Assembly: GCA_028867735.1 (NCBI GenBank)
Contig: JAGWFW010000004.1
Span: 10,885 to 72,879, forward strand
Direction of reading: 5' to 3'
From: Nitrososphaerota archaeon
Lineage (GTDB): Archaea; Thermoproteota; Nitrososphaeria; Nitrososphaerales; Nitrosopumilaceae
DNA: 61,995 nucleotides
Of this stretch, positions 1 through 61,995 are shown piece by piece. The position numbers and the translations under genes were made by a program. The notes below the pieces were generated by a model. That model saw only the letters and a list, made by a program, of their open reading frames with translations, made no database searches and had not been told where the DNA came from. The first letter of the stretch is position 1, and every line of letters starts with the position of its first letter.

Positions 1-82
1 AGGGTCCCTGCTGCAGGATTTGAGATAAGACTAACCGGTCTGATATTTTAACAACTGATTTTTCTCTTTTGCAGACCTAGGC

Positions 83-553
83 CTACTTGTGCTGGGCCTT
101 CATGAATTCGTTGCCAGCCTTTCGTATCTCTTCCATGGTCATGTCTTTTTTCTTGGTTGCGATCATCCATCTGTGGCCAAAAGGATCTGTGATGGAACCT
201 ATTCTGTCTCCCCAGAACCCGTCCATCATTGGCATCATTGGTTTTGCACCTGCAGATACAGCTTTGTTGAACGTAGAGTCTGCATCACTGACATACAGGT
301 ATATTCCACTGCTGGAACCGCCTGTCGATTTTGGAGACAGGCATCCCATCTCCGGCATCTCGTCGGATAGCATGATTGGAGAGTCTCCTATTCTAATTGT
401 TGCATGCATTATTGATTTTCCGTCCGGTCCTAGAAACCTATGCATCTCTTCTGCATCAAAGGCTTTTTTGTAGAATTCTATGGCATCAGATGCCCCCTTT
501 ATGATTAATGTAGGCGTGACAGAATGATATCCGTCCGGAATTGGTTTTGTCAT
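83..553 (-). CDS. VOC/PhnB-like glyoxalase-fold protein
   Basis: ORF with YHSVTPTLIIKGASDAIEFYKKAFDAEE and DPFGHRWMIATKKKD, typical of PhnB-like VOC proteins. Confidence 0.85.
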   Translation of the reverse strand: MTKPIPDGYHSVTPTLIIKGASDAIEFYKKAFDAEEMHRFLGPDGKSIMHATIRIGDSPIMLSDEMPEMGCLSPKSTGGSSSGIYLYVSDADSTFNKAVSAGAKPMMPMMDGFWGDRIGSITDPFGHRWMIATKKKDMTMEEIRKAGNEFMKAQHK

Positions 554-961
554 AGAAAGTAATCTGCTTTAAACCGATTTATACTTTATTTCAAAACATC
601 TTCATGCATTGAAACATTGGATAAGCTATTGGATTAATATTTGACCGGTGAATAACTTACTACGCCCCAAAATGCACGCAGACGGACTATGAGGATAAAA
701 TATGATTTTTGGTCCACCCAGCCGTGCGACATGGGCACCCCGGTATGAAAACAAGATGAGGGTTTTGGCTAAAATTACCAATGATTCTCTGTGAGTCAGA
801 ACCGGGGAACATTTCATTTAATTTTTTGAAAAATATTGCCATTCACAATTATTTCTGCACTTTTGAATGTAAAATGATATTTTTCATCATGATGATACCA
901 TACCAAATGTTGCAAGGAGAAAAACCATAGATTCATTGATATATTTGGCTTGTATAGATAT

Positions 962-1204
962 GTCATGGCAACTGCATATGTGTTAATAAATTGCGAACTT
1001 GGTTCGGAAGAGGCAATTATTTCACAGCTGAAAGCGATTAGTGGCGTAAAAGAAGTCCATGGCACATTTGGGGCCTATGACATCTTGGCCAAGATTGAAT
1101 CTCCCACGGTAGAAGCCCTCAGGGAGATTATCACGTGGAAGATTCGTAAAATAGAGAAGATTCGTTCGACTCTAACTTTGATGGGAATCGAAGGTCAAAG
1201 TTAG
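962..1204 (+). CDS. Lrp/AsnC ligand-binding (RAM) domain protein without a DNA-binding domain
   Basis: ATAYVLINCELGSEEAIISQLKAISGVKEVHGTFGAYDILAKIE matches the stand-alone RAM domain; internal ATG chosen as start. Confidence 0.85.
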   Translation, partial: VMATAYVLINCELGSEEAIISQLKAISGVKEVHGTFGAYDILAKIESPTVEALREIITWKIRKIEKIRSTLTLMGIEGQS

Positions 1205-1308
1205 GTTTCCTTATTTTCCTAATTTACCACCAATATTTTCAATACAGGAAATACATTTTTTATTTTTCAGGCAAAGACCTTTTAATTGTGCTGCAGTCTT
1301 GAGCAAGC

Positions 1309-1875
1309 ATGTTACTCCATTTTATATTTCTTGTAAAGGAAGAAGAACTAGAGTCAAGAAAGTGGGAATTCCAGTATATCGAAAAGATGGCTGATTTTTA
1401 CAAAACATGGATTGAAAAGACATTTTCCATAAAGATCGATGTCAAGTCAGATGAGATGATAGTCAGATCTGGAGGGATGCCTAGGATTATGGATACGCCA
1501 GTGATTCTAGAGGATCATGTGAGCAGAGGAGAGAACATTTTTCATTTTTATCTGACGTATTTTAGACCCATGTGGACTGACTGCACATGTGAGGGATATT
1601 TTGCAGAAAACTTTGGCATGATATGGTGGCAAAAAAGCCCGCAAAAAGACGACATTGACTTTCTAAGGGAGAAAAACTGCTCCAAGGTCTCTCACGAACT
1701 TGCCCACGAGTTTCTAAGGCAGTCTAGGTACAAAAACTACAAGGAACTGGTTCATGAGATATGGGATAAGCATCTCTTTGCATCCTTGCCCTTTGAGTAC
1801 TATGATGCTAATTACAAAAAAACTGAGAAAAATCCCCTTTTTGCAACACTTGACACCTCAAGTCTCAAGGTGTGA
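1309..1875 (+). CDS. hypothetical protein with HExxH (HELAH) zincin-like motif
   Basis: ORF of 188 aa; HELAH at about residues 129-133. Confidence 0.6.
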   Translation: MLLHFIFLVKEEELESRKWEFQYIEKMADFYKTWIEKTFSIKIDVKSDEMIVRSGGMPRIMDTPVILEDHVSRGENIFHFYLTYFRPMWTDCTCEGYFAENFGMIWWQKSPQKDDIDFLREKNCSKVSHELAHEFLRQSRYKNYKELVHEIWDKHLFASLPFEYYDANYKKTEKNPLFATLDTSSLKV

Positions 1876-1901
1876 GTCTTACTGATGAATTTTACACATG
1901 A

Positions 1902-2138
1902 CTAGGACAAAGACTTGGAATTGAGCAGACTTGCACAGCTCTTGCATAGCTTGTGACTGAAGAGCTGGTTCATGTCAGTAAATCGCACATGTGACATATC
2001 TGATGGCTCTACCGTGTGATTTCCACACAGCGTCTGCCACTTGCCTGGTGGGAGATAATGGTTCTTTACTATGCCAAAATACCTGCCTCTCTTGTAATAG
2101 AACCATCCGAAGGTCTTGTGTGCAGTCTCCATTGTCAT
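1902..2138 (-). CDS. hypothetical protein
   Basis: 78-aa ORF in an otherwise empty interval; C-terminal CKSC. Confidence 0.45.
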   Translation of the reverse strand: MTMETAHKTFGWFYYKRGRYFGIVKNHYLPPGKWQTLCGNHTVEPSDMSHVRFTDMNQLFSHKLCKSCASLLNSKSLS

Positions 2139-2263
2139 TATTTTAGTAAATCGTAAACAATGGCTGAAATATGTTGCGTAGCTTTCCTACCTGTTATTCT
2201 CAATACGTCTCATATTCGCAAATCTTCTAAAAGACTATAAGTGAGTGGTTTGGAGTTTTTTTC

Positions 2264-2380
2264 ATGCCGGAATTCATCTGTCCAGACTGCGGCACGAAAA
2301 TGTTTCATGAAAATGAGACAACGCTAGCTGCGGAAAAACAAGTTCATGCAAAATTCTGTCCTGCGAAAAAGAAGCACTAG
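2264..2380 (+). CDS. 38-aa zinc-finger-like microprotein MPEFICPDCGTKMFHENETTLAAEKQVHAKFCPAKKKH
   Basis: Read from sequence, absent from ORF track; CPDC...HxxxxC pattern. Confidence 0.6.
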   Translation: MPEFICPDCGTKMFHENETTLAAEKQVHAKFCPAKKKH

Positions 2381-3009
2381 CACTTTGTGACAGAATAAAT
2401 CCTATTTTCAAAACTTGCAGTCTTGAAATCTATCTTATTTTGCGGGTCTTTTTTGCGTGCCTTGCTCATCTTCTCTAGAGTGACAAGTGCCTCGCCGTCA
2501 AAGCCTACTGAGGAGCCAAACACTCCTTCTGAGAGCTGGTTTCCATGTTCGCCCTTTTTGATATCGTCAATAAGTTCGTAGAACTTGACTGCTTCTCTTT
2601 TTGATATCGGGCCGCCGCTTGACTTGTTAAAGCCTATGGCAACGTACATGCCGTTGTTTTTTACTGCGATTGGAACCTTGTGTATCTTGCCGGAATGGCC
2701 GGGAATCTTTTCATTTAGAAGAATTTCACACTTGTGAAACATACTGGAAATATATGCAAAAAAGCGATAATCTGCAAAAGTACCGTCAGAATTTTCCTCA
2801 CAATCGACAAAAACTTTGTGAAGCAGTTCGAGAGCCGCATCATTCATGCTTTGCAGTCGTTCTTCAATTCTCCCCTTTCTGATCAGGTCGGATTTGCAAT
2901 CGGTTGCAATCCTTTCAAGAATGAAGGGAGGCAGGTTATAGTTTTTCAGAGTGGAGACATATGTTCCTGTCTTGGAAGCTCCAAACGTTGGAAAGTTACC
3001 GCGACTCAA
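2377..3009 (-). CDS. hypothetical protein
   Basis: 210-aa ORF, convergent 4-bp overlap with the microprotein at 2264-2380. Confidence 0.65.
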   Translation of the reverse strand: MSRGNFPTFGASKTGTYVSTLKNYNLPPFILERIATDCKSDLIRKGRIEERLQSMNDAALELLHKVFVDCEENSDGTFADYRFFAYISSMFHKCEILLNEKIPGHSGKIHKVPIAVKNNGMYVAIGFNKSSGGPISKREAVKFYELIDDIKKGEHGNQLSEGVFGSSVGFDGEALVTLEKMSKARKKDPQNKIDFKTASFENRIYSVTKC

Positions 3010-3157
3010 TTCTCTTTCCTCCTTTTTTGTAATAATTGATAGAAATCATCCCCACTTGATCAGTCTAATATTGTTGCTTTTTCCTTATAACTGTTCTCCA
3101 AAACCAACGATCTAAAAATGGTGGGGCCGACCGGAGTTGAACCGGCGACACACGGGT

Positions 3158-3211
3158 CACTACAGCTCCAAACTGTACATCATCCTTTCGTCAGTGAAGC
3201 TAGTTGAACCA
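3158..3211 (-). other. predicted canonical (37/38) tRNA-Trp intron (~54 nt)
   Basis: Lies after the nucleotide following the CCA anticodon; intron TTTGGAGC can pair with GCTCCA as in bulge-helix-bulge folds. Confidence 0.75.
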
Positions 3212-3220
3212 CTGGAGCCC

Positions 3221-3246
3221 TTAGCGGTGATCATGTGATGTATCCT
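3221..3246 (-). other. predicted non-canonical tRNA-Trp intron (~26 nt) in the anticodon stem
   Basis: Removal joins AC + GGG to form the ACGGG/CCCGT anticodon stem; boundary may shift by 1-2 nt. Confidence 0.65.
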
Positions 3247-3433
3247 GTCGCCATGCCTGGCTAGGCTACGACCCCACGTTTGGTCAATAAATGCACTTGA
3301 ATTTTAATTTACTTAACTTCTGAAGATTTATTGCAGACATGAGAGTCTAACCAATCGGTGCGCGACCTGAACTTTGTTGAATTGAGGCAGATCTCTTTTG
3401 CTTGCATGACACAAAACTTGGGTGATACATAAT

Positions 3434-3964
3434 ATGGTAAAACCAATAGTCCTCATCTTGGCAGCCATTCCTATACTTGCAGCCATCTTCATAGTTGTTC
3501 CACAGTTGACACGCCCAGAGATTCAGAGTGCTGTAGTAAATTCAGAGGACGTGATGGCAATACAATATACGAAAGAACACCTGCAAAAGATCTCGTTTGG
3601 CATGACACAAAGCATAGGGGCTGACACTGCCGAAGTTTTAACAATACAGAGCGACGGTTCTGCCACATACAGCCTTACAAAAAACGGCTATTCTAATCCC
3701 GATGTAAAATACCAATTATCAAAAGACGAGTTTACCAAACTAGAATCCTTAATCAAGACGACGGGCTTTGTGGGCATTCCTGATACTGTCTACCAAGTAA
3801 AGCCGGATGCTGCAAACTATGAAAAATATGGCCTGCATGTGACACTTGACGGCAAGACTGTAAATCTCCAGTGGGCAGACCAAAACGCAAGCCAGGATTT
3901 TATCCCGCCGATTATAACCCAGGTACAATCAAGCCTTGATGATATCGTCAGCGAAATAAAATAA
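3434..3964 (+). CDS. hypothetical membrane-anchored protein
   Basis: N-terminal hydrophobic segment VKPIVLILAAIPILAAIFIVV followed by a soluble domain. Confidence 0.65.
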   Translation: MVKPIVLILAAIPILAAIFIVVPQLTRPEIQSAVVNSEDVMAIQYTKEHLQKISFGMTQSIGADTAEVLTIQSDGSATYSLTKNGYSNPDVKYQLSKDEFTKLESLIKTTGFVGIPDTVYQVKPDAANYEKYGLHVTLDGKTVNLQWADQNASQDFIPPIITQVQSSLDDIVSEIK

Positions 3965-3989
3965 ATAGCGCTCAAAGCGATCAGACTGT

Positions 3990-4958
3990 ATGATTCCTCT
4001 CTCAGGTGATCTTGGCAACGCAAAAGGAATAGTTCGCGAGAATCTGGGTCCAACTGAAACCAGAAGGGGCACTTCTACTCTCAAGCGCGGCTTTGCCCAC
4101 ATGCTAAAAAACGGAGTCGTCATGGATGTCACAACTGTAGAACAAGCCCAGATAGCAGAAGATGCTGGCGCAGTTGCAGTGATGGTTCTGGATAAGCTTC
4201 CGGCAGATGTACGAAAGGCAGGAGGAGTAGCTAGAACCGCAAGCATCAGAATTATTGAAGAAATAATGGATTCGGTAACAATCCCAGTTATGGCAAAATG
4301 CAGAATTGGTCATGTCTACGAGGCACAAGTTCTGGGATCTACTGATGTTGACATGATAGACGAGTCTGAGGTTCTCACCCCGGCAGATGAATTTCATCAC
4401 ATATGGAAATGGGATTTCACAACACCATTTGTAAACGGCGCAAGAAATCTGGGAGAGGCGCTCAGAAGAATAGAAGAGGGTGCTGCAATGATAAGAACCA
4501 AGGGAGAACCAGGAACTGGAAACGTGGCAGAGGCAGTAATTCACATTAAAAATGTCAACACAGAGTTGAGGCGCATAAAATCAATTTACGATGCAGGTGA
4601 CGAGCAAGATCTGGTCAGCGTTGCGCGCGAACTCAAAGTATCATACTCGCTTGTGGAAGAAACCGCAAGTCTTGGCAGGTTGCCCGTGGTAAATTTTGCA
4701 GCAGGGGGGATCTCAACTCCTGCAGACGCTGCATATCTTATGACGCTTGGCTGCGATGGAATCTTTGTCGGTTCGGGAATTTTCAAGTCTGATGATGCAA
4801 AAGAAAGGGCGCAGGCAGTAGTTCTTGCAACTACATTTTGGGAAGATCCTGACAAGGTAAAGGAAGCGCAAAAGATGGTAGATGAGCGACAGTCCATGCT
4901 GGGACTAGATACAAAGAACTTGGAGCTTAGAATGCAGGAAAGGGGAAGCACGGCATGA
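3990..4958 (+). CDS. pdxS: pyridoxal 5'-phosphate synthase lyase subunit PdxS
   Basis: [51 protein letters not shown] is diagnostic. Confidence 0.97.
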
Positions 4959-5572
4959 CAGGCATCAACATTGGAGTTCTTGCCGTTCAGGGAGACGTTG
5001 CAGAAAACATATCTGCCATACGGATGGCAATGGATGATCTAGGAATGGAAGGGGTTGTAAGTCAGGTAAAGACTCCTGAGCAAATCTCTGATCTTGATGG
5101 ACTGGTCATCCCTGGAGGCGAGAGCACGGTGATTGGAACACTCTCGCTAATCAACGGTTCAATGAAAAAGATAAAAGAAAAGATTGCTTCCGGGATGCCT
5201 GTTCTAGGCACCTGTGCAGGAATGATTCTTCTATCAAAAAAGGCAAAAGACAGGGTTGTAGGAGAGATGGAGCAGCCGCTGCTGGACTATCTTGATATCA
5301 AGATTGAAAGGAACGCTTTTGGAAGGCAAAAAGACTCGTTTGAGGCGGAAATCTCGCTTGAAAAGATCGGAATACCCAAGTTTCGGGGAGTCTTTATCCG
5401 GGCACCATCCGTAGTTGACGCGGGAAAGACCGTGGAGGTTCTTTCAAAGGTTGATGAAAAAATAGTCGCAGTAAAACAGGGAAACATTATTGGTACCTCA
5501 TTTCATCCTGAACTCACAGAAGATCTGGCAATACACAAGTACTTTGTCAATCTGGTACAAAAGAAAAATTAG
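4955..5572 (+). CDS. pdxT: pyridoxal 5'-phosphate synthase glutaminase subunit PdxT
   Basis: [39 protein letters not shown]; 4-bp overlap with pdxS. Confidence 0.97.
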
Positions 5573-5633
5573 GTCTCTGCTTTATCCTGTTCTACTACAA
5601 TTTATATTAAATTCAGACTATACTGTGTTTGTT

Positions 5634-7916
5634 ATGGATATAGAGACAACCCCCGAGCTTGTTTCTGGTGCATATAAAAAATTAGAGGAAAATATTTCAA
5701 AATATAGGAAAATGATAAACAGGCCATTGACTCTGGCAGAAAAGATTCTTGCCGGTCATCTGGAAGACATTGACACTGCAAAGAACTTGGAGCCTGGCAG
5801 GTCTTACATATTTCTAAACCCTGACAGAGTAGCATTGCAGGATGTCACTGGCCAGATGGTCATATTACAATTCATGCAATCAGGATTGAAACGAGTTGCA
5901 TTGCCAACAACAGTGCACTGTGATCATCTCATACAAGCCAGAGTGGGAAGCGAGGAGGACACAAAGCTTGCTTTGGATGAAAATAGCGAGGTGTACAAAT
6001 TCCTCGAATCTGCTTCAAGAAAGTTCGGCATGGGATTCTGGAGACCGGGAGCAGGAATAATTCATCAAGTGGTTTTAGAAAACTATGCGTTTCCGGGAGG
6101 ATTGATGATAGGAACTGATTCTCACACGCCAAATGCAGGGGGACTTGGAATGATAGCGATTGGAGTCGGGGGTCTTGATGCTGCAGAAGTGATGGCCGGG
6201 TTTCCATGGGAACTCTTGTATCCGAAGAGAGTAGGAGTTCATCTAAAGGGAGAACTAAACGGATGGACTGCCCCTAAGGATATCATACTGTACGTTGCAG
6301 CAAAGCTTACTGTTTCAGGTGGGACAAATGCCATAGTGGAATATTTTGGACCTGGTGCAAGGACTATCAGCTGCACTGGAAAGGCAACAATAACCAACAT
6401 GGGTGCAGAGATTGGAGCTACATGCTCGCTTTTCCCATACGACGAAAAAATGGATGCCTATCTTAGGGCAACCGGCCGTGAAAAAATTGCCGATCTTGCA
6501 AACTCGCACAAGGACATACTTGTTGCCGATCCAGACGTTGAACAGCATCCTGAAAAATATTTTGACCGGGTCATAGAGATTGATCTTTCTACGCTTGAAC
6601 CGTATATTGTAGGCCCACACACGCCAGACCTTGCCAGACCCATCTCACAACTTGCAGAAGATGTCAGGAAAAATAATTATCTTGATACCATATCTGTCGC
6701 ATTGATTGGCAGCTGTACCAATTCTTCCTACGAAGACATGACAAGGGCAGCCAATGTGGCAGAGCAGGCAAAGGAAAAAGGGCTGAAGGTAAAGATACCG
6801 CTGTTGGTAACTCCAGGATCTGAGCAGATACGTGCTACAATCGAAAGAGACGGCCAGATGGAGACGCTGATGGAAGTTGGAGCAACCGTGTTGGCAAATG
6901 CATGCGGGCCTTGCATAGGACAGTGGCGAAGACCTGAACTAAAGGCGGGTGAGCCAAATACAATCGTCACCTCGTTTAATCGAAACTTCCCGGGCAGAAA
7001 CGACGGCAGGAGGGAGACAATGAACTTTATAGGAAGTCCAGAACTGATCGTGGCACTTGCACTGGGGGGAAGGCTATCATTTAACCCCCTGAAGGACCAA
7101 ATCACTTCATCTGACGGCACAAAATTCATGTTAGAGCCTCCAAAAAAGGCGCCCGAGGTTCCACTCAAAGGCTTTCAAAGCGTAAAAGATGTCTACGTGC
7201 CTCCATCGAAGATTCCAGACCTTGTTGCAGTAGCAATTCCGGTAAACAGCGACAGGCTACAAAAACTAGAACCGTTTCAAAAATGGGACGGAAAAGACTT
7301 TGTGGACCTGCCGGTTCTACTAAAGGCAAAAGGAAAGTGTACCACTGATCATATATCGCCCGCTGGTTCTTGGCTGAGGTTCAGGGGAAATCTTGACAAA
7401 ATCAGCGATAACATTTTCCTGGGCGCAGTGAACGCCTACAACAACGAGGTGGGAAAAGGAAAGAACCTTCTTACTGGAACAATTGATTCCTTTCCAGCTA
7501 TTGCAAGACAATACCAGGAGAAGGGATTCAAGTGGGTTGTAATAGGTGATAGCAACTATGGCGAAGGAAGCAGCAGGGAACACGCTGCCATGTCTCCAAG
7601 ATATCTAGGCTGTGCTTCCGTAATTGCAAGAAGCTTTGCAAGAATACATGAAACCAACCTGAAAAAACAAGGAGTCCTTGCACTGACGTTTGCAAACTCG
7701 GCAGATTATGACAAGATTCGGGAAACTGACAGAATAAGCATAGTGGGCCTGTCAGAGTTGGAGTCAGGAAAGCAAATACACACTCTCATACACCATGAAG
7801 ACGGCACAAAAGAAGAGATACTGCTGAACCATTCTTACAACAAGTTTCAGATAAAGTGGTTCCAGGCAGGTTCCGCACTTAACATACTGCGCGAGAAAGA
7901 AAACCTGCTGCACTAG
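5634..7916 (+). CDS. aconitate hydratase
   Basis: GTDSHTPNAGGLGMIAIGVGG, GSCTNSSYEDM, NRNFPGRNDG, GDSNYGEGSSREHAAMSPRYLG; start moved to the internal ATG at 5634. Confidence 0.95.
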   Translation: MDIETTPELVSGAYKKLEENISKYRKMINRPLTLAEKILAGHLEDIDTAKNLEPGRSYIFLNPDRVALQDVTGQMVILQFMQSGLKRVALPTTVHCDHLIQARVGSEEDTKLALDENSEVYKFLESASRKFGMGFWRPGAGIIHQVVLENYAFPGGLMIGTDSHTPNAGGLGMIAIGVGGLDAAEVMAGFPWELLYPKRVGVHLKGELNGWTAPKDIILYVAAKLTVSGGTNAIVEYFGPGARTISCTGKATITNMGAEIGATCSLFPYDEKMDAYLRATGREKIADLANSHKDILVADPDVEQHPEKYFDRVIEIDLSTLEPYIVGPHTPDLARPISQLAEDVRKNNYLDTISVALIGSCTNSSYEDMTRAANVAEQAKEKGLKVKIPLLVTPGSEQIRATIERDGQMETLMEVGATVLANACGPCIGQWRRPELKAGEPNTIVTSFNRNFPGRNDGRRETMNFIGSPELIVALALGGRLSFNPLKDQITSSDGTKFMLEPPKKAPEVPLKGFQSVKDVYVPPSKIPDLVAVAIPVNSDRLQKLEPFQKWDGKDFVDLPVLLKAKGKCTTDHISPAGSWLRFRGNLDKISDNIFLGAVNAYNNEVGKGKNLLTGTIDSFPAIARQYQEKGFKWVVIGDSNYGEGSSREHAAMSPRYLGCASVIARSFARIHETNLKKQGVLALTFANSADYDKIRETDRISIVGLSELESGKQIHTLIHHEDGTKEEILLNHSYNKFQIKWFQAGSALNILREKENLLH

Positions 7917-7958
7917 GCAAGCAACTTAAAATGTTTTAGCGACAATATTACATGTGTG

Positions 7959-8192
7959 ATGAGCCACACATTTGACCCAAATGAATTGTACAACAGAGTG
8001 GTGCACTATTATATTGACAAGAAGGGGTATTCAAAAGAAAAGGCAAACCAGATAGCACAAAGAGTAGTACAACGAGAGACAACAAGAAGAACGTGTAAAA
8101 ATGTAAAATGCGGGCACTCTGTAGACGATCATATCCGGACAAAAGAGACCTGCCTTGTGCTAGATTGTGATTGCAGGGAATTTGTCAGCTAG
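7959..8192 (+). CDS. small cysteine/histidine-containing protein
   Basis: 77-aa ORF; CKNVKCGHSVDDHIRTKETCLVLDCDC. Confidence 0.7.
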   Translation: MSHTFDPNELYNRVVHYYIDKKGYSKEKANQIAQRVVQRETTRRTCKNVKCGHSVDDHIRTKETCLVLDCDCREFVS

Positions 8193-9183
8193 AAACTTTT
8201 AGGATTATCTTTCCAAACTGTGCACTGTCTTCCATCTTTTGGTGCGCAAGCTTGGCGTCTTTGAGTTCAAAGACACTGTCAATTATTGGCCTGATTCTTT
8301 TTGACTGCATAAATCTGTGCAGCGAAACCAATTGTGATCTTGTGCCAAGATACGCTCCGGTTATGCTGGCTTCCTTGCTGTAAAATGCTCTGATGTTTAC
8401 TGTGGCCTCTGCTCCTGTAGTAGTACCGCACGCAACCATCTTTCCGCCAACTTTGAGGACTTCAATGCTTGTGGGCCATGTTTTTGCTCCAACGTGGTCA
8501 ATTACAGCATCAACACCCTGTTCTCCAGTGTATCTGAGAGTCTCAGCCATCACATCTGATTTATTCCTGTCAACGACAAGGTCTGCGCCAAGTTTTCTTG
8601 CCCTGCCTGCACTGTCATTGCTTGATACAACCGTTATGATTCTAAGGCCCATTGCATGTGCAAGAAGTATTGCAGCAGAACCGACACCACTGTTTGCACC
8701 CCATATGAGTATGGTGTCGCCTTTTCTACATCCTGATCTTTCAAGCATGTTCCAGGCAGTAAGATATGATATGTTAAGCGCACACGCCTCGGCATCGCTG
8801 AACCAACCTGGTTTTTTTATGATGTTTTTTTGTGGTACCCGTACCAGCTCAGCATAGCCTCCATGGTACTTGCCAAACCCTCCTATGATTGAAAATGACA
8901 CACGTGGAACGCCGCTTGACACTGCAGGATATACCACGACCTTTTCGCCTTTTCTGAATTTTCCAAAACCCTCTACAAGCGTGCCTGAAATATCGCAACC
9001 AAGAATATGGGGAAACGATACTTGTTTACCCGCAAGTCCGTTTCTAACCCAGATGTCAAGATGGTTTACCGCACAATAATCTACTCTCACTATTGCATGT
9101 CCCTTGATTGGAGAGGGATTTGTAACCTCTTCATATGATAAAACGTCCGGGCCACCGTGTTTTCTGATTGTTACTGCTTTCAC
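8185..9183 (-). CDS. MDR-family zinc-type alcohol dehydrogenase / quinone oxidoreductase
   Basis: HGGPDVLSYEEV, HILGCDISGTLVE, GANSGVGSAAILLAHAMGLRIITVVSS. Confidence 0.93.
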   Translation of the reverse strand: MKAVTIRKHGGPDVLSYEEVTNPSPIKGHAIVRVDYCAVNHLDIWVRNGLAGKQVSFPHILGCDISGTLVEGFGKFRKGEKVVVYPAVSSGVPRVSFSIIGGFGKYHGGYAELVRVPQKNIIKKPGWFSDAEACALNISYLTAWNMLERSGCRKGDTILIWGANSGVGSAAILLAHAMGLRIITVVSSNDSAGRARKLGADLVVDRNKSDVMAETLRYTGEQGVDAVIDHVGAKTWPTSIEVLKVGGKMVACGTTTGAEATVNIRAFYSKEASITGAYLGTRSQLVSLHRFMQSKRIRPIIDSVFELKDAKLAHQKMEDSAQFGKIILKVSS

Positions 9184-9247
9184 TCACATGACTTGGGCAA
9201 AATCCCTATTAAAGTACATTTTTTGCATCTTCAAAAGATGTATCCTA

Positions 9248-11566
9248 TTACCTGAGGTTGTGCATGGCTTTCAAATCCTTTGCAAACTGTTGAAGATCCT
9301 CGGGTATTTCCATCTCTATTGCATCCTTCAAGGACAGGCTCTGCTCCTTCTTCTTGTTCCATACGTTTGAGTTAAACTCTGTAATTGACTTTGTAAATTT
9401 CGTCCAGTCTTGGGGATTTTCTGTCTGAGGAAATTTTTCCTTGTGTACTGTTTTATCCGAATACTGAATCTGCTGCCAGAGATAATCAGTGATAAACGGT
9501 GTTATTGGGGCAAGAAGTAGAAGAAGCGTTGAAAGAACCTTGTGCAGGGTAAATATGGCTGCATCTCTTTCTTCTTCGCTAAACCCTGTACTGTATGCAC
9601 GGCCTTTCACCATCTCTATGTAGTGTGCTGCAAACAGGTTCCAAGTAAACTCGCGGATGCTAGTCGAGGGAACAAAAAAGTTGTAATCCTCAAAGCCCTT
9701 CCTGCACTCTGATACTACATTGTCAAGTTCTGACAATATCCAGTTGTCTGTCGGGGTAGTCTTGGCAGACTTGATGATTGGAAATCCCGAAAGAAACCTG
9801 GATATGTTCCAGAGCTTGCTTAGGAATTTCTTTGTTGTCTCGATTTTCTGCTCTGAGCATCTAAAGTCATAGCCGAGATTTATCTCGCTTGCACTCCAGA
9901 ATCGAAAGGTATCAGCACCAAATTTCTGAATCACCGGAAGGGGGTCCACCACATTGCCCTTGCTCTTGCTCATCTTTGCTCCATGTTCGTCGACGCCATA
10001 GCCCATTATCCATGCATCCTTCCATGGGGTCACACCGGTAAGCTGCTCGCATCTTAATATCGTATAGTAAAGCCATGTCCTTACAATGTCCTTTGACTGC
10101 GGCCTTATTGACGCTGGATATGTTTTTTTGAAAAATTCCTCGTCTCTGTTATATTTTGAGACATAGAGTGGTGATACGCTGGAATCCATCCATGTGTCAA
10201 ATGTTCTCTCCTCGCCGACAAACTCTGTTGCCCCGCATTTGGTGCACTTTGAGATGGGACATGCATCCTTCCACGGTCTATAGTACTTTCCAGGCTCTGG
10301 CACATGTGGCTCGGAGCATTTTTTGCAATACCATATTGGGATTTCTGTTCCGTAAAACCTCCTCCTTGAGATGGGCCAGTCTATGGTTATTGATTCCAGC
10401 CAGTTCATGAGGATCTGTTTATGCATGGACGGATGAAATACGATTTTTGATCCTAGTTCCTTGATTTTTTCCACAGATTCTTTTTGTCTTAGGTAGTATT
10501 CCTCCATTGCAATTATCTCAATTGGAATCTTACTTCGCTCGGAAATGGGTGTCCTGTGATTGATGTTTTCGATTTTTTCTACCAGGTTTTGATTCTGCAG
10601 GTCTTCGATTATTTTTTCTCTGGCTTGTTTTACCTTGAGTCCTGAATAGGCGCCTGCAACCTCGGTCATCCTGCCGTTTTTGCCAATTGCTACAATCTCT
10701 TCCAGCTTGAGCTCCCTGAACAGGGCAACGTCGTTTTGATCTCCATAGCTGCATACCATGACAGCTCCTGAGCCAAATTCCTTTTCCGCAGACGGATGTG
10801 TTCTTATCTGGACTTCTCTGTTTATGACAGGAATTACGGCATTTTTTCCTACTACGCTGGAATATCTCTCGTCGTCTGGATTTACAATGATTGCCTGGCA
10901 TGCACACAAAAGCTCGGGCCTTGTACTGGCTATGGTTAAAATCATGTCAGAGTCTTTTATCTTAAATTTCATGTAGACCAGCTTTGTTGGTATATCTTCG
11001 TAGATTATCTCAGCATCTGCGATGGTAGTTCCTGTCACCCAGTCGTAGTTATTTGGCCTGTTTGCAATGTACACCATTCCCTTTTTCCACAATTCTATGA
11101 ACGTGGCTTGCGTAAGGGAACGGTATTGCTCAGAATCCGTCCTGTAATATTCAGAGAAATTTCCGCTCAGACCCAAACTTTTCATTATCTGGATCATCTC
11201 TGCCTCAAGGTCGTCCAGAGCCGTAGAACATAGATTAAGAAACTCTGCCCTGTCTGTCTCATGCATTCGTATGTTGTATTTTTTTTCCGTGTACATCTCG
11301 ACTGGCAGGCCGTTTCTGTCTATTCCTATTGGAAACAGTACGTTTTTCCCCTCCATCCTTGCGGTCCTTGCAATCATGTCTATCTGCGCATAATGTGCAG
11401 CGGCTCCTATGTGCCAGGGTCTCCCAGATGGGTATGGCGGGGGCGTATCGATTACAAATATGTCCCCTTCTGGTCTGAACTCGTATATTTTCGAGTCTTC
11501 CCATTGTTTCAAAATCTGCTTTTCAATCTCGGGATTCCAGGCTGTTTCCTTTATCTTTGGCTCCAT
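9248..11566 (-). CDS. valS: valine--tRNA ligase
   Basis: Class I aaRS signature PYPSGRPWHIG, DWPISRRRFYGTEIPIWYC, KMSKSKGNVVDP. Confidence 0.92.
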   Translation of the reverse strand: MEPKIKETAWNPEIEKQILKQWEDSKIYEFRPEGDIFVIDTPPPYPSGRPWHIGAAAHYAQIDMIARTARMEGKNVLFPIGIDRNGLPVEMYTEKKYNIRMHETDRAEFLNLCSTALDDLEAEMIQIMKSLGLSGNFSEYYRTDSEQYRSLTQATFIELWKKGMVYIANRPNNYDWVTGTTIADAEIIYEDIPTKLVYMKFKIKDSDMILTIASTRPELLCACQAIIVNPDDERYSSVVGKNAVIPVINREVQIRTHPSAEKEFGSGAVMVCSYGDQNDVALFRELKLEEIVAIGKNGRMTEVAGAYSGLKVKQAREKIIEDLQNQNLVEKIENINHRTPISERSKIPIEIIAMEEYYLRQKESVEKIKELGSKIVFHPSMHKQILMNWLESITIDWPISRRRFYGTEIPIWYCKKCSEPHVPEPGKYYRPWKDACPISKCTKCGATEFVGEERTFDTWMDSSVSPLYVSKYNRDEEFFKKTYPASIRPQSKDIVRTWLYYTILRCEQLTGVTPWKDAWIMGYGVDEHGAKMSKSKGNVVDPLPVIQKFGADTFRFWSASEINLGYDFRCSEQKIETTKKFLSKLWNISRFLSGFPIIKSAKTTPTDNWILSELDNVVSECRKGFEDYNFFVPSTSIREFTWNLFAAHYIEMVKGRAYSTGFSEEERDAAIFTLHKVLSTLLLLLAPITPFITDYLWQQIQYSDKTVHKEKFPQTENPQDWTKFTKSITEFNSNVWNKKKEQSLSLKDAIEMEIPEDLQQFAKDLKAMHNLR

Positions 11567-11570
11567 GTCG

Positions 11571-12392
11571 CTATGATCTTGAGATCTGCGAGATAATATG
11601 GGCTCCCTTGTTATAACCCTCGTAGATGTAGACGCCTACTGCCTCTACATTTTTTGGCATCTTTGGAACAAGGAGTTTTATTATCTCAGTTGACAAGTTT
11701 TCAACTGTAGCTTCTCCCTCTAGCAAATATGTGGTATTTTTTGGCATCTGCAGATCAAACTTGCCTTTTGGGCCGTCAAATGCAATCTTGTAATGAAGAT
11801 CGTCTTCTTTTACAAGATATTTTTTGTTAATGAAGAACTTGTGATCTAGAATTGAGATGACTTCCTTGATTATCCTCTTTGCCTCCCCGAAATCTACAAG
11901 CAGGTTGTTTTTCATTTCGCCTACAAGCTCCACCATGACAGATGATGTGTGGCCATGAAGGATGGAACATTTCTCCACTAGGGGTAAAATGTGCGCATAA
12001 TCAAATGCAAATGAAGGATCTTCTATGAAAATTGAGCCAGTCTGAACATCCTTTGTCTTGTAAAGTACAATGTCATCAAGCTCCTTTAGTTGTGCAGCAA
12101 GCTTGGGATGTCCAATTGCAACTAGTTTTACATCTTGGTTTTCTTGCTTTAGTTCCTTGTATTTTGCAATGTCCTTTTCATCATCAATGACTTCAATCAG
12201 CCCTTTTTCGGTCTTGAAATCAACACGGACTTTGTCTCCATTCTTCAGGGTAATGCCATAGTCATACTCGTATTCTATCCCTAAGAATGAGAGCATCTCG
12301 GCTATGGAAAGCTCTGTCCTGCTTCTCATGAGATTTCCTTTTTTATCGATATATCGAAAATCTGAATCCAGAATTGCCGAACCGCTTGGCAT
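11571..12392 (-). CDS. fusion: N-terminal endonuclease-like domain + C-terminal 6-pyruvoyl-tetrahydropterin synthase (QueD/PTPS-like) domain
   Basis: N-term MRSRTELSIAEMLSFLGIEYEYDYGI...KVRVDF...GLIEVIDD; C-term SFAFDYAHIL...ILHGHTSSVMVEL...LLVDFGEAKRIIKEVISILDHKF. Confidence 0.8.
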   Translation of the reverse strand: MPSGSAILDSDFRYIDKKGNLMRSRTELSIAEMLSFLGIEYEYDYGITLKNGDKVRVDFKTEKGLIEVIDDEKDIAKYKELKQENQDVKLVAIGHPKLAAQLKELDDIVLYKTKDVQTGSIFIEDPSFAFDYAHILPLVEKCSILHGHTSSVMVELVGEMKNNLLVDFGEAKRIIKEVISILDHKFFINKKYLVKEDDLHYKIAFDGPKGKFDLQMPKNTTYLLEGEATVENLSTEIIKLLVPKMPKNVEAVGVYIYEGYNKGAHIISQISRS

Positions 12393-12453
12393 TTGAAAAA
12401 TTCTAGATTGTCCGTATATAAATTCTGTACAGGTTGTTTTTGTTAGCGAGATG

Positions 12454-12741
12454 CTATTTTGCCAAAGAGTTTAGGGTCTTTGCAAGACTGATGTCATTTT
12501 GTGTTATACCTCCAGCATCATGGGTTACTAGCTCTACCTTGATCTTGTTGTATACGTTGAACCATTCTGGATGGTGGTTCATTTTTTCTATGTGGATGGC
12601 AGCCTTGCTCATAAAGCCAAACGCCTCTATGAAGTCTGCAAAAACAAAATCTTTGTGCAGTTTGCCGTTTACAACACTCCATCCATGCAAATTGACCAAC
12701 TCGCCCTTGATCTGTTCCTCAGTCAACTTGGTTAATGCCAT
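12454..12741 (-). CDS. 4a-hydroxytetrahydrobiopterin dehydratase (pterin-4a-carbinolamine dehydratase)
   Basis: [52 protein letters not shown](V)THDAGGIT. Confidence 0.95.
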
Positions 12742-12800
12742 ATCTTTTTTCCAGCTAACCCTATATTTAACTCTCATAAAAAAACAACGGATCGTAAAAA

Positions 12801-13562
12801 ATGGAAAGCCTTGTTACAAAACTACATGAGCAAATAATCCTTGCAATAAAAAATACTGTAACGCCAAAAAAAATCGGCCTTGCCTTTTCTGGAGGCGTTG
12901 ACAGCTCACTGCTGGCAAAAATTTGCTCTGATCTTGGATTTGAAGTGACGTTGCTTACAGTTGGATTTGAGGGCTCGCACGACATTGAATTTTCAAAGAA
13001 AATCTCTGCCCTGATGAAACTAAAACATCTTACTAGTAGAATACCTGAAAAATCATTTCCGTTGGTTGCAAAAGAGATCAGGCTTCAGATAGGTACTGAC
13101 AACCTCTCTTGGAATGAAAACTGCATAGCTTTCCATTATGTATCGGAACTTGCAAAGAAAAATGGCATCGATGTTGTTCTTACGTCAAACGGAATAGACG
13201 AGCTCTTTTGTGGATATAATGCATACAGGGAGGCCATAGAAAGCGGCGAAAAGGCAGTAATGGACCTCATGGAATCAAAGCTTGAAAATGAGATCAGGAT
13301 GATGCGGGCGGTAAATCACGTGTCTTCGAAATTCGGTGTAAAAATATTGCAGCCACTTCTTTCTGACGAGTTTATTGGCTTTGCAAAGCCAATTCCAATG
13401 CAAGAAAAGATAAAGGACAAAGATGATCTGGTAAGAAAGCACATCATTAGACATCTGGCCTTGTCAGTTGGGGTCCCACCCGAGTCTGCATTGAAGAGGA
13501 AAAAAGCACTGCAGTATGGCTCTCTTATCCACAAAAACCTGATGAAGATCAGGAAAACCTAG
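12801..13562 (+). CDS. asparagine synthase-like PP-loop ATPase (no glutaminase domain)
   Basis: [36 protein letters not shown]. Confidence 0.88.
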
Positions 13563-14910
13563 AGCATGATTTTTTCACAATGCCTGAGACGTTTCTAATT
13601 ATCTGGTTGGATGCACCAAGATGATTTTCTGGAACAAAGATGCCGTCTATCTCATCTTCTGCGAGATGAGACGAGATTACGCTGTCGCTTTTTACTGCGT
13701 CTCTAAAGTCAGTCTTGCTTTCTAATGCGGCAAACGCAACGCGCTGTATGTCTCTGTATGCCTCAAATCTTGGCACCCCTTTCTTTATGAGTGCCTCCAG
13801 CACAAACTCTGCAAATATCTGCCCCATGGTGAATTCCAGGTTGCTTCTTATTCTTTCTTCATTGACGTAAAGTTCTCTTAGAATCTTGGTCATCGTTTCA
13901 ATCATTTCATCAAGAAGTATGGAAGTTGTGGGAAGAATGAATCTTTCATTGGCAGAATTTGAGAGATCTCGCTCATGCCAGAGCGGGATGTTTTCAAACA
14001 CTACTGAAATCTGGCTTCGCAATAACTTTGAAAGAGATGTAACGCGCTCGCTCTTCACAGGGTTTCTCTTGACTGGAACCGCACTACTTCCCATCTGGCC
14101 CTTTCTGAACGGCTCTGCCACCTCGCCTATCTCTGTTCTCTGCAGGTTTCGTATCTCTACTGCTATCTTTTCAAGCGTAGAGCCAATCAGCGCCATGAAA
14201 AAAACATATTCTGCATATCTCTCGCGTGGGACCACCTGGGTCGTTACGTCTGCGGGAAACAGTGCAAGCTTTTTTGCAACCCTTCTCTGTACTTCCAGCG
14301 CCTTTGCTCCCATGAGAGAGCCTGTCCCGACCACTCCCAGAGTCTTGCAAATCAAGACCCGTTTCTTTATCTCCTCTATTCTCTCAACATGTTTTGCCAT
14401 CTCAAGCGCAGAATTTGCAAATTTTAAACCAAATGAAATTATGCTTGCATGCTGGCCATGGGTTCTGCCTACTGCGGGCACGCCCTTGTATCTTGTTGCC
14501 ATGTCAGCCAAAATGATGGCCATCTTTGCTACCTTGGGTTCTATTATGCAGATGGCGTCTCTTATCTGCAGGGAATTGCTTGTGTCAACAAGATCATTGC
14601 TGGTCAGGCCATAGTGAATCCACGGTCTGGCAGCAGGCTTGCATCTCTCACTGAGTGCTTCTACCAATGCCGCTGTATCGTGATCACTTTTTGCTTCAAG
14701 TTGTTTTATCCTTTTTACTGTTATCTTTCCTGACATTGCAATACTTGCAATGTTCTGAGCTGCACTTTTTGGTATCATATTTATCTCAGACTGGGAGCGG
14801 GCCACTGCAGCTTCTATCTCCAATTGATATGCTATCTTTTTCTGGTCATCAAAGATTTCCTTCATAGCGTCTGTTCCATAGCGGCCAGAATCAATTGGCA
14901 GTATTGGCAT
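13549..14910 (-). CDS. purB: adenylosuccinate lyase
   Basis: IHYGLTSNDLVDTSNSLQI, GRTHGQHA, GQMGSSAVPVKRNPVKSERV. Confidence 0.96.
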   Translation of the reverse strand: MPILPIDSGRYGTDAMKEIFDDQKKIAYQLEIEAAVARSQSEINMIPKSAAQNIASIAMSGKITVKRIKQLEAKSDHDTAALVEALSERCKPAARPWIHYGLTSNDLVDTSNSLQIRDAICIIEPKVAKMAIILADMATRYKGVPAVGRTHGQHASIISFGLKFANSALEMAKHVERIEEIKKRVLICKTLGVVGTGSLMGAKALEVQRRVAKKLALFPADVTTQVVPRERYAEYVFFMALIGSTLEKIAVEIRNLQRTEIGEVAEPFRKGQMGSSAVPVKRNPVKSERVTSLSKLLRSQISVVFENIPLWHERDLSNSANERFILPTTSILLDEMIETMTKILRELYVNEERIRSNLEFTMGQIFAEFVLEALIKKGVPRFEAYRDIQRVAFAALESKTDFRDAVKSDSVISSHLAEDEIDGIFVPENHLGASNQIIRNVSGIVKKSCSRFS

Positions 14911-15008
14911 ACATCAGAGAAACTATGCTAGCAAAATAAATCTACTTGAATGGATTATGCTCTCATTTTATCATTAATTTTTTATATTAATACTTGAACG
15001 TGAGAGAT

Positions 15009-15143
15009 ATGGAAGACAAGAAAGAAGAGAAAAAGGGTCAAGACTTGAATAACACAGTTGACCATGCTGAGGGTGAAGACCTGACTCTTGATGGAAAGAC
15101 ACTGCATGATCTATATCGGCATACCGCCAAACTCATAAAATAG
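15009..15143 (+). CDS. 44-aa charged microprotein MEDKKEEKKGQDLNNTVDHAEGEDLTLDGKTLHDLYRHTAKLIK
   Basis: Clean ATG..TAG ORF in a purB/rtcB gap; absent from ORF track. Confidence 0.5.
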   Translation: MEDKKEEKKGQDLNNTVDHAEGEDLTLDGKTLHDLYRHTAKLIK

Positions 15144-15204
15144 AAATCATCTTTTGCTTCTCATGATTTAAATTGTGTACAAATGCCTTTTTTCGCAGAA
15201 AGAG

Positions 15205-18144
15205 ATGACTTCGTTAATTCCTAAAAAAATAGGAGACATGGAATATCGTATTGAGGCGGATTCCACTCGAGGCATGAAGGTTCCAGTCACGATATATGCA
15301 GATGAAGGCTTGTTGCAAAAAATGATGACTGACAGGACCATAACTCAGGCCATCAATGTCTCAACACTGCCGGGAGTTGTAAAACATGTAGTGGTGCTTC
15401 CAGATGGTCATGAAGGATATGGATTTCCTGTGGGCGGCGTGGCTGCAATGGACGCTGAAGAAGGAATGATAAGTCCTGGGGGTGTGGGATACGACATTAA
15501 CTGCCTTCATCCGTCCACCCGGGTCTATACTGAAGATCGAAACTGGAAGAAGATAACTGAAATTTCAGACAATGACACTACCTTATCATTTGATGTACCA
15601 AGCAAATCAACCATAACAACGGGACCAATTCTGTTTCTCAAGAAAAAACAAAATGATACCATACTAAAAATAACTACAAAGTTTGGAAGGGAACTGCTAG
15701 TCACCAAGGATCATCCACTGCTTACTGATATAGGCATGGTCGATGCAGGACTGGTGTCAATTGGAACCCGCCTAGTTTCACACGGGTTTGAGGGATTGGA
15801 GCACTTGGAACCCGCAGAGGATGTCATATACAATGTGGAAGATCTGAACAAGGCCATGGATGAACTGGGTATAAGTGACAGGGGCAATGCCAGAGCGCAG
15901 GTACTAAAACATCTTGTCAGCCTAGGACTTGACGAACTAAAGACAACAAGCAACAAACTCTCAAGGATGCTAAAGCTGCTTGGAATAATACTGAGCGATG
16001 GCACGGTACCTAAGGGGAGCAAATACGTCTCAATCTATGGAAGATTGGAGGATCTCAAATCCGTAGAAACTGATCTTAATTGGTTGGGAATAAACTCTAT
16101 CATAATTTCTCGACAAAGATGCCACAAGATAAATTCGCATTATGGTGAGGCTACTTTTCAAACTGTGGAACATTCCATAAATATATCCTCCAGGGGATTC
16201 AGGGTAATTCTACACGCAATGGGTATTCCTGCCGGAAACAGATCTGCTCAACGATACCGAATACCTCAATGGATAAAATCTCTCAAGGCATGGCAAAAGA
16301 GACTTTTTGTTGCAGCATATTTTGGAGGCGAGCTTACAAAACCCATCTCTAACAACGGGTATAATTTTACCATGCCAACATTCAGTGTTAGCAAACTGGA
16401 AACTTTGCTGGATAATGCATTTGAGATAGTAAATGACATAAAAGAAATCCTCGATTCCCTTGGCGTAAAAACATCAGAGCCTGCATTGGTGGATGGTTAT
16501 ACCTATGACGGCAAAAAGGGCACGACAAAGGCAGTCCGTCTGGGAATAGAATCTAACGCGGACAATATGCTCAGATTTCTTGGCACTGTAGGTTATGTCT
16601 ACAACAAGGAAAAGGAGATGCTGGCAAGCATTGCTTCACTGTATCTGAGTTTTACCAGTCAAATCAGGGTGCAGAGAGATAACGCAAGAAATACAGCGCG
16701 GGAGATGTATTCCAGCGGAAAAAATTCTGGACAGATTTTAGTCGCACTAAAGGGAGAGTATTTTACTCAAAGTTTCATAGAACATTCCATATGGTCTGAG
16801 AGAAAGTCAGCTAGAGTTTGGGACGTCATGCGTTTCAACGAGTTTATGCACAAAGTCTCAATAGGTGACGGATATGCGTGGGACCAAATAACAGGCATGG
16901 AAGAAACCGATTATGATGGATATGTCTACGATCTAACCATTAATGATCGCAACCATAACTTCATTGCAAACGGCATTGTGGTCTCAAACTGTGGTGTAAG
17001 ACTAGTACGAACAAACCTGAATGAAAAGGATGTAAGACCAAAACTCAAAGAGCTGGTACTTGAGCTGTTCAAATCAATTCCTTCTGGAGTCGGCTCAAAG
17101 GGCGCCGTCCGACTGAGTTCCTCCGATCTTGACGAGGTACTTGTACGTGGGGTACAGTGGGCAGTAGACCATGGATATGGCTCAAACGATGATGCAGATG
17201 TATGTGAGGAAAACGGGCAGATAAAAAACGCAGATCCAAGCAGAGTATCCCAGACTGCACGCAAGCGTGGCTCTCCACAGCTGGGAAGCCTGGGCTCGGG
17301 AAACCACTTTCTTGAAATTCAACGTGTTGACCAGATACATGACAAAGAAGCTGCAAAGAGGATGGGAATATTCAATGAGGGACAAATCACAGTCTTGATT
17401 CACTGTGGTTCGCGAGGATTCGGGCATCAGGTCTGCAGTGATTATCTTAGGACATCTGAGCAAGCACTTCAAAAATACAAGATAAATCTAGTTGACAGGG
17501 AACTTGCATGCGTACCAAACTCATCTGAGGAAGGCGAATCCTATAGAAAAGCAATGTTTGCCGCACTGAACTTTGCCTGGAGCAACAGGCAAATGATTAC
17601 GCACTGGACAAGAAAAGCGTTTGAAAGGATCTTCAAGCAAACTGAATCTGATCTGGACATGAAACTCATCTATGATGTGGCTCACAATATTGCAAAGGTA
17701 GAAAAGCACAAAGTTGACGGCGAACTACGCTCAGTTGTGGTGCACAGAAAGGGTGCAACGCGAGCATTTCCAAAAGGCAGGGACGAGATACCCCAGAAAT
17801 ATCGAGACTTGGGACAGCCTGTCTTCATACCCGGTTCGATGGGCACGGGCAGCTGGATTCTTTTAGGCCAGCCAGGCTCGATGGACCTGAGCTTTGGCTC
17901 TACTGCACATGGAGCTGGAAGAATGATGTCAAGATCTGCTGCAAGGCGCAATTTTACTGAAAGCCAGGTTCAAAAATCTCTTGGAGACAAGGGAATTTTC
18001 ATAAAAGCCCTTACCAGAGAAGGTGTTGTAGAAGAGACTCCCGAAGCATACAAGGATGTGGACGCGGTGGCCAATGTATCACATGAGATGGGAATAGCAA
18101 CAAAGGTAGCCAAGCTAGTACCAATAGGGGTGATCAAGGGATGA
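15205..18144 (+). CDS. rtcB: tRNA-splicing ligase RtcB, intein-containing precursor
   Basis: Exteins GGVGYDIN / CGVRLVRTNL, GNHFLEIQ, IHCGSRGFGHQV, FIPGSMGTGSWIL; interrupted by intein. Confidence 0.96.
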   Translation: MTSLIPKKIGDMEYRIEADSTRGMKVPVTIYADEGLLQKMMTDRTITQAINVSTLPGVVKHVVVLPDGHEGYGFPVGGVAAMDAEEGMISPGGVGYDINCLHPSTRVYTEDRNWKKITEISDNDTTLSFDVPSKSTITTGPILFLKKKQNDTILKITTKFGRELLVTKDHPLLTDIGMVDAGLVSIGTRLVSHGFEGLEHLEPAEDVIYNVEDLNKAMDELGISDRGNARAQVLKHLVSLGLDELKTTSNKLSRMLKLLGIILSDGTVPKGSKYVSIYGRLEDLKSVETDLNWLGINSIIISRQRCHKINSHYGEATFQTVEHSINISSRGFRVILHAMGIPAGNRSAQRYRIPQWIKSLKAWQKRLFVAAYFGGELTKPISNNGYNFTMPTFSVSKLETLLDNAFEIVNDIKEILDSLGVKTSEPALVDGYTYDGKKGTTKAVRLGIESNADNMLRFLGTVGYVYNKEKEMLASIASLYLSFTSQIRVQRDNARNTAREMYSSGKNSGQILVALKGEYFTQSFIEHSIWSERKSARVWDVMRFNEFMHKVSIGDGYAWDQITGMEETDYDGYVYDLTINDRNHNFIANGIVVSNCGVRLVRTNLNEKDVRPKLKELVLELFKSIPSGVGSKGAVRLSSSDLDEVLVRGVQWAVDHGYGSNDDADVCEENGQIKNADPSRVSQTARKRGSPQLGSLGSGNHFLEIQRVDQIHDKEAAKRMGIFNEGQITVLIHCGSRGFGHQVCSDYLRTSEQALQKYKINLVDRELACVPNSSEEGESYRKAMFAALNFAWSNRQMITHWTRKAFERIFKQTESDLDMKLIYDVAHNIAKVEKHKVDGELRSVVVHRKGATRAFPKGRDEIPQKYRDLGQPVFIPGSMGTGSWILLGQPGSMDLSFGSTAHGAGRMMSRSAARRNFTESQVQKSLGDKGIFIKALTREGVVEETPEAYKDVDAVANVSHEMGIATKVAKLVPIGVIKG
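15502..16989 (+). other. intein (about 496 aa) with LAGLIDADG-like homing endonuclease domain inside RtcB
   Basis: Starts at Cys in GYDIN|CLHPSTRV, block B-like TKFGRELLVTKDHPLL, dodecapeptide-like LLGIILSDGTV and FVAAYFGGEL, ends DRNHNFIANGIVVSN|C. Confidence 0.95.
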
Positions 18145-18569
18145 CAGAAGAAGACAAGGAACTGGAACTTCTAAAGGCAAAACGACTGCTTGAGATGCAA
18201 AAAAACCTCTCTCAAAAGCAGAAAATTGACGAACTAAAGACACAGCCTACTGCATCCGTATCACCGCGTGAGATTGTAGTCAAACAACTGGGATATCGGG
18301 GTCTTGAGGTTCTTGAAAACGCAGAGACGCAATTTCCTGTAGAAACCAAGATGGTGATAGAAAAACTAGCAGAATTGATCAGGTCAGGAGAAGTAACAGA
18401 AATAATTGACGGAGGAAAACTGCTTACTCTTTTCAGGTCAATAGGAATACGGGTCAAGGTGCAGACAACAATCAAGGTTGAGCAAGACGGCAAGCTGGTA
18501 TCGTGGTCTGACAAATTAAAAGGTGAACAAGATGCAGATGGCCAAGACATTCCTGCCGAAAATCCTTAG
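18141..18569 (+). CDS. PDCD5-family DNA-binding protein
   Basis: LLKAKRLLEMQKNL near N-terminus and VEKLAELIRSG-type helix typical of PDCD5; 4-bp overlap with rtcB. Confidence 0.55.
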   Translation: MTEEDKELELLKAKRLLEMQKNLSQKQKIDELKTQPTASVSPREIVVKQLGYRGLEVLENAETQFPVETKMVIEKLAELIRSGEVTEIIDGGKLLTLFRSIGIRVKVQTTIKVEQDGKLVSWSDKLKGEQDADGQDIPAENP

Positions 18570-18645
18570 TTTATTTATGTCAAAAAAATCAAATCTTATA
18601 ATCGTGTGGCGAAACTAGAAAGATGAAATTGGCTCTTTTTATCTA

Positions 18646-18987
18646 TTGCAAGGTGTCCTGCCAATGAACGGCAGGGCAACCATACTGGAAATTGCAAGCA
18701 CCAGTTATGAAACAGATCTTGAGCTGATCTCCTCTGCAATGAATAACCTGCAATCCCTTTGCGAGATAGCGGACGGTTTTCTAATCAGCAATCCAATGCA
18801 TAGGTTTGGCTGGACGTTTTTCAAGATATTGATAAAAAATGAGCTCCTGTCTGCCATGCAATTAAAAGTTGCAGACAGGATTCAGGCGTCAAAGGGGAAA
18901 AAATACGAAGAGAAATTTGTCAGCTATATGACAAACCTTTTTGAGCAAAATAACGTAAAAGTAAAGATAAAACTGATAGAAGACTAG
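18646..18987 (+). CDS. hypothetical protein
   Basis: 113-aa ORF, convergent with rps11. Confidence 0.6.
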
Positions 18988-19391
18988 ACTCTTCTTCCTC
19001 TTTTGCCGCCCTTTTTGCGGGTGGTGTCATGAGGGATTGGCGTTACGTCATCAATTCTTCCAATCTTAAATCCGCCCCTTGCCAGTGCCCTGATTGCTGC
19101 CTGTGCTCCAGGTCCTGGAACTCTAGATCCAACTCCTCCAACAGCTCTTACTCTGATGTGAAGCCCTGTGAAGCCTTTGTCATGGGCAGCTTCTACAACA
19201 GCCGCAGTGGATTTCATTGCAGCATAAGGAGACGATTCGTATCTGTCTGCATTTACGTGCCTGCCTCCAGAGCTGATGGCTACTGTTTCGCCGCCAGAAA
19301 CGTCAGTGATATGCACAATTGTATTGTTATAACTGCTGTAAATGTGCGCAATACCCCATTTCTCCTTGGTCTCTTGCTGTTCTGACAACAT
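18984..19391 (-). CDS. rps11: 30S ribosomal protein S11
   Basis: [75 protein letters not shown]. Confidence 0.98.
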
Positions 19392-19421
19392 CTCAGAACT
19401 CTATAACGGGTTTAAAAAACA

Positions 19422-20378
19422 TTAGGATCTAAGATGAACCCAACCGCATCTCTTGAGGACTTTTTCTTGTTTTCCGTCTATGAGAATAACATTCTTGCCA
19501 TTTACAACATATCCTATTTCAAAAAGAGGCACCGCCAATCTTTCTGCAATTTTTTTGACTGTATGTATGTTCTTTTTGGGAACCGTAGCCACCATTTCAT
19601 ATTCTTCCCCTCCACAAAAGACAAGATCTGACAGGCTGATCTTCTTCTTTTCTGAAAACTCTATGACATCTTTTTCTGACGGTATTCTAGTTACGAAAAA
19701 TCTCTTCTTGCTCAACCTGCTCATATCATTTAGAGTAATGGACAAGCCATCGCTTGAATCCATGGAAGAGGTAAAGTATCTTGAAGCCCTTAATCCAAAC
19801 TCTAATCTCGGTGTTGGGAGGAAAACGGACTTTTTGCATTTTTTAGCAAACTTTGGATCTGCCTTGATGCCTTGAAGTATCATCTTCAGACCTGATGAGG
19901 AATATCCAAAAGGCCCGGAAGTAACTATGACGTCGCCACTTTTTGCTCCTCCTCTTCGTACCATTTTCTTGCCTATGCCAAACATGGATACGTCTATGAC
20001 GAGTTCTTTTCCTTGGTTTACATCCCCTCCGATCACTTTGACACCAAATTCTTTAGAGGCTGCTGCAAAACCTGTTGCCAGCTCCCGTATCATTTTTCCA
20101 GTAAATGCGCGTGGGATGGCAAGTGAAACAATAGCATATTTCGGCTTGATTCCTTTGCAGGCAAAGTCGCTTATGCATGAAACCATGCTTTTTCTGGCAA
20201 CCTGATGCAGTTTCATCCCTGAGGGAACATCTGTACTTTGAACCAGCATGTCTGATTTGGCTAGGAAATTCTGTCTTGACATGGAAATCACTTCCAAGTC
20301 TTCTGGAACAAAATCTACTCCACGTCCAAAACGCGACTGGAATATCTTAATGATTTTTGCTTCGTCTGGCTTCTTCAT
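19422..20378 (-). CDS. thiL: thiamine-monophosphate kinase
   Basis: AIVSLAIPRAFT, VIGGDVNQGKELVIDVSMFG, SSMDSSDGLSITL. Confidence 0.92.
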   Translation of the reverse strand: MKKPDEAKIIKIFQSRFGRGVDFVPEDLEVISMSRQNFLAKSDMLVQSTDVPSGMKLHQVARKSMVSCISDFACKGIKPKYAIVSLAIPRAFTGKMIRELATGFAAASKEFGVKVIGGDVNQGKELVIDVSMFGIGKKMVRRGGAKSGDVIVTSGPFGYSSSGLKMILQGIKADPKFAKKCKKSVFLPTPRLEFGLRASRYFTSSMDSSDGLSITLNDMSRLSKKRFFVTRIPSEKDVIEFSEKKKISLSDLVFCGGEEYEMVATVPKKNIHTVKKIAERLAVPLFEIGYVVNGKNVILIDGKQEKVLKRCGWVHLRS

Positions 20379-21660
20379 AGCTTTTGGTTACCAGTTTGGT
20401 GATTTGGCTCTCGATGTCTTTTATCTTTTTGAGATTATTTGATTCGGCAGAAACCCTGATGCTGTGTTCAGTATTTGACTGTCTCACTAGAACCCAGCTA
20501 TCCTCATCTATCACCGCCTTGACTCCGTCAATTGTTATTATCTGGCTGAATTTCTTTCCCATCTTTTTGACAAGTATCTCAATTGTTTTCCTGTGGAATT
20601 TCGAATCTGCATTTATCTTGCTCCTTTTCTGGATATGCCCCTCCATGAATCTGATGATATCCGTAAAGTTTCTTGTTCCAACCATTGATGCAATCAGACC
20701 GCTTGTAAGCAATCCGTCTCTGCACATGTTAAACTTGGGCAGGATGAAACCCGCACTGCTTCCCTCCCCTCCTGCTTGGGAATTCGTCTTTAGCATCAAA
20801 TCAACAACATTTGCCTCTCCGACTTTGGATCTCTTCACTTGGCCCCCCTCGTTCCTGATGAATTTCTCAATTGACACACTTGTATCTATGCTCAGGACGA
20901 ATTTCTTGTATCCCATTTCAAGCGCTTTTGCAACCCCAAGTCCAAGGGTGACATCTGGCGCCTGCTTTCTGCCGTCTTTTACCACTACAAGCCTATCGCC
21001 GTCCAGATCAAACGCAAATCCAATGTCCGCATTTCTGGATAATCTGGTCAGGCCTGACAGCTTGTCATAAGTGGGATCGGGTCCGCGCAAGGACTTTCCT
21101 GGAACGTGGTTTATCTTTTTTACCTTGCATCCTAGTTTTTCCAAAAGCGTCGGAGCTGCCTGAAATGCTGCCCCGCCTCCAATGTCAAGCGCAATTTCAG
21201 GTTTTCCATATACCTTGCCAATCAACTTTGTGGCTTCACTAACATAAGCAGAATCAATCTCTGATTCCGAGCCTATCCTTACTTTTGAAAAACGCTTTTC
21301 TTCAAGCATGCGTCCCAGTTCTGCCTCATTGATGCCTCTTCCGTCCACGATGAATTTCAGACCATTCCATTCTAGTGGATTATGTGACGATGTTACTATC
21401 AAACCGCCTCCATACTTTCTTGCCTCTCTGAATGCCACTGGGGTGGGTGCTATTCCAAGATTGTATACTGCAATACCTCTTTCCATCAATGATGCAGACG
21501 CCACCTGGGAGAGAATCTCACTTGATGGTCTGGTATCTCGTGCCAGAATGCATTTTTTTGATTTTACGAGGTGTGAAAAATTGCGGCAGAAATGTATTAT
21601 GTCCTTGAGATTGAGATCATCAGCAAAAATTCCGCGTACCCCGGAAATTGATACTTTCAA
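20347..21660 (-). CDS. phosphoglucosamine mutase / phosphomannomutase family protein
   Basis: VSISGVRGIFADDL, IVTSSHNPLEWNGLKF, FAFDLDGDRLVVV; TTG start at 21660 preferred over the ORF-track ATG at 21702, whose region holds the divergent tRNA's TATA-like box. Confidence 0.92.
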   Translation of the reverse strand: MKVSISGVRGIFADDLNLKDIIHFCRNFSHLVKSKKCILARDTRPSSEILSQVASASLMERGIAVYNLGIAPTPVAFREARKYGGGLIVTSSHNPLEWNGLKFIVDGRGINEAELGRMLEEKRFSKVRIGSESEIDSAYVSEATKLIGKVYGKPEIALDIGGGAAFQAAPTLLEKLGCKVKKINHVPGKSLRGPDPTYDKLSGLTRLSRNADIGFAFDLDGDRLVVVKDGRKQAPDVTLGLGVAKALEMGYKKFVLSIDTSVSIEKFIRNEGGQVKRSKVGEANVVDLMLKTNSQAGGEGSSAGFILPKFNMCRDGLLTSGLIASMVGTRNFTDIIRFMEGHIQKRSKINADSKFHRKTIEILVKKMGKKFSQIITIDGVKAVIDEDSWVLVRQSNTEHSIRVSAESNNLKKIKDIESQITKLVTKSYEEARRSKNH

Positions 21661-21713
21661 TGTATCAAAAGCACAAAGGCTTTTTATAAACTCTGATGGC
21701 ATTTCGAACCAAT

Positions 21714-21787
21714 GCCTCGATAGCTCAGCCTGGTAGAGCGAACGCCTCGTAAGCGTTAGGCCGCGGGATCGAATCCCGCTCGAGGCT
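21714..21787 (+). tRNA. tRNA-Thr (CGT)
   Basis: GCCTCGA/TCGAGGC acceptor, AACGC-CTCGTAA-GCGTT anticodon arm, GCGGG-ATCGAAT-CCCGC T-arm, discriminator T. Confidence 0.93.
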
Positions 21788-21853
21788 TTTTATTATTAAA
21801 TTGCATCTTCAAAAAAGTTTACAAATGTTTTTTCTGTAGCATGTTAGTTAAAT

Positions 21854-21970
21854 TCAAAACTGCTTGTTCTTTTCTTGCACATCGTTGAGGGTCTCTATGT
21901 CAAGTTCCAATTCTTTTGCAAGCCCCTTCCACCACGCTGATACTTCTCCCATAATACTCCCCTTAGACAT
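21854..21970 (-). CDS. 38-aa microprotein MSKGSIMGEVSAWWKGLAKELELDIETLNDVQEKNKQF
   Basis: Read from sequence; preceded on the minus strand by CTATAAAGACG (TATA-like). Confidence 0.45.
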   Translation of the reverse strand: MSKGSIMGEVSAWWKGLAKELELDIETLNDVQEKNKQF

Positions 21971-22199
21971 AGACCAATCTACGTCTTTATAGATCTGTCG
22001 GTTGTTTTATACCAAACCTTCCTGATCTATGTTTTTGATCTGATAGCTAATTATGATCTCTGATCTTTTACCGCATTTCAAAATGTCACAAGTAATCTGG
22101 AAGATCATTTCTGAATGTTTGCAAGAAAGAATCTCTGAAGGTTCAAATGATTTGCAAGCTGGTTACTTGTTGTAAGACTGAAAATTCAGCGGGTGCTGC

Positions 22200-22481
22200 C
22201 TAGAGTTCCAAGCCAAAAGAGTCGGCTAAGCTTTGGAACTGGGTGTATGTTTGCAGATATTGCCTGCCTTTTGGAGTTATGACAAATGTGTTTTTGCCGT
22301 CAAACTCTATTCGGTTTATAAGCCCTGCTCCGGTCAGATTTTCGATAAACTTGGATAGCCTTGAATGTGACAGGTTTGCCTTTGTTAGTAGCGCTGTTAC
22401 GTTGATGCCGCTCTGACCGCTCTGATCTGTAACAGTGAGTAGATCGCATACTATCTGCATACTTGTTCTGTAAGCTACCAT
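22200..22481 (-). CDS. winged-helix DNA-binding protein (HTH_45-like)
   Basis: YRTSMQIVCDLL...NVTALLTKANLSHSRLSKFIENLTGAGLI...GRQYLQTYTQF; paralogous to 29038-29328. Confidence 0.82.
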   Translation of the reverse strand: MVAYRTSMQIVCDLLTVTDQSGQSGINVTALLTKANLSHSRLSKFIENLTGAGLINRIEFDGKNTFVITPKGRQYLQTYTQFQSLADSFGLEL

Positions 22482-22553
22482 GTTCGGTACTTATAAGGGG
22501 AGGTGATATAAGGGTATTACTCTTTTCTCATAAATGCCACTTTAATACAATTG

Positions 22554-23153
22554 ATGATGAAATGGGTTTTATCTCATTTCAACATATGGATCGCATTGGA
22601 TTTTTCCTGCGTGGAGGGATGCTCAAAGTGTTGCATCGAAAGAGAATACTATCCATCCGTAAAGTTTGGCAAGATAGGGGTGCTTGTTCTGCCTGAGGAG
22701 AAGCAAAAGATAGAGTTTTTTGCAAAAAAACATGCCGTCAAAGCTGATGTCCTTCCAAGAATTGGAATCTCTGAAAAAAACGACAAACCGGATAAGATTC
22801 TTGCGTATCAATTGATGGGAAAGGAATCCAATGGTAACACGTGTCCTTTTCTTGATACTCAAAGTAGCGAAAGATCTCCCCATGGAGGGTACAAATGTAA
22901 AATATACAAAGATCGACCGCTTGCCTGCAGGGCATACCCACTGGTAGAATCATCTCCGCCAACACTGGATCCCAAATGCAAATTCTGTGAATCATGCTCT
23001 ACCGTTGATGGAAACATCCAGTCTGAGATTGAATCGCTTGCCAAAATAAAAGACAGCATGGAAACCAACGCAAGATACGTATGGAGATATGCTACCGGAA
23101 TAGGGGAGACATCTGACAAGTCACAGATTGAAACTGGCTGGTTTTTAATTTGA
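22554..23153 (+). CDS. YkgJ-type cysteine-cluster protein
   Basis: CVEGCSKCCIE...CPFLD...CKIYKDRPLACRAYPL...CKFCESC. Confidence 0.85.
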   Translation: MMKWVLSHFNIWIALDFSCVEGCSKCCIEREYYPSVKFGKIGVLVLPEEKQKIEFFAKKHAVKADVLPRIGISEKNDKPDKILAYQLMGKESNGNTCPFLDTQSSERSPHGGYKCKIYKDRPLACRAYPLVESSPPTLDPKCKFCESCSTVDGNIQSEIESLAKIKDSMETNARYVWRYATGIGETSDKSQIETGWFLI

Positions 23154-23312
23154 TTTGTTCACTCTGTCATGAGTGCCTGGATAATATTCAGAGATCTTTT
23201 TGGAATAACACTTGCTGCACAGAGATCCCTTGACGCCCCACGATTCCATGGGCTGGTACATGTGATCTATGGAACCATTACACAGTGAACATTTGTTAGC
23301 TGTTTCTACCAA
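23145..23312 (-). CDS. 55-aa zinc-ribbon-like protein M(TTG)VETANKCSLCNGSIDHMYQPMESWGVKGSLCSKCYSKKISEYYPGTHDRVNKSN
   Basis: Read from sequence, absent from ORF track (TTG start, <60 aa); CSLC...CSKC. Confidence 0.7.
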   Translation of the reverse strand: MVETANKCSLCNGSIDHMYQPMESWGVKGSLCSKCYSKKISEYYPGTHDRVNKSN

Positions 23313-23356
23313 GTTGTTAAAACTCTATTTTTTCGTTATAAAAATCTAGTTAAATA

Positions 23357-23371
23357 GTACCAAATTGGTAC
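23357..23371. promoter_or_regulatory. perfect 7+1+7 inverted repeat GTACCAA-A-TTGGTAC
   Basis: Seen directly; 45-59 bp upstream of the zinc-ribbon start at 23312, consistent with an operator. Confidence 0.45.
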
Positions 23372-23461
23372 AATAAGACAGCGGTAGACTGGATGGCCAG
23401 ATGCGGACCTCCTGCAAGAGACCTATCGGTCACCCATCTGCCGCCTCTCTTGAACAACTTT

Positions 23462-25216
23462 TCAGAAAAGATCTCGCACTATGGTCTGAATGCTGAGTAT
23501 GTCTTCCTCTTCCTGCTTTATCTTCTTCTCAATTACGCGTATCATAGAGTCTAGCCAGACATGGTGTGAGAAGAAGTTATGATACGTGTTTGCCGCTGTC
23601 ATCTCGTCGTCAACAACGGTGTCTTCTAGAAATTTTGTCGCCACGGTATCTGTGAGCTTTAAAATTCTCTGGTTCAGCTTGACACTCTTGAAGATCGGCT
23701 CTAATTTTGCGATATCCTCCTTAAAGTCTCCCTTGGTTAGAAGTATTTTCTCATGGAGAATTTTGAAATAAACTGCAACAAAAAACAGAGTCGCGTATCT
23801 TTTTGTCCTGTGGCCTCCCTTCTTCCCGTAATTTAGTGTCTTTTTTGCATACTCTTTCGCAAGATAAGGATACAGCAACAACCTGTAATCGTCTTTGAGT
23901 TTTTCATCAAACACTTCATCATACTTGCTTCCTCTTGGAAGAAATTGTGCAGGTGAGCTGTATGACTCGGTAGGTCTCTGTTCGATTCCAGCTACGAATG
24001 CCTGTATGGCATCTTTACCAACAATTACTTTTTTGTGATTGTCCGGAAGGTATTTGCTGTATGTTGGATCCCCGACAAATTCCAATTGTTGGGACTTGGT
24101 CTTGCTGTCAAACGATCCTGCCTGTATCTCGTAAAAATACCCGAGATTTTCCATCTGGGATTTGATGGATTTGTGAAAATCCATCAAAGAAACCAAGTCT
24201 TTTCCCCTTACAGCATTCTGAGAATTTCTGTATTTTGTAATGTTGTTCTGGTCCATCTCATCTGCCGCCTTGATTATTGTAACCGTGATGCTTCCCTCCA
24301 GATTGTGAGTGCGTTTTGCATGATCTAACACCGAATTGGAAGTCTGGGCACCATTGACTATCTGAGGAGCATGCAAAAGTATGGAATTGTCCTCAAGCTC
24401 CTCAAAATCATTTACGACTATGGTTATGCCGTTGTTATAGTAGAAGAATTTGTTGGGCGATTCCTGAAGAGTTTCACGCAGCCCCTTGTTTACAGTAGTC
24501 TTAAACTGCATCCACTGTCTTATGTTCGACTCAAAGACATAGTCCCTGTTCTTTGTTACAAAATTGGTCAATTCCCTAAGCTTCAGGATTCCAAGCAGTG
24601 TATCCTGATACCTCAATTTGCTTTCAAGCCTAATTGTGGCCTTTTTGCCTACCGCTGGTTTTTTGATCCTGTCCCATAGTTTTTGGATTATTGCATCTAT
24701 ATCGTATATCTCAACAGACTCGTAGGTTTCCTCGTCAATCTTTTGATCCGTGACATAAACACACTCTATTTTCAGGTGTCTTTGCTGGATCTGTGTTACC
24801 AAGTGAGCAATCTCGGGACGCATTTTTGTCACATCTTTGGCAAGCAGACTCTGCACATCATGTCTGAACTTGGCAATCGCTTCCATAGAATGAGCGGTGC
24901 CATATTTTGATTGGAAGAGATAGATCTTGTCCTCAGAAAAATCAACTGGTAGATATGCGTCTATGCCCAAATCGTTGGGTCCATCAATGATTGCATCAGT
25001 CGCATCGTCATCGGTAGCTTCAAAAACCCTCGTTAACACCCATTGGAGAAAGTTGTGGCCCTTTTCAACTTCATTCTGCGCGTCCTCTGCATACTCTTTT
25101 ACACTGTCGCGTATGTTCTGAACAAATCCTTCCAGTGGTTGTCCATTGGATGACTGTTGCACAGGCGGCCTTGCACCTGGTATGTACTCTAGCAACCCAT
25201 TGTTTCTTTCAATCAA
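23462..25216 (-). CDS. AIPR (abortive infection phage resistance) family protein
   Basis: NKFFYYNNGITIVVNDFEEL...APQIVNGAQTSNSV; N-terminal GIDAYLPVDFSEDKIYLFQSKYG resembles a PD-(D/E)XK-like core. Confidence 0.88.
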   Translation of the reverse strand: MIERNNGLLEYIPGARPPVQQSSNGQPLEGFVQNIRDSVKEYAEDAQNEVEKGHNFLQWVLTRVFEATDDDATDAIIDGPNDLGIDAYLPVDFSEDKIYLFQSKYGTAHSMEAIAKFRHDVQSLLAKDVTKMRPEIAHLVTQIQQRHLKIECVYVTDQKIDEETYESVEIYDIDAIIQKLWDRIKKPAVGKKATIRLESKLRYQDTLLGILKLRELTNFVTKNRDYVFESNIRQWMQFKTTVNKGLRETLQESPNKFFYYNNGITIVVNDFEELEDNSILLHAPQIVNGAQTSNSVLDHAKRTHNLEGSITVTIIKAADEMDQNNITKYRNSQNAVRGKDLVSLMDFHKSIKSQMENLGYFYEIQAGSFDSKTKSQQLEFVGDPTYSKYLPDNHKKVIVGKDAIQAFVAGIEQRPTESYSSPAQFLPRGSKYDEVFDEKLKDDYRLLLYPYLAKEYAKKTLNYGKKGGHRTKRYATLFFVAVYFKILHEKILLTKGDFKEDIAKLEPIFKSVKLNQRILKLTDTVATKFLEDTVVDDEMTAANTYHNFFSHHVWLDSMIRVIEKKIKQEEEDILSIQTIVRDLF

Positions 25217-25274
25217 TCTGAAATGGGTAGGATGTGGTATGTTTAGTAAAGTAGGTTATTATGATATCTGACAA

Positions 25275-25346
25275 AGGTGAGGAAGGGATTCGAACCCCTA
25301 TAGATTCGCTTTGCAGGCGAACGCATAGCCGCTCTGCCACCTCACC
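25275..25346 (-). tRNA. tRNA-Cys (GCA)
   Basis: GGTGAGG/CCTCACC acceptor, TTCGC-CTGCAAA-GCGAA anticodon arm, GGGTTCGAATCCC T-arm. Confidence 0.95.
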
Positions 25347-25387
25347 GCAATCAAACAGGTTTCCTATGAACAATTAAATCTTTTAGA

Positions 25388-25609
25388 TCAGAATTTTGAA
25401 AACTGTTTTGCAGCTAGTCTAACATCTTCTGCTTTGATTGTTTTTCTACCTGCATGTGTGGACATTTCTACTGCACTTTTGGCAATGGATGCACCGACCT
25501 CTTCAAGTATTCTCCTCAATTCGTTTGCTGACTCGTCGCTTACCCTGTCAGCTCCTGCCTTTTTCAAGATCCTGTACATCACAGAAAGACCAAATTCAGA
25601 TGTTGTCAT
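25388..25609 (-). CDS. archaeal histone
   Basis: MYRILKKAGADRVSDESANELRRILEEVGASIAKSAVEMSTHAGRKTIKAEDVRLAAKQF. Confidence 0.97.
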   Translation of the reverse strand: MTTSEFGLSVMYRILKKAGADRVSDESANELRRILEEVGASIAKSAVEMSTHAGRKTIKAEDVRLAAKQFSKF

Positions 25610-25709
25610 GGTATCATTCTAGATACCTACGATAAAAGAGTTCAAGTGGAAAAAAGACTATCTGGGAATCGATTTATACACACTATTTTTTATGGTAAAT
25701 GGTATACTC

Positions 25710-26465
25710 ATGAGTTGGCTAACTGACGCTCATATCCATCTATCAGATGACGAATTCAAACCAGAACTGCCGTTTATTCTTGCAGCTATGGACAGGATGA
25801 AAATGAGGGCATGTTGCGTTTCCATGGACTATGCAAGTTCGAATGCAACGCTTGCCATCGGTGAGAAAAGCAGATTGGTCCTGCCTTTCCTTGGGATACA
25901 TCCGGAGAAAGCAGGCGGCGATCTAGAGCCAGTAACAAACCTGATTCTGGATAATTCAGACAGAATATCTGGCATAGGGGAGATTGGCCTTGACAGGACA
26001 TATGTCCCAGACGATGATGGTTTCAAACGTCAGGTTCATGTCTTTGAAAAAATGCTGTCACTGGCAGAAAAACTTGGCAAGCCAGTGTCAATCCATTCAC
26101 GAAAGACATTGGATGAGATATTCTCTATTTTGTCGTCATATCGCCTTGCTGGCACGCTGCTGCACTGGTTTGCAGGAAACAAAAAGCAACTGCAAAAAGC
26201 AATGGATGTCGGATGTTACGTTTCATACGGACCTGCGATGGTTTATTCTCAAGACAAACAAGTTCTCCTTTCTCAAACTTGTCTTGACAAGGTATTGATG
26301 GAAACTGATGGACCGGTAAAGTTTTCCAAGTGTTTTGGATACAAGACTGCGCAAATAACTTTTCTTCCAAGTGTTCTCTTTTGCGCCTCCAACATTCTTG
26401 GCAAGCGATATGATGAGACACTTGAAATCGTGGAAAAAAATACCAATTCATATCTTGGCATATAG
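25710..26465 (+). CDS. TatD-family metal-dependent hydrolase
   Basis: WLTDAHIHLSDDEF, GIGEIGLDRTY, PVSIHSRKTLDEIFSIL, LMETDGPVKF. Confidence 0.9.
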   Translation: MSWLTDAHIHLSDDEFKPELPFILAAMDRMKMRACCVSMDYASSNATLAIGEKSRLVLPFLGIHPEKAGGDLEPVTNLILDNSDRISGIGEIGLDRTYVPDDDGFKRQVHVFEKMLSLAEKLGKPVSIHSRKTLDEIFSILSSYRLAGTLLHWFAGNKKQLQKAMDVGCYVSYGPAMVYSQDKQVLLSQTCLDKVLMETDGPVKFSKCFGYKTAQITFLPSVLFCASNILGKRYDETLEIVEKNTNSYLGI

Positions 26466-26481
26466 GTATAAAATACCCCTT

Positions 26482-26754
26482 ATGCCAATCGGTAACGTGA
26501 ATAGAGTCAGACGAATTTCTACGGAACTAATGACTACTTATAAAGGAAAATTTGGCGTCGACTTTAAACAAAATAAGAAAATACTTGACGAAGTTGCTGT
26601 AGTCAGATCAAAGGGACTAAAAAATGAGATTGCAGGATATATCACAGCCCATCTGCGAAGAGAACTTGAAGAACAAAAGGAAAAAGAATCACTGGCACCA
26701 CAGGATGAGACCATCGCTGAGACTGAAGAGCTGGAAGAACAGCTGGTCAGCTAA
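26482..26754 (+). CDS. rps17e: 30S ribosomal protein S17e
   Basis: NVNRVRRISTELMTTYKGKFGVDFKQNKKILDEVAVVRSKGLKNEIAGYITAHLRRE; internal ATG at 26482. Confidence 0.95.
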   Translation: MPIGNVNRVRRISTELMTTYKGKFGVDFKQNKKILDEVAVVRSKGLKNEIAGYITAHLRRELEEQKEKESLAPQDETIAETEELEEQLVS

Positions 26755-26813
26755 GCATTTCTTGTATATAAAAAACCAATAATTCCATATTGAACCAACT
26801 AATTTCTTAATCC

Positions 26814-27593
26814 ATGATAACGGTCAAACTTCTTGGCGGTATCAGGAAATCCTTTCTGTCTGATACTGTATCAATTGAAAAAAACTCCATGTCCGTATCT
26901 GATCTTCTTGACTTTCTCCAAGGCTTGGTTCAAAAAAACATGCCTGTATTTGACACGAGAAATATTCTTGTAGCGATAAACGGTGCCGATTCGTCCGTTC
27001 TGCAAGGAAACGAAACTCTTCTTAGGGACGGTGATGTTATCAGCATAATTCCTGTGGTTCATGGAGGCAGCAAAACAAGAACCAACTTTAGGATCTCAAA
27101 TTACCATGTAGAATTAATCAGGATTGGAAAGACAAGTGCCGATCCCGTGAGATTTCTTGAATCTATACGAACCAGATTCCCAACTATTGTTATTCAGGGC
27201 ATTAGATCAAAGTACATTCTAAGTGTAAATCATGCAAAGAGAGTCATTGAAGTCTCCCTAGCGGCAAACAAGGCCGGAACCCTGCTTTCAAATAAAGTTG
27301 AAACTGACATGCTTATGAGATTTGCAGCAAGCAAGCAGATAAGTGACGCAATCTCCAAAGCGGGATTGCAAAAGGACGGTGATTCGATTCTGATTGCGAT
27401 TGGAAGAGAATCGCTAGTGAACAAACTTGTTGCAGATCTGAATCCTATGGTAAAACCAATGATGCCCTTTCCCAAAAATGCCAATTTCTTAAAAAAAGAG
27501 TTCAAAATAACAAAAAAAGAACTTGACTGTGTAATGTCATCAGAACCGCTTGAGGATCTCCTAGTTGAGAGATCTGCAGTCCTACTCCATTGA
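26814..27593 (+). CDS. fusion: N-terminal ThiS/MoaD ubiquitin-like domain ending VVHGG + C-terminal Cgi121 (KEOPS subunit)-like domain
   Basis: N-term MITVKLLGGIRKSF...VAINGADS...LLRDGDVISIIPVVHGG; C-term ETDMLMRFAASKQISDAISKAGLQKDGDSILIAIG resembling Cgi121. Confidence 0.75.
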   Translation: MITVKLLGGIRKSFLSDTVSIEKNSMSVSDLLDFLQGLVQKNMPVFDTRNILVAINGADSSVLQGNETLLRDGDVISIIPVVHGGSKTRTNFRISNYHVELIRIGKTSADPVRFLESIRTRFPTIVIQGIRSKYILSVNHAKRVIEVSLAANKAGTLLSNKVETDMLMRFAASKQISDAISKAGLQKDGDSILIAIGRESLVNKLVADLNPMVKPMMPFPKNANFLKKEFKITKKELDCVMSSEPLEDLLVERSAVLLH

Positions 27594-28103
27594 ATCTCGT
27601 TTTACTTTCAAAGTACTCACTATGTCAGAGTCTTTTAGTATGGAGATTCCTGCCATGTCTCCAAGAATTTCAACCATAATGTTCCAATCATATTCTTCCA
27701 AGGACACCTTGTTTTTCACAATTCCTGCAATTGAGTCGATCAACTCCTTAGTTGATAGCTCCGAGCCTCGTTTTTCAATTGTAATTCTGTAAGAATCACC
27801 TGACTGCATACAGTCTGCATGTTTTTGCACTGCCGTCACTATGTTATCAAGCGTGGTCCTAATGGACTCTTGAATCGGTATGAACCTGTGGCAGTATCTG
27901 ACGCTCCACGGCTCGTCAAGAATCTTTGTTCTGATCCTGTCTACTACTTGGAAAGGATCTAGAGATGTATCGACCACTACTATGCCAGAAAACCTACTGT
28001 GTTCTGTTTTGGCCTCTGCATCACCCAGTATGGCAAGAATCTTTGAAATCTCATCAGATGCCTCTTCTTCAAGGTGACGACTGCATGTTACAATTAGGTT
28101 CAA
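27582..28103 (-). CDS. THUMP-domain protein (Tan1-like)
   Basis: Small alpha/beta protein with YCHRFIPIQESIRTTLDNI and YRITIEKRGSELSTKELIDSIAGIVKNKVSLEEYDWNIMVEI, THUMP-like. Confidence 0.78.
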   Translation of the reverse strand: MNLIVTCSRHLEEEASDEISKILAILGDAEAKTEHSRFSGIVVVDTSLDPFQVVDRIRTKILDEPWSVRYCHRFIPIQESIRTTLDNIVTAVQKHADCMQSGDSYRITIEKRGSELSTKELIDSIAGIVKNKVSLEEYDWNIMVEILGDMAGISILKDSDIVSTLKVKRDSME

Positions 28104-28699
28104 ACTAGCGAAAGCAGCTCCTTTTCGCTAATTTTTCCTTCCCGTATTATGTCAAACCTGTCACCTGCTACTCTGACGATTGTTGATTCTACAGGATTTG
28201 GTATGCTCCCGCCGTCTAACAGTATGTCATATCCGCTCAATTTCTCTATCACCTCTGTAGAGTCTGCAGCAGAAGGCTGGCCGGATGGATTTGCGCTGGT
28301 TCCAACAAGCAGTTTGCATTCTTTGAGAAGTTCTAATACGCATGGATGGTTGGGAACACGTACTGCTATCTTTTTATCAAGACCAAGAGACTTTGCAATC
28401 TTTTCTTCTTTCACATCAAGAATTAATGTTAATGGACCAGGCCAGAATCTAGACGCGAATCTCTGTGATAACTTGTCAAAGACTGCGATCTTTGATATCT
28501 CAAAAATAGAAAGTCCTAGGACCGGAAGTTGTTTTGATCCCTCCCGTCCTTTAATCTTGTAAATTGTTTCTACCGCTTTGCTATTGAATGGATCACATCC
28601 TATTCCGTATACCGTATCCGTAGGAAAGACTGCAATGCCTCCACTCTTGATTATCCTGGAAGCCATGGAAATTCCATCGCGGTTGCAGGACACAATCAT
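28100..28699 (-). CDS. Sua5/YrdC/YciO-family threonylcarbamoyl-AMP synthase
   Basis: GGIAVFPTDTVYGIGCDPFNSKAVETIYKIKGR, FWPGPLTLIL, VPNHP, GTSANPSGQPSAAD. Confidence 0.96.
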   Translation of the reverse strand: MIVSCNRDGISMASRIIKSGGIAVFPTDTVYGIGCDPFNSKAVETIYKIKGREGSKQLPVLGLSIFEISKIAVFDKLSQRFASRFWPGPLTLILDVKEEKIAKSLGLDKKIAVRVPNHPCVLELLKECKLLVGTSANPSGQPSAADSTEVIEKLSGYDILLDGGSIPNPVESTIVRVAGDRFDIIREGKISEKELLSLV

Positions 28700-28772
28700 G
28701 AATTATCTGATAAACGATGTAAATTATCTCTTATTCTAAAAATGATATAAAGCCCAATCGCGTATACCTTGC

Positions 28773-28883
28773 ATGGAAGAGGAAATACCTCAATGTCACT
28801 GTCCACCGGGTGGAGAGACATATGAAAACGATGACGGCATGAGCATCTGTGTTTCATGTGGTGGCTGGGTAACCCCTGTGTGA
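28773..28883 (+). CDS. 36-aa microprotein MEEEIPQCHCPPGGETYENDDGMSICVSCGGWVTPV
   Basis: Read from sequence; CHCPP...CVSC zinc-ribbon-like; absent from ORF track. Confidence 0.6.
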   Translation: MEEEIPQCHCPPGGETYENDDGMSICVSCGGWVTPV

Positions 28884-28951
28884 CAACACCATTTGCAAAT
28901 AACCGTATTCTGTAAGTAGTCTTTTATAGGAAAATATTTTCTCTGATCTTC

Positions 28952-29041
28952 ATGTCTGAAGAATTTGAGAATGATTTTGAAGATGAATTCGACGACGATA
29001 TGGATGACGAGTACGAAGACGTTGAAAATGGCTCTGGCTAA
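28952..29041 (+). CDS. 29-aa highly acidic microprotein MSEEFENDFEDEFDDDMDDEYEDVENGSG
   Basis: ATG..TAA ORF 22-31 nt downstream of the TATA-like tcttttatagg; 16/29 residues D/E, no K/R. Confidence 0.55.
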   Translation: MSEEFENDFEDEFDDDMDDEYEDVENGSG

Positions 29042-29328
29042 ATTCTTAACCCGAAGGAATCTGCAAACTCTCTGAATCCGCGGTATGCCTGCAGAAACTC
29101 CCTGCCCCTAGAGCTTATTCTGTACTTGCATGCTCTTTCTGATGTAGTCTGTTCTAAAAGTCCCTGTTGAACCAGTGTTTCTAGTATTTTTGCCAGCCTT
29201 CCATATGAGACATTGGCCTTTCGAATCAGATATGTTACGCTTGCACCTGCTTCATCCGGCGCCTCATCTCTAGTAGTAGAGAGTATGTCTCCTATGATAC
29301 TCATGTGGGTTCTATACACTGCCGCCAA
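29038..29328 (-). CDS. winged-helix DNA-binding protein, paralog of 22200-22481
   Basis: YRTHMSIIGDILSTT...VTYLIRKANVSYGRLAKILETLVQQGLL...GREFLQAYRGFREFADSFGL. Confidence 0.82.
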   Translation of the reverse strand: MAAVYRTHMSIIGDILSTTRDEAPDEAGASVTYLIRKANVSYGRLAKILETLVQQGLLEQTTSERACKYRISSRGREFLQAYRGFREFADSFGLRI

Positions 29329-29962
29329 ATTTCATACCTCCTCTTAAGGGAACTTGAGAGATTGGAACAAACAGTGCTCCAAGGCCTATTATTTTTGTAG
29401 AAAGTGAGACAAAGTATAGTATTGATTTTGGAAATACTACAGAGTACCAGCCAAGAAATTCGCCCAAGGCAAGCAACCCAAGTCCTGCAGCAACGAAGAT
29501 AGTGCTTCTCTTCCTGCTCTCCATATACGACATAATGGTCTCAATTGTGCCATATACCAATAGGATAAAAGAAATTGACCTTATAATATGCTCAAGTGCA
29601 TTACCGGGTATGATGAAAAGAGGCACCACTATGGATTTGAAATACCGCGATTTTGGGAAAAATGACTTGATGCCGTGAGAGAATGCGATGAAAAAGTATC
29701 CTACCGTCTGTATTCCTATGCCAAGTGTCTGGATCCAGTTGTCAATCTGACTGTAACCGAATACAAATAGCTCTATCATGTATCCAAACCCAACAACTCC
29801 AAAACCTATTCCAATTGAAAAAAAGGAAATGTTTAGCCTAAACAAAGTCGGACTTCCGGTGTTCTTGAATCCTATGTAGGAAAAAACTCCCAGTGCAATT
29901 CCAACCACAAATCCTAACAAGTTAAGAGCTATCTCAAGAACAGCATCAGATGCAATCGCCAA
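29312..29962 (-). CDS. multi-pass membrane protein
   Basis: Several hydrophobic helices; overlaps the downstream winged-helix start by 17 bp. Confidence 0.7.
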   Translation of the reverse strand: MAIASDAVLEIALNLLGFVVGIALGVFSYIGFKNTGSPTLFRLNISFFSIGIGFGVVGFGYMIELFVFGYSQIDNWIQTLGIGIQTVGYFFIAFSHGIKSFFPKSRYFKSIVVPLFIIPGNALEHIIRSISFILLVYGTIETIMSYMESRKRSTIFVAAGLGLLALGEFLGWYSVVFPKSILYFVSLSTKIIGLGALFVPISQVPLRGGMKFGGSV

Positions 29963-30013
29963 CTAAGCGCACTAGTCTTTTGAAATTAATTAAGCCTTGC
30001 AGTTATTTTTTTT

Positions 30014-30220
30014 CTACCAGTCATCAAGAGTTCCTGCTGTATTGCCATTGGTATCAGTGGCATAATCCCCCAATACGTCCGAATATCTGGCATCCTTGTA
30101 CGTCAAGAGCCTCACATACTCGCCGTATGTCATATCTAGGGAACATTTTGAACACTTGACATATGAAAAATCATCCCCCAGTTCCGCTATCTGGTCGCAT
30201 TTGGGGCACTTGATCTTCAT
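30014..30220 (-). CDS. zinc-ribbon protein
   Basis: MKIKCPKCDQIAELGDDFSYVKCSKCSLDMTYGEYVRLL. Confidence 0.8.
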   Translation of the reverse strand: MKIKCPKCDQIAELGDDFSYVKCSKCSLDMTYGEYVRLLTYKDARYSDVLGDYATDTNGNTAGTLDDW

Positions 30221-30328
30221 ATCTTAATTTCTCTGTTTTCCCTAATATCTCTTCTTAAGGGGATGGAAGAATACGGGATTTGACATCTTGAACTAAGAAA
30301 TAAATTGCTATATTTTTGATATCTTGCT

Positions 30329-30604
30329 ATGGCACGAATCTGCACTAAATGTAAAAAGGAGATTCCAGATGGCATGGAACTAGATCCTATAGCGGCCGTC
30401 TATCCTTGCTGCAACCCGTGTTGGGAAGAATGGAAGCAGTACAGAGTAATGGTGATGAATGAAATGAGGCTAGACATGTCAATGCCCGATCACCGAAAAG
30501 TAGTGAAAAGGTATGAAAAAGTCTTCGTAGGGGTAATGACGCCAGAAGGCGACGTCGTAAATTTCGCAGATGAGAATCAGCGAAAACCGGACAAGACACT
30601 CTAG
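30329..30604 (+). CDS. YggX-like Fe(2+)-trafficking-family protein with N-terminal CxxC
   Basis: CWEEWKQYRVMVMNEMRLDMSMPDHRKVVKRYEKVFVG resembles YggX; preceded by ICTKCKKEI..CCNPC. Confidence 0.6.
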   Translation: MARICTKCKKEIPDGMELDPIAAVYPCCNPCWEEWKQYRVMVMNEMRLDMSMPDHRKVVKRYEKVFVGVMTPEGDVVNFADENQRKPDKTL

Positions 30605-31062
30605 ATTCCTATCTCTTTCTTTGCTCTTTCTGGAATTACAAGGCTAATTCTCTTTTTTGACTCGCCATCCAGCGAATCTGTGATTTTTTTTATAGTGTTT
30701 GAGATCATGCTTCTCTGCTCGTCTGTCAGCATGAGGTAAATCTCTAAAATCCCGTCAAGGTTGAACAGGATGATTTTTTCCGGATTGCCTGCGATCTCAG
30801 TAATGTACGCACCGAACATTATGCTTCTCTGTTCTTCTGACAAGTTACACAGCACCTCAAGCCATGTCTTAAACAGGGTAGAAAATCTATCAAACTGTAT
30901 TGTGGGCCCGGCCTGCAAGGCATTGTTTATGATCTCCTGTTTGTCTTCGCTTGACATTGAAAAGAACTCGGACAATCTTTTTTGCAATATGGGTTTGCGC
31001 AGAAATTCTGGAAGGTTTGCAAGAGAAACAATAATGTTTCCTGCATAGTTTGGCTGTGACAT
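30601..31062 (-). CDS. hypothetical helical protein
   Basis: 153-aa ORF; repeated LSEEQRSIMFGAYI / LTDEQRSMISNTI / MSSEDKQEIINNAL. Confidence 0.6.
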   Translation of the reverse strand: MSQPNYAGNIIVSLANLPEFLRKPILQKRLSEFFSMSSEDKQEIINNALQAGPTIQFDRFSTLFKTWLEVLCNLSEEQRSIMFGAYITEIAGNPEKIILFNLDGILEIYLMLTDEQRSMISNTIKKITDSLDGESKKRISLVIPERAKKEIGI

Positions 31063-31141
31063 GCAAAGTTGGGTTCATCTTCTTTGCTAAAATTGTATTG
31101 CTAAGACTTGGCTTAAATATCTCCGTCTGCGCTCATCCTTT

Positions 31142-32152
31142 ATGACTTCTACCGTTATTGTTGGAGGTTTTTTTGGAGATGAAGGCAAGGGTAAGATTGT
31201 CTCCTATCTTGCCATGAAAGATAATCCTGTAATAGCTGTCAGGGGCGGCGCAGGTCCTAATGCTGGCCACACTATAGAGCACGGAGGCAAGACATACAAA
31301 GTAAGGATGCTGCCAAGCGCATTTTTGAATCCTGGCACACGACTGTTGGTGGGACCAGGTGTAGTGGTAAGTCAAGAGGTCTTACTAAAAGAAATATCTG
31401 AATTTGGAGTCCAAGATAGGACTTTTGTTGACTACCAATGTGGAATTATAGAAGATTCCCACAAGGCAGCTGATTCGCAAGGCAGGTTGAAAGAATCTAT
31501 AGGCAGTACGGGAACAGGAACCGGACCTGCCAATGCTGATAGGGCCATGAGAATACTCAAGCTTGCCAAAGATGTAGACTCGCTAGCATTGTATCTTGAT
31601 GATATTCCAAACGCGGTTAATTTTGCACTGGAAAGAAAAGAAAAAGTAATGGTCGAGGGAACTCAGGGCACTTTTCTCTCATTATGGCATGGGACATACC
31701 CGTATGTTACTTCAAAAGATGTCACTGCATCTGGAATCTGTGCAGATGTGGGGCTGGGACCAAAAAATGTAGATGACGTCGTGGTCGTATTCAAATCATA
31801 TGTGACCAGAGTCGGAGAGGGGCCACTGAAAAATGAGCTTAGTCCAGAAAAAACTGCTGCAAAAGGATGGAAGGAGGTAGGTACCGTTACAGGCAGAACA
31901 AGGCGTGCGGCAGAATTTGATTTTGATCTTGCAAAAAGGGCCGTCATGCTAAACAGTGCAACGCAGATTGGAATAACAAAACTTGACGTGCTATATCCGG
32001 AATGTGCTCACATGCAGTCGTTTTCCGACCTTAGCTCGCCTGCCAAATATTTTATAAAAAATATTGAGGATCAGCTAAAGGTACCTGTAACCTTGATTGG
32101 AACAGGCCCAGATGTGAATGACACGATTGATAGACGCGACGAACTAAATTAA
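31142..32152 (+). CDS. purA: adenylosuccinate synthetase
   Basis: VIVGGFFGDEGKGKIVSYLA, GGAGPNAGHTIEH, EGTQGTFLSLWHGTYPYVTSKD. Confidence 0.97.
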   Translation: MTSTVIVGGFFGDEGKGKIVSYLAMKDNPVIAVRGGAGPNAGHTIEHGGKTYKVRMLPSAFLNPGTRLLVGPGVVVSQEVLLKEISEFGVQDRTFVDYQCGIIEDSHKAADSQGRLKESIGSTGTGTGPANADRAMRILKLAKDVDSLALYLDDIPNAVNFALERKEKVMVEGTQGTFLSLWHGTYPYVTSKDVTASGICADVGLGPKNVDDVVVVFKSYVTRVGEGPLKNELSPEKTAAKGWKEVGTVTGRTRRAAEFDFDLAKRAVMLNSATQIGITKLDVLYPECAHMQSFSDLSSPAKYFIKNIEDQLKVPVTLIGTGPDVNDTIDRRDELN

Positions 32153-32193
32153 CAAACGACTACTTTTAATGGGGTAGTTTTAGGAGGGATTCT

Positions 32194-32850
32194 ATGTCCA
32201 AGCGTCCGTTTTATGTGGAGCTTTATGATATGATCGAGTTTTCAAGACTGGTCTGTGCATTGGAGCGAATTCCACGCACTTGTTTTTCTTTCGCACTTGA
32301 TGGCAAGGACATAATCTCAGTTCAGATGGACGTGCTAAAAGAAAGACCTGTGAACTATTACATACCAAACGCAAAATCTGGGCATTATCTATCCTATGGG
32401 TTTAAGGCGGCAAAGGAAGACTGTGACGTGGTCAACACAATAACAAATCCTACCTATCTCTACTCTCCAATCATACGCGTAAAATCAATGCCGGAATCGC
32501 TCAAGCCAGAGGCCGCGACCGATTCTGATCCTGCATATGAGCCGTTGGAGCTTGAGGATCTTGCAAGCCTGCTAAAGCTAAGCTACGGGTTTGAAGAGTC
32601 CCCCTTCCCATTATTCGTATTTCCTGAGGGAACAAGCTGGCTGGTGGGGATGTTCATGAATTTCAACGAGTCTGACGAATCATCGTACTTTTGCCACGTA
32701 AAGCTTGACTATGAGCCAATGAGGCCATTCCTAAAGTATTCCAGCAAAGACGGAATAGCGCCGTCCTTTGTTAGCAGCATAAACGAGCATGGATATTCAT
32801 ACCTTAAGGTAATAAAGCTAAAAGGCAGACATCCCCTAGTCAAACTATGA
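32194..32850 (+). CDS. hypothetical protein
   Basis: 218-aa ORF overlapping pyrF by 4 bp. Confidence 0.65.
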   Translation: MSKRPFYVELYDMIEFSRLVCALERIPRTCFSFALDGKDIISVQMDVLKERPVNYYIPNAKSGHYLSYGFKAAKEDCDVVNTITNPTYLYSPIIRVKSMPESLKPEAATDSDPAYEPLELEDLASLLKLSYGFEESPFPLFVFPEGTSWLVGMFMNFNESDESSYFCHVKLDYEPMRPFLKYSSKDGIAPSFVSSINEHGYSYLKVIKLKGRHPLVKL

Positions 32851-33599
32851 CGGGCTTTAGAAAAAGAATAGAACGAATCTCATCAGTAAAGGGCAGGATA
32901 ATACTTGCCAATGACCTAGACGACACCAATGTGGATAAATTGGAAAAGAAAACAATTTTTAACATAAAAAGACTGGGCAAGTATCTCTGTGCAGTTAAAC
33001 TCAATTTTCATGTGATGCTGCCCCTGGGTGAAAAAAGTCTGTCAAAAATAAATCAACTAGCTCATCGTGAAGGCCTGCAGACAATCGCTGATATGAAACT
33101 AAATGACATTGGAAATACCAACATGATCGCAATCAAGAGGCTGTGGAAGTGTGGGTTTGACGCAGTGATAGCAAACCCGATAATGGGGCCTGAAAATCTC
33201 AGAGAATTGGTCAGTACAGCTCACAGTGATGAACACGGGGTGATAGCACTTGTACACATGAGCCATCCCGGTGCAAAATTAGGATATGGTCTTGCTGTAA
33301 GAGATCCTGCAACAAAAAAAATACAAAAACTCCATAACCTGTTCCTGAAATGGTCATACTCTTCAAATGTTGACGGTATAGTGGTGGGTGCGACGGTTCC
33401 TGACATCATCAGTTATACAAAAAAAGCTGTCCGAGGCCGTTGTGACATATACTCACCCGGAGTGGGGACCCAGGGCGGAGACGCAAGAAAATCTCTGCAA
33501 GCAGGATCCAGATATCTGATAGTTGGAAGAACAATTCTTAATTCTAAAAACCAAATCCTAGAAGCAGAAAAACTACAGCGGCTAAGTCTCGAATCCTAA
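32847..33599 (+). CDS. pyrF: orotidine 5'-phosphate decarboxylase
   Basis: IADMKLNDIGNTN, SPGVGTQGGDARKSLQAGSRYLIVGRTIL. Confidence 0.92.
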   Translation: MTGFRKRIERISSVKGRIILANDLDDTNVDKLEKKTIFNIKRLGKYLCAVKLNFHVMLPLGEKSLSKINQLAHREGLQTIADMKLNDIGNTNMIAIKRLWKCGFDAVIANPIMGPENLRELVSTAHSDEHGVIALVHMSHPGAKLGYGLAVRDPATKKIQKLHNLFLKWSYSSNVDGIVVGATVPDIISYTKKAVRGRCDIYSPGVGTQGGDARKSLQAGSRYLIVGRTILNSKNQILEAEKLQRLSLES

Positions 33600-33998
33600 C
33601 TCGCTTACCTTTCTCATCAAATCCTGGGCAGTCTTGTACGTTAGCTTTTGCATGGCATCGTTGAATTTGAGCCAAACGAATCCAAGGTGTTCGTGTGATA
33701 TTTCCACACGTTCTGTCGTAGTCTTTGCCAAAAAGAAGACTACCTCCTTGTGCACGAGTTTGCCATCTCGCTGGTAATGATACTGGACTTTGTCCTCAAA
33801 GCCATCTATAAAACTCACATCGGATATGCCTGTTTCCTCTTTGATTTCTCGCACAACTGTCTGCTTGAACGTCTCATCTTTCTCAATATTTCCTTTAACA
33901 AAATCCCAGTGTCCTGAAGGGTAGTTCAAAAGCAAATAGAATTTCCCTGACGGCGACTCGCGATATAGGATCGCTCCAGCCGATCTCTCTTCAAGCAT
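33582..33998 (-). CDS. Nudix hydrolase
   Basis: Nudix box GNIEKDETFKQTVVREIKEETGI. Confidence 0.93.
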   Translation of the reverse strand: MLEERSAGAILYRESPSGKFYLLLNYPSGHWDFVKGNIEKDETFKQTVVREIKEETGISDVSFIDGFEDKVQYHYQRDGKLVHKEVVFFLAKTTTERVEISHEHLGFVWLKFNDAMQKLTYKTAQDLMRKVSELGFET

Positions 33999-34032
33999 GT
34001 AGTTGTAACTTTGAAACTAGTATTTCTCTTTT

Positions 34033-34794
34033 CTACTTGCCAAGTCTGCGTCTTCTTTTTTGGAATGTTCTTATGGCGCGCATCAGATCTATCTTTCTAA
34101 ATTCTGGCCAGTATATGTCCATGAAAACAAGCTCACTGTATGCACTTTGCCACATTAAAAATCCGCTCAGTCTTTTTTCACCCGATGTCCTCAGTATCAT
34201 GTCGGGAGAGGATTGTGGCAGATGCGACGTGTAAAGGCATGACTCTATCACCTCTTTATCTATCTGATTTACATCAAGGGAACCCTCCTTAATCCTGACG
34301 CCTATCTTCTTTACTGCATCCACCAATTCATTTTGTCCCCCGTATGCTATTGCTATGTTAAGATAGTGATTATCGTAGTCCTTTGTAGCTGTTTCCAGCT
34401 TGTTTAGTATCTCTTTTAAGAAATCTGGCAGTAGCTCAATGCTCCCAATTGCTTTTACTTTCATGCGGTTTTTGTGAATGCGCGGATCGTTGTACAGCTT
34501 TTCCAGCCTCTGGTTAATCAGATCGTAGAGGTATTCTAGTTCTCCATCGTTCCTGGCAAGGTTTTCTGCTGATAATACGTACAGGGTGATTATCTTGATG
34601 TTAAGTTCCTCGCACCAATCCAGCAGCTTTTCGACTGCGTCCGCTCCCCTAAAGTGCCCGTCTACCTTCAAGACCAGATTTCTCTTGGCCCATCTTCTAT
34701 TGCCATCAAGTATTATTGCTATGTGTTTTGGAATCTCCCCTGTCCGTATCTCTTTTTCAAGTTTTTTAGAATACAGGGTGTAAAAACCACCCAA
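34033..34794 (-). CDS. uppS: cis-prenyltransferase (UppS family)
   Basis: HIAIILDGNRRWAKRN, LYVLSAENLAR, DMILRTSGEKRLSGFLMWQSAYSELVFMDIYWPEF. Confidence 0.95.
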   Translation of the reverse strand: MGGFYTLYSKKLEKEIRTGEIPKHIAIILDGNRRWAKRNLVLKVDGHFRGADAVEKLLDWCEELNIKIITLYVLSAENLARNDGELEYLYDLINQRLEKLYNDPRIHKNRMKVKAIGSIELLPDFLKEILNKLETATKDYDNHYLNIAIAYGGQNELVDAVKKIGVRIKEGSLDVNQIDKEVIESCLYTSHLPQSSPDMILRTSGEKRLSGFLMWQSAYSELVFMDIYWPEFRKIDLMRAIRTFQKRRRRLGK

Positions 34795-34811
34795 CTGGAA
34801 AGTTTTATCTT

Positions 34812-35969
34812 TTATTCCGATAGTACCTCGCCACCCTTCTTCCTTCTATACTTGTGGAAGAGCAGTGACGCTGATATCAGTATTACTGCCAAGCCTAAAA
34901 GCAACGGCGGGATGAGCGTGAAAGGACTCTCATCTTTTGTCACAACTATTGTAAACTGTGCAATGATCGGATAGAGAGTCAAAAGCACGATGATCCTAAG
35001 TATGTCGGTAATTGATCTTATGCTTCCCCTGAACCAGCTGCTAAGCAGTGACCCTCCAAACATGCAACCAATTCCCATCCAGAGAAACGGTAGCATTCCA
35101 GCTACAAACATGCCGATTGTTTGTTTGTTGGCAACCAGCTTGAGTATCTCGTCTGGCTTTGCAGTTGATATTTGTGAACTGATGGCACCGACCCCAGCTG
35201 TTATTGATGCAAGAACAAAAATAATTCCTGCCACTAGCGTAAACACCCTGATGAATCCTGCAGGAGTCGGTTTTGTCCACTGCGACCACGCCCTGTCGAT
35301 ATCAAACGCCCTGATAAGAAATGCCCCGCCCAGAATGCTTACCATTACGGCAAAAATTTCTTTGGTAAGTCCAAGTACTGTTGCAATTCCTCCTAGCACC
35401 AGTAAGATTCCTGGAACCCCGAGAAAGAACTTGGAATACTTTGAATCAAAGGCAATAGCTTTCAGATACCTTCCAAATACTGCATAGGAATATTCCACAC
35501 TTCTGCTGACCCTCATGACAACTCGTTTGACTGACACTATTGGCAAAACATTTTGAATTATTGGAATCACACTCTCATCGTCTTCTCCATCTGATACAAT
35601 GACCGCACCGTTTGCTGAAAATGCCTGCACTATGGTTTTTACCTGCAAAACAATTTTTTCATCGCCTTGCACACCCTTGTTTTCTGTTCCGGAAACAATT
35701 GCCACTTCTGCTTGGTATCCCTTGCTAATCAAATCTTCAAAGGTCTTGACTGCGGCAAAAATGGAGTTGGAATCTGCATCTTCTGGATCCTCAAGAGCTA
35801 GTCGTTGTGCCGCCTCTATGCATGCATTTCTTCCCACTATTGGGGTGGCAACACCTGCTTTACTCCCAATGTCATCATCCCTGTCAACGCATATTACAAG
35901 TAATCTGCTGGTTTTCGTTCCTGTACTTTCTTTATGCAGGCCTGCCTCCTTGGTTGACATGATACACAA
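34812..35969 (-). CDS. DUF373-family membrane protein
   Basis: LLVICVDRDDDIGSKAGVATPIVGR N-terminus plus multiple C-terminal TM segments. Confidence 0.85.
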   Translation of the reverse strand: MCIMSTKEAGLHKESTGTKTSRLLVICVDRDDDIGSKAGVATPIVGRNACIEAAQRLALEDPEDADSNSIFAAVKTFEDLISKGYQAEVAIVSGTENKGVQGDEKIVLQVKTIVQAFSANGAVIVSDGEDDESVIPIIQNVLPIVSVKRVVMRVSRSVEYSYAVFGRYLKAIAFDSKYSKFFLGVPGILLVLGGIATVLGLTKEIFAVMVSILGGAFLIRAFDIDRAWSQWTKPTPAGFIRVFTLVAGIIFVLASITAGVGAISSQISTAKPDEILKLVANKQTIGMFVAGMLPFLWMGIGCMFGGSLLSSWFRGSIRSITDILRIIVLLTLYPIIAQFTIVVTKDESPFTLIPPLLLGLAVILISASLLFHKYRRKKGGEVLSE

Positions 35970-36060
35970 AAATCGTATTTCCTATTAATTAATCTAATTT
36001 ATGCCAAATATTGTCCAAATTGAAGAAAGTTTTGACCATATGAGGGTATTTTTGATAATC

Positions 36061-36558
36061 TCAGGGTTTTGTCTCATTAGATTTGACAATAAATGAGTCC
36101 GTATCGTTTTTCAACGAGTCCATCTTTGACATCTCATCTGACAGGTCGCTGGGGGAGATGCCGCTCTTCATCTTGCTTGCCAACGAGATGCTCTCAGTGA
36201 GATAATCATTGTATTTTTTCAAGGCCTCTGCATAGTTGAGATAGCTCTCCCTCCATTGTGCTGGAGGGTTGCTCTCTATAAGCTCGGATATGAGAGAGGT
36301 GGTCTGGGTTGATGATGTTTGTGCCATGGTTGTAAATTCATCAGGTGAGAGGGTGTTGTTTAGCATGCTCTTTAGGTTCGCATCCATCGCTGCCATTATC
36401 AAGGCATGCCTTTCTTTGACCCCTTCAAGCTCATTTCCATAATCTGATACAACAATTGATGATCCGTGGTTTTGTGGAAGTATCCATGCAACAGAACTAC
36501 CTGCTGCTATGGCACCGAGTATGATCACTGTGATGATTATGCCTTTCCTGGTTGCCAT
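36061..36558 (-). CDS. hypothetical signal-anchored protein
   Basis: N-terminal TM GIIITVIILGAIAAGSSVAWIL, helical ectodomain. Confidence 0.6.
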   Translation of the reverse strand: MATRKGIIITVIILGAIAAGSSVAWILPQNHGSSIVVSDYGNELEGVKERHALIMAAMDANLKSMLNNTLSPDEFTTMAQTSSTQTTSLISELIESNPPAQWRESYLNYAEALKKYNDYLTESISLASKMKSGISPSDLSDEMSKMDSLKNDTDSFIVKSNETKP

Positions 36559-36813
36559 TCAAATGACTCTTTTTAAGCAGTTTAAAAGTATACCTCGTGG
36601 GTAGAACAATTTGATGATTCAATTATCCAACCTGTTAATTTCTTCGAGTTGGATCATTTCAACCTAAGAAATATCAAAAAAGTAGAACTATTTGTATAAA
36701 TTCTCTACATGTGATCTGAGAAAGACATTGTAAAAATTTAACAGCCTCTAGCGTATAGTGAAATAATTTTTACAGCGTCTTGCTAAATACCACTTCTTTC
36801 GTAAGAAGATGAA

Positions 36814-36957
36814 ATGACTCAAGCCTACTGCGTCAAATGCAGGAAGAAAGTCGAGATCGCAAATCCAAAAGAAGTTAAGCTAAAGAATGGACGACCTGCG
36901 GTAAAGGGACAATGCCCAAAATGTGGTACTAACGTCTTCCGAATAGGAAAGCCTTAG
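36814..36957 (+). CDS. 47-aa zinc-ribbon protein (DUF5679-like) MTQAYCVKCRKKVEIANPKEVKLKNGRPAVKGQCPKCGTNVFRIGKP
   Basis: Read from sequence; CVKC...CPKC; absent from ORF track. Confidence 0.8.
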   Translation: MTQAYCVKCRKKVEIANPKEVKLKNGRPAVKGQCPKCGTNVFRIGKP

Positions 36958-37022
36958 GGGACCACTTTCTTCTTTTTTGAAACATAAATCAATATAGGTA
37001 GCAGTATTGCTCCACAAAACAG

Positions 37023-37445
37023 TTGACAAAAAACGATTATGAAAAACTGCTCAAGAAAGTGCAGGATAAAGTTTCTGAAATTAGAAAGGACTCTACATCT
37101 AGATTTGAGCTTCCCAAGGTTGACATAATGTGGCAAGGAAATAGGACATTCTTCCGAAACTTTCCAGAATTTCCCAAAGTCTTACGTAGGGAACCTGAAA
37201 AAATACTTCAGTATCTTTCTAAGGAATTTGCAACCCCGGCTCAATATGCAGGTGACAAGGCTGTATTTGTAGGCAAAAAGGAACCTCATGAATTCACGTC
37301 TCTTCTAACCCGATATGTAAAAGAGTATGTAGAGTGTCCAATGTGCAAAAGTCCGGATACTAGAGTGGAAAAATCAAATCGCGTACATTTTCTTGTATGT
37401 GAGGCTTGTGGCGCTAAATCCTCTCTAAAGGGCCAATATGCATAA
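37023..37445 (+). CDS. translation initiation factor aIF2 beta
   Basis: GNRTFFRNFPEFPKVLRREPEKILQYLSKEF, YVKEYVECPMCKSPDT. Confidence 0.96.
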   Translation: MTKNDYEKLLKKVQDKVSEIRKDSTSRFELPKVDIMWQGNRTFFRNFPEFPKVLRREPEKILQYLSKEFATPAQYAGDKAVFVGKKEPHEFTSLLTRYVKEYVECPMCKSPDTRVEKSNRVHFLVCEACGAKSSLKGQYA

Positions 37446-37741
37446 TGGCCTTTGCCGTACGAATCGTTAATTATCAACGCAACAAGATGTTGAACATATG
37501 TGATGCTGAGCTGGTGGGAAGAACATTAGTTGAAGCAGATCTGACCATCAATATGACCAAAAGTTATTTTGGAGAAAGAGTTGTGGATGAAAAAGAAGCA
37601 GAACAACTGCTACGAAATTCTTCAATCATCAACATGGTTGGAGAAAAAACAATTGCACTCTCTGTAAAAACTGGAGTAGGCTCTGCAAAAGGAGTAAAAA
37701 AAATTGACGGCATTCCATTCCTTCTAGTTTTCAAATTCTGA
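37445..37741 (+). CDS. DUF424-family protein
   Basis: CDAELVGRTLVEADLTINMTKSYFGERVVDEKEAEQLLRNSSIINMVGEKTIALSVKTG. Confidence 0.9.
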   Translation: MAFAVRIVNYQRNKMLNICDAELVGRTLVEADLTINMTKSYFGERVVDEKEAEQLLRNSSIINMVGEKTIALSVKTGVGSAKGVKKIDGIPFLLVFKF

Positions 37742-37788
37742 AAATACAACAGTTATATACGTACTGAGTAGATCGAAGACTGAGAATT

Positions 37789-38100
37789 TTGGGAAAGCGC
37801 AAAGTACTAAACGAAAGCGAACTTAAGGAAATGAAAATACCTCAAGAAGGAGAAATGCTTGGAAGAGTCATTAAACTATTGGGCAGTGATCATATTTTGG
37901 TAAGATGTACTGATGAAAAAACGAGGATGGGTAGAATTCGAGGCAAGCTCAAACGAAAAATATGGATTCGTGACAATGACATTGTTACCATAGCTCCGTG
38001 GGATTTCAAAGCTGATGACCGAGGGGACATTATATGGAGATATACATTATCACAGGTAGACTGGTTAAAGGAAAACGGACACCTGCCAAAAGATTTCTGA
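37789..38100 (+). CDS. eif1a: translation initiation factor aIF1A
   Basis: EMLGRVIKLLGSDHILVRCTDEKTRMGRIRGKLKRKIWIRDNDIVTIAPWDF; start is probably non-ATG. Confidence 0.96.
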   Translation: MGKRKVLNESELKEMKIPQEGEMLGRVIKLLGSDHILVRCTDEKTRMGRIRGKLKRKIWIRDNDIVTIAPWDFKADDRGDIIWRYTLSQVDWLKENGHLPKDF

Positions 38101-38137
38101 TAGCGTAATCAATTTTACCAAGTCCGTTTAATTTACA

Positions 38138-38923
38138 ATGTTGACTGACGAACTTCAGAAAAAACTGGCAAAACGTATCGATGGAAGGCTTTTAGAAAAA
38201 GAAAGAGAAAAAAAATCTGAAAAAGACGGATTCGACAAAAACAAAGTCATCGATGAGGTTTTTGACAAGTCAACAACCATGACTGTTTCAGGATTAAAAA
38301 ATTCTGGAACAATCTCTTATGTGAATGGGGCCGTTGGTTCTGGCAAGGAATCTAAGACATACTGGGCCGTGAGTCCTTCCGGAAAGGATCTTGCGCTAAA
38401 GATATACCTTGTAGCAACCTCAAACTTCAAAAAGAGACATCCGTATCTGCTGGGAGACCAGAGATTTACAAAATTAAGAAAAGGTACGAGGCACCTCGTT
38501 GAGCTCTGGGCGCAGAAAGAATTTGCAAATCTCAGCCATTGCTTTGACAGCAAAATACCCTGCATCAGGCCAATAACTGTGATTAAGAATGTACTTGTGA
38601 TGGATTTTATGGGAAAAAACGGTGTGCCTGAACCCATATTGGTAGAAACTGAAGTCGACTACAAAGACTATGAGCAGGCAATCTCTATTATTGATGACTT
38701 GTACAATAAGGCAAAGATAGTACACGCCGATTTTTCCGAATATAACATATTCAAGACAGAAAAAGGACTGGTGGTCTTTGATTTCGGATCTGCTGTAGAA
38801 TCCAGACATCCTAACGCGCTGGAGTTTCTTGAGAGAGACATTAAAAATATAACCAAATTCTTTGTTAAGAGGGGATTGACTGTTACAAATCCGGCTGATG
38901 TGATAAAGAGGATAATGAAATGA
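38138..38923 (+). CDS. RIO1-family serine protein kinase
   Basis: ISYVNGAVGSGKESKTYWA, IVHADFSEYNIF, VVFDFGSAVESRHPNALEFLERDI. Confidence 0.95.
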   Translation: MLTDELQKKLAKRIDGRLLEKEREKKSEKDGFDKNKVIDEVFDKSTTMTVSGLKNSGTISYVNGAVGSGKESKTYWAVSPSGKDLALKIYLVATSNFKKRHPYLLGDQRFTKLRKGTRHLVELWAQKEFANLSHCFDSKIPCIRPITVIKNVLVMDFMGKNGVPEPILVETEVDYKDYEQAISIIDDLYNKAKIVHADFSEYNIFKTEKGLVVFDFGSAVESRHPNALEFLERDIKNITKFFVKRGLTVTNPADVIKRIMK

Positions 38924-39492
38924 TCTTTGAAAAAACCATATTGATCCCTCTGGAAAGAGTAGGGGCTTTAATAGGAAAGTCTGGAAAAGTAAAGGCCAAG
39001 ATAGAAAAGATCTGCTCGGTTTCTTTACTGATTGATGGCAAGACAGGAGAGGTTATTATTAGAGGCTCAGATGATGTCGAGAACATGTTGCCGTTTAAAG
39101 CAGAAGAGATTGTCTTAGCAATAGGGAGGGGGTTTTCTCCTGACAAAGCACTGAGACTACTTGAAGGCGAAAATTCATTACACATAATTGATTTACGGGA
39201 ATTCGTGGGCAAGTCAACGTCGCAAATAGAACGGGTAAAGGGCAGAATAATAGGCGAGGGTGGAAGAGTTCGAAAAAACATTGAGGATCTAAGTGGAGCT
39301 AGTGTTTCAGTTTATGGACGTACAGTTGCAATAATAGGTGAAGGAAGACAATTACGATCTGCTGTACAGGCAATTGCCGCTCTTTCAAACGGCAGCACAC
39401 ATGGCAAAGTTTACAATGATCTCCAAGATTCAAGGAGACGACAAAAGATGGAAAAATTACAACTCTGGGAGGGTGAAAACGTCTTTGAGTAA
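38920..39492 (+). CDS. KH-domain rRNA-processing protein (Dim2/Pno1-like)
   Basis: IPLERVGALIGKSGKVKAKIEK and GRIIGEGGRVRKNIEDLSGASVSVYGRTVAIIG. Confidence 0.92.
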   Translation: MIFEKTILIPLERVGALIGKSGKVKAKIEKICSVSLLIDGKTGEVIIRGSDDVENMLPFKAEEIVLAIGRGFSPDKALRLLEGENSLHIIDLREFVGKSTSQIERVKGRIIGEGGRVRKNIEDLSGASVSVYGRTVAIIGEGRQLRSAVQAIAALSNGSTHGKVYNDLQDSRRRQKMEKLQLWEGENVFE

Positions 39493-41320
39493 GGAGTCTT
39501 TCAGCCAGATCTCGCCCAGTGAGTTCTTTTATAGGAACCGAGATCTTGCAGGCTTTAGCAATCCAACTAGGTCACTGTATACATCTGTGAGAGAATTTGT
39601 AGAAAATGCACTTGATGCCTGCGACCAAAAGAAAATCCTGCCTGATATTCACATGTCAATTAAAGCGGTAGATTCTGAACAATCTGATCCAAAACATTAT
39701 GTTTTAACTGTAAAAGATAACGGTCCAGGCATAGATCCAAAACACGTACCTCATGCGTTTGGCACTGTCCTTTATGGCTCGAAATTTGGTCTCAAACAGG
39801 CAAGGGGAATGTTTGGACTTGGTGCTACGATGGCCATACTGTATGGACAAATAACTACAAACAAGCCAGTGACTGTGAAAAGTTGCTCTGATGACAAGAC
39901 CGCTGATGAATTTGTGATGCTGCTTGATATCCAGAAGAACAAGCCAGTAATTTTGAAACACAATACAAAGGAAGCATCCAAGACGGGACTTTCTGTTAGT
40001 ATTGTGCTTGAAGGAGACTACTCAAAGGCAGGCTCGAAGATACGCGATTATGTCTCCCAAACATCGCTTATCACACCATATGCCTCAATAACATTTGAAG
40101 ACCCATCTGGGGAAAAATTCCATTATCCTAGAATCGTAAAGGAAATGCCTTCCCCGCCTACAATAATCAAACCTCATCCTCATGGTGTAGATGTTGAAAC
40201 AATACGTAGAATGATAGTGGATACGCATTATCAGATCCCTGCAGTTGACAACAAGATGATAGAGAAAGTAAGAAAAGAACTCGGTCAGAAAAAAAATCTT
40301 ACAAACAAAGACATACTTGAAAGAGCCCAGAAAAAATGGTCGGATCTGTCAAGACCTGTCAGGACTATAATCGCAGTCATGTCATTTCTAAATGTTGATT
40401 TTGACGGATTGAAAAAGATACGAATTGATGATCTTGATGTTGCCAACAAAAGACTCACCTACTGGGATTTCGGTGAGGCGCAATCTCACGCAATAGATCT
40501 TGATCCGGAAAGTCCATACTACAAACAGCTTGCAAATACTGTACAGGGGGACACACTGCTTACCTTTTTGACCAAGAGATTCCAAAGGGTAGGTCCAACT
40601 ACCGCAGAAAAGTTCTGTGAGTTTGCAAAGCTCAAGCCCGAGAGAAGAATAGGCAGCATGACAAACGAGGAGTTGGTTAGACTGGCAGACGCACTGCAAA
40701 AGTTCGATGACTTTCTCGCCCCTGATCCAAGCTGTCTTGCACCCTTGGGCGAGGAGCCTCTTTCTAAGGGAATCATGAAGTTCTTCAATCCTGAATTTGC
40801 CTCTGTGATACAGCGTAGCGCATCTGCCTATTCTGGATTTCCGTTTGTTGTGGAGATGGGGGTTGCATACGGCGGAGACATACCGTCGACCGGGCTCAAA
40901 GTATACAGATTTGCCAACAGAATCCCCCTGCTTTATGATGAAGGAAGTGATGTTGTACTGAAGATAGTAAATGAGATGGACTGGAGCAGGTACAAAGTAA
41001 AGGGAGATCCGCCTCTTGTCATAGTTTCTCATATATGTTCTACCAGAATTCCATACAAGACTGTAGGAAAAGAAAACGTCGCAGACAGACCCGAACTTGA
41101 ACGAGAGCTAAAAAACGCACTACAATTCTTGGCAAGAAAGCTTGCCGTTCACATGTCAAGACAAGGAGCAGCAGACATGGCAAAGAAAAGGGCCAATCTA
41201 TATGCAAAATATGTTCCACTTATATCTCAATTTGTAACAGAACTGTCAGGAAAGAAAAAAGAGCCAAATTATAAACAACTAATAAAGATGGGAAGTGAAA
41301 TTGAAGAACAAATCCAATAA
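39473..41320 (+). CDS. top6B: type II DNA topoisomerase VI subunit B
   Basis: SPSEFFYRNRDLAGFSNPTRSLYTSVREFVENALDACD, GHKL ATPase motifs; GTG start after GGGAGG. Confidence 0.97.
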   Translation: MKTSLSKESFSQISPSEFFYRNRDLAGFSNPTRSLYTSVREFVENALDACDQKKILPDIHMSIKAVDSEQSDPKHYVLTVKDNGPGIDPKHVPHAFGTVLYGSKFGLKQARGMFGLGATMAILYGQITTNKPVTVKSCSDDKTADEFVMLLDIQKNKPVILKHNTKEASKTGLSVSIVLEGDYSKAGSKIRDYVSQTSLITPYASITFEDPSGEKFHYPRIVKEMPSPPTIIKPHPHGVDVETIRRMIVDTHYQIPAVDNKMIEKVRKELGQKKNLTNKDILERAQKKWSDLSRPVRTIIAVMSFLNVDFDGLKKIRIDDLDVANKRLTYWDFGEAQSHAIDLDPESPYYKQLANTVQGDTLLTFLTKRFQRVGPTTAEKFCEFAKLKPERRIGSMTNEELVRLADALQKFDDFLAPDPSCLAPLGEEPLSKGIMKFFNPEFASVIQRSASAYSGFPFVVEMGVAYGGDIPSTGLKVYRFANRIPLLYDEGSDVVLKIVNEMDWSRYKVKGDPPLVIVSHICSTRIPYKTVGKENVADRPELERELKNALQFLARKLAVHMSRQGAADMAKKRANLYAKYVPLISQFVTELSGKKKEPNYKQLIKMGSEIEEQIQ

Positions 41321-42401
41321 ACAAAAGACTGCAGAAACAAGAAAAGCTAACCTTCTTTCCGTGCTGGAAAAACATGGAATTAACATATACGATGATCTTG
41401 ATAAAGGAAAATTTCCGCAGTTTGTCATTCCAAGCAGATCTGTAAACAACATTGTCTATGACAAAAAAATCAGACAGTACATACTGGGAAACGCAAGTGC
41501 CATTAGAAGCTCAAGAAACATGTCACAGCTTCGCTCTTACACTCAGCTTACATGGCTTGCATTTTTTGTCAACAGGCTGGTAAGAGAGGGAAAATCCTCT
41601 ACATTAAGAGACATCTATTATTCGTCTCAGGCATTTAGTATTGACTTTGAAGACCAGCCGGAATCTGACAACATTATAGTGGATTTGGAGGCCGTTACTT
41701 CAAGCCCACGTGAGGAGTTTCACATTTTCCCTGAGGAGAGAAGCAGTGTATTTGGAGACTTGACTATTGAATATACAGTACCTGGATACGAGGGAAAGCG
41801 GGTAAACCTGTCAGACCACCCTGATGGATATCTGATAGGGCCAAGTCTTAGTAGCGCGGAGCTGGTAGATACCAGTGCCGAGCTAGTCATTGCAATCGAG
41901 AAGGGTGGACTTTTCACAAGATTTGTAGAAGAAAACGTGCACAAAAAATTCAAATCAATCATCGTAGATACTGCAGGCCAAGCACCGCGTTCTACAAGAA
42001 GCCTTTTGAAGAGGCTAAATCAAGAACTGGGACTTCCGGTGGTAATTTTGGCTGATGGGGACGTATATGGGGAACACATTGCCATGGTTATCAAATCTGG
42101 CTCAGCCAACGCAGCTCACCTGCGCGAACTAACTGTTCCAGATGCTAAATGGCTTGGCGTGTGGGCAACTGATATTGAAAAATACAAACTGCCTACAATC
42201 CCAATGACCGAATCTGACATTAAAAGAATTTACGACTTGCAAAAGGATCCTCGATATCAGGAAGGAAACTGGAAAAAGCAACTCGAAGTTTTTCTAAAAC
42301 TCAAGAGAAAGGCAGAACTGGAAGCATTCTCAAAGTACGGTCTGACAAACATTACAGACAAGTATCTCCCAGCAAAACTGGAAGAATCAAAGAGCCTCTA
42401 G
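41295..42401 (+). CDS. top6A: type II DNA topoisomerase VI subunit A (Spo11-like)
   Basis: LRDIYYSSQ (Tyr), VIAIEKGGLFTRFVEENVHKKF, VVILADGDVYGEHIAMVIKSGSANAAH. Confidence 0.97.
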   Translation: MKLKNKSNKQKTAETRKANLLSVLEKHGINIYDDLDKGKFPQFVIPSRSVNNIVYDKKIRQYILGNASAIRSSRNMSQLRSYTQLTWLAFFVNRLVREGKSSTLRDIYYSSQAFSIDFEDQPESDNIIVDLEAVTSSPREEFHIFPEERSSVFGDLTIEYTVPGYEGKRVNLSDHPDGYLIGPSLSSAELVDTSAELVIAIEKGGLFTRFVEENVHKKFKSIIVDTAGQAPRSTRSLLKRLNQELGLPVVILADGDVYGEHIAMVIKSGSANAAHLRELTVPDAKWLGVWATDIEKYKLPTIPMTESDIKRIYDLQKDPRYQEGNWKKQLEVFLKLKRKAELEAFSKYGLTNITDKYLPAKLEESKSL

Positions 42402-42887
42402 CTTTTTTATCCTTAGTGTGAGAACGCCGTTTCTGTACTTGAAGTCATGTATGCCCATGTCTGGCGTTGTCTCGATTGGGACTTCCTTTGAAAAGTGGCC
42501 TGAACCACGTATATACAAAACTCCTTCAATCAGTCTCACAGTGACTTGGTCCTCAGGTCCTGGCACCTCTGCAACAAATACGATCTCATTTTCTCCTTTG
42601 ATCAGGTCGTATACCCAATTCTTTGACTCGGATTCTTTTGGCACGTATTGCGTTTGGCTATCTCTTGTCATTTTCTTGAGAACCCTGACCCAGTAAATCA
42701 TGATTACTGCTGTTATTCCAATTAAAATAAAACTGACGTATCCCGCGTCATTTCTTAGAGATAGCACGTATACGACTCCCAGGAACAATAGAACCATCAG
42801 TGGTATTATGAAATCAAATGATTTGTCGTTAGAATATCGATTTTTGTAGCTGCTCAATCTATTCTGTATACACAAACATTCCTCCAA
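42387..42887 (-). CDS. membrane-anchored Hsp20/alpha-crystallin-like domain protein
   Basis: Two N-terminal TM segments; C-term IVFVAEVPGPEDQVTVRLIEGVLYIRGSGHFSKEVPI...YRNGVLTLRIKK. Confidence 0.7.
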   Translation of the reverse strand: MEECLCIQNRLSSYKNRYSNDKSFDFIIPLMVLLFLGVVYVLSLRNDAGYVSFILIGITAVIMIYWVRVLKKMTRDSQTQYVPKESESKNWVYDLIKGENEIVFVAEVPGPEDQVTVRLIEGVLYIRGSGHFSKEVPIETTPDMGIHDFKYRNGVLTLRIKKLEAL

Positions 42888-42944
42888 ATATAAACACTCG
42901 TAGAATTTGCAAACCGGTTGCGGATTATCGTGTTAAAAATTTGT

Positions 42945-43520
42945 CTAATTGTCGATTGAAGGTTTTGAGGTTCCCCATCTTTTGAAAAGATCGTGCTCTA
43001 TATTGAATTGGTCGAGGCATTTTCCAACTATGTGATTTATCAGTTCATCCACATTTTTTGGCCTGTTGTAAAATCCGGGCATAGCGGGCAAAATGACTAT
43101 TCCTATTCTTGCAAGTTTTAGCATATTTTCAAGATGTATGCTAGTCAGTGGCGTCTCTCTTGGAACGATTACCAGTCTGCGAGACTCTTTTATTGTAACA
43201 CCTGCAGCACGTGCAACAAGAGTTTCCTCGTATCCGTTGGCTATGCTTGATAATGTCTTCATACTGCATGGTATTATGATCATCCCGTCTGTTTTGTGAG
43301 TACCACTTGAGACATTTGCTGCCATGTTGGAGTCATCAGAATAACTGTTCGCTAAAGATCTGACGTATTTTAAATCAAAATCTGTTTCTAACGTCAAACA
43401 TTTCTTGGCCCACTCAGTCATTATGAGATGAACATCAACCTTGCAGCGTTTTAGAACTTCAAGCATTCTTATTCCATAAACAATTCCTGAACTGCCTGTC
43501 ATTCCTACAACTAATTTCAT
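42945..43520 (-). CDS. ubiX: UbiX-family flavin prenyltransferase
   Basis: VVGMTGSSGIVYGIRMLEVL, IIPCSMKTLSSIANGYEETLVARAAGVTIKESRRLVIVPRETPLTSIHLENM. Confidence 0.95.
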   Translation of the reverse strand: MKLVVGMTGSSGIVYGIRMLEVLKRCKVDVHLIMTEWAKKCLTLETDFDLKYVRSLANSYSDDSNMAANVSSGTHKTDGMIIIPCSMKTLSSIANGYEETLVARAAGVTIKESRRLVIVPRETPLTSIHLENMLKLARIGIVILPAMPGFYNRPKNVDELINHIVGKCLDQFNIEHDLFKRWGTSKPSIDN

Positions 43521-43574
43521 AGTGAAACTGCTTGTCTTCGCTATTTAATTTCATAGTTTTGGGCATCTTTAATT

Positions 43575-43958
43575 ATGGCAAAACTCGCCTCTGCATTTGT
43601 GAGCGTGAACATTGACGACGTTGAAGAAAAACTTGTCTTAGAACTTAGACTGTCTCCACTGCAAGCTAAAGTTTTTGTCTTTGTCGTAAAGAATGGAAAA
43701 AAATCCGTAGAAAATATTGCCCGAGGTTTGGGAATCTCAGACCTGCAAGCATCTGAAGTGACAAAAAATCTTGTTGATCTGGGTGGCTTTATCGATATAA
43801 CAAAGACTGAATTCGAATCCATGCATCCGAGATTTGCCGTTGTTAACATGTATAGAAGAATGTGTTTGCGAGAAAATATTCCTTTTAAAAAGAATTTACT
43901 TGTTGATAACATATCAATCGTTTTAGAAAAACCATATGATGATGCAAGAACTAAATAG
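43575..43958 (+). CDS. HTH (MarR/TrmB-like) transcriptional regulator
   Basis: LVLELRLSPLQAKVFVFVVKNGKKSVENIARGLGISDLQASEVTKNLVDLG. Confidence 0.75.
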   Translation: MAKLASAFVSVNIDDVEEKLVLELRLSPLQAKVFVFVVKNGKKSVENIARGLGISDLQASEVTKNLVDLGGFIDITKTEFESMHPRFAVVNMYRRMCLRENIPFKKNLLVDNISIVLEKPYDDARTK

Positions 43959-43980
43959 AACCCAATATTGAGAAGGAGCA

Positions 43981-44379
43981 ATGTCTGTAGACGGAGATTC
44001 TTGTAAGCATGAAATTGTTTACTTTGGAGTTACCAACATAAATTATGAAAGAAGAACTATTGGTTCTGTAGACTCGTGGCGCTGCGTAAAATGCAAGAAA
44101 GTGTTTTGTGAGGAAAAACAGCTGGGAATTGAAAGTATTGTTGATTATGTGGGAATGCCAAAGATATCATCGGACCAAAAATGGGCAGTTCTTCTATGTA
44201 ACCTAAAAAAACACAAGGATAAATGGAAACTCGTCAAGATCAAAAAAGACGATGAGATTCAGCACGAATGTCTGGAAGAAAAGATTGTCATGCTCAAAGT
44301 CAAGGACTTTAAAATCGAGGACGACAAGCACTGGAACTTTCTGATTGAAAATTCTATAAACAAGGCAGTAGAGATATAG
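43981..44379 (+). CDS. hypothetical protein
   Basis: 132-aa ORF co-directional with the preceding HTH gene. Confidence 0.6.
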   Translation: MSVDGDSCKHEIVYFGVTNINYERRTIGSVDSWRCVKCKKVFCEEKQLGIESIVDYVGMPKISSDQKWAVLLCNLKKHKDKWKLVKIKKDDEIQHECLEEKIVMLKVKDFKIEDDKHWNFLIENSINKAVEI

Positions 44380-44387
44380 AATCCAGT

Positions 44388-44672
44388 ATGAATCTCGAGG
44401 TTCATATAAACAATGTACACGGGAGTCAAATTGCAGCCAAGATTACGGGTAATTTTATTGTAGATGGCCACTCTTTCAAGTTTAGCGCTATTGCATTTGG
44501 AAGGATAGGCGGTCATAATATTGGAGCAAAAATTTCAAAGGCTGTGGAAAAAGAGCTGGTCAAACTTGGTTATAACGTAGATGAAGTGATAAATGATCTT
44601 CAACAAAAACTGGTCCGAGGTGACATCTCTCTTCCCGAAGGACTCAAAAAAGAGTCGTTTGCTGACAGCTAA
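44388..44672 (+). CDS. hypothetical protein
   Basis: 94-aa ORF directly downstream, 4-bp convergent overlap with mtnP. Confidence 0.65.
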
Positions 44673-45463
44673 AACCCTGCTTCTTCTAGGGCCTTGGCAC
44701 AAGAGCAGCTTCTCTGTTCTGGAATCAAGTCAAGTAAAACTCCGAGTAGGTTCTTTGTGGTGTGCACGTTCTTTGATAGCGTTTCCAAGACTTCCTTGGC
44801 AGTTACTGGCTTTTCTGCCCATACGTCATAATCTGTAACCGTGGAGACTGAAACATAGCACATTTGAGCTTCTCTTGCAAGCTGGCATTCTGGAACCAAG
44901 GTCATTCCTATTATGTCAGCTCCTATCACGTTTTTGTAGAATCTGGATTCAGCCCTTGTGGAAAACCTGGGTCCTTCTATGCAGATGTAGGTTGCGTCCT
45001 TGTGCAGGTGCAAATCTATCTTTTTTGCTGCATTATACACTGAATCTTGAAGCTCTGGACAAAATGGATCTGCAACAGATATGTGAATTACTTTGCCGTC
45101 TTCAAACAAGGTATATTTTCTTGATTTTGTAAAATCAATAAACTGGGTAGGAATCACAAAATCTCCAGGCCTTAATTTTCCCTGCAGGCTGCCAACCGCA
45201 GACGGAGCTACTATTCTTTTGATTCCCATCTCTTTGAAGGCCCAGATATTTGCCCTAAAATTTATCAAGTGTGGCGGTATGGTGTGTTTTTTTCCGTGTC
45301 TTGGCATGAATGCAACCTTTCTGCCCTTGTAAATGCCGACAGTTATGGAGTCTGAAGTCTTTCCAAACGGAGTGTCTATTGTAATCTCTTTGCTCTCGCC
45401 TAGCAAGCCGGGATCATAAATGCCTGTACCACCGAATATTCCTATCTCAGCTTGCTCTGTCAA
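44669..45463 (-). CDS. mtnP: S-methyl-5'-thioadenosine phosphorylase
   Basis: [60 protein letters not shown]. Confidence 0.95.
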
Positions 45464-45972
45464 TATTTCACCAGCGATTCATATCTGTAACCTTTGATTG
45501 CCTTTGATCCTTTCAAGTCTGTCAATTCTATGATAAATGCAAAGCCCATGACCTCTCCGCCTAGCTTCTCGACAAGCTTGGCAGCAGTCTTTGCCGTACC
45601 GCCTGTTGCAAGCAAATCGTCACATATGAAAACTTTTTCGCCTTTCTTTACTGCGCCAGCCTGTATCTCCATGGTTGCGGTTCCATATTCTATATTGTAT
45701 GTTAATTTATGCGTGGCACCAGGAAGCTTGCCTTGTTTTCTAACCATTATCATTCCCTTGTTATACTTGAGGGCTAGAGCGCAGGCCAATGGAAAGCCCC
45801 TTGATTCTATGCCTACAAAAACATCTACATCTTTGGGATGTATGCGCTTTGAAAATTCATCTATCACAAGTGAGAGTGCTGCAGGGTCTCTCAGAAGAGG
45901 GCTAATGTCCCTAAACAGGATTCCTTTTTTTGGAAAATCTGGTATCTCGGCAATTTTTTCTCTTAGGTTCAC
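45460..45972 (-). CDS. apt: adenine phosphoribosyltransferase
   Basis: [60 protein letters not shown]. Confidence 0.96.
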
Positions 45973-46008
45973 AAATGCTTCACACGCTGTGGATGTAAAA
46001 AATATTTC

Positions 46009-48177
46009 TCAACGTGTAGATGACTGGATTGTTATGGGAGTGGTCATCTTGCCAGCTGTGCTTGATACCTGCACTGTATATGTTCCAGGGCTGAAATCCT
46101 TGGGAATGAGCCACTCTGTGCTATAGTCCCCACGATTTGTCGATTGTATCTGCAATGTTTGGAGCGATTTATTGCTCGCATCTAGTATGTTGACGATGAC
46201 TCCAGCTGATTGGCCTGCTCCGCTTCCGGAAATGGTGACAAGGTCTCCTTGTCTGTAGATTGGAGGGTTCTTGTCCAGTCCTATTGTCATTACAGAAGAT
46301 GATCTCACAGTAATGGGTATGCTCTTATGGTTTATGCCGCTGGTGGCATCCAAATGCCAAATACCTGGAATTCCATTATCTGGAATCCTAAAGTCAAATG
46401 CAGAAAATATGCCAGACTTGTCTACAAATGTCTGCTCTACTTTTGACTGTAAGCCATTTGGATCTGTCAAATCAAGCTGGACGATGCAATTTGGATTGGA
46501 GTTTCCGAAAATGAGTACGCTATCTCCTGGGAAATACGTGTCTTTTACAGTCCTGATGCTTATCTGTCCGCATCCAGTTTGAAGTCCTACTGCAAAATCG
46601 GTTACTACCTTATCATTGCCTCTAGTAATCACTGCTGAATATACGCCTGGAGTGTATGATGTTAAATTAAATGAATATGTGGCAAAGCCATCCTGTCCCA
46701 CTGAAATGGTATCGGCAAACTTTTCCTGATTAGACGGATCTACAATTACCAAATTTAGTGTAGAGCCTGGCGGGGCAGAAATATTGATAACCGGTTTGTC
46801 GGTTATTTCGTAGTTTAATTTATCCATGCTAACGATTAGTTTTGCCACCGCATCAGCTCCTATTCCGACGTTGAGTGTAACCTTGTCATTTCCTTGCGAG
46901 GCAGTAATGGAATAAGTGCCAATGATGGCAGTGCTGCTTGTCTGATATGTTGTTGAAATCTTTCCATCTGATGTAACATTGACATCTTTTGCAAATACTT
47001 GATTTCCAGTAGGATCTAGTATCGTAATGGACACTGGAGTGTTTGTTATGGAAGTTCCGTTAATTAGCACGGCATCTCCTGGATTGTATTTTGATTGTGA
47101 TGTTTCTATCGTAAGCTTGTGAGCTGTAACTACTGTATACCCTTTACTAGTTTTGTCACTTCCATCAGAAACAGATATCGTATACCCTCCAAATTTCACG
47201 TCATTTGGAATTGTTCGTGAAACTGAATATCTTCCATTATTGTCAACACTGGCAGTAAATGTGGTTATGCTCGTTCCATTTGAGTCTAATACTGTTATGG
47301 TAACAGTACTTCCGGGATTTGCTGTTCCATTAATAGTACCGACATCCCCTGGATGCAATATGGGGGGGATGTTTACAGTTAGTGGGACTGATGATGAAAT
47401 AAAGTGGGGTTTTGGAGCTGGTAATATGGTGGTGGTGAAAGTTTTCTGGTTGTTTGCCTGATCCTTTACAATAAAATCTACGCTACCAGGCTGTATGGTG
47501 GTAGGAACTGTGGTGGTAATCACAAAGTTTCCACTGCTATCTGATGAAAAAGAGTCAATCTTCTGACCCCCTATGTACAAGTCAAGGGGGACTGATGATG
47601 TATAGCTCTGTCCAACAACACGTATGTCAAAACCTGGAGCGGGCGTAGAGGGTACAGTTCTGAGAGTGGATGTATCCAATATGCCTCTAGGCGGTGTGGG
47701 TGGAGGCGGTGGGGTACCTGAACCAGTATTTGTACCTGTGCCATTGCTTGGATTGGAATGCGCTGGGGCTCCGATCTCTCCTGTTCCTAGTTGGTTGTTG
47801 TTTGCATCCAAAGCCGTCCATGCAAGATCAGGTGCTGACTGATCCGTGCTGATTGTAAATGTTGTCGAGTCGCCAGGCTTGGTTGGACTTGATGAAAAAA
47901 ATGTTATTGTTGTAGGTGATGTTTTCTTTCCAATCCAGCCGTTTTCTAGTATGAATGATTTGAAATTTCCATTTTTAATTTCTAATGTAAAAGATGCAAT
48001 ATCTGAAGTGCTTGCGAGACTGTTGGTAACCTGCAGCAAAGTCTTATCGCCGGTGTTTGCTGTAGTAACTGTCACCAGATCTGGTTCTGCCTGTGCTATT
48101 GGTATGAGTGCTGTAAGAGCTCCACTAACGATTAAAGCTAGAATGATGATTGATTTTAATAACACTTTGCTCAACAA
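46009..48177 (-). CDS. large secreted Ig/MG2-like repeat surface protein
   Basis: Signal peptide; tandem repeats YxPGDxVxIxGxSxxxxxVxIxxxDPxGxxxxxxxxxxxxxGxY..GxYxVxxSxGxDK; internal PPPPPTPP linker. Confidence 0.85.
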   Translation of the reverse strand: MLSKVLLKSIIILALIVSGALTALIPIAQAEPDLVTVTTANTGDKTLLQVTNSLASTSDIASFTLEIKNGNFKSFILENGWIGKKTSPTTITFFSSSPTKPGDSTTFTISTDQSAPDLAWTALDANNNQLGTGEIGAPAHSNPSNGTGTNTGSGTPPPPPTPPRGILDTSTLRTVPSTPAPGFDIRVVGQSYTSSVPLDLYIGGQKIDSFSSDSSGNFVITTTVPTTIQPGSVDFIVKDQANNQKTFTTTILPAPKPHFISSSVPLTVNIPPILHPGDVGTINGTANPGSTVTITVLDSNGTSITTFTASVDNNGRYSVSRTIPNDVKFGGYTISVSDGSDKTSKGYTVVTAHKLTIETSQSKYNPGDAVLINGTSITNTPVSITILDPTGNQVFAKDVNVTSDGKISTTYQTSSTAIIGTYSITASQGNDKVTLNVGIGADAVAKLIVSMDKLNYEITDKPVINISAPPGSTLNLVIVDPSNQEKFADTISVGQDGFATYSFNLTSYTPGVYSAVITRGNDKVVTDFAVGLQTGCGQISIRTVKDTYFPGDSVLIFGNSNPNCIVQLDLTDPNGLQSKVEQTFVDKSGIFSAFDFRIPDNGIPGIWHLDATSGINHKSIPITVRSSSVMTIGLDKNPPIYRQGDLVTISGSGAGQSAGVIVNILDASNKSLQTLQIQSTNRGDYSTEWLIPKDFSPGTYTVQVSSTAGKMTTPITIQSSTR

Positions 48178-48276
48178 AAGAGGCGATCCGCCTCTAAATT
48201 AAATCTTAATGATAAATCATCCATTTCTGTTGATGTCGTCTTTGAGAATGTGAAAATTGCTTTGACTGATTTGCTC

Positions 48277-50358
48277 TTATCGCGAGTAGGGCTGGGCAGC
48301 CTGTGAGCCCAAGTTCTGGTTCTGTCTTATGCGCTCTGCTATCAGCCTGTAAAGTGACCTGAACTGGTCCTTTGTCTTGTCAGTCAAAAAGTCTGTTTCG
48401 GTTATGGCTATTTTTTCACAAACGTATCTGCATATTTCTTCCCTGTCGAATTTTTCCCATCCTAGGTGGTGATTTTCTTTCCATATTTCATTTAGGTTGT
48501 CTATTATGCTCTTTTTGCCCTTTGACAAGACTGTTTCTTTGGTTAGTGCCTTGTATCCTTCTTTTCGTAGTTTTACTTCATAAGTCTGGTTTACTGCATA
48601 CAAATAGTCTTCATCCATTATCAAATCCTCCAGGAACTGTTTTGTCTGCCCTCCAAGCTCAAAGAATATCATCTGCACCTTTTTGAACTGGTTTGTTTCA
48701 AGCTGCGCAGCAATTTGCACTGATTCATCTGTATTGTCAAGAAGTACAAACGTGTCATATCCATGATTTCTATAAAATATGGCTAGAGACATGACGGAGT
48801 TTTTGCTATATGCAGGCACTATGTTAAGCGGATTCATGGACAGGTTTGGATCTTTTAGGAACTTGTCAAATGCATTTAGATACATGCTATCGGACATTGT
48901 CTCTACAATAATTACTGGCCTTGAATTGAACCCAATCTGCCTATCGACAATGGATTCTGTTAGCCCTCTTGACAGCCCATACAGTATAGGGATCAATGTT
49001 TGATCATCCGCATTCCAATAATCATAGTAAATGTGACTCAGGTGCTTTCTCTTGTCAAGTTCAACAACCAAGAGATTTCCAGGAGTATAGTCAAATATCA
49101 TAAAAGGAGAGTGAGTAGAGTATAGAACCTGATTAGATCCTGCCAGGCCCTTGAGAAGATCTGATATTCCCCTCTGTTGTGCAGGATGCAAGTTTCTTGC
49201 CGGTTCATCAAGCAACAATATTGTTTCTTTTAGCTCTGCCTTTTGAGTTTCTGCTGCAAAGTTTACTATGAAAGAAAACGTCCACTTGAATCCCTCTGCT
49301 CTTCTGTTTAAAAGACCGGTGTTGGTGACCGTTCCATCCTTGTGGACGTCAGATATCACTACGCTCAAAATGTTTCCCGGGTTCCATCTCAACTCTACGT
49401 GTATTGGATCCCCCTTCCACGCTGGGTTTAGTCTGTCACTTAGTTTTCTACTTGCAGTGTGGAGTAACTTTATGAGTCTTGAGGGGCTATTTTGTGCCTC
49501 TTCAAGCTTCTCTACATCTAGTTCTGCTAGATAAAACAAATTAATCACAGTCTCGGCCTTGTCGAATTCTTCGACGTACTCTAGTCCCCTAGGTCTGATC
49601 CCCTTCTTCTCTCTCAAGAACTCTTCAAGGTCGATGTTTCCAAGTATCTTTTTGTAATCTGAAAAGTAGACAAATCTCGGATGTAGTTTGTCCTCGATAA
49701 AGTTCTCCAGGGCTGATCTCTCATTTGTCCCCACCAGCATGTTGTCAAATATGTAATCCAAGTCCTGATAGACTTTTTTCCAGTCTGATATCACGCGCGC
49801 ATCTTCGGAGGCAAGCAGGTATACGCTGTTGTTAAACTCCGACATCATGTTCATAAAAACGTCTCTTGTTCTTGGCGCCGGAGACTCTAGAAACTTTACA
49901 TCCATGCGTATCATTATGGGATTCGGCATGGAATTGACAAAGTCTTGTATTCTTTCCACAAAGTTTTCCCATGAATTGAGCCTCTTGCTTGCCTCGCCGC
50001 TTATCTTGATCTCGCCAAAATCATACTGGACGCGTGGATTCTTATTGGTCCTGTAAATCTTGATTTTTTTTATATCTTGAAGGTTTGGAAATTTTTCTCT
50101 GATAAGTCCTGTCTCTTTTTCATTTAATTCAAATTCCCCTTCTGCGAGCTTGACTTCTGACTTTAATTCCTCCGTCATTTCATCGCAGAGGTCAAGTTCT
50201 GAAACCTTTTGTTCCTTGTTTAGCAAGGTAAGAGCTTCAAGTATAGTCGTCTTGCCGCTCTCATTTCTTCCAACAAAAGCCGCCAGATCTTCAACTTTGA
50301 TCTCACCGGAATCATGAATGCAACGATAGGCTTTCACTCTAAACTTTCTAAGCCGCAT
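48277..50358 (-). CDS. OLD-family ABC-type ATPase with C-terminal Toprim-like domain
   Basis: VGRNESGKTTILEAL, ILLLDEPARNLHPAQQRGISDLL, LYSTHSPFMI, then VIIVETMSDSMYL...FVLLDNTDES. Confidence 0.85.
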   Translation of the reverse strand: MRLRKFRVKAYRCIHDSGEIKVEDLAAFVGRNESGKTTILEALTLLNKEQKVSELDLCDEMTEELKSEVKLAEGEFELNEKETGLIREKFPNLQDIKKIKIYRTNKNPRVQYDFGEIKISGEASKRLNSWENFVERIQDFVNSMPNPIMIRMDVKFLESPAPRTRDVFMNMMSEFNNSVYLLASEDARVISDWKKVYQDLDYIFDNMLVGTNERSALENFIEDKLHPRFVYFSDYKKILGNIDLEEFLREKKGIRPRGLEYVEEFDKAETVINLFYLAELDVEKLEEAQNSPSRLIKLLHTASRKLSDRLNPAWKGDPIHVELRWNPGNILSVVISDVHKDGTVTNTGLLNRRAEGFKWTFSFIVNFAAETQKAELKETILLLDEPARNLHPAQQRGISDLLKGLAGSNQVLYSTHSPFMIFDYTPGNLLVVELDKRKHLSHIYYDYWNADDQTLIPILYGLSRGLTESIVDRQIGFNSRPVIIVETMSDSMYLNAFDKFLKDPNLSMNPLNIVPAYSKNSVMSLAIFYRNHGYDTFVLLDNTDESVQIAAQLETNQFKKVQMIFFELGGQTKQFLEDLIMDEDYLYAVNQTYEVKLRKEGYKALTKETVLSKGKKSIIDNLNEIWKENHHLGWEKFDREEICRYVCEKIAITETDFLTDKTKDQFRSLYRLIAERIRQNQNLGSQAAQPYSR

Positions 50359-50465
50359 TAGCCGCTATTGTCCCTGTCTATGATTTAACTTATTCGTCAA
50401 AATTGTCATGAGAGTAGTTCTCCGACCAAATAGATATAAGGGAATTCAAGTGGTTAGATTACGAA

Positions 50466-50939
50466 ATGGGTGCAAGGAAAATAGCTTACGTTGTTTTCGT
50501 ACTACCTGTCGTAATTTCGATAATACTTGGAGGATATGTTTTATCAAACGTTTTGGCGCAACCGGACAGACATCTGAACATGTGGCAGTTCAACTTTACA
50601 TCTGCACCTGGCCAGGTAGGCAGTCAGGATATCAGAATAATTAATCTTAACAGTTCGTATCCTGCGGGAGCTCCGTTGAACTTTATCGTAAGGGTAAACA
50701 ACACATCCTTTGACTGCGGAGACCTGTACATGACAATTTACAACATGTCGCCAAAGCATGTAGTAGCCCAGAACGCCTACTTTTCACAATGTTTTGCAAC
50801 TGGCAGTCTTACACTCCCGGTTCATGAGACGTTTTCTCCTGTACTTAATACGACTGGAGATTACCAGATTGTGGCTGACATGAAGGACAAGTCGTACCAG
50901 AACAGCATAAACGTGACTGCCGGATTTAGCGTCAGATAA
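50466..50939 (+). CDS. hypothetical secreted/membrane-anchored protein
   Basis: N-terminal hydrophobic segment, Ig-like beta-rich remainder. Confidence 0.65.
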   Translation: MGARKIAYVVFVLPVVISIILGGYVLSNVLAQPDRHLNMWQFNFTSAPGQVGSQDIRIINLNSSYPAGAPLNFIVRVNNTSFDCGDLYMTIYNMSPKHVVAQNAYFSQCFATGSLTLPVHETFSPVLNTTGDYQIVADMKDKSYQNSINVTAGFSVR

Positions 50940-51017
50940 ACAAAATCATATGTTTATTATATTGCAGCCAACAAAGTATCCTTGAGGAAATAACGTTTAT
51001 TGTTATTGTGATTAGTT

Positions 51018-51638
51018 ATGGCTAAAAAAACAGAAAAACCAACGAAAACTGACGAAAAGAAAGCAAAGAAAGTAGAAGAAAAAAAGGCAAAAAAGTCTGA
51101 AGAAAAGAAAAAGGCAGAAGAAAAGCCGTCCAAGAAAGAAGACAAGAAAACTGCAAAGGCAGACAAAAAGAAGGCTGCCGAATTAAAGAAAAAACAGGCA
51201 GAGCCAACTGATGAGGAACTTGAGGATATTGACGAAAAAGAGATTGAGAACTTTGAGATTGAAGGGCTTGACATGGAAAAACTCAAGACCACGGTACTTG
51301 ACCATGTTGCAAAACGAGGCGACGACGGCATGTTTCAAAGCGAACTGTGGAAGAAACTCAAGCTTTCAAGCAGGGATGGTTCAAGACTTGCCCTAAAACT
51401 TGAAAGACAGCATCTCATCAAAAGAGAAAAAATATTGGAGGACGGAAGGTGGACATACAAACTAAAAATTGCTCATGTTCCTGTCAGCACACAATCAATC
51501 GAGTCTGCTCCATGTCTTATCTGTCCAGTTGAGCAAAAATGTACGCTAGAAGGCGAGGTAAGCCCAAGGACCTGTCCGCTAATAGAACAATGGGTTTTAA
51601 CTGAATTTGCAAACTCAAAAAAGACAAGCAAGAAATGA
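51018..51638 (+). CDS. TFE-beta / RPC34 (hRPC39)-like winged-helix protein with Cys cluster and lysine-rich N-terminal tail
   Basis: APCLICPVEQKCTLEGEVSPRTCPLIEQWV resembles the RPC39 Fe-S motif (CxxCPVxxxCxxxGxxSPxxCxxxxxW); wHTH upstream. Confidence 0.75.
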   Translation: MAKKTEKPTKTDEKKAKKVEEKKAKKSEEKKKAEEKPSKKEDKKTAKADKKKAAELKKKQAEPTDEELEDIDEKEIENFEIEGLDMEKLKTTVLDHVAKRGDDGMFQSELWKKLKLSSRDGSRLALKLERQHLIKREKILEDGRWTYKLKIAHVPVSTQSIESAPCLICPVEQKCTLEGEVSPRTCPLIEQWVLTEFANSKKTSKK

Positions 51639-52231
51639 AACTGTTAGATGCAAGACGAGATTTGTACAGAAGGCTGGCTCACCAAGAAGGATACAGGAGC
51701 AGGGCTGCATACAAACTAAAGGAGTTGAACACGTCTTACAGAATTATAGGTCCTGGATTTTATGTTCTAGATCTTGGATGCTCTCCAGGCGGATGGACTC
51801 AAGTGGCACTTGAACTGGCCGGAAACAGGGGAAAAGTAATGGGAGTAGACAAATCATTTGTAGAGGAGATTCCAAATGCGAACATTTTGAGAGGAGACAT
51901 TGAAGACGAATCAATCGTGGAACCCATCTTTGATTACTTTGGCACAAAGGTAAATGCCGTAATATGTGACCTGTCTCCGCATATAACTGGCACTTGGTCT
52001 GTAGATCACGGCAGGCAGATCTCATTGAATTATTCTGCAAGCAAAATAATGGACCATGTCCTTGCGCGAAAAGGCAACGCACTGTTCAAGGTCTTTGACG
52101 GCGAGTATTCAAATGAGTTTAGGGACTATCTGAAGAAAAAATTTGCCAAGGTACAGCTAAAAAAGCCCAAGGCAAGCAGGAAAACAAGCAGCGAACTTTA
52201 TCACATCTGCCTTGGGTATCTGGGGAACTAG
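51635..52231 (+). CDS. rlmE: RlmE/FtsJ-family rRNA 2'-O-methyltransferase
   Basis: YRSRAAYKLKELN, VLDLGCSPGGWTQVAL, VICDLSPHITGTWSVDH. Confidence 0.95.
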   Translation: MKLLDARRDLYRRLAHQEGYRSRAAYKLKELNTSYRIIGPGFYVLDLGCSPGGWTQVALELAGNRGKVMGVDKSFVEEIPNANILRGDIEDESIVEPIFDYFGTKVNAVICDLSPHITGTWSVDHGRQISLNYSASKIMDHVLARKGNALFKVFDGEYSNEFRDYLKKKFAKVQLKKPKASRKTSSELYHICLGYLGN

Positions 52232-53358
52232 ATTATGGATAATATCGAATCTACCGGCGCATCTGTTTTAAAGGCTGCAGGATTGAGGCTTGTTGCGCTT
52301 GCTCTAAACCCTGCTTTCTGAATCTTTTCTACTGTCTTTGCAAGCGATATCGGCGCAGAGCGCTTCATGTGGGCCAGCTCGTCAATCGTAAAATATGTTG
52401 GAGGCATGCCTATCTCGTCTCTGCATTTTTCCAGAATTTTTTTGCATGACTTGTCGACCTCTAGGCGTTCTTCTTTTAGAATCATTTCATCCATGAAATC
52501 TTTATCGTAGAGACTGCCAACCCAGAGAGGGCCTGCAATCTCCGCCTTTGACTTGCACTTGTCGCATTCATACTTGGTCTCTTTTGTGGCATGCCTGTTT
52601 CCACAGTTTTTGCAGTTTAGGATGTAACCCATGTCATCCTCGTCTCCATTTCTGACAAGAATTCTGACATAAGTCTTGTAGTAATGCATGTTGTTTTGCA
52701 CAAACAATGGCTCAATCTTTACGTCCAGCCTCCCGGCTACCTGACTTGTGCACCCAAGAATCAGTCTTAGTGCTATCTCGTTGCCATATTCGGCCCTGAC
52801 TGGAACCCCATGGTATTTTCTCTTACAGGCTGCAGGAAACAATCCGTGCAACACTGTAAGGTCTGTAGCAGTGACAGAAAGAAGGCCTCCATGAAAAGTA
52901 GCCCTTATGGCACAATCAAGATACCTTGAGGGAGACCCGAAGGGATCAACATCGACGATTGCCCCTCTCTGATCTCGTCTAGAGTGCAAACTAAGAAACC
53001 GGCACGCCTCGTTTTCAGAGAAGACGCATTTTGTGACGTTGTTTAATTTTGAAATGTTTTCTGCAATCTCAAGAGCTTTCGGGTTTACATCATTTACAAA
53101 AACCTGTTCTATCTCGCCCAGTTCGTTTGCAACCCTGATGCTTCTTGCACCAATGCCTGAAAGCGAATCAAGAAATGTTTTTGGACCCTTGAAGTTTTTC
53201 AGAAAAGCCGCATATGCTATTATTGAAAAATCCCTGCTTATCTTTGCTCTGGGGTTGAAAAAGGCCGGCTCCTTGGGAGGGACTTTGTCCACCAGAGATT
53301 CTCTGGGTACTAGCAGTTTTGTACTTCCTTCTGTTATCTCAACAAGTTCTGATTCCAA
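52228..53358 (-). CDS. trm1: tRNA (guanine(26)-N(2))-dimethyltransferase Trm1
   Basis: FFNPRAKISRDFSI, DSLSGIGARSIRVANE, VDVDPFGSPSRYLDCAI, LSVTATDLTVLHG. Confidence 0.96.
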   Translation of the reverse strand: MESELVEITEGSTKLLVPRESLVDKVPPKEPAFFNPRAKISRDFSIIAYAAFLKNFKGPKTFLDSLSGIGARSIRVANELGEIEQVFVNDVNPKALEIAENISKLNNVTKCVFSENEACRFLSLHSRRDQRGAIVDVDPFGSPSRYLDCAIRATFHGGLLSVTATDLTVLHGLFPAACKRKYHGVPVRAEYGNEIALRLILGCTSQVAGRLDVKIEPLFVQNNMHYYKTYVRILVRNGDEDDMGYILNCKNCGNRHATKETKYECDKCKSKAEIAGPLWVGSLYDKDFMDEMILKEERLEVDKSCKKILEKCRDEIGMPPTYFTIDELAHMKRSAPISLAKTVEKIQKAGFRASATSLNPAAFKTDAPVDSILSII

Positions 53359-53411
53359 CTGGATTCTGTAATCTAAAATGATTTAATACATCTAGCGCAA
53401 GAACAACTCAA

Positions 53412-54032
53412 ATGCTAGTCTGTGGAGTTGATGATGCTGGAAGAGGCTCGGCCATTGGCCCACTTGTCATAGCAGGAATAAGAATCGAGCGAAAGAAAAT
53501 AAAACAACTGTCCGAGATTGGTGTCAAAGATTCAAAGCAGCTCACTCCGCGTGCAAGGGAGAACCTGTACAAGAAAATACTTGGTCTAGTAGACGATTAC
53601 TATGTGGCAAGGATACCTCCGCACGTGATAGACAAGAGCGTACAAAAAAACCAGCTGAACCATCTGGAAGGAAAATACATGGCCAAAGTGATTGCCAAAC
53701 TAAGGCCTGATTCTGCCTATGTTGACTCGTGTGATGTGAATCCAAACAGGTTTGGCCTGTACATATCAAAACTCTCTAAAATAGACAAGATACATTCAAG
53801 CCATCATGCTGACAGGCGTTTTCCCGTCGTTTCTGCAGCATCCATAATTGCCAAGGTAAGCAGGGACAGGGCAATTGAGAGAATACGAAAGGATTTTGAG
53901 GTTGGAAGCGGATATCCGTCGGATCCAAAGACAATGCGTTTCATACGGGAATACATTGCCTCAAATGGAATGCCGCCAAAATTTGTAAGAAAAAGCTGGA
54001 AGCCTGTGAAAGCAATGCTTGGCTCTGACTAA
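53412..54032 (+). CDS. rnhB: ribonuclease HII
   Basis: VCGVDDAGRGSAIGPLVIAG, DSKQLTPRARENLY, PVVSAASIIAKVSRDRAI, GSGYPSDPKT. Confidence 0.96.
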   Translation: MLVCGVDDAGRGSAIGPLVIAGIRIERKKIKQLSEIGVKDSKQLTPRARENLYKKILGLVDDYYVARIPPHVIDKSVQKNQLNHLEGKYMAKVIAKLRPDSAYVDSCDVNPNRFGLYISKLSKIDKIHSSHHADRRFPVVSAASIIAKVSRDRAIERIRKDFEVGSGYPSDPKTMRFIREYIASNGMPPKFVRKSWKPVKAMLGSD

Positions 54033-54733
54033 CCCTTGTATCTTGCAATGAGCATGCTGTGGTCCTTTTCATATGGGGCCAAGTTGAGCTCTTGGATTAT
54101 CTCAAAACCATTTTGCAGCTTTTTGGATTCCATGCGGGTTATCTCTGAAGGATCTTTTGTAACATCGATGCTTCGCGTCTTTATCACAAGTACCAAGTAG
54201 CCATCTTTTTTCAGATATGTTTTGCAGTTCAATATGGCAATCTCTGTCTGATCAGGCTGTGCAATGTCTACATACACAACATCGATGGTACCATAAACTG
54301 CAAAGTACTCCTTGGGATTTCTTGCATCCTGAAGGATGGGGATAATGTTTGATCTATGTGATGCTACCCTGTCAAGAAATTCTCGTGCAACTCGGCTTGT
54401 GTGCTCTACGCAAAACACGATTCCGTTTGGACCTACGATGTCTGAGACATGGCTTGCAGTTGTCCCGGTGGAGACCCCCAGATAGAGAACTCGCGACTTT
54501 CTGACTATTGGGAGTATCTGCAGGTCATTCATTATGGCTGCGCCAAGCTTGCTCCTGAAAGGATCCCATGCCCTGAACTCTTCGTCACTGATTTTCACTA
54601 GTTTTTCTTTGTAAACCTGATTTCCTGGCACGAGATTTAGAGTAGCGAGCCTCTTTTCTCCTTCTACTTTGACCCAGAAAATGTTACCTTCTTCGTTTTC
54701 CAAATTTCCTTCGTTTTGACTTTTGCCAGTCAT
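54029..54733 (-). CDS. flpA: fibrillarin-like rRNA/tRNA 2'-O-methyltransferase
   Basis: AAIMNDLQILPIVRKSRVLYLGVSTGTTASHVSDIVG; internal ATG chosen, ~50-nt overlap with nop5. Confidence 0.95.
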   Translation of the reverse strand: MTGKSQNEGNLENEEGNIFWVKVEGEKRLATLNLVPGNQVYKEKLVKISDEEFRAWDPFRSKLGAAIMNDLQILPIVRKSRVLYLGVSTGTTASHVSDIVGPNGIVFCVEHTSRVAREFLDRVASHRSNIIPILQDARNPKEYFAVYGTIDVVYVDIAQPDQTEIAILNCKTYLKKDGYLVLVIKTRSIDVTKDPSEITRMESKKLQNGFEIIQELNLAPYEKDHSMLIARYKG

Positions 54734-55964
54734 TCTTTTTGTCTCTTTGTCTGCCAAAACCGCCACCGCCGCCGTGTCTTCTATCCCTTTGCTCGAATGG
54801 TCTGCGTTGCTGTACTTGTGTAGGCGGCCTCTCAGGTGGTTCCTTGTACTTTTCTCCAATCTCGTTAATTCTTACGTTTAGTTTCTCAAAGAGAGTGTCA
54901 TTTCTTCCTCCTCCAAAAACATCTACTCTTGCGGCAAGAGCTGCCTTTGCGGCAATCGCTCTTGCAATCTTGCCCCGCTGCCATCTGGGGGCTGCGTGGA
55001 CCAGAGTATGCTGGAATAGCAATCCGTGTTTTGGAGGCTGTGCGCCTGTCTTTAGGGAACGGAAGAGTGCCTTTTCTGCTCCCAGCACCTGTATTGTACT
55101 TGCAGGCATGGTTGCCAGTCTTTTCATGCTTCCTGCTCTACCAAGTATTCTTGCTCCAACCGAGGTTCCCAAAATTCCGGAAAGGTTTGGGGCAATTGTT
55201 TTCATCTGCTCTTCTATGTGCCTTTCCAGCGTAGATCTCAGTTCAAATAGTTCAAGGATTTGCTTTGCAAGGACTTGGACTATGGCAAGGTTCTCGTTAG
55301 AAATCTGCCCTCCCCTGCTTTTTTCCTGCAAAAGGGAGAGCATCTCTACCTTCTCCTCGGGAAATCCTGCATCGCTGTACGCCTTTTGGTTGAGGTTGTC
55401 TCTGCGTCCGGCAATAACTATCTTGGAATATCCAACGATTGTATCAATTAGGTTGTCAAGCTCTGGAAAGTGAAGACCATACCACTCCCTGAGCCTTGAG
55501 CTTAGAAGATTGATTATCTTGTCAGTCTCGTCTAGTGCATTTATGGCCTGTATGATGTGAAGATCTGGACTCTCGGAAATCTCTGTAACCTTTGAGGATG
55601 ACAACTGCATTGCAAACTCTCGCAGTTTTCCTCTTGCATCATGTTCGTCTGTTGCAAAGCCCGAGTCTACAAGAACTCTAAGCTTGGAAGACTGGATGGT
55701 CTCCATCTTTTTTTCCTCCATGAGTTCGACATCAATTGATCTTTTCTTTAGGATCTTGAGCAGTCCTGTATCGTTGACAGACACTACTGTGCCTGTCTTG
55801 ACGAGAAATTGTTCAAGCTCGTTTATGTCTGACATTTCTTTTTTTAACTCAATGTACTCCTTTGCAGGATTTCTAAATGGAATTGATTTTACACATTTGT
55901 TATTGTCAAAAATTGCGATACCTAGCTCTGTTAGAATCACAGAATGCATACAAAGCATTTTCAT
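54684..55964 (-). CDS. C/D box RNP core protein Nop5 (Nop56/58-like)
   Basis: GILGTSVGARILGRAGSMKRLATMPASTIQVLGAEKALFRSLKTGAQPPKHGLLFQHTLVHAAP; basic/glycine-rich C-terminal tail. Confidence 0.96.
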   Translation of the reverse strand: MKMLCMHSVILTELGIAIFDNNKCVKSIPFRNPAKEYIELKKEMSDINELEQFLVKTGTVVSVNDTGLLKILKKRSIDVELMEEKKMETIQSSKLRVLVDSGFATDEHDARGKLREFAMQLSSSKVTEISESPDLHIIQAINALDETDKIINLLSSRLREWYGLHFPELDNLIDTIVGYSKIVIAGRRDNLNQKAYSDAGFPEEKVEMLSLLQEKSRGGQISNENLAIVQVLAKQILELFELRSTLERHIEEQMKTIAPNLSGILGTSVGARILGRAGSMKRLATMPASTIQVLGAEKALFRSLKTGAQPPKHGLLFQHTLVHAAPRWQRGKIARAIAAKAALAARVDVFGGGRNDTLFEKLNVRINEIGEKYKEPPERPPTQVQQRRPFEQRDRRHGGGGGFGRQRDKKNDWQKSKRRKFGKRRR

Positions 55965-56037
55965 GTCTTACTAAAAAAGGTAACAGTGGCAAACCTCACA
56001 TCAACTGTTATAAGCGAACCATTTTTTATAATTAGAA

Positions 56038-56946
56038 GTGAATCCCGACATCTCTACAAATGTGGGGCCAATCTCACTTGAACGACCCACAATGCTTGCC
56101 TCAGGCATTCTTGGAATCTCGCTTGAAGTTTTTGCTCGCTTATATAAGGAAGGCGCGGGGGCGCTTGTAACCAAGTCTTTGAGCAAAGAACCCTGGGAGG
56201 GATATCCAAATCCAACTGTAATTGGAGTAAAGAGCGGATACCTCAACGCAGTGGGACTCTCAAATCCGGGTGCTGCCTATTTTGCAAAGATGATCTCGTC
56301 TAACAATGCAATACCAATAGTTGTCAGCTTGGTTGGTTCTGTTCCGGAAGATTTTACATTTATGATAAAACAATTTGAGAACGTCAAAGTTCTAGCTTAC
56401 GAATTAAACTTGTCGTGTCCCCATGTGGAAAAAGTGGGGCTTGAAGTCGGAGACGATCCTGAACTTGTGATAAAAATAGTCAGAGAGGTGAAAAAAGCGT
56501 CCGCGGTTCCCGTGATGGCAAAAGTCGGTCTTGGCTCGTCAGACTATCTCAAAACAGTCCAGGCATCATGCGACGCGGGAATCGACGCAATAACTGCAAT
56601 TAACACAGTTAGGGCAATGGCAATTGATGTAGAGACCACACGTCCCGCACTGAGCCACAAGATAGGAGGGCTGTCCGGGACTCCGATAAAGCCAATTGCA
56701 GTACGGTGCGTTTACGAGATATCTTCAAAGTTTGACATCCCAATAATTGGCTGTGGGGGGGTGTCAAGCTGGGATGATGCAGTCGAGTTTATCCTTGCAG
56801 GTGCAAGCGCAGTCCAGGTTGGCAGTGCAGTTGCGGACAAGTGGACCGGGGTGTTCTCGGAAATAAACGGAGGAATATCAAGATACATGGAAAGGAAAGG
56901 TTTTCAGAAAATTGGTGATATGGTTGGAATTGCAAAGAAATCCTAA
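56038..56946 (+). CDS. pyrD: dihydroorotate dehydrogenase (catalytic subunit)
   Basis: RPTMLASGILGIS, LNLSCPHVE, GGLSGTPIKPIAVRCVYEI, IIGCGGVSSWDDAVEFILAGASAVQVGSA; GTG start. Confidence 0.95.
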   Translation: MNPDISTNVGPISLERPTMLASGILGISLEVFARLYKEGAGALVTKSLSKEPWEGYPNPTVIGVKSGYLNAVGLSNPGAAYFAKMISSNNAIPIVVSLVGSVPEDFTFMIKQFENVKVLAYELNLSCPHVEKVGLEVGDDPELVIKIVREVKKASAVPVMAKVGLGSSDYLKTVQASCDAGIDAITAINTVRAMAIDVETTRPALSHKIGGLSGTPIKPIAVRCVYEISSKFDIPIIGCGGVSSWDDAVEFILAGASAVQVGSAVADKWTGVFSEINGGISRYMERKGFQKIGDMVGIAKKS

Positions 56947-57742
56947 TTCAATCAAAGTTGTGACAGTTGAAAAAGTAATTGACGAGACCCCGACCGTGCG
57001 CACGCTTGTATTTTCAGACGAATCTCTAGCCAGAGTGCTTCCAGGACAGTTTGCAATGGTCTGGATTCCGGGGACAAACGAGCTTCCCATGAGTGTTATG
57101 GTAACTCTGGAAAAAGGAAAGGCGGCCTTTACTGTAAGAAAACATGGTCCGTCCTCTACTGCGCTCTACTCTGTAAAGGCAGGCGACCAAATTGGGGTGA
57201 GAGGTCCTTATGGGAACTCTTTTACAATAAAACAGGGAAAACTGTTGCTTGTTGGTGGAGGGACAGGGCTTGTCCCGCTTGTAAGGCTTGCAACATTTTT
57301 GGCAAAGACTGATGATGTTACGATAATAATTGGGGCCAGGACAAAAGAGGAGGTCTTTTTTGAGGATCTTGCAAACAAACTTTTGGAGAACAACAGGCAC
57401 AGGGTTTTGATAGTGACCGAAGACGGAACACACGGCGAGTCAGGTCTTGTGACTGATGCAATGGAGAGATTGCTTGAGGAAACTAGGTTTGATGCAGTAT
57501 ACACATGCGGTCCTGAGAAAATGATGCACAGGGTAGTGCAGCTTGCTTTTGAAAAAAAAATCTACGTGCAGGCAAGTGTTGAAAGAATGATGAAGTGCGG
57601 GATGGGTCTGTGCGGAAGCTGCTGTTTTGGTGAAGTATTGGCATGCAAGGATGGCACGGTGTTTGACGGTCAGTATCTTATGACAAACAAGGAATTTGGA
57701 CACACTCACAGAAGCAAATCGGGCATTCTTGAGAACTATTAG
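56912..57742 (+). CDS. pyrK: dihydroorotate dehydrogenase electron-transfer subunit
   Basis: LPMSVM, GVRGPYGNSF, LLVGGGTGLVPLVRL, YTCGPEKMM, CGMGLCGSCCFGEVLACKDGTVF; overlaps pyrD. Confidence 0.92.
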   Translation: MVIWLELQRNPNSIKVVTVEKVIDETPTVRTLVFSDESLARVLPGQFAMVWIPGTNELPMSVMVTLEKGKAAFTVRKHGPSSTALYSVKAGDQIGVRGPYGNSFTIKQGKLLLVGGGTGLVPLVRLATFLAKTDDVTIIIGARTKEEVFFEDLANKLLENNRHRVLIVTEDGTHGESGLVTDAMERLLEETRFDAVYTCGPEKMMHRVVQLAFEKKIYVQASVERMMKCGMGLCGSCCFGEVLACKDGTVFDGQYLMTNKEFGHTHRSKSGILENY

Positions 57743-57798
57743 ACTAGTGTAAATACGGGAAACCTTAAAATGCTATAGGAATTCATTCAGATTGAAAA

Positions 57799-59523
57799 TT
57801 GGGTCACCCTAAAGTTGTACTAAGCGCTGATCGAACACTAATGTCCCCCTATCGTGGGATATCCCTGGCCACATTCTTTGGATGTGCGCCTGCAATTGAT
57901 CCACACAGGCCAAAAAACAGCATCTGGTATTACCTTTTAAAAAACCAAGTAACCCCGAAAATTCTCTTTGACTTTATCTGCAATCCAATTGCCAATGTAA
58001 ACGGAGTTGCGGCATATGCCCCATACGGACTGCGAAAGGTAGAGGCTGCACTTTTGAGAGACGGGTACAAGAGAGAAGACGTCGTAGTAGCACATCCTGA
58101 TCATATAGAGAAATTCATCGGCCCTGAGACCGAGGTTGTAGGTACGTACGAGATGGACCCGCTGGGAATGGGACCTGTAACGATGACATTCACTTATGGC
58201 CGAAAACAAATGTCTTATGATGAATATTACAATGCTGATTTACACAGAAAAATTCTTGATGCAAAGAAAAAGAGTGGCAGTCACGCCAAAGTGATTGTCG
58301 GCGCATCAGGAACTTGGCAATACAACTATGATCCAAAGAAGATACAAGAGTATGGCCTGTATGCCGTACTTGAGGGGGAGCTCGGGGGAATTGCGCCGGA
58401 AATTGACGGCCACGCCGGACTCTTCTTTGACAAACTAATCAACAATGAATTTGACAACATGAACCCGTTTGTAAAAAGCGACTTTAAAGTAGAGGTAAAG
58501 GAATTTGGAAAGGACGAGAGCAAATTCCATGGAAGGTTCATCCACTACTGGGACGAGCCAGAAGTTGACGATATTCCGGATATTGTAGAGCCAAGCATGC
58601 ACGGCATGGTCGAAGTCATGCGTGGGTGCGGAAGAGGCTGCAAGTTTTGCGACGTTACGCTTCGACCGCTAAGATACTATCCACCAGAGAAGGTAAAGAG
58701 AGAGATCGAAATCAACATAAAAAAAGGCGGACAGAAAAATGCATGGCTGCACAGCGATGATATCTTTGTGTACGGCCTTGACCCGAGAAAGACAAAGAAC
58801 ATGGCACCAAACAGGGAAGCACTGGAAGAACTATTCACTGCAGTAATGTCAACTGGTATAGTTCATACCAATCCTACTCACGGCACACTGGCAGGTGCAA
58901 TAGCTGATGAAAAACTGATTCCAAACATTTCAAAAATTATCCGCTCAAGTGTAGAGAACAAGATTGGAATTCAATGTGGCTTTGAGACTGGAAGCCTGAG
59001 ATTGATAGGAAAGTATGCCGACAGAAAACTGTCTCCATACAAGCCGGAGGAATGGCACTGGGTTGTAAAGGAGGGAGTCAAGACGCTAAACGAACATCAC
59101 TGGATTCCTGCATTCACACTCATCATGGGGCTGGACAATGCAGAGACCGAGGAAGACGCATGGGAGACGATACGCCTCATCAGCGAACTTGAAAAAGAGC
59201 AACCGGAATCCATGTTTACCACAACGCCCCTGACTTTTGTGCCTATAGGACTGCTTGAAAAATCAGAATTCTTTGATATCGGTAACGAGATGACTGCAGC
59301 ACAGCTTGGCGTCATGTACAAGACATGGCAGCACAACTTCAAGTATGGAATCCAGAAATTCATGGACAAGACAGGACACAACAGCCCGCTGAAGAGAAAG
59401 ATGTTCACCACCCTTGCAAAATCATTGGGCGGAGTTCCGTTGAACGCAATGGAAAAGTTTGCAAGAAAGAAGGGTGCAGAGCACCAGCGTGTCATTGACA
59501 CGATCAAGGCAAAGTATTGGTAA
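57799..59523 (+). CDS. B12-binding-type radical SAM protein
   Basis: CxxxCxxC in MRGCGRGCKFCDVTLRPLRYYPPEKVKREIE; TTG start. Confidence 0.88.
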   Translation: MGHPKVVLSADRTLMSPYRGISLATFFGCAPAIDPHRPKNSIWYYLLKNQVTPKILFDFICNPIANVNGVAAYAPYGLRKVEAALLRDGYKREDVVVAHPDHIEKFIGPETEVVGTYEMDPLGMGPVTMTFTYGRKQMSYDEYYNADLHRKILDAKKKSGSHAKVIVGASGTWQYNYDPKKIQEYGLYAVLEGELGGIAPEIDGHAGLFFDKLINNEFDNMNPFVKSDFKVEVKEFGKDESKFHGRFIHYWDEPEVDDIPDIVEPSMHGMVEVMRGCGRGCKFCDVTLRPLRYYPPEKVKREIEINIKKGGQKNAWLHSDDIFVYGLDPRKTKNMAPNREALEELFTAVMSTGIVHTNPTHGTLAGAIADEKLIPNISKIIRSSVENKIGIQCGFETGSLRLIGKYADRKLSPYKPEEWHWVVKEGVKTLNEHHWIPAFTLIMGLDNAETEEDAWETIRLISELEKEQPESMFTTTPLTFVPIGLLEKSEFFDIGNEMTAAQLGVMYKTWQHNFKYGIQKFMDKTGHNSPLKRKMFTTLAKSLGGVPLNAMEKFARKKGAEHQRVIDTIKAKYW

Positions 59524-59571
59524 AACATTCAAACCAAATACATAAATTGCATTAATAGCGCCAAATAGTTC

Positions 59572-59751
59572 GTGCCAACTCACGGTTCGCTTACAAAAGC
59601 AGGCAAAGTCAGAGGCCAGACTCCGAAAGTCCAGGCAAGGGAAAGACATGGAGAGATTGGCATTACAAGAAATCGCGACAATTTTAGAAAAAGATTCATA
59701 CTAAAACGAGTACCTGGACAGAACAAACCGGGTCAAAGAAGAAGAAAGTAG
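59572..59751 (+). CDS. rps30e: 30S ribosomal protein S30e
   Basis: (GTG) PTHGSLTKAGKVRGQTPKVQARERHGEIGITRNRDNFRKRFILKRVPGQNKPGQRRRK; missing from ORF track. Confidence 0.92.
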   Translation: MPTHGSLTKAGKVRGQTPKVQARERHGEIGITRNRDNFRKRFILKRVPGQNKPGQRRRK

Positions 59752-59845
59752 TTTAGGTTCGTATTTACTGTACAATTTTTGGAAAAAATCCCGTCATTTG
59801 GTAAACAGCAGAATCTTTTTTTATAGTCAAGAGTTGCAAAGTTCC

Positions 59846-60100
59846 ATGCCCGATGCAGAATCAAACTCTGTGGGATGCTCCAAATTGCTTGACGTAAAGG
59901 GATGCAAAGAATCCAAGGCTACCGACAAGGGAAAACACTATACTGTTGATGTAACTCAAGAGCCAAGAGTTCTCTTTGTTGATGCGATAGGAAACGGGAG
60001 GGAGATGAAGTTCAAGCGAAACTCTACCATTACAATAACACACGAGAAAATATTCTACAACCGCGACGACGTGGAAATAAAGCCTGCCAGCAAGACATAG
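59846..60100 (+). CDS. hypothetical protein
   Basis: 84 aa from the internal ATG; MPDAESNSVGCSKLLDVKGCKES. Confidence 0.55.
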   Translation: MPDAESNSVGCSKLLDVKGCKESKATDKGKHYTVDVTQEPRVLFVDAIGNGREMKFKRNSTITITHEKIFYNRDDVEIKPASKT

Positions 60101-60195
60101 AAAACGTTTTGCAAATGTTGCGTTTGCAAGAAATTGTTGCTGGATAAAAAAATGATCAGAAATCATAGATAATGTATAGAATCTCATTTTTAATT

Positions 60196-60553
60196 CTAAT
60201 GCATACAAAACCTGTCTATGGTATCCATGATCCTGCTCATGTCAATTGGTTTTGGAAGGATGGCGGTAGCATTACAGTTGTCTAGTTTATCTTCTACATT
60301 GATTGAGCCTGTTACTAAAAACACTTGATTTTGGATCATGCTCCCTAATTTTTTCCAATCCGTAAAATCCGTCGTATTTGGGCATCATGGCATCCATGAA
60401 AACAACATCGGGCCTGAGTTTTTGATACAATTCGGCGGCTTCTCTACCGTTAGATCCGGTACCAACGACTTGAATGTTGTTAAGCTGGAACAGTTCTACA
60501 AAAACGCGTTTTACGTCACTGCTGTCGTCTATCACTATTGCCCTAATACTCAT
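60196..60553 (-). pseudogene. CheY-like stand-alone receiver domain with +1 frameshift at TTTTT (about 60319-60323)
   Basis: Frame 1 AIVIDDSSDVKRVF...PDVVFMDAMMPKYDGFYGLEKIREHDPKSSV; removing one T continues LVTGSINVEDKLDNCNATAILPKPIDMSRIMDTIDRFCMH*. Confidence 0.85.
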
Positions 60554-60756
60554 TGATTTCTATCTGATGGCAAAAATTCTATTAGATCGAGCTTGTCTAC
60601 AAAAGGCAAGCTAGAAAATATAATTCATTTTTGATGGTTATTTTCTCTCAATCATAGTTGTAACTACTGGAATCAACAGTCAATGAAATCTCCTCAAGGC
60701 GTACCGGTGTCTAGAGTCGTAAAAAATACTAAATAGTTGTTTGTGATTATAGTATT

Positions 60757-60924
60757 ATGGGACTTTTAGACAAAGCTAAAGACTTGGCTAAGAAAGGTAC
60801 GGAAAAAGGCATTGATCTTGGAAAGAAAGGAATTGAAAAAAGTGTAGAACTAGGAACTAAGGGATATGAGGGTGCTAAAGAGTCTGCACAAAAGGGATAT
60901 GAGAAAGGCAAGAAAAAAGAATAA
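60757..60924 (+). CDS. 55-aa Lys/Gly-rich repetitive amphipathic microprotein
   Basis: MGLLDKAKDLAKKGTEKGIDLGKKGIEKSVELGTKGYEGAKESAQKGYEKGKKKE, LEA-like quasi-11-mer repeats; absent from ORF track. Confidence 0.65.
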   Translation: MGLLDKAKDLAKKGTEKGIDLGKKGIEKSVELGTKGYEGAKESAQKGYEKGKKKE

Positions 60925-60956
60925 TGTGCCAACCGAAACTACCGGGAGCCATGCGT

Positions 60957-60983
60957 GTTAAGTGAGGTTGCTGATTACTTAAC
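60957..60983. terminator. inverted repeat GTTAAGT...ACTTAAC between convergent genes
   Basis: 7-bp perfect stem, 13-nt loop, at the 3' ends of 60757-60924 (+) and 60979-61182 (-). Confidence 0.4.
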
Positions 60984-61182
60984 TCGTCACGTGATACCTT
61001 GTGAAGACGTATAGAATATTTATCAATATCACTACTCCAAAAACTACAAGGAGCAATGGAATAGACACCACTAATCGATTAGGTGTTATGATGCCCCTTT
61101 GTATCAGGAAATAAGAAATTATTGAAAAAATAGCAGTAATAATGCAAACTCTTGCAATTACACTTGTTATTAAACTAAGCAT
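60979..61182 (-). CDS. small two-TM membrane protein
   Basis: 67-aa hydrophobic ORF with two TM segments. Confidence 0.55.
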   Translation of the reverse strand: MLSLITSVIARVCIITAIFSIISYFLIQRGIITPNRLVVSIPLLLVVFGVVILINILYVFTRYHVTS

Positions 61183-61246
61183 GAAAAAATAAATCTATAC
61201 AAGCGTAATATGATAAGTTGTTATTTTTTATTGGCATTTTGTATCA

Positions 61247-61519
61247 ATGTTATCCACGAGCCACATTCACCTGAGAGGCGACATGAACAACAAGATGGAA
61301 CGGTTAAACGAAGAAATCAGAGATCGTGAAAAGGTAGTGCGTGGAATAAAAAAGATTGATTCAGTATTGATTGACGGATATCAAATGTATCACAACTATC
61401 TTAGGCCACACATGGCACTAGACGGAATGACACCTGCTGACAAATGCGGAATCAAGATTGAAGGCAATAACAAGTGGATGACAATTATTCAAAACGCCAA
61501 CCGAGTGGAACATCAATAA
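61247..61519 (+). pseudogene. C-terminal remnant of a DDE transposase
   Basis: HIHLRGDMNNKMERLNEEIRDREKVVRGIKK...GYQMYHNYLRPHMALDGMTPADKCGIKIEG; no upstream catalytic domain. Confidence 0.8.
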
Positions 61520-61695
61520 AAACAACCGAAGAGGTCAAAGAACCATCAATCCGACACCGTTGAAAACTAGGTCGATTTGGAAATGAGCGTTCAATTAGGT
61601 CGATGGGTTGGATGGAAAGAATGTTCAGTTAGGGAGATAGCATCCCTACTGACTTGGAGTCAATACCTGACGCACCAGAGACTTGATCAAACTCA

Positions 61696-61995
61696 ATGGA
61701 GGATTCTAAGGGAATGACTGCTGTAGAAGAATTGATAGTAAGCAAAAAAAAAACTGACTTAGGGGCGGATCAAGTGATTCTCAAAGTTGAGGCATGTAGT
61801 CTCATGAGTGAGGAACTAACCAAGAAAGGATATGAAAAAACTGGTACAATCATAGGAAATTATGAGTATTTTGATCTGGCTGATACTACAATAAATCAAT
61901 TAAAAAGAGCAAATATCATTCCAAAAAAGGATTACGGTAAATATGGAAAACGTAAACCCGATGGATTACTTATCGATAGACAGAATCAGAGAATT
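61696..61995 (+). CDS. N-terminus of an ORF running off the window; possibly a restriction-modification/DNA methylase protein
   Basis: 100 open codons to the window edge; ANIIPKKDYGKYGKRKPDGLLIDRQNQRI resembles nuclease-like N-termini of N6-methylase/RM proteins. Confidence 0.45.
   Translation, partial: MEDSKGMTAVEELIVSKKKTDLGADQVILKVEACSLMSEELTKKGYEKTGTIIGNYEYFDLADTTINQLKRANIIPKKDYGKYGKRKPDGLLIDRQNQRI

What the first reader, a model, noticed from the sequence alone, without database searches (positions are those of the whole stretch)
26814..27593. ThiS/MoaD ubiquitin-like domain with internal Gly-Gly fused to a Cgi121 (KEOPS)-like domain
Residues 1-85 read as a beta-grasp sulfur-carrier/SAMP-like domain ending in VVHGG, the position where free ThiS/MoaD/SAMP proteins have their activated C-terminal diglycine. 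Here the chain continues (SKTRTN...) into a Cgi121-like domain. The arrangement is formally similar to eukaryotic ubiquitin-ribosomal protein fusions, where a protease frees both parts. Either an archaeal JAMM-type protease releases a modifier and Cgi121, or the beta-grasp domain has become a structural part of KEOPS. Either would link protein conjugation or sulfur transfer to tRNA t6A synthesis. I do not recall this fusion being described functionally, but could not search.
Basis: partly seen in the sequence, partly recalled or inferred. Interest (0 to 1): 0.9.

Follow-up and report, generated by a model that had tools for sequence, protein, structure and literature searches.

The report
Ubiquitin-like carrier fused to tRNA-modification subunit
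[quoted passage not shown] the fusion was reported in 2010, but its two-glycine junction, where free relatives end, never changes, which suggests the chain is cut there to release both parts.

Summary
Window 26814-27593 (+) encodes one 259-residue protein: a Urm1/MoaD-like beta-grasp domain (1-85) ending in HGG, then a complete Cgi121 domain (86-259). Pfam, NCBIfam, AlphaFold2 and Foldseek agree. The fusion itself is not new: Makarova and Koonin reported it in all Thaumarchaea then sequenced (PMC2948915).

What I add. HGG is invariant in all 139 fused loci read (109 distinct genes), with both glycine codons scrambled synonymously and a variable linker after it. Unfused orthologues, still next to cgi121, end at HGG or carry only 1-9 more residues. 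Fused and split states interchange repeatedly on the tree. Nitrosopumilaceae have almost no free ThiS/MoaD-type protein: the only other copy is fused to its E1, also with an invariant internal GG. They lack MoaE, keep the NcsA tRNA thiolase, and nearly all keep a JAMM1 protease; in one related genus that protease gene adjoins this operon.

Best reading: a precursor cut after Gly85, probably by JAMM1, releasing a Urm1-type sulfur carrier/modifier and Cgi121 (confidence about 0.6; cleavage not shown). Main rival: an uncleaved structural fusion. Precedents: MoaX of M. tuberculosis and SAMP precursors of Caldiarchaeum.

The parts
26814..27593 (+). Ubl-Cgi121 fusion gene, 259 aa (P0001)
   Evidence: ORF; only Cgi121 and one of two Ubls found in the genome
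26814..27068 (+). Urm1/ThiS/MoaD-like beta-grasp domain, residues 1-85
   Evidence: Pfam ThiS 6.7e-10, Urm1 1.7e-6; AF2 and Foldseek to SAMP1/Urm1/MoaD
27060..27068 (+). His83-Gly84-Gly85 junction (CAT GGA GGC), the proposed cleavage point after Gly85
   Evidence: invariant in 139/139 fused loci; zero entropy with synonymously scrambled Gly codons; pLDDT under 50 at 83-86
27069..27077 (+). Short variable linker, residues 86-88 (SKT), before the first Cgi121 strand
   Evidence: high column entropy 2.1-2.8 bits; AF2 strand starts at 89
27069..27590 (+). Cgi121 domain, residues 86-259
   Evidence: Pfam CGI-121 and NF011465; Foldseek to yeast, human and archaeal Cgi121; Gln175, Ile176 and Gly184, aligned with the tRNA-CCA contacts Gln71, Ile72 and Gly80 of M. 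jannaschii Cgi121, are invariant
26482..26754 (+). Ribosomal protein S17e, directly upstream, probably co-transcribed
   Evidence: Pfam Ribosomal_S17e 3e-16; same order in 54/54 complete named loci
27582..28103 (-). THUMP-domain protein, convergent, overlaps the end of the fusion gene by 12 bases
   Evidence: Pfam THUMP 1.1e-6; conserved in 54/54 loci
28100..28699 (-). Sua5/TsaC, L-threonylcarbamoyladenylate synthase (first step of t6A synthesis)
   Evidence: Pfam 2.5e-53, TIGR00057 3e-47 above cut-off; conserved in 52/54 loci
25692..26465 (+). TatD-family nuclease upstream of S17e (conserved neighbour)
   Evidence: Pfam TatD_DNase 9.1e-45; 54/54 loci

Best explanation
The gene makes a precursor protein. 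After translation it is cut directly after Gly84-Gly85, most likely by the JAMM1-type metalloprotease these archaea carry. This frees (i) an 85-residue Urm1-type protein with the exposed C-terminal diglycine that E1 enzymes activate, and (ii) Cgi121, which joins KEOPS for t6A37 synthesis. The freed Urm1-like protein most likely serves as sulfur carrier for NcsA (wobble-U34 thiolation), as a SAMP-like protein modifier, or both; it cannot serve the standard molybdopterin synthase because MoaE is absent. The cell would thus make the carrier for one anticodon-loop modification and a subunit for another from one polypeptide. Shown here: the two domains, the invariant HGG under protein-level selection, orthologues ending at or just after HGG, repeated fusion/splitting, near-absence of a free Ubl, and presence of JAMM1, E1 and NcsA. 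Inferred: cleavage, the identity of the protease, and the use of the released Ubl.
For: HGG is kept in 139/139 fused loci. In 109 distinct genes both Gly codons use all four synonyms with no replacement, while the next ten residues average 2.30 bits of entropy against 0 for HGG and 1.49 overall. Unfused orthologues beside cgi121 end exactly at HGG (G283, G457, G468, G469, all Caldiarchaeum-like genomes read; also G326 and G354, where cgi121 lies elsewhere) or add only 1-9 variable residues, the pattern of precursor tails. Fused and split states change at least 3 times (6 by parsimony), and one origin of the fused state is rejected, p_AU 0.0145. In 61 Nitrosopumilaceae genomes all but two listed ThiS matches lie in open frames of 245 aa or more: Ubl-Cgi121 or Ubl-E1. 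The E1 fusion also has an invariant internal GG in 26 sequences, and in G413 that Ubl is a free gene ending AVAGG*. JAMM proteins occur in 60/61 genomes, usually two; in the window's genome one is PfJAMM1-like and one AfJAMM-like. The reduced 0.8-Mb genomes G399, G409 and G420 keep only the JAMM1 type. In one Nitrososphaeraceae-like genus (5 genomes) a JAMM1 gene is divergent to the S17e-Ubl-Cgi121 operon, whose Ubl ends HGG plus two residues where read out (G450, G451). MoaE 0/61; TIGR00269/NcsA 55/61. AF2 finds the junction disordered. Precedents: MoaX is cut between Gly82 and Ser83 and needs both glycines (PMC4326299); D. radiodurans JAMM cuts MoaD-MoaE (PMC8832034); CsJAMM cuts C. subterraneum SAMP precursors (PMC6043591).
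Against: No direct evidence of cleavage. JAMM proteins are equally present in relatives with split genes, so their presence does not track the fusion, and JAMM1 is not adjacent to the fusion in Nitrosopumilaceae. The linker is only about 3 residues, which could hinder a protease. In genus g10 the E1 was found in 1 of 4 genomes (absent in G291, 98% complete) while HGG stays, which would be odd if E1 activation were the only reason for the diglycine. The fused state is nearly fixed in the whole family, which could mean the joined form is the working form. Fetch bias: one of three seed patterns contained HGG, although loci from the other searches also all have it.
Confidence: 0.6

Rival explanations
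1. Uncleaved structural or regulatory fusion: the Urm1-like domain stays attached to Cgi121 and acts inside KEOPS, for example as a docking or tRNA-guiding module; the HGG is a retained flexible hinge.
For: The joined gene is nearly fixed across Nitrosopumilaceae; HGG persists where no E1 was found (G291); the linker is very short; both domains are well conserved.
Against: A hinge would not require the exact HGG of free Urm1 proteins, invariant in 139/139 next to a variable linker. Split orthologues end at this point, and the second Ubl of the same cells shows the same internal GG. The modest overall pTM of 0.66 gives no sign of a fixed interface.
Confidence: 0.25
2. Mixed state: a regulated fraction is cleaved; intact fusion and free parts both have roles, so that the Ubl, or JAMM activity, tunes KEOPS (a form of the regulation by SAMPylation that Makarova and Koonin suggested).
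For: Would explain both the near-fixation of the fusion and the invariant GG; SAMP/JAMM regulation of an enzyme is known in Haloferax (HvJAMM1 and molybdopterin synthase, abstract of PMC4443979).
Against: No specific evidence; split relatives manage without a fusion.
Confidence: 0.12
3. Neutral read-through fusion of two adjacent operon genes, with no consequence.
For: Ancestral genes are adjacent with a stop right after HGG, so losing one stop codon fuses them; the state toggles.
Against: A Ubl that needs a free C-terminus would be inactivated by an uncut fusion; HGG would then decay, yet it is invariant.
Confidence: 0.03

Closest known systems
Ubl-Cgi121 fusion of Thaumarchaeota (Makarova and Koonin 2010, PMC2948915)
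   Same: The same protein family and the same S17e neighbour; that paper also notes the Ubl-E1 fusion in Thaumarchaeota.
   Different: That paper gives the architecture and a general tRNA-modification/SAMPylation idea. In the passages read there is no analysis of the diglycine, of split orthologues with tails, of processing, or of the lack of free Ubl.
MoaX of Mycobacterium tuberculosis (MoaD-MoaE fusion, PMC4326299)
   Same: A beta-grasp sulfur carrier with internal Gly-Gly-Ser fused to a partner; there, cleavage after GG is needed for activity.
   Different: The partner is MoaE, not Cgi121; the protease was unidentified; MoaE is absent here.
Caldiarchaeum SAMP precursors with CsJAMM, and CsUb precursor with CsRpn11 (PMC6043591)
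   Same: Archaeal ubiquitin-like precursors cut by JAMM-family proteases (CsUb precisely after Gly-Gly), in a related lineage.
   Different: C-terminal tails (nine residues for CsUb), not a whole functional domain.
Eukaryotic ubiquitin-ribosomal protein fusions
   Same: Modifier plus conserved translation-related protein in one chain, GG at the junction (own knowledge).
   Different: Different modifier, partner and proteases; not homologous as a fusion.
Urm1 (yeast, trypanosome, Sulfolobus)
   Same: Fold and C-terminal HGG; eukaryotic Urm1 carries sulfur for U34 thiolation with an E1 and Ncs6 (NcsA family).
   Different: Urm1 is a free protein; the pathway has not been tested in these archaea.

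Membership tests
Cgi121 (KEOPS subunit) | Sequence profile and fold of Cgi121 | tested here: met
   NF011465 E=2.4e-33, above cut-off; Foldseek to 4ww7, 8k20, 3enp, 7kjt
Cgi121 (KEOPS subunit) | tRNA CCA-tail contact residues | tested here: inconclusive
   Positions aligned with Gln71, Ile72 and Gly80 of M. jannaschii Cgi121 (PMC7718258) are invariant; Lys56 and Met60 are not kept (Asn160, Thr164)
Cgi121 (KEOPS subunit) | Binding to Bud32 and membership of KEOPS | not testable with these tools
   Needs co-purification
Urm1/SAMP/MoaD-type ubiquitin-like proteins | Beta-grasp fold and family profile | tested here: met
   PF02597 and PF09138 above cut-off; AF2 and Foldseek
Urm1/SAMP/MoaD-type ubiquitin-like proteins | C-terminal diglycine (HGG in Urm1), exposed | tested here: inconclusive
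   HGG present and invariant but internal in the gene product; exposed only if cleaved
Urm1/SAMP/MoaD-type ubiquitin-like proteins | Activation by an E1, sulfur transfer or protein conjugation | not testable with these tools
   E1 in 47/61 and NcsA in 55/61 family genomes; activity not tested
MoaD (molybdopterin synthase) | Partner MoaE in the genome | tested here: not met
   MoaE 0 of 61 genomes while 11 of 14 control genomes ring
Processed Ubl precursors (MoaX, pro-ubiquitin, pro-SAMP kind) | Invariant GG at the domain boundary followed by sequence free to vary | tested here: met
Processed Ubl precursors (MoaX, pro-ubiquitin, pro-SAMP kind) | A suitable protease in the same cell | tested here: met
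   JAMM hits in the window's genome: PfJAMM1-like at G000:C111 and AfJAMM-like at G000:C202, both with the HxH...SxxD motif
Processed Ubl precursors (MoaX, pro-ubiquitin, pro-SAMP kind) | Demonstrated cleavage after GG | not testable with these tools
   Needs an in vitro protease assay or native mass spectrometry

The most novel reading that the evidence does not exclude
Nitrosopumilaceae have given up free ubiquitin-like genes almost entirely: both Ubls are born as fusions, one with the E1 and one with Cgi121, and JAMM1 frees both. One polypeptide then supplies, one to one, the sulfur carrier for U34 thiolation and the tRNA-binding subunit for t6A37, coupling two modifications of the same anticodon loop.
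Probability: 0.3. Interest if true: 0.8.

Novelty: new variant of a known kind. Interest (0 to 1): 0.56.

Why it matters
Ammonia-oxidising archaea are among the most abundant microbes, and how they make and use ubiquitin-like proteins is unknown. If the fusion is cut at the diglycine, it is an archaeal counterpart of ubiquitin-ribosomal protein fusions, links the Urm1/SAMP system physically to KEOPS and t6A, and gives the JAMM1 protease a clear job. If it is not cut, KEOPS has gained a built-in ubiquitin-like domain whose diglycine is conserved for an unknown reason. One gel or one mass-spectrometry search separates the two.

Tried and rejected
MoaD for molybdopterin synthase: rejected, no MoaE in 61 genomes. 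JAMM presence tracking the fused state: rejected, JAMM proteins are equally common in relatives with split genes. Sequencing artefact for the fusion: rejected, it recurs in many isolates and MAGs, including complete chromosomes. The two frameshifted loci (G378/L194 at the junction, Nitrosotalea sp. TS/L145 inside the Ubl) look like homopolymer or assembly errors and are not used as evidence for splitting; the in-frame TGA right after HGGA in G061 may be real but could also be an error. Single origin of the fused state: rejected on this tree (p_AU 0.0145), though many inner branches are weak and two end branches are long. A literature search for PfJAMM1/SAMP2 by those terms found nothing; the paper library holds open-licence papers only.

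Full report
OBSERVATION. Residues 12-85 match Pfam ThiS (6.7e-10) and 2-85 Pfam Urm1 (1.7e-6); 130-255 match CGI-121 (1.7e-9); NCBIfam's Cgi121 equivalog matches at 2.4e-33. A 42-sequence AlphaFold2 model has mean pLDDT 87.9 and pTM 0.66: two well-formed domains, with residues 83-86 (HGG|S) the only stretch below 50. Foldseek returns yeast, plant, human and archaeal Cgi121 for the C-terminal part and SAMP1, Urm1 and MoaD for the N-terminal part. By sequence the nearest solved Ubls are Urm1 proteins of Trypanosoma and Sulfolobus and a SAMP1 homologue. The terminal HGG is the Urm1 signature (own knowledge, consistent with the alignments).

ORGANISM AND SETTING. The window lies in a genome of the same genus as G089, whose 1,805,304-bp contig has the length of Nitrosotalea devanaterra LN890280. 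Gene order histone(-) TatD(+) S17e(+) fusion(+) THUMP(-) Sua5(-) is kept in 51 of 54 complete named loci, and S17e and THUMP flank the fusion in all 54. Sua5 makes the threonylcarbamoyl donor that KEOPS uses, so the locus groups t6A genes.

PRIOR KNOWLEDGE. Makarova and Koonin (PMC2948915) already reported this fusion in all Thaumarchaea then available, its co-transcription with S17e, and the Ubl-E1 fusion, and proposed links to tRNA modification or SAMPylation. A full-text search for Cgi121 with MoaD found only this paper. The architecture is therefore known; what follows about the diglycine I did not find in the literature held.

THE DIGLYCINE. HGG is present in 139 of 139 fused loci. In 109 distinct genes the first Gly uses GGA/GGT/GGC/GGG 36/33/27/13 times and the second 28/45/31/5 times, with no replacement, so selection is on the protein. 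Column entropy is 0 at 83-85, 2.30 bits at 86-95 and 1.49 overall. Caveat: one of the three seed patterns of the genome-contig search contained HGG, but fused loci found by other routes also all have it.

WHERE UNFUSED RELATIVES END. Outside the family the two genes are usually neighbours. In a Caldiarchaeum-like family (f12) and in f33 the Ubl ends ...HGG* and cgi121 follows at once. In f3 (Nitrososphaeraceae-like) some end HGG*, others HGGS*, HGGSR*, HGGDT*, HGGGTAF*, HGGNNNEL*; in f2 HGGCI*, HGGCL*, HGGGCL*, HGGCLRYDGEVE*. So the chain after an invariant HGG ranges over 0, 1-9, or about 160-176 residues (Cgi121). Within one f3 genus (g19) both fused and split forms occur. On a tree of both domains the state changes at least three times on supported branches, six by parsimony, and one origin is rejected (p_AU 0.0145). 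This is what is expected if residues after GG do not stay on the mature protein.

THE REST OF THE SYSTEM. In 61 Nitrosopumilaceae genomes ThiS-type domains occur in two settings, Ubl-Cgi121 and Ubl-E1; only two listed matches lie in short open frames, the split G061 gene and a free E1-type Ubl in G413 that ends AVAGG*. The E1-fused Ubl has an invariant internal GG in all 26 sequences read. An E1 can adenylate only a free C-terminal glycine (established chemistry), so if either Ubl works in the normal way it must be cut out. MoaE is absent (0/61). NcsA-type thiolase is present in 55/61, ThiF in 47/61, JAMM in 60/61, usually two. One JAMM of the window's genome resembles PfJAMM1, whose crystal entry with SAMP2 exists (5lda); the other resembles AfJAMM. 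The 0.8-Mb genomes keep only the JAMM1 type, along with E1 and NcsA. In one f3 genus the JAMM1 gene is divergent to S17e-Ubl-Cgi121, in five genomes by coordinates and read out in full in G450.

PRECEDENTS. MoaX is cut between Gly82 and Ser83, and both glycines are needed. DRJAMM cuts D. radiodurans MoaD-MoaE. CsRpn11 cuts its ubiquitin precursor after Gly-Gly, and CsJAMM cuts Caldiarchaeum SAMP precursors.

WHAT ARGUES AGAINST. No cleavage data exist. JAMM presence does not follow fusion. The linker is short. In genus g10, E1 was found in only one of four genomes while HGG persists. The fusion is nearly fixed in the family. A structural role for an intact fusion therefore keeps a probability of about a quarter.

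CGI121 FUNCTION. Residues aligned with Gln71, Ile72 and Gly80 of M. jannaschii Cgi121, which affect tRNA CCA binding, are invariant; Lys56 and Met60 are not kept. The domain is the only Cgi121 found in the genome, so it most likely does the normal KEOPS job.

VERDICT. Real and well supported; fusion already known; the evidence that its diglycine is a processing site is new as far as I could search, strong by comparison, and untested at the bench.

Noticed in passing
L095 (G000:C244:40000-45065), E1 ORF starting near 2053: The other Ubl of this genome is fused to the E1 (Ubl-ThiF) with an internal PAVAGG|S; GG is invariant in 26 such fusions, so this fusion needs the same processing question asked.
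   Followed up: partly
L307 (G211:C17), also L309: In Caldiarchaeum-like genomes the Ubl(HGG*)-Cgi121 pair lies about 3-5 kb from the eukaryote-like ubiquitin operon (Rpn11, ubiquitin ending VGG, E2, E1).
   Followed up: partly
L291 2257-2700 (+): JAMM1 protease gene divergent and adjacent to S17e-Ubl-Cgi121 in one f3 genus (G448-G451, G453).
   Followed up: yes
L298 501-917 (-), L299 5325-5738 (+): An AfJAMM-type gene lies roughly 3-5 kb from the fused gene in several genomes of f3 genus g19 (G458, G390; a weaker JAMM hit at similar distance in G462).
   Followed up: partly
L038-L041, L286: In f2 genomes the cgi121 frame opens one or two bases out of frame right at the HGG codons (an ATG lies inside cATGGtGG in several), suggesting overlapping, translationally coupled genes.
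   Followed up: no
G291, G412, G423 (genus g10): No E1 (ThiF) found in three of four genomes although the Ubl-Cgi121 of G291 keeps HGG; real loss or incomplete assemblies.
   Followed up: partly
window 27582-27593: The fusion gene and the convergent THUMP gene overlap by 12 bases at their 3' ends; the convergent arrangement is conserved across the family.
   Followed up: partly
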